35,943 nucleotides of DNA, taken from contig JAFAMV010000024.1 of NCBI GenBank assembly GCA_019233055.1, positions 1-35,943 on the forward strand, written 5' to 3'. A model generated the notes under the pieces. The model saw only the letters and a list, made by a program, of their open reading frames with translations, was not told the origin of the DNA and did not search any database. This document shows, piece by piece, positions 1-35,943 of the stretch; position 1 is the stretch's first letter, and each line of letters starts with the position of its first letter. Position numbers and translations under genes: made by a program. This DNA is from Curvibacter sp. GTDB lineage: Bacteria; Pseudomonadota; Gammaproteobacteria; Burkholderiales; Burkholderiaceae_C.

Positions 1-2
1 GT

Positions 3-1832
3 TCACGGGCCTATGGCTTCGAGGCTGCGGCCCAGACCTATTTCGGCAAGACGCTGTCGGCCCTCAGCCCGGCCGAGTGCGCCATGCTCGCCGGGCTTCC
101 GCAGAACCCCTATTTCGTCAACCCGATCCGCAACTTCGAACGCGCCCGCGCGCGCCAGTTGGTCGCCCTGTCACGCATGCATTCGCAAGGCGTGATCGAC
201 GACGCGCAGTATGAGAAGGCGAAAGCCCAGAAGCTGGTCATCCGCAAGCTCAACGAGATGGAGGTGCATGCCGAGTACGTGGCCGAGATGGCGCGCCAGC
301 AGGTCTATGCGCAATACGGCGAACTCAGCTACACCACCGGCCTCAAGGTGGTCACCACGCTGCGCGCCGACGAGCAGGAAGCCGCCTACAAGGGGCTGCG
401 CCGCACCCTGATCGAGCACGAGATGCGCCAGCCCTGGCGTGGCCCCGAAGACCAGCAAGACCTGGCGGCCGATCTTCAGGACGACGACCCGCAGGTGGTG
501 CAGGCCCTGTCCGACTCCGACGATGACGACGACCTGCATGCCGCCATCGTGACCCAGGCCTCGCCCAAGGCGGTGACGGTGGTGCTGGCCACCGGCGAGG
601 TGCTGCACCTGCAGGGCGCCGCGCTGCGTCAGGTGCAGCCCGGCCTGGCCGCCAACGCGCCGACCAAGCTGCGCCTGCGCCGGGGCTCGGTCCTGCGGGC
701 CCTGCAACAGGGCAAGAACTGGGTGCTGACCCAATGGCCCGAGGCCGAAGGGGCCCTGGTGGCGCTGGACCCGGCCGATGGCGAGGTGCGCGCCCTGGTC
801 GGCGGCTTCGACTTCCACCGCAACCAGTTCAACCATGTGCTGCAGGGCTGGCGCCAGCCCGGCTCGAGCTACAAGCCCTTCATCTATTCAGCCGCCATGG
901 AGAACGGCGTGCAGCCCGAGACCGTGGTCAACGACGCGCCGCTCACCAATGTCGGCGATTGGGACCCGCAGAACGACGACGGCAGCGCCGACGGCCCGAT
1001 CAGCCTGCGCACGGCGCTGGCCAAGTCCAAGAACCTGGTGTCGATCCGCCTGCTGCAGTTCCTGGGGCCCAAGGCCGCCGCCGAATGGGCCGGTCATTTC
1101 GGCCTCGATCCCGAGCGCCAGCCCGACAACCTGACCCAGGCCCTGGGCACCGGCGCCACCAACCCGATGCAGATGGCCGACGCCTATGCGGTCTTCGCCA
1201 ACGGCGGCCACCTGGTCAAGCCGCAGTTCATCCGCAGCATCAGCGATGCCAATGGCAAGACGGTGTTCGAAGCACCGGTGCAGACCCTCGACGAGGCCGA
1301 GCGCGTGGTGCCCGCGCGCAACACCTTCCTGGTCGGCACCCTGCTGCAGGAGGTGACGCGCTCGGGCACCGCCGCCCGCGCCCAGGCCACGCTGAAGCGG
1401 CCCGATCTGTACGGCAAGACCGGCACCACCAACGACGTGGTCGACGCCTGGTTCGCCGGTTTCCAGCCCAGCCGGGTGGCCGTGGTCTGGGTCGGCCATG
1501 ACACGCCACGCACCCTGGGCAGCCGATCCTCAGGCGCCGGCCTGGCGCTGCCGGCCTGGCTCGACTACATGGCCACCGCCCTGAAGAATGTGCCGGTCCA
1601 GGAGCTGCAGCCCCCCGAGGGGGTGGTGCGGGTCAACGGCGAATGGCGCTACAGCGAATGGGCCGATGGCGGCTTCGTGCGCTCGCTGGGCCTGGACGAC
1701 CAGGTCATCACCCCGGCACTCGCGGTGCACCCGGCCGTCGCCGTGGTCGGCCCCGGGCCGGTGGTGCCTGTCGAGGCCAATGGCGGCAGCACGCCGGCCC
1801 CCGCCCCTGGCACCGGCGACGGCGGCCACTGA
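3..1832 (+). CDS. mrcA: Penicillin-binding protein 1A, 3' part (5' end outside window)
   Basis: This is a bifunctional peptidoglycan glycosyltransferase/DD-transpeptidase of the inner membrane. The reading frame is open from base 3, so the N-terminus with the membrane anchor and most of the GT51 domain is off the window. The first codons encode the end of GT51 (YGFEAAAQTYFGK, then LAGLPQNP). An OB-like insert follows and leads into the transpeptidase domain. The transpeptidase motifs are all present: SSYK with the acylated Ser at codon 864-866, SKN at 1026-1034 and KTGT from 1416. Linker region 2 carries a very acidic patch around bases 480-535 (runs of Asp). The C-terminus is a Pro/Ala/Gly-rich tail of about 40 residues. 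The gene converges on the deacetylase gene with only 36 bp between their stops. The internal ATG at 84 is not the start, because conserved GT51 sequence lies upstream of it in frame. Confidence 0.95.
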   Translation, partial: SRAYGFEAAAQTYFGKTLSALSPAECAMLAGLPQNPYFVNPIRNFERARARQLVALSRMHSQGVIDDAQYEKAKAQKLVIRKLNEMEVHAEYVAEMARQQVYAQYGELSYTTGLKVVTTLRADEQEAAYKGLRRTLIEHEMRQPWRGPEDQQDLAADLQDDDPQVVQALSDSDDDDDLHAAIVTQASPKAVTVVLATGEVLHLQGAALRQVQPGLAANAPTKLRLRRGSVLRALQQGKNWVLTQWPEAEGALVALDPADGEVRALVGGFDFHRNQFNHVLQGWRQPGSSYKPFIYSAAMENGVQPETVVNDAPLTNVGDWDPQNDDGSADGPISLRTALAKSKNLVSIRLLQFLGPKAAAEWAGHFGLDPERQPDNLTQALGTGATNPMQMADAYAVFANGGHLVKPQFIRSISDANGKTVFEAPVQTLDEAERVVPARNTFLVGTLLQEVTRSGTAARAQATLKRPDLYGKTGTTNDVVDAWFAGFQPSRVAVVWVGHDTPRTLGSRSSGAGLALPAWLDYMATALKNVPVQELQPPEGVVRVNGEWRYSEWADGGFVRSLGLDDQVITPALAVHPAVAVVGPGPVVPVEANGGSTPAPAPGTGDGGH

Positions 1833-1868
1833 CAGCACGGCCCCGTCCGCCGCGACGGGCGCTTCCGA

Positions 1869-2987
1869 TCAGAGGCCGTGCAGGCCGGCCATCTCGTCGA
1901 TCAGGGTGCGCTGGAAGGCGTCGAAGCGCTCCGAGGGCTGCTGCAGCGCGAAGAAGTCGGAAAACGGATCCTGCACCTCGGTGCGGTGGCCCGAGAGCTC
2001 CTCCAGCACCGCCAGACCGCAGAAGGGCACGCAGGCTTCCGAATAGCCGCCCTCATGCACCACCACCACCCGCCCGGCGCAATGGCGTTCGGCCAGCGCC
2101 CGGACCCGGCCCATCATGAAGCGGAAGGATTCGGGGTGCAGTTGCATGCGCGCCAGCGGGTCGACGCCATTGGCATCCAGGCCGCTGGCGACCACGATGA
2201 AATCGGGCCTGAACCGGTCGACCACCGGCTCCACCAGGCGCTCGAAGGCATAGGCATACGAGGCATGCCCGCCCCCCGGTTGCAGCGGGATGTTGACATT
2301 GAAGCCCAGCCCCGCGCCCTGCCCCCGGTCCTCGGCGCCGCTGTAGCCGGGTGGGAAGCAGTTCTCCTGGTGCAGCGACAGGGTCAGCACATCGTCGCGC
2401 TCGTAAAAAATCTCCTGCGTGCCGTTGCCGTGGTGCACATCCCAGTCGATCACCGCCACCCGACCCAGGCCATGGCGGGCCTTGAGCGCTTCGATGGCCA
2501 CGGCGATGTTGTTGAAGAGGCAAAAGCCCATGCTGTGCTCGCGCCGGCAATGGTGTCCGGGCGGGCGCGACAACGCGAAGGCATTGCGGTGACGCCCCAG
2601 CAGCACGCTCTCCATGGCCGCGATGACCAGGCCGGCGGACAGGCAGGCGATCTCGTAGCTGCCGGGCCCGAACGGCGCCACCTCGCCCAGATCGCCCCCA
2701 CCCGCGTCGCTGGCCGCCTTGAAGCGCCGCAGGTAGTCCAGCGGATGCACCCGCAACAGATCGGCCTCGCTGGCCAGGGGCGCACCCAGCACATCGAGCC
2801 GTGCGCTCAGACCCGAGGCGTCCATCAGCGACTTGATGCGGCGCTTGCTGTCGGGCGACTCGGCCATGCCGCTGCCGGCCATGGGTTGGACCCAGCCGCC
2901 CACGGGCAGGAACAGCGCATGCAGGCCACCCGGCACATGCCAGAAGGTCTTCTCGTCATGGAAAAAGGCGGTCGAACGCGGACTCAT
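1869..2987 (-). CDS. Class II histone deacetylase-like / acetylpolyamine amidohydrolase-type zinc enzyme
   Basis: This 372-residue protein belongs to the arginase/deacetylase fold family, which hydrolyses acetyl-amide bonds using zinc. The signature residues are visible: the His-His dyad in RPPGHHC (145/146), metal ligands in DWDVHHGNG (Asp183, His185), the third ligand Asp271 in SGLDANGVDP, and the catalytic Tyr315 in HEGGYS. There is no signal peptide, so it is cytoplasmic. Its ATG overlaps the stop of livM by 4 bp (ATGA at 2984-2987), so it is the last gene of the liv-type operon and probably translationally coupled. In bacteria such enzymes act on acetylated polyamines or other small amides, not histones. 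The operon suggests that its substrate, or a derivative of it, is brought in by the transporter. The exact substrate cannot be read from sequence. Confidence 0.9.
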   Translation of the reverse strand: MSPRSTAFFHDEKTFWHVPGGLHALFLPVGGWVQPMAGSGMAESPDSKRRIKSLMDASGLSARLDVLGAPLASEADLLRVHPLDYLRRFKAASDAGGGDLGEVAPFGPGSYEIACLSAGLVIAAMESVLLGRHRNAFALSRPPGHHCRREHSMGFCLFNNIAVAIEALKARHGLGRVAVIDWDVHHGNGTQEIFYERDDVLTLSLHQENCFPPGYSGAEDRGQGAGLGFNVNIPLQPGGGHASYAYAFERLVEPVVDRFRPDFIVVASGLDANGVDPLARMQLHPESFRFMMGRVRALAERHCAGRVVVVHEGGYSEACVPFCGLAVLEELSGHRTEVQDPFSDFFALQQPSERFDAFQRTLIDEMAGLHGL

Positions 2988-4009
2988 GAAAGGCTCCTCT
3001 CAGGGGATGGGGACAAAACCGGTGCGGCCGCAACCGCCTCTGCCGCAGGGGGGTGGCGGCGCACGCTCAGGCCCTGCCAGCCGAAACGGCGCTGCAGCAG
3101 CCCCCACAGGCCGCGCGGTGCCAGCAGCATCAAGGCGACGGCCACGCAGCCCATGGCCATGAGGAACCAGCCCCCCGACAGCCCCAGGACGCTGCCGAAG
3201 ACCTCGCGCAGGCCGAAATAGATCGCGCAACCCAGCAAAGGCCCTTCCAGGGTGCCGATGCCGCCGATGATGACGATGAACATCGCCGTCACCACCCAGT
3301 TGATGTCGAAGGCCGAGTCGGGCGACACGAACAGGGTGCCCATGAAATACGCGGCCCCCGCCATGCCGCAGCCCAGGGCCGACAGCACAAAGGCCAGCAG
3401 CCGGTTGCGCCCGACCCGGATGCCGATGCTGGCGGCCGCGAGTTCGTTGTCGCGCACCGCCATCAGGCCCAGGCCGAAGGGCGCGCGCATCAGGGCCCAC
3501 ACGCCGGCCACCGACAGCAGGCCCAGGGCGGCGGCGATCCAGAACGAGATCTGCTGGAAGCTGTCGCTGTCGACCAGGCGCACCGATTGCAGCGGCGCCC
3601 CGGACTCTCCGCCCAGCAGCGGCAGCTTGGACACCAGCAGGCGCACGATCTCGGCCAGCACCCACATGCCGATCGAGAAATAGGCCTCGCGCAGGCGGAA
3701 CATCAGAGGTGCCACCAGGGCCGCCAACAGGGCCGCCCCCAGCCCTCCGAGCGGCACCATCCAGTAAGGCGACAGACCGAAGCGGTCCGACAGCACGAAC
3801 AGCAGATAGGCCCCGACCCCGACAAAGGCCTGATGCCCCATGGACACCAGCCCGGCATAGCCGGCCAAGAGGTTCCACATCTGGGCCACGGCCAGGGTCA
3901 GCAGGACCTCGCTGCACAGGCCCAGCGTACCGCCGTCGGCCCAGCGGGGCAGCAGGGCCACGGCCAGGGCGGCCAGCAGCCACAGACAAAGCATGCTCAG
4001 GCGCCTCAT
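2984..4009 (-). CDS. livM: Branched-chain amino acid-type ABC transporter permease LivM
   Basis: This 341-residue polytopic inner-membrane protein belongs to the BPD_transp_2 (LivHM) family. Hydrophobic segments fill most of the length, and the LivM-typical stretch MGHQAFVGVGAYL sits near residue 60. The cytoplasmic-loop region resembling an EAA site (VRDNELAAASIGI) is followed by GGIGTLEGPLLG. The start is the ATG at 4009, which overlaps the livH stop (ATGA); the open frame extends further upstream, but that part is the livH gene in another frame. It forms the transmembrane channel with LivH. The C-terminus is an Ala/Pro-rich tail. The liv name is by family; the actual solute may differ. Confidence 0.93.
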   Translation of the reverse strand: MRRLSMLCLWLLAALAVALLPRWADGGTLGLCSEVLLTLAVAQMWNLLAGYAGLVSMGHQAFVGVGAYLLFVLSDRFGLSPYWMVPLGGLGAALLAALVAPLMFRLREAYFSIGMWVLAEIVRLLVSKLPLLGGESGAPLQSVRLVDSDSFQQISFWIAAALGLLSVAGVWALMRAPFGLGLMAVRDNELAAASIGIRVGRNRLLAFVLSALGCGMAGAAYFMGTLFVSPDSAFDINWVVTAMFIVIIGGIGTLEGPLLGCAIYFGLREVFGSVLGLSGGWFLMAMGCVAVALMLLAPRGLWGLLQRRFGWQGLSVRRHPPAAEAVAAAPVLSPSPERSLS

Positions 4010-4884
4010 GACCGCCTCCCGGCCAGCCCCTGGGGCCGCAGCATCAGCACCACGAAGAACAGCAGGTGCGCATACAGGGCGCCCGCGTTCGAGTCGAAGC
4101 GCTGCCCCAGCAGCTGCGCCACCCCCAGGGCGATGCCACCGGCCAGCGCCCCCCAGAAGGAGCCCAGGCCGCCGATGATCACCACCTCGAAGGCGCCGAG
4201 CAGCCGCTCCACCCCCGAGAACGGGGTGAAGGAACTGCGCATGGCCAGCAGCAGGCCGGCCAGGGCGGCAAACACCGCCGACAGCCCCATCACCACCGCA
4301 TAGACCCGCGCCGGCCGCACCCCGAAGCTGCGGGCGATGCGCGGGTTGTCGGCGGCGGCGCGCATCACCAGGCCGAAGTGGCTGTGCCGCAGCAGGCCCT
4401 GCAGACCGACAAAGCACAGCACCGCCAGGGCCAGCACCAGCACCGGGTACCAGCCGATGCGCAGCCCCGCCAGTTCGAAGCCTGCGGTGGCCAGGGCGCC
4501 GGCATCGATCGAGCGGGGGTCGGCGCCGAACAGCTCGACCATCAGGTTGCGCAACACCACCGCCACCCCGAAGCTCACCAGCACCGGGGTCAGCGGGTCG
4601 CCCGAGGCCACCGCCCGGTTCAGCAACAGCGCCTGCAGGCCATAGCCCAGCACGAAGGCGACCGCCGCCACCGGCCCGATGAGCCACAGCGGCGACACCG
4701 AGGGGAAGTGGACGGCCAGGCCGCCCGCCAGGCTGGCGCCCAGGTAGGCCGAGAGCACCACCAGTTCGCCATGGGCCAGGTTGACCACCCGCATGACACC
4801 GAACACCAGGGCCAGGCCCAGGCCGAAGAGCGCATACAGCCCGCCCAGCAGCACCCCGTTGACCAGGGTCTCAAGCCAGGCCAT
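4006..4884 (-). CDS. livH: Branched-chain amino acid-type ABC transporter permease LivH
   Basis: This 292-residue integral membrane permease is the partner of LivM. The N-terminus (LVNGVLLGGLYALFGLGLAL, then MRVVNLAHGEL) is the classic LivH opening, and GGLGSFWGALAGG near the C-terminus matches the family loop. The ATG at 4884 was chosen because GGAGG lies 5 nt upstream of it. An alternative start 21 bp upstream (4905) lacks such a site. The stop overlaps the livM start by 4 bp, which implies coupled translation of the two permease subunits. livF lies 40 bp upstream. Confidence 0.93.
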   Translation of the reverse strand: MAWLETLVNGVLLGGLYALFGLGLALVFGVMRVVNLAHGELVVLSAYLGASLAGGLAVHFPSVSPLWLIGPVAAVAFVLGYGLQALLLNRAVASGDPLTPVLVSFGVAVVLRNLMVELFGADPRSIDAGALATAGFELAGLRIGWYPVLVLALAVLCFVGLQGLLRHSHFGLVMRAAADNPRIARSFGVRPARVYAVVMGLSAVFAALAGLLLAMRSSFTPFSGVERLLGAFEVVIIGGLGSFWGALAGGIALGVAQLLGQRFDSNAGALYAHLLFFVVLMLRPQGLAGRRS

Positions 4885-4924
4885 GGCGACCTCCGGCGAA
4901 AGCAAAATGGAAAGAACGCACGAT

Positions 4925-5623
4925 TCAGACTCCGAAATAGGCTTGGGCGATGCGCTCCGGGCTCAGCCCCTCGGGCGCCCCCGACAGCGTCAAGCGCCCC
5001 TTGAGAAGGCAATGCACCCGATCGGCCAGGCGGCAGGCCCGACCCACGTCCTGCTCGACGATCAGCATCGACAGACCCTGGTCGCGGAGCTGCGCCAGGC
5101 TGCGGTAGATCTGCTCGATGACCACCGGGGCCAGGCCCAGCGACAACTCGTCGCACAGCAGCAGGCGCGGATTGGCCATCAGCGCCCGGCCGATGCTGAC
5201 CATCTGCTGCTGACCGCCCGACAGGCTGGTGGCCGGGCGCAGGCGGAACTCCCGCAGCACCGGGAACAGCGCGTACACCGAGTCCAGCGCCCACGGTCCG
5301 CGCCGGCCGCAATGCGCGCCCATGCGCAGGTTCTCCTCCACGTTCAGCGAGGGGAACAGCAGGCGCCCCTCGGGCACCACCGCGACGCCCAGGCGGGCCA
5401 TGCGTTCGGCGCCCAGCCCCTGCACGGGCCGGCCTTCGTAGAACACCTCGCCCCGGCTGGCCGGCTGCAGGCCGCACAGCAGTTGGATCAGCGTGCTCTT
5501 GCCGGCCCCGTTGGCGCCGATCAGTGCGGTCACCGCGCCTTCCTCGAGTCCCAGCGACAGATCGAACAGGGCCTGCAGGTCGCCATAGTGGCTGCACAGC
5601 CCACGGGTCTCAAGCAAGGCCAT
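4925..5623 (-). CDS. livF: Branched-chain amino acid-type ABC transporter ATPase LivF
   Basis: This 232-residue ATP-binding subunit has Walker A GANGAGKST at residues 36-44, the ABC signature LSGGQ at 134-138, and Walker B LLLCDE at 154-159 followed by LSLGLAP. The LivF-type GRLLFPSLNVEENL segment is present. The start ATG at 5623 has GGAGG 6 nt upstream, inside the end of livG, and the two genes overlap by 14 bp. It works with LivG as the ATPase pair on the cytoplasmic face of LivHM. Confidence 0.94.
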   Translation of the reverse strand: MALLETRGLCSHYGDLQALFDLSLGLEEGAVTALIGANGAGKSTLIQLLCGLQPASRGEVFYEGRPVQGLGAERMARLGVAVVPEGRLLFPSLNVEENLRMGAHCGRRGPWALDSVYALFPVLREFRLRPATSLSGGQQQMVSIGRALMANPRLLLCDELSLGLAPVVIEQIYRSLAQLRDQGLSMLIVEQDVGRACRLADRVHCLLKGRLTLSGAPEGLSPERIAQAYFGV

Positions 5624-6398
5624 GCGGGGCCTCCGATTCGCCGAGCACGCCCATGTAGATCTCCTGCACCTCGCGGCTGTGCATGGCCGCCTGGGGCCGG
5701 TCTTCGAGCAGCTTGCAGCCGAAATTCAGCACCATGATGCGGTCGGCCACCGCCATCAGGGCCTGGGCGATGTGCTCGATCCAGATCAGGGCCAGACCGG
5801 GCTTGAGGCGCTGCACCAACTCCACGAGCTGATGCACCTCGGGCTCGGTGAGGCCGCCCGCGATCTCGTCGAGCAGCAGCACGCGCGGGCGGGCGGCCAG
5901 GCCCTTGGCCAGCTCCAGGCGCTTGCGGTCGAGCAGGGTGAGTTGCCCGGCCGGCGTCCGGGCGCGTGGGGCCAGCCCGGTGCGCTCCAGGGCGTCCCAG
6001 GCCTGCGCGGCCGCCGCAGCGGCCGACAGGCCGGCGCCGAAGCTGGCGGCGGCCAGCGCGTTCTCATAGGTGCTGAGGTGGGCAAAGGGCTGGGGGATCT
6101 GGAACGCCCGCGCCACCCCGCGACGGGCCCGTGCCGCCGGCCCCAGGCCGCTCAGTTCGACGCCGTCGAGCCGGATGCTGCCGGCGTCCGCCCGCGCCAC
6201 GCCGGTGATCAGATTGAACAGCGAACTCTTGCCGGCCCCGTTGGGCCCGATCACGCCCAGACACTGGCCGCGCGCCACCGACAGCGCCACCTGGTCGGCC
6301 ACCACGATGGCGCCGTAGCGCTTGCACAGACCGCGCACCACCAAACCGCCCGACGCGGTGTCGCCTTCGCCCAGGCCGGGACCTGTCGTGTTCCGCAT
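5610..6398 (-). CDS. livG: Branched-chain amino acid-type ABC transporter ATPase LivG
   Basis: This 262-residue ATP-binding subunit has Walker A GPNGAGKSS at residues 51-59 and Walker B VLLLDEIAGGL. The region where the LSGGQ signature normally sits reads LTLLDRKRLELAKGLA, the usual degenerate signature of LivG proteins in which L(T/S)xxxxKRLELA replaces LSGGQ. The first roughly 17 residues are a polar extension before the ABC domain. The gene starts 4 bp after the livK stop and overlaps livF by 14 bp, so it is co-transcribed with both. Confidence 0.93.
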   Translation of the reverse strand: MRNTTGPGLGEGDTASGGLVVRGLCKRYGAIVVADQVALSVARGQCLGVIGPNGAGKSSLFNLITGVARADAGSIRLDGVELSGLGPAARARRGVARAFQIPQPFAHLSTYENALAAASFGAGLSAAAAAAQAWDALERTGLAPRARTPAGQLTLLDRKRLELAKGLAARPRVLLLDEIAGGLTEPEVHQLVELVQRLKPGLALIWIEHIAQALMAVADRIMVLNFGCKLLEDRPQAAMHSREVQEIYMGVLGESEAPHGLA

Positions 6399-6402
6399 GG
6401 GC

Positions 6403-7725
6403 TCAGACCGCCTTCAGTTGCGACAGCAACATCAGGCCGTCCTGGACCGGGATCTGGGGCGCCGTGGCGTTGTGGGTGATCACCAGCTCATAGGGGAATC
6501 TGCCGCCCTGGGTGCGTCGCCACTGCCCCGCCACCATGGGCGTCACCGCGACGCTGCGGATCGGGCTGGACTTGAAATCCACCCGGCCCACCACCGTGTC
6601 CAGCTGCAGCCCGGCGATGGCATCGCGCAGCGCCTTGCGGTCCTTGGGGTTGGGTGTGGCCTTGAGCGCGGCCAGGCCCACCTCGAACAGGGCGTGGCCG
6701 TAGCCGATGGGCTGCGTCCATTGCCGGCCGGTGCTCTTCTCCCAGTCGTCGGCCAGGGCCCGGGCACTCTGGCCGGTCAAGGAGGACTTGAATGGAAAGG
6801 CCGGCGTCCACCAGACCTCGGTGGACATGCCGTTGCCGGCCGGCCCCAGGGCCTCGACCGCGCTGGGGAACAGGAAGGCGGCCGCCAGCGTCACCACCTC
6901 GGGCCGGAAGCTGGCCTGCTGGGCCTGCTTCCAGAAGGTGGCCACGTGGTTGGCATAGGCGAAGCCGGAGACGATGCGGGTCTGCGCGGCCTTGAAGCTG
7001 GAGACCTGGTTGCTGAAGTCGTCGGTGGCGATCTTGAAGAAGCCGCCGCTGGTCTCCTGGTAGCCATGCTGGCGGGCGCCGGCGGGAATGCCGGTGGCGG
7101 GATCGGCGAAGGCATGCCCCGGCCCGTTGTCGATGTAGAGCGTGCCCAGCCGGCGCTCGATCTTCAGCGGCTCCCACATGCCGAAGAAGTTCTTCAGCAC
7201 ATCGTCGGCGCCCCAGAAGAAATGGAAGGAAAAGGGAAAGCCCTTGGCCGGGGTGGAGCCACGTCCGAAGACGATGGCCTGCCAGGGCCCCATGGTCGAG
7301 ATCATCGGCACACCGTGCACATCGCAGAGCTGCCCGGCCGCCAGCGCGGCGTCGCTGTCCTGCACCAGCAGCAGGTCGACCTTTTCGCGCAGCACCAGTT
7401 CGGCCGCCAGGCTGGCACCCCGGTTGGCGTCCGACTGGGTGTCGCGCACCACGATCTCCACCCGGTAGCGCTCGCCGGCGATGTCCAGGCCGTCCTTCAC
7501 GAGCGCCCGGATGCGCTCCAGGCTCCAGGTGTCGGCCTCGCCGAAATTCGCCCGCACACCGGACAACGTGGTCAGGTAGCCGATCTTCAGGGTGCGCGCG
7601 GCCGACTGCGCCCGCACCAGGGCCGGCAGGCCGCCCAGGGCGGCGGCACCGCCGAGCAGCAGATGACGACGGTGCAGCGACGGCGCTGCGAGGACTTGCT
7701 CAGACTCGGAATCAGAATCGGACAT
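6403..7725 (-). CDS. livK: ABC transporter periplasmic substrate-binding protein, LivK/Peripla_BP_6 family
   Basis: This 440-residue type I periplasmic binding protein is the first gene of the liv-type operon. The N-terminus carries a twin-arginine-like export signal (HRRHLLLGGAAALGGLPALV, then RAQ) after a Ser/Asp/Glu-rich leader, and the mature domain opens with LKIGYLTTLSG. The start at 7725 is supported by GGAAGG about 8 nt upstream; the open frame continues upstream to 7809 without a better site. At about 400 mature residues it is longer than amino-acid-specific LivK (about 345) and closer to the amide/urea/aromatic-acid binding branch of the family. The ligand is therefore probably not a branched-chain amino acid; this is inference from size and neighbours. 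Confidence 0.9.
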   Translation of the reverse strand: MSDSDSESEQVLAAPSLHRRHLLLGGAAALGGLPALVRAQSAARTLKIGYLTTLSGVRANFGEADTWSLERIRALVKDGLDIAGERYRVEIVVRDTQSDANRGASLAAELVLREKVDLLLVQDSDAALAAGQLCDVHGVPMISTMGPWQAIVFGRGSTPAKGFPFSFHFFWGADDVLKNFFGMWEPLKIERRLGTLYIDNGPGHAFADPATGIPAGARQHGYQETSGGFFKIATDDFSNQVSSFKAAQTRIVSGFAYANHVATFWKQAQQASFRPEVVTLAAAFLFPSAVEALGPAGNGMSTEVWWTPAFPFKSSLTGQSARALADDWEKSTGRQWTQPIGYGHALFEVGLAALKATPNPKDRKALRDAIAGLQLDTVVGRVDFKSSPIRSVAVTPMVAGQWRRTQGGRFPYELVITHNATAPQIPVQDGLMLLSQLKAV

Positions 7726-7790
7726 GGGGCCTTCCCGGGGGTTGAGGGTTGCGACAGGCCCCGATGCTCTGGCAGAGCGGCGCCGGCCCG

Positions 7791-7874
7791 GTATCGAAAT
7801 CCGGCACATCTGCGCGGCCTCCTGGATATCCCCTAGCCGCGCCGGGCGGCTGCAAATGTGCGGAATTCCGATAA
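7791..7874. repeat. Large imperfect inverted repeat in the livK/SDR divergent promoter region
   Basis: Two 23-nt arms at 7791-7813 and 7852-7874 are inverted copies of each other with about 18 matching positions, separated by 38 nt. The right arm contains a perfect 10-bp palindrome (CGGAATTCCG, 7861-7870), which is imperfect in the left arm. The repeat sits between the divergent starts of livK (7725, leftward) and the first SDR gene (7908, rightward). A two-site operator for a dimeric or tetrameric regulator controlling both units is the simplest reading. No regulator gene is adjacent. Confidence 0.55.
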
Positions 7875-7907
7875 CGCCCCCAGGCCCTGCCGGCCTATCC
7901 TGCCGCG

Positions 7908-8720
7908 ATGAACCACTCCAATCCCCTCCCCGTCCTGCCCGGCTTCAGCCTGCAAGGCCAGGTGGCCCTGATCACGGGCGCCGGCCGCGGCATCGGCGCC
8001 GCCATCGCCCAGGCCATGGCGCGCTCGGGCGCCCGCGTGCTGATCGCCAACCGAACCGGCAGTGCCGGCGAGGCCGTCGCCTCGGCCCTGCGCGCCCAGG
8101 GCCTGGCGGCCGAAGCCGTCGAATGCCAGCTGCACGACCCCGAGCAGGCGCGGATGGCCGTGCACGAGGCGGTGCAGCGCTTCGGCGCCCTCGACATCGT
8201 GGTGCACAACGCAGCCACCAACCCCTGGGCCCGGCTGGGCCACATCAGCGACGCCGACCTCGAGCAGACCCTGGCCGTGAATCTCAAGGCCTGCTTCTGG
8301 CTGAGCCAGGCCGCCCTGCCCCATCTGCGGGCACGCGGTGGCGGGCGGCTGCTGGTCACCTCCTCGGTCACCGGGCCCCGTGTCGCCATGCCCGGCAGTG
8401 CGGCCTATGCGGCTAGCAAGGCCGGGGTGAACGGGTTCATCCGCAGCGCGGCACTGGAGCTGGCGCCCGAGCGCATCACCGTCAACGGCGTGGAGCCCGG
8501 CTACATCGCCAAGCAGGGCGGCAGCCTGCTGTCCGATCCGGCGCGCGCCGAACGCATCGCCCGCTACATTCCGGCCGGCGAGTTGGGGCGCCCCGAAGAC
8601 ATTGCCGCCGCCATGTGCTTCCTGGCCAGCCCCGCCGCGCGCTACATCACCGGCCAGACCCTGGTGGTGGACGGCGGCTCGACCCTGCCCGAAAGCCCCA
8701 GCTTCCTGGAGGCCGCATGA
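7908..8720 (+). CDS. Short-chain dehydrogenase/reductase (SDR), first of an overlapping pair
   Basis: This 270-residue classical SDR is a cytoplasmic NAD(P)H-dependent oxidoreductase. It shows the cofactor motif TGAGRGIG (residues 23-30), HNAA near 100, an active-site Ser at about 152/153, and the Tyr167-x3-Lys171 pair in YAASKAG. The C-terminal ITGQTLVVDGGSTL segment is typical of 3-oxoacyl-ACP-reductase or gluconate-5-dehydrogenase-like members. The substrate cannot be fixed by sequence. There is no clear Shine-Dalgarno site before the ATG. A TATCCT box ends 6 nt upstream of it, so the mRNA may be leaderless or nearly so. The gene is divergent from the liv-type operon and overlaps the next SDR gene by 4 bp. 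Confidence 0.9.
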   Translation: MNHSNPLPVLPGFSLQGQVALITGAGRGIGAAIAQAMARSGARVLIANRTGSAGEAVASALRAQGLAAEAVECQLHDPEQARMAVHEAVQRFGALDIVVHNAATNPWARLGHISDADLEQTLAVNLKACFWLSQAALPHLRARGGGRLLVTSSVTGPRVAMPGSAAYAASKAGVNGFIRSAALELAPERITVNGVEPGYIAKQGGSLLSDPARAERIARYIPAGELGRPEDIAAAMCFLASPAARYITGQTLVVDGGSTLPESPSFLEAA

Positions 8721-9571
8721 GCCCCGCCCGGCCGCCCCAAGGGGCTGTGACCGCAGCCGCAGCCGTCGCAGACGAAGGCACGCCAGTGAGCCGCCGTGCC
8801 CGACTCGATCAGAAAGTCTGTCTCGTGACCGGTGCCGGCAGCGGCATCGGTGAGGCCGTGGTCCGGCGCTTCCTGGCCGAAGGCGCCCGGGTGGCCGGCT
8901 GTGCCCTGCCCGGCCAGGCCCAGCCTGCCGACGGCGAACACAGCCTGGCCCTGTGCTGCGACGTGGCCGACGAAGCCCAGGTGCGCGCTGCGGTGCAGGC
9001 GGTGCTGGCCCGCTGGGGCCGCCTCGATGTGCTGGTGCATTGCGCCGGTGTGGTGCACAGCGACCGCGCCGCCGACATCCTGGACGCCGACTGGCATCGG
9101 CTGCAGGACATCAACACCACCGGCGCCATGCGCTGCCTGCGGGCGGTGCTGCCGGTCATGGTGTCGCAGGGCGGGGGGGCGGTGGTCCAGATCGCCTCGG
9201 TCGCCGCCTTCAATGCCGGCGCCGACATGGCCAGCTATGCCGCCAGCAAGGCCGCCCTGCTGGCCCTGACCCGCTCCGCCGCCCAGGCCTACGGCCCCTC
9301 CGGGGTGCGGGTGAACGCACTCTGTCCAGGCTGGGTCGACAGCCCCATGAGCCGGCGCGAGATGCAGGAGCTGGCCGCCGAGCAGGGCATCAGCGAAGAG
9401 GCCGCGCACCGCCAGACGGTGGGGCGGATCGCCCTGGGCCGCATGGCCAGCGCCGACGAGATGGCGGGCATCTGCCTGTTCCTGGCCAGCGACGAGGCCG
9501 CCTTCATCACCGGCACGGCCCTGGTGGCCGACGGCGGGACCCGGATCCCGGCGGCCGCACGTGCGGCCTGA
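8717..9571 (+). CDS. Short-chain dehydrogenase/reductase (SDR), second of an overlapping pair
   Basis: This 284-residue classical SDR shows TGAGSGIG (residues 38-45), HCAG near 108, Ser161, and the Tyr174/Lys178 pair in YAASKAA. The C-terminus again ends ITGTALVADGGT. The ATG at 8717 overlaps the previous stop (ATGA) and has GGAGG 4 nt upstream, so the two are translationally coupled. This start gives a 30-residue polar, Ala-rich extension. A GTG at 8786 preceded by AAGG would give 261 residues, closer to the family norm, and is a real alternative. The pair may form a heteromeric enzyme or catalyse successive oxidations in the pathway served by the divergent transporter. Confidence 0.88.
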   Translation: MSPARPPQGAVTAAAAVADEGTPVSRRARLDQKVCLVTGAGSGIGEAVVRRFLAEGARVAGCALPGQAQPADGEHSLALCCDVADEAQVRAAVQAVLARWGRLDVLVHCAGVVHSDRAADILDADWHRLQDINTTGAMRCLRAVLPVMVSQGGGAVVQIASVAAFNAGADMASYAASKAALLALTRSAAQAYGPSGVRVNALCPGWVDSPMSRREMQELAAEQGISEEAAHRQTVGRIALGRMASADEMAGICLFLASDEAAFITGTALVADGGTRIPAAARAA

Positions 9572-9784
9572 GGCGAGTGGGCCCTTTCAATGCGTCAAAT
9601 TGTTCACATTTCGGGGCTAAGTTGAGCGTTCACGCCTGATTTCTCACCGCTCCGACTTTTTTCATGTTCAGAATCTGACAGTCAACCCGGCCCGCCCAGG
9701 GCGCGTTGCATCCACAGCAGCGGCCTGGCGGTCGCTGCCCACGGCATTTTTGTTGTCATCCATCTGACTGAAGCGGAGAACCGA

Positions 9785-10285
9785 ATGAAACACACCCTCG
9801 CGTCCCTGATCGCAGCCGGCGCCCTGCTGGCCTCCGGTGCCGTGCTGGCCCAGACCCCCGCCGCCGCGCCGGCCGGCTCCACCGGCCTGTGCAAGGACGG
9901 CAGCTACAGCTCGAACGCGACCAAGAAAGGCGCCTGTGCCGGGCACAAGGGCGTGAAGGAGTGGTACGCCGCCGCCACGCCTGCTGCGGCAGCCCCGGCG
10001 CCCGCCGCCCCGGCTGCGGCAGCGCCGGCAGCACCTGCAGCTGCCGCACCGGCGGCCGCCCCCGCCGCGGCACCGGCTGCAGCACCGGCCACCAAGACCG
10101 CCGCCGCAGCCAAGACCCCGGCCCCCGGCGGCGGCCCCGGCCTGGTGTGGGTGAACACCGCCACCAAGGTCTACCACTGCCAGGGCGCCAAGTACTACGG
10201 CACCACCAAGCAAGGCGAATACATGAGCGAGGCCGCCGCCAAGGCCGCCGGCGACCGCCCCGACCACGGCAAGAGCTGCTCCTGA
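9785..10285 (+). CDS. Secreted DUF3761-like protein with long Ala/Pro linker
   Basis: This is a 166-residue exported protein of unknown function. A signal peptide (LIAAGALLASGAVLAQ) is followed by a short Cys-containing module, GLCKDGSYSS to ACAGHKGVKEW, that resembles DUF3761. Next comes a low-complexity linker of about 50 Ala/Pro residues. The C-terminal module contains VWVNTATKVYHCQG, YYGTTKQGEYMSE and a final Cys (DHGKSC). The two Cys per module suggest disulfides in the periplasm. AGCGGAGAA just upstream of the ATG is a good ribosome site. The gene stands alone after a 213-bp intergenic region in which I see no other feature. A dsbC gene lies about 2 kb downstream but not in the same unit. 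Confidence 0.8.
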   Translation: MKHTLASLIAAGALLASGAVLAQTPAAAPAGSTGLCKDGSYSSNATKKGACAGHKGVKEWYAAATPAAAAPAPAAPAAAAPAAPAAAAPAAAPAAAPAAAPATKTAAAAKTPAPGGGPGLVWVNTATKVYHCQGAKYYGTTKQGEYMSEAAAKAAGDRPDHGKSCS

Positions 10286-10313
10286 GCCCGAAGGGCGGTC
10301 TGCGGCGCGCCGT

Positions 10314-11192
10314 TCAGTCGAAGCGCAGCATGCCGCCCACCGGCTGCCCGACCCGCAGCAGGCAGCCCTCGCCCTCGGTGACGATGGCATTCATGCCGAA
10401 GGTGATGGCGCCGTCCATGCGGGGATCGCGCCTGAAACCGCGCAGGGTGTCCCCGACCTCGGGACTGCTGCATGCGGTCTGCGGATCGATGTCGGGAATG
10501 GGGCAACGGCTGCAGGGCTTCACCGGGCGCAGGGTCACCAGCCCCTCGTCGGTTCGGATGTGCAGGGCCTCCAGCCGGTCTTCATCGAAGGCCTCGATGC
10601 CCCCCAGCACCACATTGGCGCGAAAGCGCTCCACCCCCACCGAGGCATGACCGGCAGCCGCCAGCCGCTGGTTGAGATCGGACACCGAGGCCTCGCTGCT
10701 CAACAGCACCGGGTAGCCGTCGCTGAACTCGTTGGGCGCCTCCACGCCCCCGGTCCATTTGAAGCTGCTCAGGCGACGCTGGCCGGCGGCAAAGCGCACC
10801 AGCCGCAAGGATCGCCCCAGGAAGTCGGAAAGCCAACGCGCCGCGGTGTCGCCGAGGTCGATGCCCAGCACCCGGTCCTTCCAGACCTGCACCTCCCGCA
10901 CCGGCCCCTGGGCCGTCAGGCCCACCTGGAGCAGCGGCATCCCGGGCGCCCGCAGGCGCAGTGCCTCGGCCAGCAACTCGGGTCGCACCAGGGCCATGCG
11001 CGGCAGTTCGCGCTGGGTGACGAACATCCCGTCGGGGTCCACCAGCATCCAGGCCCGGTCCATGGACAGGCCGGTGGCCTCCAGCCGGACCTGCGGCAAT
11101 TCGATCGGCGCGCAGGACTTCACCGGGTGGATGAACAGCCGGGCAATGTGGCCCCGTACGTCCATGCCGGACATCCCGTCGGTTTCACTCAT
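10314..11192 (-). CDS. MOSC domain-containing protein (YcbX-like)
   Basis: This 292-residue cytoplasmic protein has an N-terminal MOSC beta-barrel domain (IARLFIHPVKSCAPIELPQV) and a C-terminal MOSC domain with the conserved Cys in LRPVKPCSRCPIPDIDP. RFRANVVLGG is the usual element preceding that motif. MOSC proteins bind molybdenum cofactor and take part in Moco sulfuration or N-hydroxylated-compound reduction (YcbX, mARC). Unlike E. coli YcbX there is no C-terminal 2Fe-2S ferredoxin domain, so electrons would have to come from a partner. It ends 28 bp from the DUF3761-like gene (convergent) and is divergent from the hydroxylase gene. Confidence 0.88.
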   Translation of the reverse strand: MSETDGMSGMDVRGHIARLFIHPVKSCAPIELPQVRLEATGLSMDRAWMLVDPDGMFVTQRELPRMALVRPELLAEALRLRAPGMPLLQVGLTAQGPVREVQVWKDRVLGIDLGDTAARWLSDFLGRSLRLVRFAAGQRRLSSFKWTGGVEAPNEFSDGYPVLLSSEASVSDLNQRLAAAGHASVGVERFRANVVLGGIEAFDEDRLEALHIRTDEGLVTLRPVKPCSRCPIPDIDPQTACSSPEVGDTLRGFRRDPRMDGAITFGMNAIVTEGEGCLLRVGQPVGGMLRFD

Positions 11193-11284
11193 GAGAAATC
11201 ACTCCACAACATGCTGCCGCGACTGGCGGATCGGCCCCTCTGTGGGGACTTGCGGCAGGTCAGGCCCGGATTGTGCCCGGCTCC

Positions 11285-11290
11285 TACAAT
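11285..11290 (+). promoter_or_regulatory. -10-like TACAAT box, probably leaderless start of the hydroxylase gene
   Basis: A consensus-like -10 hexamer ends 8 nt before the first ATG (11299), which places transcription initiation at or next to the start codon. No Shine-Dalgarno sequence lies between them. No good -35 hexamer is visible at 16-18 nt. Confidence 0.4.
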
Positions 11291-11298
11291 CCCTCCCC

Positions 11299-12417
11299 AT
11301 GATGCAAGCCTATGACCTGTGTATTCGTGGTGCCGGCGTGGTCGGCCAGACCCTGGCCCTGCTGCTCGCCAAAGAGCGGCTGCGCGTGGCCCTGGTGGCC
11401 CCGCCCCGTCCGGCGACCGGACCGGACGTGCGGGCCTATGCGCTCAACAGCAGCTCGCAGCAACTGCTGGCCTCGCTGCGCTGCTGGCCCGAGCCCGAAG
11501 CGGCCACGCCGGTGACCGACATGTGGGTGAGCGGCGACCAGGGCGGCTCGGTGCATTTCTCGGCCGCCCAGCAGCAGACACCGGCCCTGACCTGGATCGT
11601 CGACGTGCCCGCGCTGGAGGCCCGGCTGGGTGAGGCCGTGCGCTACCAGCCCCTGATCGAACGCCTGGATGCACCGGTCCCGGCCGCCCTGACCGTGGTC
11701 TGCGAAGGCCGCGCCAGCAGCACCCGGGCCGAATTCGGGGTGGACTACGAGACCCAGCCCTATCCGCACACCGCGATCGCGGCAAGGCTCGAATCCGACG
11801 AGGCCCATGGACAGCAGGCCCGCCAGTGGTTTCTGCCGGGTCAGGTGCTGGCATTTCTGCCCCTGGGCGGCGAACAGGGGAACTCCGTGGCGCTGGTGTG
11901 GTCTGTCCCCCATGCCGAGGCTGCCGAACTGATGTCCCTTGCCCCCACCGAATTCGCCGAACGCGTGGCCGCCGCCGCAGGCCGGCCCGCCGGCTCGCTG
12001 CGCCTGATCAGCGAACGCGCCAGCTGGACGCTGCAGCAGTCGCGCGCCGACCGCTGGACCGGCCGCATGCCCGACGGCAGCGGCCACTGGGCCCTGGCCG
12101 GTGACGCCGCCCATGCCGTCCACCCGCTGGCCGGCCAGGGGCTGAACCTCGGCCTGGGCGATGTCCAGGCCCTGGCGCGCATCCTGAGCCAGCGCGACTA
12201 CTGGCGCAGCGTCGGCGATCCCCGCCTGCTGCGACGCTACGAGCGCGAACGCAAGGCCGGCATCTGGGCCCTGGGGCTGGCCGGCGACAGCCTGCAACGC
12301 CTGTTCGACCTGCCCCAGGCCCCGGTCCAATTGGCTCGCAACTGGGGCATGACCCAGTTCGACCGCCTGGTCCCGCTGAAATCCTGGGTCACCCGGATGG
12401 CCATGGGACTGAATTGA
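11299..12417 (+). CDS. UbiH/UbiF/VisC-family FAD-dependent hydroxylase
   Basis: This 372-residue flavoprotein monooxygenase of the ubiquinone-biosynthesis hydroxylase family (UbiH/UbiF/COQ6) hydroxylates the quinone ring using FAD, NAD(P)H and O2. The Rossmann motif GAGVVG lies near residue 10, and the second FAD motif GDAAHAVHPLAGQGLNLG with downstream GLGDVQAL is unmistakable. The start is one of two adjacent ATGs (11299 or 11302); the open frame upstream is antisense to the MOSC gene and not coding. The internal part is shorter than in E. coli UbiH (about 390), and which ring position it hydroxylates cannot be told. dsbC follows after 50 bp on the same strand. Confidence 0.9.
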   Translation: MMQAYDLCIRGAGVVGQTLALLLAKERLRVALVAPPRPATGPDVRAYALNSSSQQLLASLRCWPEPEAATPVTDMWVSGDQGGSVHFSAAQQQTPALTWIVDVPALEARLGEAVRYQPLIERLDAPVPAALTVVCEGRASSTRAEFGVDYETQPYPHTAIAARLESDEAHGQQARQWFLPGQVLAFLPLGGEQGNSVALVWSVPHAEAAELMSLAPTEFAERVAAAAGRPAGSLRLISERASWTLQQSRADRWTGRMPDGSGHWALAGDAAHAVHPLAGQGLNLGLGDVQALARILSQRDYWRSVGDPRLLRRYERERKAGIWALGLAGDSLQRLFDLPQAPVQLARNWGMTQFDRLVPLKSWVTRMAMGLN

Positions 12418-12467
12418 GGGTCTTGAGAGACCCGGCCCCACACACCTTCAAAACCCACTGGAACGCC

Positions 12468-13196
12468 ATGAAAACCACCACCGCCCACCGCCTGCTGGCC
12501 GCCACCCTGGCCCTGGCCAGCTTCAGCGCGCTGGCGCAGGATGCACTCATCCGCAAGAACCTCGCCGCCCGCATCCCGCAACTGCAGAACATCGACGAGA
12601 TCAGCAAGACCCCGATGGCCGGCCTGTTCGAGGTGCGCGTCGGCAACGACGTCTTCTACACCGATGCCAAGGGCAACTTCCTGCTGCAAGGTGAGCTGAT
12701 CGACACCACCCGCCAGCGCAACCTGACCGAAGAGCGCATCGCCAAGCTCACCGCCGTCGACTTCGCCACCCTGCCCATGGCCGACGCCTTCACCATCGTG
12801 CGCGGCAACGGCCAGCACCATCTGGCGGTGTTCGAAGACCCGAATTGCGGCTACTGCAAGCACTTCGAGAAAGACCTGAACAAGGTCGACAACGTGACCG
12901 TGCACCTGTTCCTCTACCCGATCCTGGGCGCCGACTCGGTCGAAAAGGCCCGCAACCACTGGTGCGCCAAGGACAAGGGCGCCGCCTGGCAAGACTGGAT
13001 GGTGCGCGACAAGCCCGCCACCGTGGCCAGCTGCGACACCGCCGCCATCAAGCGAAACGTCGATTTCGGCCGCAAATACAAGATCACCGGCACCCCGACC
13101 GTCATCTTCTCGGACGGCACCCGGGTCCCTGGCGCGATCAACACCGAACAGATCGAGCAGCGCATCGCCCAGGCCGAATCCGGCAAGGCCGACTGA
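12468..13196 (+). CDS. dsbC: Thiol:disulfide interchange protein DsbC
   Basis: This is a 242-residue periplasmic disulfide isomerase. It has a signal peptide ending ALAQ (cleavage about residue 24), an N-terminal dimerisation domain with FEVRVGNDVFYTDAKGNF, and a thioredoxin-fold catalytic domain with the CGYC active site (Cys127/Cys130 in FEDPNCGYC). The cis-proline loop GTPTVIF is followed by DGTRVPGA. A second Cys pair (in HWCAKDKG and ASCDTA) matches the structural disulfide of the family. The start at 12468 opens the signal peptide; the frame upstream encodes no plausible sequence. It shuffles wrong disulfides and is kept reduced by DsbD, which is not in this window. Confidence 0.94.
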   Translation: MKTTTAHRLLAATLALASFSALAQDALIRKNLAARIPQLQNIDEISKTPMAGLFEVRVGNDVFYTDAKGNFLLQGELIDTTRQRNLTEERIAKLTAVDFATLPMADAFTIVRGNGQHHLAVFEDPNCGYCKHFEKDLNKVDNVTVHLFLYPILGADSVEKARNHWCAKDKGAAWQDWMVRDKPATVASCDTAAIKRNVDFGRKYKITGTPTVIFSDGTRVPGAINTEQIEQRIAQAESGKAD

Positions 13197-13214
13197 GCTG
13201 AGACCACCCCGTTT

Positions 13215-13241
13215 GAACTTCCTCACGGTGTGTGGAAGTTC
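13215..13241 (+). terminator. Strong hairpin after dsbC (stem without U tract)
   Basis: Two 12-nt arms (13215-13226 and 13230-13241) pair with a single mismatch around a GGT triloop, 18 bp after the dsbC stop. No T run follows, so it may act as a 3' mRNA stabiliser or a Rho-assisted end, not a classical intrinsic terminator. A second small inverted repeat (GCCACCC at 13294-13300 with GGGTGGC at 13311-13317) follows before the next gene. Confidence 0.5.
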
Positions 13242-13326
13242 CATCCGCCTCCAGGGGCGCCGCCGGCCAGGGTGTGCCGGCTGTGGCTGATTCGCCACCC
13301 CTGCCACGGCGGGTGGCAAACCCGGC

Positions 13327-13332
13327 CACAAT
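13327..13332 (+). promoter_or_regulatory. -10-like CACAAT box, probable leaderless start of the DUF3429 gene
   Basis: This hexamer ends exactly 8 nt before the ATG at 13341, the same geometry as the TACAAT box before the hydroxylase gene. No ribosome-binding site lies in between. Confidence 0.3.
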
Positions 13333-13340
13333 CGGGCCTC

Positions 13341-13802
13341 ATGAACACCACCGCGCCGACGCCCCATCCTGCCGGGCACCCGCTGACCCTCACCATCGAA
13401 CGCCTGGCCTACGCCGGGGTGGCGCCCTTCGTCATACTGGCCCTGCTGATGTGGCTGGTCACCCCCGATCTGCTGCCCTTCGTGGCCCTGGCCCTGACCG
13501 GCTATGCGGCCATCGTGGCCTCCTTCCTCGGTGGCATCCACTGGGGCATTGCACTGCAGCAGGGGCTGGACGCGCCGCGCATCCACTACATCTGGGGTGT
13601 GGTGCCCAGCCTGCTGGCCTGGGTCGCGGTGGTGATGCCGGCCTATGCCGGCCTGCCGCTGCTGGCCCTGTTGCTGCTGGTGTGCTATTTGGTCGACCGC
13701 AAGACCTGGACCTCGCCCCAGCTGCGCCCCTGGCTGACCCTGCGCTTCCGGCTGACGGCCATCGCCACGCTGAGCTGCCTGCTAGGCGCCTCCAACACCT
13801 GA
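13341..13802 (+). CDS. DUF3429 family inner-membrane protein
   Basis: This is a 153-residue, mostly hydrophobic protein with about five predicted membrane segments (for example VAPFVILALLMWLV, FVALALTGYAAIVASFLGG, VVPSLLAWVAVVMPAYAG). The conserved DUF3429 element FLGGIHWGIAL and a late Tyr/Asp/Arg motif (CYLVDRKTW) are present. The molecular function is unknown. The ATG at 13341 was preferred over an upstream alternative (13230), because translation upstream of 13341 is Pro/Arg-rich and unlike the family. It is probably its own unit, with dsbC upstream and the M61 peptidase 61 bp downstream. Confidence 0.82.
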   Translation: MNTTAPTPHPAGHPLTLTIERLAYAGVAPFVILALLMWLVTPDLLPFVALALTGYAAIVASFLGGIHWGIALQQGLDAPRIHYIWGVVPSLLAWVAVVMPAYAGLPLLALLLLVCYLVDRKTWTSPQLRPWLTLRFRLTAIATLSCLLGASNT

Positions 13803-13863
13803 CACCGCCGCCCGGCGATGCGGCCGGGCTGCCCTCACTTCTGCCGCCCGGTCCCACGCCGCC

Positions 13864-15753
13864 ATGAAACGCTCCCTGCCCGCACTGAACTACCGCATCG
13901 AAGCCGCCCAGCCCGAGGCGCATCTCTTCGAAGTCACCCTGACCATCGACCAGGCGGCCGCGCACCAGCAGGTGTCGCTGCCGGTCTGGATCCCCGGCAG
14001 CTACCTGGTGCGCGAATTCGCCAAGCACCTGCAGAGCCTGCAGGCGCGCCAGAACGGCCGCCGTGTGGCGCTGCGCCAACTCGACAAGGCCACCTGGGAG
14101 ATCGCCAACGAACGGCCGGGCCCCCTGGAGCTGCGCTACCAGGTCTATGCCTTCGACAACTCGGTGCGCACCGCCTGGCTGGACACCCAGCGCGGCTTCT
14201 TCAATGGCACCAGCCTGTGTCTGCGGGTGCACGGTCAGGAAGACCGGCCCCATCGACTGGAGCTGCCGCGCCCGGAACACCCCGAAACCCAGCGCTGGCG
14301 CCTGGCCACCGCCCTCGCGGCGCGCAAGGTCGACCGGCACGGGTTCGGCCGCTATGAGGCCGCCGATTACGACGAACTGGTCGACAGCCCGGTCGAAATG
14401 GGCGCCTTCTGGTCTGGCGACTTCAACGCCTGCGGCATACCGCACCGCCTGGTGGTGACGGGCGCGGCCGCCTCCTTCGACGCCGAACGCCTGCTGCGTG
14501 ACAGCCAGACCCTCTGCGAGACCGCCATCCGCTTCTGGCACCCTTCGGCCGCCGCCACCGGCGATGCGTCCCGGCGTCCGCCCCATGCCCGGTATGTCTT
14601 CCTGCTCAATGTGGTCGACGACGGCTATGGCGGCCTGGAGCACCGCGCCAGCACCGCGCTGATCTGCGGCCGGCGCGACCTGCCGCGTCTGGGCGAGGCC
14701 CGTGCGCCCGAGGGCTACACCACCCTGCTCGGCCTGATCAGCCATGAGTACTTCCACACCTGGAACGTCAAGCGCCTGCGGCCCACCGAACTGGCCCGCA
14801 TCGACTACAGCCGCGAGAACCACACCGGACTGCTCTGGTTCTTCGAAGGCTTCACCAGCTACTACGACGACCTGCTGCTGCGCCGCGCCGGCCTGATCGA
14901 CGACGCCACCTACCTCAAGCTGCTCAACAAGACCCTGAACCAGGTGCTGCAAGCCCCGGGCCGTCAGGTGCAGAGCGTGGCCCAGGCCAGTTTCGACGCC
15001 TGGACCAAGTACTACCGCCAGGACGAGAACACCCCCAACGCCACCATCAGCTACTACACCAAGGGTTCGCTGGTGGCGCTCTGCCTGGACCTGAGCCTGC
15101 GCGCCGGCGGCGCCAGCCTGGACGAGGCCTTGCGCGCCGTCTGGCAACGCTGCCAGGGCGGCCCCATGAGCGAAGCCGACTTCGCCGAAGTGTTGCGCCA
15201 GGTCGGCGGGCGGGATTTCGACGCCGAACTCAAGGCCTGGGTCCATGGCGTGGGCGAGCTGCCGCTCAAGCCGCTGCTTGAAGCCAGGGGCGTGACCTGG
15301 CATGACGATCCGGCCCAATTGGCGCAGCGGCTGGGCCTGCGGGTCGGCGACCCGGCGGGCGCAACCCTGCTCATCAAGACCGTGCTGCGCGGCGGAGCCG
15401 CCGAGAAGGCCGGCATGGCCGCTGGCGACGAATGGCTGGGCCTGGAGGTCGGCCCCCAGGCCTGGCGCATGGGCAGGCTGGACGACCTGCTGCTCTATGC
15501 CGGCACGGCCCGTCGCATGACCGCCCTGGTGGCGCGCGACCGGCGTCTGCTGCGCCTGCCACTGAGCCTGCCGGCCCCGGCGGTCACCGCGCGCCTGTCG
15601 GTGCGTGATGCCGGTCTGGTCAAGGCCTGGCTCGACGCGGGCGCCGCCAGCCCCGCCGCCCAGGCACCCGCTGCAGAGGGGGGCGCGGCCCCTCAATCCC
15701 CCCGGAAGACCGGTGCCCGCTTGGCCAGAAAGGCCTCCACCCCCTCGAAATAA
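13864..15753 (+). CDS. M61 family metallopeptidase (glycyl aminopeptidase-like) with PDZ domain
   Basis: This 629-residue zinc peptidase has an N-terminal beta-rich domain ([29 protein letters not shown]), a catalytic domain with HEYFH (His294, Glu295, His298) in [15 protein letters not shown], and Glu328 in [12 protein letters not shown] as the likely third ligand. [10 protein letters not shown] upstream is a family hallmark. A PDZ-like domain follows (about residues 480-570). No signal peptide is visible, so it is probably cytoplasmic. M61 enzymes release N-terminal Gly/Ala from peptides. The last roughly 45 residues are an Ala/Pro-rich tail. Its final 61 nt overlap the convergent isomerase gene tail-to-tail, which is unusual. 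Confidence 0.92.
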
Positions 15754-16508
15754 TCGTGGGTACGCCCCATGGCCGACTGCGCATCGCGCTCGGCCAGCAA
15801 TTGGGCGTCGAGTTCGCGCGTCATCGATTCGCGCAGCAGGCGGCGCGTGGCGACCAGGGCCGCCGTCGGCATGGCCGCCAACTGACGCGCCAGGGTCAGG
15901 GTCCGCGCCAGGCAATCGTCCGCCACCTCCCAGATCAAGCCCCAGTCGCGGGCCCGGCCGGCCTCGAGCCGGTCCCCCGTCAGGGCCAATCCCAGCGCGC
16001 GGGTCAGCCCCACCCGGCGCGGCAACAGCCAGGTGCTGCCCGCATCGGGCACCAGACCGATCTTGCCGAAGGCCTGGATGAAGGTCGCCGAGGGATGGGC
16101 GATCGCCAGGTCGCAGCTCATCACCAGCGACATGCCCGCACCCGCCGCCACGCCGTTCACCGCCGCCAACACCGGCATGCGCAGGGCCTGCAAACGCCGT
16201 GCCGTGGGGTTGAAGGCACGATCGATCACCGGCCCCGGGTCGGCACGCCGCACCCGGTCCTCGCCCGGAGAGAAATCGAAGGCCGCCAGATCGGCGCCCG
16301 CGCAGAACCCCCGCCCGGCGCCAGTCAGGACCACGGCCCGCACCCGGGCGTCGGCTTCGGCACGGTCCAGCGCGCGCCAGAGGTCCTGGTGCATCTCGGC
16401 GGTGAAACTGTTGAGCGACTGGGGCCGGTTCAAGGTCAGCACGGCGACCGCGCCCTGGCTGCCTTCATCGGCCTCATAGAGCACGGTGCTCGATGGTCCA
16501 TCTGTCAT
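15693..16508 (-). CDS. Enoyl-CoA hydratase/isomerase, PaaG-like
   Basis: This is a 271-residue crotonase-fold enzyme. The oxyanion-hole segments are CAGADLAAF and [17 protein letters not shown]. The segment [17 protein letters not shown] carries Asp, where hydratases have Glu, which is the PaaG (ring-1,2-epoxyphenylacetyl-CoA isomerase) pattern. The end [14 protein letters not shown] also resembles PaaG. No other phenylacetate (paa) genes are in the window, so its role in that pathway is open. The start at 16508 has GAGGAG just upstream. It is divergent from the second crotonase gene. Its last 61 nt overlap the M61 gene on the other strand. Confidence 0.88.
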
Positions 16509-16629
16509 GGGGTCTCCTCGGAATCGGGTGGGGCCCGGCGGGCCGCCGGGTGCGCCAGATGCTGCCCCGGCCCCGCAGACCCGGCTGTCCGCCCGGTGAC
16601 AGGCATGCATTGCAACCTGGCTGTCAGAC

Positions 16630-16654
16630 GGCGGCCAGCCGCCTTGGGTATAGT
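16630..16654 (+). promoter_or_regulatory. Palindrome plus -10-like TATAGT upstream of the enoyl-CoA hydratase gene
   Basis: GGCGGC-CA-GCCGCC (16630-16643) is a perfect inverted repeat immediately upstream of TATAGT (16649-16654), 34 bp before the ATG at 16689. The palindrome fills the -35 to -10 spacer, where a repressor could act. A good -35 box is not visible. Confidence 0.35.
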
Positions 16655-16688
16655 GCCCGCTGGCCCGCAACCCCCGGAGAAACGAGAC

Positions 16689-17468
16689 ATGAGCTACGAA
16701 ACCATTCTGGTGCGCACCGAAGCCGACAAGGTCGGCGTCATCACGCTCAACCGCCCCAAGCAGCTCAACGCGCTGAACGACCAGCTCATGAACGAACTCG
16801 GTCAGGCGCTGAAGGACTTCGAGGCCGATGAGCGGATCGGCTGCATCGTCCTGACCGGCAGCGAAAAGGCCTTTGCCGCAGGCGCCGACATCGCCGCCAT
16901 GGCCAAGTACAACTTCCAGGACGTCTACAAGGGCGACTTCATCAGCCGCAACTGGGAAGCCATCCGCAACATCCGCAAGCCGGTGATCGGCGCCGTCGCC
17001 GGCTTCGCCCTGGGCGGCGGCTGCGAGCTGGCCATGATGTGCGATTTCATCATCGCCGCCGACAACGCCAAGTTCGGCCAGCCCGAGATCAAGATCGGCG
17101 TCATCCCCGGCGCCGGCGGCACCCAGCGCCTGCCGCGTGCCGTCGGCAAATCCAAGGCCATGGACATGGCACTGACCGCCCGCATGATGGATGTGGTGGA
17201 GGCCGAGCGCTCGGGTCTGGTCAGCCGCGTCGTCCCGCTGGACAAGCTGATGGAAGAGACCCTGGCCGCCGCTCTGACCATCTGCTCGTACTCGCAGATC
17301 GCCGTCATGGCCGCCAAGGAATCGGTGAACCGTGCCTTCGAAGGAAGCCTGTCCGATGGCGTGCATTTCGAGCGTCGCCTGTTCCATGCGCTGTTCGCCA
17401 CCGCCGACCAGAAGGAAGGCATGGACGCCTTCGTCAACAAACGCAGCCCCAATTTCACCAACCTTTGA
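16689..17468 (+). CDS. Enoyl-CoA hydratase (crotonase family)
   Basis: This 259-residue enzyme hydrates trans-2-enoyl-CoA in beta-oxidation. The oxyanion-hole segments are [10 protein letters not shown] and [15 protein letters not shown]. Both catalytic glutamates of crotonase appear in place: Glu in GGGCELAMM and Glu in [20 protein letters not shown]. The C-terminus [14 protein letters not shown] is typical. The start ATG at 17468-proximal frame position 16689 has GGAGA 8 nt upstream. It is a strong candidate for a short-chain (PaaF/FadB1-like) hydratase. Together with the divergent PaaG-like gene it suggests CoA-thioester degradation, but no thiolase or dehydrogenase is adjacent. The tRNA gene follows 77 bp downstream on the same strand. 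Confidence 0.93.
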
Positions 17469-17545
17469 GCCACAGCTCAAAATTCATGGCTATAATCTAA
17501 GGCTTCCGAGCGGGTTGGCAAAAAACCTTCCTGACATGGAAAAGT

Positions 17546-17622
17546 GGCGCTTTAGCTCAGTCGGTTAGAGCGATGGAATCATAATCCACAGGTCCGCGGT
17601 TCGAATCCGTGAAGCGCCACCA
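17546..17622 (+). tRNA. tRNA-Met (anticodon CAT)
   Basis: This is a 77-nt cloverleaf: acceptor stem GGCGCTT/AAGCGCC with all seven pairs, D arm GCTC/GAGC, anticodon loop ATCATAA (CAT at positions 34-36), and T arm CGCGG/CCGTG with loop TTCGAAT. Discriminator A and an encoded CCA (17620-17622) complete it. The first anticodon-stem pair is an A-C mismatch (27:43). The first acceptor pair is G-C, so it is the elongator type and not the initiator, which has an unpaired position 1. Confidence 0.95.
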
Positions 17623-17656
17623 AAATTTCTTCAAGTGTGACAAGCACTTGGACGCG

Positions 17657-17681
17657 AAAGCCACCTCCGGGTGGCTTTTTT
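17657..17681 (+). terminator. Intrinsic terminator after tRNA-Met
   Basis: The stem AAGCCACC/GGTGGCTT around a TCCG tetraloop is followed by a T run (to about 17681), 35 bp after the tRNA end. It is a textbook Rho-independent terminator. The following bases to 17877 hold no gene, repeat or site that I can recognise. Confidence 0.85.
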
Positions 17682-17877
17682 GTTTCCGGGCCTTATATCC
17701 GACGTCACGGCGGATGCAAGTGAATTTCTGAAGTCGGAACCTCCCTGCCGCTCACGCAGGCCATCTCACTCTTGGTCTTTGACTTGATTCCCAACCCACG
17801 GAACAACTCTGCAAGTATGGGCGCTTGCTCCACCTCTCTCGCCTTTCGGTTCGCGGGCCTGGCTGGAGCGAAATCAA

Positions 17878-18204
17878 TCAGGCGTGCTCGGCTTCGGGCT
17901 CAGCGGGCGCCGGCCGAACATGCAGACGCACCTTCTTGAACCGTTGCGCCACCTGCCACACGTCATACGCGCTTTGCTCGGCCAGCCATACCCGGGCATC
18001 GCCACCGCGCTCCACACCCAGCCAAGCCTGAAGGCGCAGCGCCATTTCTGGTGAGATGGCGGCACGGCCATTCAGCACGCGGGACAGGGCCACACGAGAG
18101 ACGTCCAATTGCTGGGCGGCCTCGGTGACGCTGAGCCCCAGAGCAGGCAAAACGTCATCGCGCAGGGTCAGACCTGGGTGCGGGGGGGCGAACATGTGGG
18201 TCAT
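17878..18204 (-). CDS. higA: HigA-family antitoxin (XRE helix-turn-helix)
   Basis: This 108-residue protein opens with the HigA-typical sequence HPGLTLRDDVLPALGLSVTEAA. The helix-turn-helix (AAQQLDVSRVALSRVLNGRA) is followed by AISPEMALRLQAWLG and SAYDVWQV, all characteristic of HigA antidotes. It should neutralise the HigB RNase and repress the operon through the helix-turn-helix. It lies 14 bp downstream of higB. The toxin-first order is the hallmark of hig modules. The C-terminal tail is acidic and Pro/Ala-rich. Confidence 0.92.
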   Translation of the reverse strand: MTHMFAPPHPGLTLRDDVLPALGLSVTEAAQQLDVSRVALSRVLNGRAAISPEMALRLQAWLGVERGGDARVWLAEQSAYDVWQVAQRFKKVRLHVRPAPAEPEAEHA

Positions 18205-18218
18205 GGTGCTTCTCCAAT

Positions 18219-18497
18219 TCAGTGGTAGTCCTGGTAATCAACCAGCACAACGTCCTGACCTTCGAAAGTGAAGGTCATGCGCCAATTGCCATTCACAGAC
18301 ACCGACCAATGGTTTTGCAGAGTGCCCTGCAAGGCGTGCAGCCTCCAACCAGGAAGGTTCATGTCTTGGGCTGTTTGAGCCTGGTCTAGACGGGCAAGCT
18401 GCCGGGCCAGCTTTGGGGCATGAGCAGCCTGAATACCGGCCTTGGTGCCTCGCTCGAAAAAGGCCTGCAACCCCTTGTGACGAAATGACTTGATCAC
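18219..18497 (-). CDS. higB: HigB-family toxin (RelE/ParE superfamily mRNA interferase)
   Basis: This 92-residue protein starts IKSFRHKGLQAFFERG and ends with the family motif WSVSVNGNWRMTFTFEGQDVVLVDYQDYH. The Arg of NWRMTF and the terminal His belong to the usual catalytic set of this ribosome-dependent RNase family. The start is the GTG at 18497. HigB toxins cleave mRNA on translating ribosomes under stress. The pair lies about 600-950 bp from the tRNA-Met gene, which fits an accessory segment. Confidence 0.92.
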   Translation of the reverse strand: MIKSFRHKGLQAFFERGTKAGIQAAHAPKLARQLARLDQAQTAQDMNLPGWRLHALQGTLQNHWSVSVNGNWRMTFTFEGQDVVLVDYQDYH

Positions 18498-18502
18498 GAT
18501 TT

Positions 18503-18531
18503 ATTGTATATCGCAACGTTACACGACACAA
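18503..18531 (-). promoter_or_regulatory. higBA promoter with overlapping imperfect palindrome
   Basis: On the minus strand TTGTGT (18526-18531) and TACAAT (18503-18508) are separated by 17 nt. This is a good sigma70 promoter whose start point would be at or next to the GTG of higB. An imperfect inverted repeat (8-nt arms, 6 of 8 matching, 18506-18513 and 18517-18524) covers the spacer, where HigA would be expected to bind for autorepression. Confidence 0.55.
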
Positions 18532-18532
18532 A

Positions 18533-18730
18533 TCAACTCATGATACGCAGATTGCCAGGCTCAGTCTGGCCATCGAACCCCACCCCGGCCAGCTCAAGAA
18601 TCCAGGCCTCGATGCACTCATGGTAGATACGCAGCAGGTCCAGTGGCTGTACGGTGCAGTGCTTTTCGGCGGCCGCACTCAACCTTCCAAGCCAGCCATC
18701 GGCCCACCGATCCACACAGCCCTCTGCCAT
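18533..18730 (-). CDS. Small hypothetical ORF upstream of higB
   Basis: This is an open frame of 65 codons whose stop lies 2 bp before the higBA promoter. It contains an aliphatic/aromatic stretch (LLRIYHECIEAWILELAGVGF) that looks more protein-like than most random frames here. I do not recognise a family, and no convincing ribosome site precedes the ATG. It may be a remnant of a gene cut at the edge of the toxin-antitoxin insertion, or not coding at all. Confidence 0.25.
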   Translation of the reverse strand: MAEGCVDRWADGWLGRLSAAAEKHCTVQPLDLLRIYHECIEAWILELAGVGFDGQTEPGNLRIMS

Positions 18731-18768
18731 TCTGTTTGTCGAGGCTCACGATCCGTGCGCTGGCCACC

Positions 18769-19998
18769 TCAGTTCCTGACGGACATCGCTTCGATCATCC
18801 GCACGGTCAGGTACAGCCGGGGCACGATGCTGTCGAGATCGGCCCATTCGTCGGAGCTGTGGATGCGGTCACCCACGATGCCCATGCCATCCAGCACCAC
18901 CGGCTTGGCGGGTGAAGCCGGGTTGTAGGCAAAGCCGGCATCCGTCCCATAGCGCATCGCGGCGGCGGTGAGTGGCCGTCCCATTTCTGCATAGATTGAT
19001 TTGGCCAAGGCCGCCAACGAGTCGCTCGATTCATTCCTGCCGAACGGCGGGCGCCGATCTTCCACCCGAACCGAAACCTGGGTCTCAGGGATGAGCTTCT
19101 TCTGAATCAGGCGGTCCGCATCGGCCTGCACCCGCGCAATCTCCGACGGGTCCGACATCCGCATGTCAGCAGTGGCACCTGCCTTTTCAGGGATGATGTT
19201 GACCGCGCCACCCGCCTGGACGACGGTCCAGTTGACTGTCGTCCCCTTGGCCGTGCTGCCGAGGTCGTTCAGCTGCAGCAATTGGTGCGCCAATTCGATC
19301 GCCGCATTGCGACCGGCTTCCGGTGCGGATCCGGCATGAGAGGCCCGCCCCTGCACATCCAGATGGACATAGGCGATGCCATTGGTTCCGACCGTCACCC
19401 GCTCAGACTCGGGTGGCTCGAACACCAGCACGAAATCCTGGTCGGCCGACAGCTTCTGGATGATCGAGCGCGAACCGAGCGAGCTTTTCTCTTCGTCAGG
19501 ATTGAACAGCACCGTGAGGGTCTTGAAAGCCCTGAATTGACGCTCCCGCAGAAGATCGAGGGCGTGCAGGATCAGCAAGGCGCCCCCCTTGGCATCCGCC
19601 ACGCCCGGGCCGAAGGCCTTGTTGCCCACGACCTTGAAGGGCCGCTTTGCCGCGTCTCCGATGCCAAAGACGGTGTCATAGTGGATCATCAGCAGGATGT
19701 TTTTCGTGCCCTCGCCGTGCAAGGTGCCGATGATGGTCCGGCCGGCTGCCGGTGGAGAGGACCGGACCTCGACATCCGCCCCCAGAACCCGCAGCCTCTG
19801 GGCCAGCATGCCTTCGACCTTGGCAAGCCCCGCCGCGTCATCGGTGCCGCTGTCCATGTTGACCACCACACCGAGGTCCTCGGTCAAGGCCGCCTTGTGG
19901 GCCTGGGCCAAGCGCAGAAGGCCCGCGTCATATTGCGCCTGTGCGGCGCCCGCCAGAGCCAAGCCACCAGCCAGGGTCCAGATTTTCATGTGCCTCAT
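18769..19998 (-). CDS. Secreted M20 family metallopeptidase (glutamate carboxypeptidase-like)
   Basis: This 409-residue zinc exopeptidase resembles carboxypeptidase G2. It has a signal peptide (IWTLAGGLALAGAAQAQ), so it is probably periplasmic. The dinuclear zinc site is visible: His106 and Asp108 in IHYDTVF, Asp135 in GPGVADAKGG, catalytic Glu169 and Glu170 in NPDEEKSSLGSR, Glu194 in FEPPESE, and a late His in DRIHSSDEW. The dimerisation domain begins at GRASHAGSAPEAGRNAA. Such enzymes remove C-terminal glutamate from folates or peptides. The start ATG at 19998 has GGAG 7 nt upstream; the frame upstream of it is Arg/Ser-rich and unlikely. It appears to be a single-gene unit. Base usage is less GC-extreme than in the liv region. 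Confidence 0.9.
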   Translation of the reverse strand: MRHMKIWTLAGGLALAGAAQAQYDAGLLRLAQAHKAALTEDLGVVVNMDSGTDDAAGLAKVEGMLAQRLRVLGADVEVRSSPPAAGRTIIGTLHGEGTKNILLMIHYDTVFGIGDAAKRPFKVVGNKAFGPGVADAKGGALLILHALDLLRERQFRAFKTLTVLFNPDEEKSSLGSRSIIQKLSADQDFVLVFEPPESERVTVGTNGIAYVHLDVQGRASHAGSAPEAGRNAAIELAHQLLQLNDLGSTAKGTTVNWTVVQAGGAVNIIPEKAGATADMRMSDPSEIARVQADADRLIQKKLIPETQVSVRVEDRRPPFGRNESSDSLAALAKSIYAEMGRPLTAAAMRYGTDAGFAYNPASPAKPVVLDGMGIVGDRIHSSDEWADLDSIVPRLYLTVRMIEAMSVRN

Positions 19999-20183
19999 AT
20001 TCCATCTCCGCCGTTTCCTGAGTTCAGCCATTGCCGACAAAAACATTCCACATCCGCCACAAAAAAGCCTATCGACAGGGTCCGCTGACGCGGCCGAAAG
20101 CCGCCGTCCAACCTGGTCGAACATGGAGTATTTCTGCAGTCGACAGGCTGATGTTCGATTGAAGTCCTGAAATCGTCAATCGA

Positions 20184-20467
20184 TCAAAGCGCATGAAAAA
20201 ATTCCATTTGGGAATGTCTCGATATGACCGGATTGATTTCCCGAACCCTTGGAATCAAGCACTTACAAAAACGATTCATTGGGCCACCACCGGTTTCGTT
20301 GACATCCATCTGAGCTTCTCGTGCTTGCTCGAACTGAATCGGACGGGTGTAGCCCAGCGTCGAAGACGCCGCCTGGGGATATGGAAGCGTTCGATGTGGT
20401 CGAAAACATTCGACCGAGCTTGCGCACGATGGCGGTAGATTTTTCTGACCACGTGCTCAGTTGCCAT
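20184..20467 (-). pseudogene. Remnant of IS3-type transposase OrfB C-terminus, frameshifted
   Basis: On the minus strand one frame reads EHVVRKIYRHRAQARSNVF, then DHIERFHIPRR. The conserved continuation STLGYTRPIQFEQAREAQ is in a different frame. Together they match the end of the IS3-family integrase domain (pattern VFDYIERFYNPRRRHSTLGYLSPxxFE). A single missing base near 20364-20366, in the expected His codon, accounts for the shift. The upstream catalytic DDE part is absent and no intact terminal inverted repeats were found by eye, so this is a dead fragment. The stretch between it and the M20 gene (19999-20183) holds nothing else I can recognise. Confidence 0.7.
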
Positions 20468-20531
20468 TGAGCCAGCGGAATCCCTCCGTATCGACCCCTC
20501 TCCAAGCCCCGATCAGTATCAAGCTGACCAC

Positions 20532-21527
20532 TCAATCGTCAGCGGTGAACCCGATGGACTTGACGATACCGCGCCAGCGTTCGAAATCCGACCTGAGAAC
20601 TGTCGCCAATTCCTCGGACGTGGACGTCCGAACTTCCAGCCCCACGGCGGCCAAAGCGTCGATGACCTCCTTGTTTGCGAGGGCCTGGCGAACCGCCGCA
20701 TTGGCCGCCTTGACCACCGCAGGGTTTGCGTGGCCGGGCAGGAATATCCCATGCCATTCGCCGTAGACCAGCGTCCGGTAGCCCTGATCCAGCAGGGTTG
20801 CCACGTGGGGCAGGAATTTGCTGCGGGTGGCGCCACTGCTTGCAAGCACACGCAGTTTTCCACCGGGCAAGTGTTGCAGGAATTCACCCACCGGGGCGGA
20901 CACTGCGGCGATCTGCCCGCCGACGAGATCCATGATCGCAGGCTGACTGCCACGGTACCCGATGTGCCGCAGGTCTACCCCGCCGGCCCTGCCAAGAAGC
21001 ACGCCGACGAAATGGGGCATCGAGCCCGGGGCGGGCGAGCCGAAGTTCGCCTGAGCGGGATTGCTCTTGCACCAAGCCATGAATTGCGGAATGTCGCTCA
21101 CCGTTGATGGCACCAGGGGCCCCACCACAAACGCCATGTCGACGGACACGGCTGTTGATACCGGCGTCAGATCCGAAAACGGGTCGTAAGGCAGTTTCCG
21201 ATAGGTGTGGGGATAGATGCCCAACATAGACATCGGGGTGACCAGAAGCGTGCTGCCATCGGCCGGCGCCGCTTTCAAGGTGGAGATGGCAATCTGACCG
21301 CCTCCGCCAGGGCGATTGTCAACAAAGACCGATTTTGCATAGGAGCCGGCCATTCGTGTGGCCAGATGGCGGGCCTCGGTATCCACCGTGCCACCCGGGG
21401 CAAAACCCGCCAGCAGCCTGGTGCTATCGAGCGCCTCCGCGTGGGCGGACCAGGCAACCGTCGAGCCCCATCCGAGCAGAAGGCGGGCCAGGCAGTTGCG
21501 GCGGGTGGTCGGTGTGGAGAATGTCAT
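20532..21527 (-). CDS. Bug/TctC-family periplasmic binding protein
   Basis: This 331-residue protein belongs to the tripartite tricarboxylate transporter binding-protein family (Bug). It shows the beta-strand/loop motif LLAGFAPGGTVDTEARHLA, then VFVDNRPGGGGQIA, and later GSPAPGSMPHFVG and the IGYRGSQPAIMDLVGGQI element. A signal sequence (RNCLARLLLGWGSTVAWSAHA) is present. The ATG at 21527 has GAGG 6 nt upstream. Bug proteins bind small carboxylates. There are no TctA/TctB membrane genes nearby. It is divergent from the LysR gene, which probably controls it. Confidence 0.9.
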   Translation of the reverse strand: MTFSTPTTRRNCLARLLLGWGSTVAWSAHAEALDSTRLLAGFAPGGTVDTEARHLATRMAGSYAKSVFVDNRPGGGGQIAISTLKAAPADGSTLLVTPMSMLGIYPHTYRKLPYDPFSDLTPVSTAVSVDMAFVVGPLVPSTVSDIPQFMAWCKSNPAQANFGSPAPGSMPHFVGVLLGRAGGVDLRHIGYRGSQPAIMDLVGGQIAAVSAPVGEFLQHLPGGKLRVLASSGATRSKFLPHVATLLDQGYRTLVYGEWHGIFLPGHANPAVVKAANAAVRQALANKEVIDALAAVGLEVRTSTSEELATVLRSDFERWRGIVKSIGFTADD

Positions 21528-21910
21528 GGAGCACCTCAAGCTTGTTGGAACAATTCAGGACTTGACTGCCGCTCTTGCTGCGGCAGGGTTCTGCTTCAGG
21601 CGCTCCTGCACGCGCCCACCAAATTCCCATGCCATGCGCCGCACCTCGGACCCATCGTTCTCGGACGCGGTCGCCGGAGGCCATCGCGAGAATTGCTCGG
21701 GCCGCGCCCATGTCTTCTGCCAGTCGTGCAGCAGTCGAGCCGGTGTGGCGCACAGTTTCCAACAGAGGTTCACGGTATCGGACCTGGGGTGAAGGATGAA
21801 ACAGGTCGCGAGTATCGATAGGCCTCATTCACCAGACAATCGACAAAAACTGTTCAATTGATAAGCAACAATTGACAATCACCCATGCGGCCTGTGTTGA
21901 GAATCTCTCC
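21528..21910. other. Intergenic region between the divergent Bug and LysR genes
   Basis: This stretch of about 380 bp is longer than a simple divergent promoter needs. Short frames are open on both strands (for example 21555-21773, minus, 72 codons), but none shows a recognisable family or a good ribosome site. They may be the remains of a lost gene. The LysR-type operator candidate lies at its right end. Confidence 0.4.
21854..21875. promoter_or_regulatory. Candidate LysR operator (perfect palindrome)
   Basis: TCAATTG (21854-21860) and CAATTGA (21869-21875) form a perfect inverted repeat with an 8-bp A-rich spacer, 35 bp before the lysR ATG. It includes the T-N11-A type geometry favoured by LysR regulators. 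Its position fits autoregulation and control of the divergent Bug gene. Confidence 0.6.
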
Positions 21911-22864
21911 ATGCCATTGACGCGATTTACCCTCAGGCAATTCGAAGCTTTTGTCGCTGTGGCGGAGCGCAGCAGCTTCTCAGAAGCCAGCAATCAGATG
22001 GGTTTGACCTCATCGGCGGTAAGCCAATTGGTTGCCGAGTTGGAGGCCTCGTTGGGATTCCGTGTCTTTGATCGGAGCACCCGGCACGTTGAACTGTCTA
22101 GCGCCGGCCGGGATTTCATTGGACCTGCACAAACGGTGCTGAGACACCTGCAGATGGCCGAATCGGCAGCCGCTGATGTGCGCAATCGAGCCTCCGGTGT
22201 GGTGCGTGTCGGCGCCCCCATGGTGCTGGCCAGCGCCGTGCTCCCGGCCGCAATCAAGGCATTCTGCGTCACCCGGCCCAAAGTGATCGTCCGGATCCGG
22301 GACACTCCAGTGGATGAATTGATCGACAAGGTGGCCAGCGGCGATCTGGATCTGGCCGTCGGACCGGACCGGCGCACGGTCCCCCATGTGGACACCATTC
22401 ACGTATTCGACAGTCCCTGGGTCCTCTGGTGCGCCCCCTCCCACCCACTGGCCAGACGGCGCCAACTCCAATGGGAAGATCTGCGCGGAGAGCAGATCGT
22501 TGCCGCCGGCAGGGACCACGAACTGGGCGTGGCGCAAATGCACCTCAACGCGCCCGAAGGAACCCGGGTACGGCCCGTCGACATTGTCGACAATATCTCG
22601 ACTGCCCTGGGCATTTCAGCCCAGGGCTTGGCAATCACGCTGGCTCCGGCCTTCATCGCGGTAGCGGCAGCACCGCTGGGTCTGGTCATGCGGCGGGTCA
22701 GAAACCCCGAGGCGATTCGGCAGGTCTGCATCTATCGCTCCAAGGTACGGGCCGTCCCGCCTGCGGCCGAGGCGTTCTACGACTTCCTGGTGCCGTGGCT
22801 TCAACAATGGAAGGGGCGACGTTCCTTGGGTCGGCCCAGAACTCGAGCCGAAACTGCTCGATGA
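21911..22864 (+). CDS. LysR-family transcriptional regulator
   Basis: This is a 317-residue regulator. An N-terminal winged helix-turn-helix (FTLRQFEAFVAVAERSSFSEA, then SNQMGLTSSAVSQLVAELEASLG, FDRSTRHVELSSAG) is followed by a LysR substrate-binding domain (VVRVGAPMVLASAVLPAAI, DLDLAVGPDR). The ATG at 21911 starts the domain properly; a TTG 39 bp upstream is possible but would lie in the operator region. It is divergent from the Bug gene at 20532-21527, the standard arrangement for a LysR activator and its target. The C-terminal Arg-rich tail is not conserved in the family. Confidence 0.92.
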   Translation: MPLTRFTLRQFEAFVAVAERSSFSEASNQMGLTSSAVSQLVAELEASLGFRVFDRSTRHVELSSAGRDFIGPAQTVLRHLQMAESAAADVRNRASGVVRVGAPMVLASAVLPAAIKAFCVTRPKVIVRIRDTPVDELIDKVASGDLDLAVGPDRRTVPHVDTIHVFDSPWVLWCAPSHPLARRRQLQWEDLRGEQIVAAGRDHELGVAQMHLNAPEGTRVRPVDIVDNISTALGISAQGLAITLAPAFIAVAAAPLGLVMRRVRNPEAIRQVCIYRSKVRAVPPAAEAFYDFLVPWLQQWKGRRSLGRPRTRAETAR

Positions 22865-23074
22865 ACACCGCCCCGCAGGCCGACCGCGACCGAACGCCCC
22901 CCCGCGCACAAGCGACCGCTTCGCTGTAATTGCTTCCGGTCGTCGTCGTCAGGCCCATGCGTGTTCAGCGGCAGGTGCTGCCCTTCATTCCAACGGTTGG
23001 CCACGCCCGGAGCGTCGGCAGACGCGACGCACAGCCAAGGCGTGGCGCCAAGCCATGAACGAGTTCGTGATGGC
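22865..23074. other. Intergenic region between convergent LysR and SMP-30 genes
   Basis: In the plus strand a frame ending at the TAG near 23078 reads RPERRQTRRTAKAWRQAMNE before its stop. It looks like a possible C-terminal remnant of a basic protein, but I cannot assign it. No terminator with a U tract was seen. Confidence 0.25.
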
Positions 23075-23980
23075 CTAGGCCGACCGACTCACCGCCAGGA
23101 CAGCCGACAGGATCGACCCTGTCGCCGATTCGGTCATGACCAACTCTCGGCTGCCTGGCCTGATGGCCACATTGGTCACTGTGGCCCCTTCTGTACTGCG
23201 CAAAAACTCGGTCACCTCGCCCCGTGCATTGAGGACAAAGACACCGCCCAAACTGGCATGGGCCACAAGCAGCCGGTCGCGGTCCAGCAAGGCCATGCCG
23301 TCGGGGCCACTGGTCCCAAAAAAGGTCTGGAAGGCCCCCATTTTCGAGATGCCGCCGCTGGGCAACAACGGCGCTCTCCAGACCTGATTGCCCCGCGTGA
23401 CCGCCACGAACAGCACGCTGGCATCCTCGTTCACCGCCAAGCCATTCGGACTCGGCGCATTGGCCAGCAGCAGGTCCAGTTGGCCATTCACTCTAAGGCG
23501 GTAAACCCGGCCGGTCGGATCGTGCAGGCCTGTCTGCCCTTGATCGGTGAAATACAGATTTCCATCTCGATCAAACACCAAGTCATTCACGCCCTTAAAG
23601 GATTCGCTATGGCGATGGCCGAGCACGGTGCTCAGTTGGGCGGTGCGCGGGTCCAGGCGGAGAATGCCTTTTCTGTAGTCGGCAATCCACAAGCTGCCAT
23701 CCGGATGAAGCGCCATTCCATTCGGCCAGCCGTCGTACTCCAGCACCAGATGCCACGATAGATCTGGCTCAATCCGGAAGATACGACCGTAGGGAATATC
23801 GGTGACGTAGAGGTTGCCGCAGCCATCAAACACCGGACCTTCAAGAAAGCTGTCCATGACATGGCCAGGTTTGTTGGCATCCACCCAATCGGTGCGCCTC
23901 GCTTGCCTGAATGACTCAGGCAGGCGGGTGAGCACCGTGGCGGGAAGGATGGTCGGCGGAGTGAAATTCAGATTCCACAT
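23075..23980 (-). CDS. SMP-30/gluconolactonase family protein
   Basis: This is a 301-residue six-bladed beta-propeller of the SMP-30/LRE family: calcium- or zinc-dependent lactonases and related hydrolases. Repeated blade motifs are visible (EGPVFDGCGNLYVTDIPYG, PNGMALHPDGSLWIADY, NDLVFDRDGNLYFTD, SPNGLAVNEDASVLFVAV, GPDGMALLDRDRLLVAH). The likely metal ligands are Glu of LEGPVF, Asn of FKGVNDL, Asn of SPNGL and Asp of GPDGMA. No signal peptide is visible, so it is cytoplasmic. It begins 7 bp after the upstream Bug gene and is the last gene of the leftward five-gene operon. A lactone-opening step in the pathway is a reasonable inference. Confidence 0.88.
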   Translation of the reverse strand: MWNLNFTPPTILPATVLTRLPESFRQARRTDWVDANKPGHVMDSFLEGPVFDGCGNLYVTDIPYGRIFRIEPDLSWHLVLEYDGWPNGMALHPDGSLWIADYRKGILRLDPRTAQLSTVLGHRHSESFKGVNDLVFDRDGNLYFTDQGQTGLHDPTGRVYRLRVNGQLDLLLANAPSPNGLAVNEDASVLFVAVTRGNQVWRAPLLPSGGISKMGAFQTFFGTSGPDGMALLDRDRLLVAHASLGGVFVLNARGEVTEFLRSTEGATVTNVAIRPGSRELVMTESATGSILSAVLAVSRSA

Positions 23981-23987
23981 CGCGGCA

Positions 23988-24956
23988 TCACTCCGGCTTG
24001 ACGCCAGCAGCACGGGCTACGGCTGACCAGGCATGGGTTTCTTTTCTGACCAGCGCAGCGAACTCAGCGCTCGGCAGGCCGCCGGGCTGCGCGCCCTGCT
24101 GCGCAAAGCGTTCCACCAGCCCCGGATCCATCATGGCTTTGACGACCTCCTGCTGGAGTTTCTGCACGACGGCGACCGGGGTCCCTTTGGGGGCCGCGAG
24201 GCCGAACCAATTCATCACCACAAAGCCTGGAAGTCCCGCCTCCTTGAAGGTCGGCACCGCCGGCAGGCCGCTCAGTCGCTTGTCCCCGGTCGTTGCCAAG
24301 GCCCGGACCTTGCCGCCATTCACCACCGGGATCGCCGTGGGGCTGGCCGTGATCAACACATCGACCTGGTTCCCCATGAGCGCCAACATGGCATCGCCAG
24401 CGCCTTTGAAGGGAATATGGGTCATGGCGACATGGGCTTCCTTTTCAAACACCTCGCCAGACAAGTGGGTGGAACTGCCGGCCCCCCCGGAGCCGAAGTT
24501 GAGCTGCCCCGGATGCGATTGCGCAAAAGCGATCAGGTCGGCGACCGTCTTGAATGGAGACTGGGCCGGCACCACCAGGACGACCGGTGTGACGGCCAAT
24601 GTCGTCACGGGGATCAGATCGGAGGCCTGGTCCCAGGGCAACTTTTTGAAGATCGCCGGCAGCATCGCGTACGTGGTGTCGTTGGTCAGCAAGGTATTGC
24701 CATCGGGTGCCGATTTCGCCACAAAGTTGCTGCCGATGGTGCCGGACGCGCCAGTCTTGTTCTCCACGATGAAGGATTGGCCCGTTTGCTCGGTCAGCTT
24801 CCGCGCCACCTGGCGCGCCGCAAAATCGGTGGTGCCTCCCGCAGCGTAGGGCACCACAATGCGCACGGGTTTGTCAGGCCATGTGGTTTGAGCCAGCAGC
24901 GGCGTGCACAAAATCGTGCCCAGGGTGAAGGGCAGGACAGAGAAGATGGATTTCAT
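23988..24956 (-). CDS. Bug/TctC-family periplasmic binding protein
   Basis: This 322-residue binding protein has a signal peptide (MKSIFSVLPFTLGTILCTPL, then LAQ). Family motifs are WPDKPVRIVVPYAAGGTTDF near the mature start, VENKTGASGTIG, and the HIPFKGAGDAMLALMGNQVD element with the later GGKVRALATTGDKRL. It probably binds a small carboxylate in the periplasm. It lies fourth in the leftward operon, between another Bug gene (29 bp upstream) and the SMP-30 gene (7 bp downstream). The Shine-Dalgarno sequence is weak. Confidence 0.92.
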   Translation of the reverse strand: MKSIFSVLPFTLGTILCTPLLAQTTWPDKPVRIVVPYAAGGTTDFAARQVARKLTEQTGQSFIVENKTGASGTIGSNFVAKSAPDGNTLLTNDTTYAMLPAIFKKLPWDQASDLIPVTTLAVTPVVLVVPAQSPFKTVADLIAFAQSHPGQLNFGSGGAGSSTHLSGEVFEKEAHVAMTHIPFKGAGDAMLALMGNQVDVLITASPTAIPVVNGGKVRALATTGDKRLSGLPAVPTFKEAGLPGFVVMNWFGLAAPKGTPVAVVQKLQQEVVKAMMDPGLVERFAQQGAQPGGLPSAEFAALVRKETHAWSAVARAAGVKPE

Positions 24957-24985
24957 GGATTTGTCTCGAATCGCTTGGGCAACGC

Positions 24986-25975
24986 TCAATCGAATTGGAT
25001 GGCGCTGGCTTTGATCAACTCCTGCCAACGCTTTTGCTCTGTCTGAAGGAAGCGCGCCGCAGCCTCCAACGAGCCGCCCATAGGAAGGCTTCCTTCTGCT
25101 GCGAGGCGCTCGCGGGTGATGTTTTGCGAAAGGGCGCGCTCAGCAGCTGAGTTCAGCATCTGCAGAACATTCTTCGGGGTTTTGGCAGGGGCCACCAAGA
25201 CCTTCCAATCGGTGGCCTGGAAGTCTGCAAAGCCCGATTCGGCCACGGTCGGCACATTGGGCAGGATGGGCAGGCGCTTGAGCGAGGTCACAGCCAACGC
25301 CCGCAAACGCCCGGCCTTGAGCATGCCGATGACGGCCTGCGGCGTGGCGAACATGTAGTCGGTCTGTCCGCCCAGCAGATCCGTGATGGCAGGTGCGGCC
25401 CCCTTGTAAGGAATGTCCAGCACATTGCTCATTCCCGCCTTGCGCGCCAGCATCACACCGGCCAGGTGCCCCACGGTTCCCGTACCGGCAAGTCCTTGCT
25501 TGAGGGGCGTATTGGAGGCGCGACCTGACTTGATCAGGTCAGCGAGCGTGGCCCAAGGGGCGTCCTGCCGTATGACGAGGATGGTCGGCACTTCAGCCAG
25601 TGCGGCCACCGCGACAAAATCCTCTTTCTCGTTGAACGGCACGTGCTCCGTCGCAACGGGATTGATGGCCAGGTTCGAGGTCTGCCCCAGACCCAGGGTA
25701 TATCCGTCGGCGCTCGCCTTGGCCACGATATCCAGACCGATGTTGCCCGCGCCTCCCGGCTTGTTTTCAACCACGATGGACCATTTCGTCTCCTGGGCGA
25801 TACGCTCGGCGAGCAGGCGTGCGACGGCATCCGTGCCCCCACCCGCCGTGTACGGAACGACCAGGCGAATCGGATGCGACGGCCACGCAGGCTGCGCGCG
25901 GCCGGCCCCGGTGACTGCCAGCAGTCCGATGGCGATGGATTTCTTGAACAGGTCACGGCGTTGATGGTCAGACAT
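24986..25975 (-). CDS. Bug/TctC-family periplasmic binding protein
   Basis: This 329-residue binding protein has a twin-arginine-like signal (QRRDLFKKSIAIGLLAVTGA, then GRAQP). Motifs are WPSHPIRLVVPYTAGGGTDA, VENKPGGAGNIG, and IPYKGAAPAITDLLGGQTDY with GRLRALAVTSLKRL. The ATG at 25975 has a strong GAGGAG 7 nt upstream and overlaps the CoA-transferase stop by 8 bp. It is clearly diverged from the downstream Bug paralogue, so the two may bind different ligands or work at different affinities. No membrane permease is encoded in the window. Confidence 0.92.
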   Translation of the reverse strand: MSDHQRRDLFKKSIAIGLLAVTGAGRAQPAWPSHPIRLVVPYTAGGGTDAVARLLAERIAQETKWSIVVENKPGGAGNIGLDIVAKASADGYTLGLGQTSNLAINPVATEHVPFNEKEDFVAVAALAEVPTILVIRQDAPWATLADLIKSGRASNTPLKQGLAGTGTVGHLAGVMLARKAGMSNVLDIPYKGAAPAITDLLGGQTDYMFATPQAVIGMLKAGRLRALAVTSLKRLPILPNVPTVAESGFADFQATDWKVLVAPAKTPKNVLQMLNSAAERALSQNITRERLAAEGSLPMGGSLEAAARFLQTEQKRWQELIKASAIQFD

Positions 25976-27194
25976 TGCTTTCTCCTCGGACGATGCCTCG
26001 TCCACACATGGCTTCAATTTGTGGCTTGGAATACCCCAGGTCTTGCATCAGCGCCACGCTGTGTTCTCCGAGTCGGGGAGGGTTCATTCGCACACCGGGG
26101 CGGCCTTCCCCCAGCGTGAAGGGCAGCAGGACAGTCTTGCAGGGGCGGCCGTCCGGCAGGGTGATCGGTGCGAGGGTGCCTGTGGCGTTCAGATGGGGAT
26201 CGTCCAGAAGGTCTTGTGGCTTCGTGATGGGCGCAAACGGAAGTCCCCGCTCCTCAAAGAGGCCGGCGACCTCTTGTGCCGAGTAGCGCTCTAGGTGCTT
26301 GCGCAACAAGGGCATGAGCCAGGCGCGAGCCCTGACGCGATCGTTGTTGCTGCCCAGGCAGGCGTCGGTCTTCAGCTCGGTCAGATCAAATGCGTCGCAG
26401 AACGCAGCCCATGCGGTGTCGCTGACGACCGCCAGAAAGATCTGCGCCCCGTCTTTGACCTTGAAGACGTCATAGATGGCCCAGGCTGAAATGCGGTTGG
26501 GCATAGGGGCTGCCGGCTTGCCCGTGACCGCAAACTGCATCATGTGCTGGGCGACCAGGAAGACATTGTTCTCGAACAGCGCAGACTGAACTGCCTGTCC
26601 CAGCCCTGTCTTCTCGCGTTGGGCGAGCGCGGCCATGGCCCCGATGGCCCCGAACATGCCCCCCATGATGTCGTTCACGCTGGCGCCGGCCCGCAGCGGA
26701 TCACCCTCGCGGCCGGTCATGTAGGCCAGCCCCCCCATCATCTGCACCACCTCGTCCAGCGCCGTGCGGTCTTCGTAGGGGCCAGGCAGAAAGCCTTTGT
26801 GGCTGACATGGATGAGACGGGGATTGAGCTTGGACAGCGCGTCATAGCCCAGGCCCAGCTTGTCCATCGTGCCGGGGCGGAAGTTCTCGCTCACGATGTC
26901 TGCACTGAGGATCAGCTTCAGCGCCACTTCCATGCCTTCGGCTGATTTGAGGTCCAGCGCGATGCTTTTCTTGTTCCGGTTGAACATCGGAAAGAAGCCC
27001 GCGCCGGAACCCAGCAGGTTGCGGGTGCTGTCGCCAGCCATGGGTTCGACCTTGATGACCTCAGCCCCCAGGTCGGCGAGCACCATGCCGCAGGTGGGCC
27101 CCATGACCATGTGGGTGAACTCCACCACGCGAACCCCGGCGTAGGGCAGTGTCCGGCCTGCCGCTTGAGACGGTTGATCCACGGGCGCGTTCAT
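25968..27194 (-). CDS. CaiB/BaiF (class III) CoA-transferase
   Basis: This 408-residue enzyme transfers CoA between carboxylates. Family sequence includes LPYAGVRVVEFTHMVMGPTC, LADLGAEVIKVEP, NRNKKSIALDLKS, ENFRPGTMDKLGLGYD, and the catalytic Asp175 in GASVNDIMGG. The ATG at 27194 overlaps the lyase stop by 4 bp (ATGA); the longer open frame upstream is the lyase gene in another frame. The C-terminus is complete. With an HMG-CoA-lyase-like partner it most likely activates a hydroxy-dicarboxylate to its CoA thioester, but succinyl-CoA versus acetyl-CoA as donor cannot be seen from sequence. Confidence 0.93.
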   Translation of the reverse strand: MNAPVDQPSQAAGRTLPYAGVRVVEFTHMVMGPTCGMVLADLGAEVIKVEPMAGDSTRNLLGSGAGFFPMFNRNKKSIALDLKSAEGMEVALKLILSADIVSENFRPGTMDKLGLGYDALSKLNPRLIHVSHKGFLPGPYEDRTALDEVVQMMGGLAYMTGREGDPLRAGASVNDIMGGMFGAIGAMAALAQREKTGLGQAVQSALFENNVFLVAQHMMQFAVTGKPAAPMPNRISAWAIYDVFKVKDGAQIFLAVVSDTAWAAFCDAFDLTELKTDACLGSNNDRVRARAWLMPLLRKHLERYSAQEVAGLFEERGLPFAPITKPQDLLDDPHLNATGTLAPITLPDGRPCKTVLLPFTLGEGRPGVRMNPPRLGEHSVALMQDLGYSKPQIEAMCGRGIVRGESNV

Positions 27195-28159
27195 GACGGC
27201 AGCCCCGCTTGACGGCTCGATGCCGGCTGCCAGCCCTTGGGAAGGCCGGCCTCCGGTGTCATGCCATACAGGGGCTCGTGGGGCAAGCCCGCACTCAAGG
27301 GGAGGCGTGCGGCCAACAGGCGCGCCAGGTCGATGCCGGTCTCGATGCCCATGGCCTCGAACATGAACACCAGGTCTTCCGTCACCACATTGCCGCTGGC
27401 ACCCGGTGCGTAGGGGCATCCCCCCAGCCCCCCCAGCGAGGCGTCGAAGGTCCGGACGCCGGCTTCGTAGGCGGCCAGGCAGTTCGCCAGACCCAGCCCT
27501 CGGGTGTTGTGCATGTGTGCCGCACCCGCCTGTGACCCCAGGGACCTTCGCAGGCGTGTGAACAGGCGCTTGACCTGGGCCGGGTTGGCCATTCCGGTGG
27601 TGTCGGACAGGCCCGACTCGTCTGCACCGGCCTTCACGCACGCTTCGGCGAGCCAGATCACATCGTCTTCAGCGACCGCCCCTTGCAGCGTGCAGCCGAA
27701 CGCGGTGGAGATGCCTGCCTCCAGCTTGACCGTCGGGGCGATCTCATCACGCAAGCGGGCAATCGCCCGAACCTCTTCGATCATCTGTTCGCGTGTCTTG
27801 CGCACATTGGCCAGGGAATGGGCCTCGCTGGCCGAGACCGGCATCGTCAGCTTGTGCACGCCTGCATGCAAGGCTGCCTCGGCACCTTTGAGGTTGGGCA
27901 CCAGGGCCATGACGCAAACCCCTGGATGGGTCAGGGCATGCCGCGCCACCTCGGCCGCATCGGCCATCTGGGGCAACAGGCGGGCCGGTACGAACGATGC
28001 CACCTCGATTTCCTGCACCCCGGCAGCGACCAGTGCATCGATCCAGGCTCGCTTGTGGTGGGTCGGCATCGTCGCCTTGACCGATTGCAGGCCATCGCGG
28101 GGCCCGACTTCGCTGATCAACACCGCCTCGGTGGACCGCTGTGGATGGGGTTCTTGCAT
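27191..28159 (-). CDS. Hydroxymethylglutaryl-CoA lyase-like enzyme
   Basis: This 322-residue DRE-TIM metallolyase opens with EVGPRDGLQSVKATMPT (catalytic Arg21-Asp22). It carries EIEVASFVPARLLPQMAD and the active-site Cys loop GLGGCPYAPGASGN, the HMG-CoA lyase signature. HMG-CoA lyases split HMG-CoA to acetoacetate and acetyl-CoA; relatives cleave citramalyl-CoA or similar hydroxyacyl-CoA. It is the first gene of the five-gene leftward operon, with the regulator gene divergent. AAGGAG lies 11 nt before the ATG, slightly far. Genuine HMG-CoA lyases in leucine catabolism usually sit with MCC/IVD genes, which are absent here, so a different substrate is plausible. Confidence 0.92.
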   Translation of the reverse strand: MQEPHPQRSTEAVLISEVGPRDGLQSVKATMPTHHKRAWIDALVAAGVQEIEVASFVPARLLPQMADAAEVARHALTHPGVCVMALVPNLKGAEAALHAGVHKLTMPVSASEAHSLANVRKTREQMIEEVRAIARLRDEIAPTVKLEAGISTAFGCTLQGAVAEDDVIWLAEACVKAGADESGLSDTTGMANPAQVKRLFTRLRRSLGSQAGAAHMHNTRGLGLANCLAAYEAGVRTFDASLGGLGGCPYAPGASGNVVTEDLVFMFEAMGIETGIDLARLLAARLPLSAGLPHEPLYGMTPEAGLPKGWQPASSRQAGLPS

Positions 28160-28181
28160 GGTTCAGACATCTCCTTGAAAT

Positions 28182-28196
28182 TCTGTAAGATAGAAC
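28182..28196. promoter_or_regulatory. Candidate IclR operator in the lyase/iclR divergent region
   Basis: The near-palindrome TTCTGT-AAG-ATAGAA (5 of 6 arm positions symmetric) lies in a markedly AT-rich 116-bp divergent region. A further TATAGAA half-site lies about 19 bp away (28209-28215). Its position between the IclR gene and the operon fits repression or autoregulation. Confidence 0.45.
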
Positions 28197-28275
28197 TATA
28201 TTTGAATTTATAGAATTTAAATCAAGGCCACAATCAACGTCAAGGCAGGCATTCGCCTGAAGGAAAGGTCTGTCC

Positions 28276-29022
28276 ATGCCTCGCAAGGCTCAAACGCAAT
28301 CTCTGGCCGATGAATCCAGTGCGCCAGGAGGTGCGGCGGCAGTCGACCGGGCCATCACATTGCTGGCAGCGTTTCGCACGGGCGATGCCGCTCTGTCCTT
28401 GGCGGAGTTGGCCGAACGCACCCGGCTCTACAAGAGCACCGTGCTGAGGTTGCTCGCCTCGCTCGAGCACGGGCGACTGGTCGAGCGTCTGCCCGATGGG
28501 CACTACGCCCTGGGGATGGAAGTGGCGCGCCTTCACGCCATCCATGCCGCCCATTTCTCCCTGGATCGGCTGGTCCTGCCTGTGCTCAAGGCCTTGGTGG
28601 AGGCCACCGGCGAAAGCGCGGCCTACCACGTTCGCCAGGGACGTCCGCCGAATCAGACCCGCCTCTGTCTGTACAGGGTGGACTCGCCCCACCCTATTCG
28701 CGACCACATCCGTGCCGGGGACGTCTTGCCTCTGGCGTCGGGGACCGGCGGGCGAGTGTTGTCGGCGTTCGGCATGGGCGATGAACAGCAGGTCCCCAGC
28801 CAGGACGACCGGATGCTGTATGCGCGCATCAGGGAGCAGGGCTATTTCGCCTCGGTGGGAGACCGGCTGGCCGAGGTTGCAGGCATCTCAGCCCCGGTCA
28901 CCAACACCCAAGGCGCCGTGGTGGCCGCCCTGACCCTGACGATGCCCAGCCATCGCTATGACGCGAGGTACATCAAGGATGTGCTGGCCGCCGCAAGGCA
29001 ATTGAGCCAGTGCATCGGATGA
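28276..29022 (+). CDS. IclR-family transcriptional regulator
   Basis: This 248-residue regulator has an N-terminal winged helix-turn-helix (AAVDRAITLLAAFRTGDAAL, then AELAERTRLYKSTVLRLLAS) followed by an IclR effector-binding domain (LGMEVARLHAIH, SAAYHVRQG, ASGTGGRVLSAF, GISAPVTNTQGAVVAALTL). It is transcribed away from the lyase-CoA-transferase operon, the usual layout for a pathway-specific IclR regulator whose ligand is the pathway substrate or an intermediate. AAGGAAAGG precedes the ATG. It marks the right edge of the accessory-looking segment. Confidence 0.93.
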   Translation: MPRKAQTQSLADESSAPGGAAAVDRAITLLAAFRTGDAALSLAELAERTRLYKSTVLRLLASLEHGRLVERLPDGHYALGMEVARLHAIHAAHFSLDRLVLPVLKALVEATGESAAYHVRQGRPPNQTRLCLYRVDSPHPIRDHIRAGDVLPLASGTGGRVLSAFGMGDEQQVPSQDDRMLYARIREQGYFASVGDRLAEVAGISAPVTNTQGAVVAALTLTMPSHRYDARYIKDVLAAARQLSQCIG

Positions 29023-29086
29023 GATGAGACCGTGGTCTGTGGGGCATCCGACATCCCCCACTCCGGGTTAGAACTGAGCCCAGGCC

Positions 29087-29115
29087 CTTGAAAGCCATTC
29101 AAAAGCCCTTATGAT
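29087..29115 (+). promoter_or_regulatory. groESL promoter (sigma70, with sigma32-like features)
   Basis: TTGAAA (29088-29093) and TATGAT (29110-29115) are spaced 16 nt. The same sequence read as a heat-shock promoter gives CTTGAAA, a 12-nt spacer and CCCTTATG, a partial match to the sigma32 consensus. The -10 box abuts the CIRCE element, so HrcA binding would block initiation. Confidence 0.75.
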
Positions 29116-29141
29116 TAGCACTCGAGCAGATTGAGTGCTAA
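29115..29141 (+). promoter_or_regulatory. CIRCE element (HrcA operator)
   Basis: TTAGCACTC (29115-29123), a 9-nt spacer and GAGTGCTAA (29133-29141) match the CIRCE consensus exactly. HrcA binds here to repress chaperonin genes and is released on heat shock. The hrcA gene is not in this window. Confidence 0.97.
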
Positions 29142-29168
29142 CAGCCTTCCGATCTGCCCTGTTTGCTG

Positions 29169-29189
29169 GCCCCCCGGTTGTCGGGGGGC
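29169..29189 (+). promoter_or_regulatory. GC-rich hairpin in the groES leader
   Basis: A perfect 8-bp stem (GCCCCCCG/CGGGGGGC, 29169-29176 and 29182-29189) with a 5-nt loop, followed by TTTCATC, lies between CIRCE and the groES ATG. The T run is too short for a strong terminator. It may stabilise the leader, attenuate transcription, or be temperature-sensitive structure. Confidence 0.5.
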
Positions 29190-29226
29190 TTTCATCTGAC
29201 CCCCTAGTTGCTATTCAGGAGATGCA

Positions 29227-29517
29227 ATGAACCTTCGTCCTCTGCACGATCGCGTGATCGTCAAGCGTCTGGAAAACGAAACCAAGACCGCCTCCGGCAT
29301 CGTGATCCCCGACAACGCCGCTGAAAAGCCTGATCAAGGCGAAGTGCTGGCCGTCGGCCCCGGCAAGAAGAACGACAAGGGTGAACTGAGCCCCGTCAGC
29401 GTCAAGGTCGGCGACCGCGTGCTGTTCGGCAAGTACAGCGGCCAGACCGTCAAGCTCAATGGCGACGAACTGCTGGTGATGAAGGAAGAAGACCTCTTCG
29501 CCGTGGTCGAGAAGTAA
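29227..29517 (+). CDS. groES: Co-chaperonin GroES
   Basis: This 96-residue GroES has standard family length. It starts [20 protein letters not shown], contains the mobile-loop segment [20 protein letters not shown], and ends [19 protein letters not shown]. Seven copies cap the GroEL cage in the cytoplasm. AGGAGA lies about 5 nt before the ATG. It is first in the groESL operon under CIRCE control. Confidence 0.99.
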
Positions 29518-29551
29518 TCCGCTTCATCCTCGCTCAAACCTCATTTACTGA

Positions 29552-31207
<1,656 letters not shown>

Positions 31208-31236
31208 TGCCTGCCTGAGCCTGCGCTCAAATGATC

Positions 31237-31266
31237 AAGGGCCGCTTCATGCGGCCCTTTTTCTTT
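31237..31266 (+). terminator. Intrinsic terminator of groESL
   Basis: AAGGGCCGC (31237-31245) pairs perfectly with GCGGCCCTT (31251-31259) around a TTCAT loop and is followed by a T-rich run, 30 bp after the groEL stop. It separates groEL from the convergent VOC gene. Confidence 0.9.
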
Positions 31267-31309
31267 TTCATTTCTCGGTGCTTGTTTCGTCTCGCCCGGG
31301 GTTGGCAGC

Positions 31310-31711
31310 TCAGCGCCGGGACTCCACCAGCTCGATCGGCAGGCCATCGGGGTCGGCGAAGAAGCAGAAGCGCTCGCCCGTCACCGGATCGTCGCGCAGC
31401 GGCTCCAGCACGACGCCCTCCGCCTGCAAGGCCGCCCGGCTGGCCTCGATGTCTGAGACGCGCAGGGCCAGGTGGCGCAGACCACAGGCTTCGGGGTAGG
31501 AGCGGCGCGCCGGGGGCGGGCCCGGAAAGGAGAACAGCTCGAGCTGGCTGCCGTCGGGCAGCAGAAGGTCCAGCTTGTGCGACTGCCGTTCGGCCCGGTA
31601 GAGCTCGTGCACCACGGGCAGGCCCAGCACGCGGGTGTAGAAGTCGCGCGAGCGCCCATAGTCGCTGCAGATCAGGGCCACATGGTGCAGGCCCAGCAGG
31701 GGCAGCGCCAC
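31310..31711 (-). CDS. VOC family protein (glyoxalase-like, YaeR type)
   Basis: This 133-residue vicinal-oxygen-chelate protein shows LGLHHVALICSDYGRSRDFY, YRAERQSHKLDLLL, LELFSFPGPPPARRSYPEAC, GLRHLALRVSD and FFADPDGLPIELVES, the pattern of YaeR-type proteins. The likely metal ligands are the His of LHHVA, Glu of LELFSF, His of GLRHLA and Glu of PIELVE. No ATG fits. The best start is GTG at 31711, just after the glucokinase TGA, with a weak GAGG overlapping it. It is the last gene of the sugar-uptake unit. Removal of methylglyoxal formed during sugar excess is a plausible but unproven role. Confidence 0.85.
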   Translation of the reverse strand: MALPLLGLHHVALICSDYGRSRDFYTRVLGLPVVHELYRAERQSHKLDLLLPDGSQLELFSFPGPPPARRSYPEACGLRHLALRVSDIEASRAALQAEGVVLEPLRDDPVTGERFCFFADPDGLPIELVESRR

Positions 31712-31712
31712 C

Positions 31713-32699
31713 TCAGGCCCCGGCCGAGAGTGCGCGGGCCACGCCCTGCAGGGCCGGGTTGGCCCGCGCGTCGATGACCCAGCAGGGAATCTCGGCCAGA
31801 TAGGCACGAAACCGCCCCTTGGCCTCGAAGCGGGCCCGGAAGGGCGACTGATCGAACCAGTCGCCCAGACGCGGCACGATGCCGCCGCCGATGTAGACCC
31901 CGCCGCGCGCGCCCAGTGTCAGGGCGAGCGAACCGGCCACATTGCCCAGAAAGCCGCAGAACAGCGACAAGGCCTCCAGCGCCAGGGGCTCGCCGTCTTG
32001 CAAGGCCCTCTGACTGACCTGGGCCGCCTGGGTCACCTCGGTGCCACCGGCGTTGCGCAGACTGCGCAGTGCATGGTAGAGGTCGACCAGGCCGGGGCCG
32101 GACACGACGCGCTCGGCCGATACATGGCCGTAGCGTTGCTGCAGATGCTCCAGGATGTCGAATTCGAGCCGGGTCTCGGGTGCCAGCGTGACGTGGCCGC
32201 CCTCTCCCGACAAGGGCGTGCCGAGCGCCGAACCGGGCGCAAAGACCAGACCCGAGACGCCCAGCCCGGTGCCGGCCCCCACCAGACCGATGGCGGCCCC
32301 GGGCACCGCCGATGCGCCACCGACCTGACGCAACAGGTCCGGCGTCAGGGTCGGCAGGGACAGCGCCAGCGCGGTGAAATCGTTGATGACCAGCAGGCGC
32401 TCCAGGCCCAGGGCCTCGCGCAGGGCTCGCTGCGAAAAACGCCAGCTGTGGTTGGTCATGCGCACCTCGTCACCGGTCACCGGATTGGCCATGCCGAACG
32501 CGGCCTGCCGGGGCGGCGGCGCACCGACCTCCTTCAGGTAGGCCCGGATGGCCTGTTCGACATCGGGGTAGTCCGCACATTGCAGCACGCGGATGTCGCT
32601 CAGCGCGGCCTGCTCTGTGGCCTGCCAGGCCAGCCGGATGTGGGTGCCCCCGATGTCGGCCAACAGGCGCACCGGAGCAGGAAGGGGGGGAAGAGTCAT
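31713..32699 (-). CDS. glk: Glucokinase
   Basis: This 328-residue ROK-unrelated (E. coli Glk-type) glucokinase phosphorylates glucose with ATP. Motifs are LLADIGGTHIRLAWQ (phosphate-binding), VINDFTALALSLPTL, GAGTGLGVS, the sugar-binding GEGGHVTLAPE, and LFCGFLGNVAGSLALTLGA with GGVYIGGGIVPRL. The ATG at 32699 was preferred over a TTG at 32705; AAGG lies 7 nt upstream of the ATG. It lies 48 bp after the transporter ATPase gene and directly before the VOC gene. The context implies it traps imported sugar as glucose-6-phosphate. Confidence 0.95.
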   Translation of the reverse strand: MTLPPLPAPVRLLADIGGTHIRLAWQATEQAALSDIRVLQCADYPDVEQAIRAYLKEVGAPPPRQAAFGMANPVTGDEVRMTNHSWRFSQRALREALGLERLLVINDFTALALSLPTLTPDLLRQVGGASAVPGAAIGLVGAGTGLGVSGLVFAPGSALGTPLSGEGGHVTLAPETRLEFDILEHLQQRYGHVSAERVVSGPGLVDLYHALRSLRNAGGTEVTQAAQVSQRALQDGEPLALEALSLFCGFLGNVAGSLALTLGARGGVYIGGGIVPRLGDWFDQSPFRARFEAKGRFRAYLAEIPCWVIDARANPALQGVARALSAGA

Positions 32700-32747
32700 G
32701 GACAAGCCTTGCAGGCCCCCGCCGGGGGCACTTCGAGAACTTCGGGA

Positions 32748-33809
<1,062 letters not shown>

Positions 33810-33821
33810 TTGCCTTACCTC

Positions 33822-34685
33822 TTAACCCTTGACTGCGCCGGCCGTGAGCCCGCGCACGAAAAATTTGCCTGCCAGCACATAGATCGCCATGGTCGGCAAA
33901 CCCGCGATGACGGCGGCCGCCATGTCCACGTTGTAGGCCTTCACGCTGCTCGAGGTGTTGGCCAGGTTGTTCAGGCCGACCGTGATCGGCTTGGAATCGG
34001 TGCCCGAGAAAATCACGCCGAACAGGAAGTCGTTCCAGATGTTGGTGAACTGCCAGATCAGGGTGACCATCACGATCGGGGTCGACAGCGGCAGCACGAT
34101 GCGCCAGAAGATCTGCCAGAAGCCGGCGCCGTCGATGCGGGCCGCATTCACCAGTTCGCCCGGGATCGCGCTGTAGTAGTTGCGGAAGAACAGCGTGGTG
34201 CCGGCCAGGCCGGCCAGGCAATGCACCAGCACCAGGCCGCCGATGCTGCTCGAGATGCCCAGCCAGCCCAGCACCTGGCTCATGGGCAGCAGCACCACCT
34301 GGAAGGGCATGAAGACGCCGAACAGCAGCAGGCCGAACAGGGTGTCGCTGCCGCGGAATTTCCACAGGCTGAGCACATAGCCGTTGAGCGAACCCCAAAG
34401 GGTCGAGATCAGCACCGCCGGCACCGCCATGCTGACCGAGTTCCAGAAGAAGGGCCGCAGGCCGTTGCAGTCGACGCCGGTGCAGGCACTGGACCAGGCC
34501 GTCGACCAGGAGTCCCAGTTCAGGCCGGCCGGCAGCGACAGCAGATGGCCGGCGCGGATCTCTTCGGCGGTCTTGAACGAGGTCACCAGCATGGCGTAGA
34601 GCGGCAGCAGGAAGAACAGGGCCGCCACGGCCAGCACCGTGTAGACCAGCACCCGCGTCGCTGTCAGGGAAGGCTTAGCGCTCAT
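33822..34685 (-). CDS. gtsC: Sugar ABC transporter permease, GtsC/MalG-like
   Basis: This 287-residue inner-membrane permease has six hydrophobic segments. The EAA loop NAARIDGAGFWQIFWRIVLP is where the ATPase docks. The segments SWSTAWSSACTGVDCNGLRP and FFWNSVSMAVPAV match the GtsC type of glucose permease. The end FVRGLTAGAVKG is the usual MalG-like terminus. Its start overlaps the upstream permease gene by 11 bp, so the two are coupled. Confidence 0.9.
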   Translation of the reverse strand: MSAKPSLTATRVLVYTVLAVAALFFLLPLYAMLVTSFKTAEEIRAGHLLSLPAGLNWDSWSTAWSSACTGVDCNGLRPFFWNSVSMAVPAVLISTLWGSLNGYVLSLWKFRGSDTLFGLLLFGVFMPFQVVLLPMSQVLGWLGISSSIGGLVLVHCLAGLAGTTLFFRNYYSAIPGELVNAARIDGAGFWQIFWRIVLPLSTPIVMVTLIWQFTNIWNDFLFGVIFSGTDSKPITVGLNNLANTSSSVKAYNVDMAAAVIAGLPTMAIYVLAGKFFVRGLTAGAVKG

Positions 34686-35553
34686 GGGGCTTGCTCCGGA
34701 GTTCGCTGTAGAGATAGGGCACCACCAGGGCGGCCACGGTGGCCAGCATCATGGTGGCGCTGGCCGCGCCCAGACCGATCTGGCCGCGCGAGAAGGACAT
34801 GGTGTACATGAAGGTCGCCGGCACGTCGGTGGCATAGCCCGGTCCGCCCGCCGTCAGGGCCATCACCAGGTCGAAGCTCTTGATGGCCAGGTGCGACAAC
34901 ACCATCAGGGTGCTGAAGAACACCGGTCGCAGGGCCGGCAGCACGATGCGCCAATAGATGCGCGGCAACGAGGCACCGTCGACCTGGGCCGCCTTGATGA
35001 TGCTGTCGTCGACACCGCGCAGTCCGGCCAGGAACAGGGCCATGGCAAAGCCCGCGCTCTGCCAGATGCCGGCGATCACCACGCAGTAGATCGCCCGGTC
35101 GGTGTTGACCAGCCAGTCGAACTGGAAATTGGGAAAACCCCAGCCCTGCACCAGCTTCTCCAATCCCTGATCGGGGTTGAGCAGCCACTTCCAGGCCGTG
35201 CCGGTGACGATGAAGGACAGCGCCATCGGGTAGAGATAGATCGTGCGCAAGGCGCCCTCGGCGCGGATCTTCTGGTCCAGCAGCACCGCCAGCACCACGC
35301 CGATGGCCAGGGAACCCAGCACATAGCCGCCGCCGAAGATCGCCAGGTTCTTCAGGGCCACCCACCAGCGGTCCATCTCCCAGAGTTTCTCGTATTGCGC
35401 CAGCCCCACCCATTCGTAGTTGGGCAGCATGCGCGAGGCCGACAGGCTGAGCACGCCGTTCCAGACCATCAGGCCGTAGATGAAGGCAAACCCCAGCACG
35501 AAGGCGGGGGCCACCACCAGCCTGGGCAGCCAGTTTTCAAAAGAATTTTTCAT
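34675..35553 (-). CDS. gtsB: Sugar ABC transporter permease, GtsB/MalF-like
   Basis: This 292-residue inner-membrane permease strongly resembles Pseudomonas GtsB as I recall it: LDQKIRAEGALRTIYLYPMA, TGTAWKWLLNP, FLAGLRGVDDSIIKAAQVDG, LAIKSFDLVMALTAGGPGY, VVPYLYSELR. The EAA loop is KAAQVDGASLPRIYWRIVLP. It is the first transporter gene after the porin. The periplasmic binding protein (gtsA equivalent) is not between porin and permease, so it should lie beyond the window's right edge. A glucose/mannose-type substrate is likely, supported by glk in the same unit. Confidence 0.91.
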   Translation of the reverse strand: MKNSFENWLPRLVVAPAFVLGFAFIYGLMVWNGVLSLSASRMLPNYEWVGLAQYEKLWEMDRWWVALKNLAIFGGGYVLGSLAIGVVLAVLLDQKIRAEGALRTIYLYPMALSFIVTGTAWKWLLNPDQGLEKLVQGWGFPNFQFDWLVNTDRAIYCVVIAGIWQSAGFAMALFLAGLRGVDDSIIKAAQVDGASLPRIYWRIVLPALRPVFFSTLMVLSHLAIKSFDLVMALTAGGPGYATDVPATFMYTMSFSRGQIGLGAASATMMLATVAALVVPYLYSELRSKPHER

Positions 35554-35591
35554 GACTCACGGAGCATCGACATGCCAACAGTCCATCCGAC

Positions 35592-35620
35592 AAAAAGGCG
35601 GGAGCGCCATGCACCCCCGC
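35592..35620 (-). terminator. Terminator-like hairpin between porin and permease genes
   Basis: On the minus strand an 8-bp stem (35613-35620 with 35598-35605, including two G-T pairs) with a 7-nt loop is followed by C and TTTTT (35596-35592). It lies between the lamB-type gene and gtsB. The 38 bp from its U tract to the gtsB ATG leave little room for a separate promoter, so partial read-through is likely. Confidence 0.65.
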
Positions 35621-35625
35621 TTGAA

Positions 35626-35643
35626 AAGGCGACTCGACGCCTT
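35626..35643. repeat. Short perfect inverted repeat downstream of the porin gene
   Basis: AAGGCG (35626-35631) and CGCCTT (35638-35643) form a small perfect stem with a 6-nt loop. It lies next to the larger hairpins of the same spacer. Confidence 0.4.
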
Positions 35644-35668
35644 GGAGAACCAACCCTGACCAGAGTCC

Positions 35669-35698
35669 GGCCAGGTGCTGCTTGGTCAGCACCTGGCC
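35669..35698 (-). repeat. Perfect 12-bp hairpin downstream of the porin gene
   Basis: Arms 35669-35680 and 35687-35698 are perfectly complementary over 12 bp with a 6-nt loop. No T run follows on either strand. Placed about 97 bp after the porin stop, it resembles the intercistronic stabilising hairpins of sugar operons such as malE-malF. It would protect the porin message from 3' decay. Confidence 0.6.
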
Positions 35699-35794
35699 CG
35701 ACCCCGGAACAATCACACCGAGGGCCCCGGCCCTGACGGGACGGCCTGCACATCATGCCGCCCCGCCCGGGTTGAGACCAGGGCCCTCAGAGTC

Positions 35795-35943
35795 TTACCA
35801 CCAGTACTCGACCTGCGCACCGAAGGTGGTGGCGTTGGTCTGCCCGTTGGCGCCGAAGCTGGCCGCATTGGCCGCCGCCGCCGCCGTGTTCCAGTTGAAC
35901 TTGCTCACATACAGCCGGAACTCCGGACGCGTCCAGAAGTTCG
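35795..35943 (-). CDS. lamB: LamB-type maltoporin/carbohydrate porin, C-terminal end (rest outside window)
   Basis: This is the last 48 residues of an outer-membrane beta-barrel protein. The final strands NFWTRPEFRLYVSKFNWN and TFGAQVEYWW end in the aromatic C-terminus needed for barrel assembly. E. coli LamB ends similarly (FGAQMEIWW, from memory). The loop between them is Ala/Asn-rich. As the gene upstream of gtsB it would admit sugar through the outer membrane. The start is off the right edge. The short length visible keeps the subtype (LamB versus OprB) slightly open. Confidence 0.82.
   Translation of the reverse strand, partial: NFWTRPEFRLYVSKFNWNTAAAAANAASFGANGQTNATTFGAQVEYWW

Follow-up and report, generated by a model that had tools for sequence, protein, structure and literature searches.

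The five leftward genes at positions 23,075 to 28,159 of the analysed stretch (35,943 nucleotides of Curvibacter sp., hereafter the window), together with a divergent IclR-family gene, can be read as a catabolic module for (R)-citramalate-type acids, i.e., 2-hydroxy-2-substituted succinates, that would release acetyl-CoA plus pyruvate or a related 2-oxo acid. We infer both the substrate and its stereochemistry, and we give this reading about even odds (a probability near 0.5), as three lines lead to it: the known R-citramalate enzyme pair with its EC numbers, the gene set that adjoins the lyase in one relative (L046), and the stereochemistry of Rv2498c. In the proposed mechanism, periplasmic binding of the acid or its lactone by the two Bug proteins would be followed by cytoplasmic opening of the lactone by the SMP-30 protein; CaiB would transfer CoA, probably from succinyl-CoA, to the CH2-carboxylate via Asp175, and the metal-dependent HMGL-fold lyase would perform a retro-Claisen-type cleavage. 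IclR would likely sit on a palindrome as a repressor until the acid or a product binds. If true, the genomes of related bacteria contain an unrecognised branched hydroxy-acid route with a new IclR operator, the leucine-pathway name is wrong for this clade of lyases, and the version with the lactonase suggests a nameable and testable lactone carbon source.

Organization of the locus

The operon lies on contig C47 of a 4.97-Mb genome. Its rightmost gene encodes an HMG-CoA-lyase-family protein (27191..28159, minus strand), a predicted citramalyl-CoA-type lyase on the basis of its PF00682 match (8.5e-46), its residues and its separate clade. It is followed on the same strand by a CaiB/BaiF class III CoA-transferase (25968..27194; PF02515), whose gene overlaps that of the lyase by 4 bp, and by two Bug/TctC periplasmic binding proteins (PF03401), Bug A (24986..25975), overlapping CaiB by 8 bp, and Bug B (23988..24956), separated from Bug A by 29 bp. 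The row ends, after a gap of 7 bp, with a protein of the SMP-30/gluconolactonase fold (23075..23980, minus strand; SGL family) that we regard as a predicted lactonase; its longest open reading frame reaches 24013, from a GTG, and the start is likely better placed at the ATG at 23980. The divergent regulator (28276..29022, plus strand) carries the HTH_IclR and IclR_C domains. Profile matches (HMGL-like, CoA_transf_3, TctC twice, SGL and IclR) agree with the families named in the first-pass annotation, whose account of five packed genes with these overlaps and gaps also holds, with the better SMP-30 start at 23980.

The five genes and the divergent IclR gene form an operon-like unit, for which we infer joint transcription, and the five-gene unit is found in several related bacteria. 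That the arrangement is more than chance is argued by the conserved palindrome before the lyase and by the distribution of the SMP-30 gene: copies of at least 67% identity occur in four of 399 genomes of the order, this one included, and all four stand in this operon. In addition, a relative of Bug B (55-63%) directly precedes the SMP-30 gene in all 10 other loci that carry SMP-30 at 66% or more. A crude gene caller gave antisense frames in some loci, so locus counts are based on tblastn; those on named relatives cover 80 stretches from one scan, the best of 547 that were confirmed, and loci L040 and L123 are one contig, which duplicates a few rows. The literature searched yielded no paper on this operon, consistent with its earlier description as an uncharacterised catabolic unit. 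The nearest published case, in the accessible part of PMC5789663, is an HMGL plus CaiB operon of Burkholderia phymatum and Cupriavidus taiwanensis, which responds to root exudate of Mimosa with a 2- to 9-fold induction.

By eye, the N-terminus of Bug A is twin-arginine-like (RRDLFKK), and no signal peptide was seen in the SMP-30 protein. Two matches to TctA, the Tct membrane partner, lie elsewhere in the genome. Structure matching gives the SMP-30 protein the propeller fold of SMP-30/gluconolactonases such as the RPA3624 lactonase, XC5397 and Drp35. The putative metal-binding Glu, Asn, Asn and Asp are conserved as well (E47, N132, N179 and D227, invariant in 20 rows), and we take them to correspond to human E18, N103, N154 and D204. 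The window protein differs from them in sequence, with 22-26% identity in the structure match, and its lactonase role is predicted.

The lyase and its CoA-transferase partner

The window lyase belongs to the HMGL-like family, combining the PF00682 match, one of six in the genome, with the catalytic Arg, Asp, Glu, two His, Cys and Asn. As the first-pass annotation had claimed, the lyase motifs GPRDG and GGCPYAPGASGN are present, and so is Asp175 of CaiB, which we take to be catalytic and which, together with PF02515, places this protein among the class III CoA-transferases. Residues R41, D42, E72, D204, H233, H235, C266 and N275 (human numbering; numbers and catalytic roles as we understand them) are invariant across the window group of 40 rows. 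In these respects the window lyase resembles the leucine-pathway HMG-CoA lyases (human HMGCL, PA2011 and the C103 lyase of the same genome), but it falls in another clade, has no carboxylase neighbours and is paired with CaiB. In a quick-search tree of 85 rows, with SH-aLRT as the sole support measure, it lies within a clade of 46 rows (support 100, stem 1.44), whereas the leucine-type lyases and human HMGCL form another clade (support 100); rows including the C170 lyase of this genome and 6nds also stand apart. An internal stop within the aligned region led to the omission of L066 and L144 from this tree; in a FastTree phylogeny they are kept with X. L185 has a long end branch and its place is unsure.

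Judged by this tree, then, the window lyase stands apart from the leucine branch of the HMGL family; the first-pass annotation had named nesting among the leucine-pathway enzymes as fatal to its proposal, and for the lyase no such nesting is seen. That annotation was also right that the operon lacks leucine genes, with no 3-methylcrotonyl-CoA carboxylase-type gene in it, but the genome does contain a separate leucine-type lyase at C103, flanked by biotin-carboxylase, carboxyltransferase and enoyl-CoA hydratase genes. In view of the tree and this second lyase, we reject a leucine-pathway assignment for the window lyase. The window group differs from the leucine group at positions 238, 236, 240, 81, 140 and 165, and human R165, N140, Y238, W81 and Q240 are each swapped for one residue in 82-100% of its 40 rows. 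The C170 group has Arg238 and Asn236 as well, so that neither residue marks one substrate. Public records name the relatives of this lyase hydroxymethylglutaryl-CoA lyase; they occur, among the matches listed, in Variovorax, Achromobacter, Acidovorax, Comamonas, Delftia, Bordetella and others, and the closest named protein (89%) is from Curvibacter sp. RS43.

Lyase and transferase do belong together, as had been proposed. Among the best 80 of the 547 stretches, CaiB adjoins the lyase in 63 named relatives, within 600 bp downstream in 58 and upstream in five. In L039, L056 and L112 both genes form a single open frame without a stop. L056 lies in this same genome, on contig C130, and such shared frames require at least three changes on the FastTree phylogeny. 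Of the same 80 relatives, 44 have a divergent IclR gene, 28 a Bug gene about 0.9-2.6 kb downstream, and seven an SMP-30 gene (>60%). Because the five-gene form is in the minority, the lyase and CaiB, often with IclR, are the core, and the Bug and SMP-30 genes are add-ons. A distant CaiB-HMGL arrangement of the C170 type, often with a Bug gene, was found for 16 of 20 further lyases (41-49% identity). In the remaining 17 of the 80 the lyase stands without an adjoining CaiB, an observation that counts against the citramalate-type reading. The genes scanned near four such lyases (L092, L093, L100 and L106) gave no clear clue, nor did the aminopeptidase genes near L062.

Candidate substrates

The (R)-citramalyl-CoA lyase (K18314) and the succinyl-CoA:(R)-citramalate CoA-transferase (K18313) are known from Chloroflexus aurantiacus, where the lyase belongs to the HMGL family and the transferase to class III. 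By these families the window pair is alike and the same reaction is expected, and its lyase gene stands next to a class III transferase gene. Unlike the Chloroflexus pair, the window operon belongs to Burkholderiales, includes Bug, SMP-30 and IclR genes, and has relatives in which lyase and CaiB sometimes share a single frame. HMGL-family lyases act on (S)-HMG-CoA. EC 4.1.3.46 and 2.8.3.20 denote the R-citramalate lyase and transferase in the accessible part of PMC8307300, and both (S)-citramalyl-CoA and (R)-HMG-CoA are substrates of Rv2498c, as described in the available portion of PMC6689899, so that a family of the (S)-HMG-CoA type would fit the geometry of (R)-citramalyl-CoA. It should be mentioned that, for the bi-cycle of Chloroflexus, the same part of PMC8307300 names a lyase acting on (S)-citramalyl-CoA, which counts against the reading.

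Neighbouring genes in some relatives also point to C5 acids. In L046, genes for a CitE/RipC-like lyase, an Ich-like hydratase, an acyl-CoA dehydrogenase and two CaiB proteins stand directly before the lyase and its CaiB. This context comes from a single genome, and its gene names are best model matches below curated cut-offs; for CitE the score covers the last 139 residues. Since this S-citramalyl-CoA-like set adjoins the lyase, the HMGL-type enzyme plausibly serves the R form. The itaconate cluster ict-ich-ccl (PA0878-PA0886) likewise has a hydratase and an S-form lyase, the latter of CitE fold. Wild-type Pseudomonas putida KT2440 did not grow on citramalate of either form and, once equipped with the P. 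aeruginosa itaconate cluster, used the S form but not the R form (PMC9875883). The window operon differs from this cluster in that searches of the window at E 1e-3 gave no match to the CitE, Ich and Acd proteins of L046, nor to the L054 fumarase, and it therefore does not contain the itaconyl-CoA hydratase and CitE-type lyase of that cluster; across this genome, the L046 Ich gave weak matches of 31% at most. MmgE/PrpD genes are located no more than 6 kb upstream from the lyase gene in L037, L096, L138, L051, L052, L066 and L067, and such genes are also found in itaconate/methylsuccinate clusters (PMC12290011, in the part available).

A class I fumarase gene stands beside the lyase-CaiB pair in L054, L064 and L065. 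This fumarase would yield citramalate of the opposite, (S), configuration, and mesaconase is likewise known to give the S product, according to the accessible part of PMC4682846. It is 75% identical to the only fumarase match of our genome, located elsewhere, and so may be a plain fumarase. For both reasons it was given little weight as a mesaconase clue.

To our knowledge, neither citramalate nor HMG has a realistic lactone of its own, which bears on the substrates named in the first-pass annotation: citramalate-type chemistry fits best, but the lactone attached to it there does not. Given this and the small share of relatives with SMP-30, the five-gene form would need another substrate or entry point, which weighs against the citramalate-type reading, and its predicted lactonase suggests a further hydroxylated compound. 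One possibility, unlikely but deserving attention, is that the substrate of this form is a lactone-forming homologue of citramalate, either itatartarate, which would yield acetyl-CoA plus hydroxypyruvate, or homocitrate, which would yield acetyl-CoA plus 2-oxoglutarate; itatartarate lactonises to 2-hydroxyparaconate, and homocitrate also forms a lactone. The confinement of close SMP-30 copies to the operon would agree with this. So would two sets of genes found close to the lyase-CaiB pair, both of which would be in keeping with a 2-oxo acid different from pyruvate: those for D-2-hydroxyacid dehydrogenases, in L037, L041, L096 and L152, and, in L037 and L138, a pair resembling sulfopyruvate decarboxylase together with a lactaldehyde-dehydrogenase-like gene. 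The best NCBIfam names of these genes (among them phosphoglycerate dehydrogenase, glyoxylate reductase, lactaldehyde dehydrogenase) are under the cut-offs, and the sole model passed is 'hypothetical protein'. In L037, gene lengths had raised the suspicion of LeuCD (isopropylmalate isomerase), which turned out to be the aldehyde dehydrogenase and the decarboxylase-like pair. Against such a homologue, these accessory genes and SMP-30 were never seen in one locus among those examined, and 2-hydroxyparaconate is opened in Pseudomonas by PA0880, a different protein of 127 residues; the same source, in the part available, proposes 2-hydroxyparaconate and itatartarate as a dead end there (PMC9875883). 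The more specific idea that the five-gene form catabolises itatartarate and its lactone 2-hydroxyparaconate, a fungal derivative of itaconate, with SMP-30 opening the lactone, CaiB forming itatartaryl-CoA and the lyase releasing acetyl-CoA and hydroxypyruvate, is a long shot.

It is rather unlikely that the operon serves HMG itself (3-hydroxy-3-methylglutarate, meglutol), with CaiB forming (S)-HMG-CoA, from which the lyase would release acetyl-CoA and acetoacetate. The lyase does pass the cut-off of the NCBIfam HMG-CoA lyase subfamily model (286 versus 246) and keeps every catalytic residue, and the human succinate-HMG CoA-transferase is among the CaiB sequence relatives with solved structures. 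However, the C103 lyase scores better against the same model (445 bits), the window lyase belongs to the other clade with its changed residues, the Ich-, CitE- and MmgE-like neighbours suggest C5 acids, and SMP-30 would be left without a realistic lactone. Finally, that the five genes are merely neighbours, a core pair beside Bug and SMP-30 genes of other use, would suit a pair mostly found without SMP-30 (among the best 80 of the 547 stretches) and the at least nine SMP-30 gains or losses on the FastTree of 113 lyases, but is quite improbable for genes that overlap or stand this close, with no SMP-30 copy of 67% or more outside the operon in the 399 genomes and the same place after a Bug gene in all 10 other loci with SMP-30 at 66% or more.

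The predicted IclR operator and promoter

Returning to the citramalate-type module, its IclR appears to have its own local operator, predicted from sequence patterns over and downstream of the -10 box, a position that suggests repression. The predicted palindrome, TTCTATCTTACAGAA, lies at 28181..28195, and a degenerate operator-like copy upstream of it (28201..28218, minus strand), recognised by eye through its half-site AAATTCTATAA, overlaps the predicted -10 box. The candidate promoter of the operon, TTGACG-17-TTAAAT (28215..28243, minus strand), was also assigned by eye. The exact pattern occurs once in the genome, at this operon; sites with one mismatch number six more, versus one for a reversed-pattern control. 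With one exact site and this slight excess, a wider IclR regulon is not claimed.

The pattern is conserved. TTCTRTnnnAYAGAA was found in 34 of 52 lyase-IclR intergenic regions and the relaxed core TTCY-N8-GAA in all 52, the window included in both cases (L040 and L123, from the same contig, are both within the 52), compared with averages of 0 and 1.5 in dinucleotide shuffles of the regions. Upstream of 97 lyases of several clades that have no divergent IclR, the full pattern was seen in none and the core in two (L110 and L112). At least two operator cores are present in 27 of the 52 regions, TTGAC in 46, and a spaced -35/-10-like pair in 32.

Lyase-CaiB modules beyond the operon

Within the same genome, the lyase-CaiB module of the window has a paralogue (L056), in which a single open frame on contig C130 (9149-11260) encodes both the lyase (54%) and CaiB (67%) and is followed by a Bug gene. 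A more distant CaiB-HMGL arrangement, named the C170 type after a lyase on another contig of this genome, was found at L180-L199; here lyase identity is 41-49%, CaiB adjoins the lyase in 16 of the 20 loci and a Bug gene is often present. Among the best 80 of 547 confirmed stretches from one scan, CaiB was not found beside the lyase orthologue in L093, L095, L097, L098 and 13 others, and these 17 loci include several from Acidovorax and Rhodoferax. In two related loci, L037 and L138, lyase-CaiB is preceded on its 5′ side by MmgE/PrpD, together with a sulfopyruvate-decarboxylase-like pair and an aldehyde dehydrogenase.

SMP-30 relatives and an operator-like site

A second SMP-30 group (L171-L179; identity 54-57%) looks like a different operon, having an RraA-like protein, a 2-hydroxyacid dehydrogenase and Bug genes alongside in eight of nine loci, and Amidohydrolase_2 in five. 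Elsewhere in the genome, a copy of the predicted IclR operator with one mismatch lies ~80 bp upstream of isocitrate lyase (L218, contig C38:12364-12378), and it could be a chance match.

Genes past the SMP-30 end

Past the operon end, the window encodes an M20 glutamate-carboxypeptidase-like protein (18769-20124), a third protein of the Bug/TctC family (20532-21539) and, divergently oriented, a LysR regulator (21872-22864); these genes perhaps constitute a separate Bug-type unit (18769-22864).
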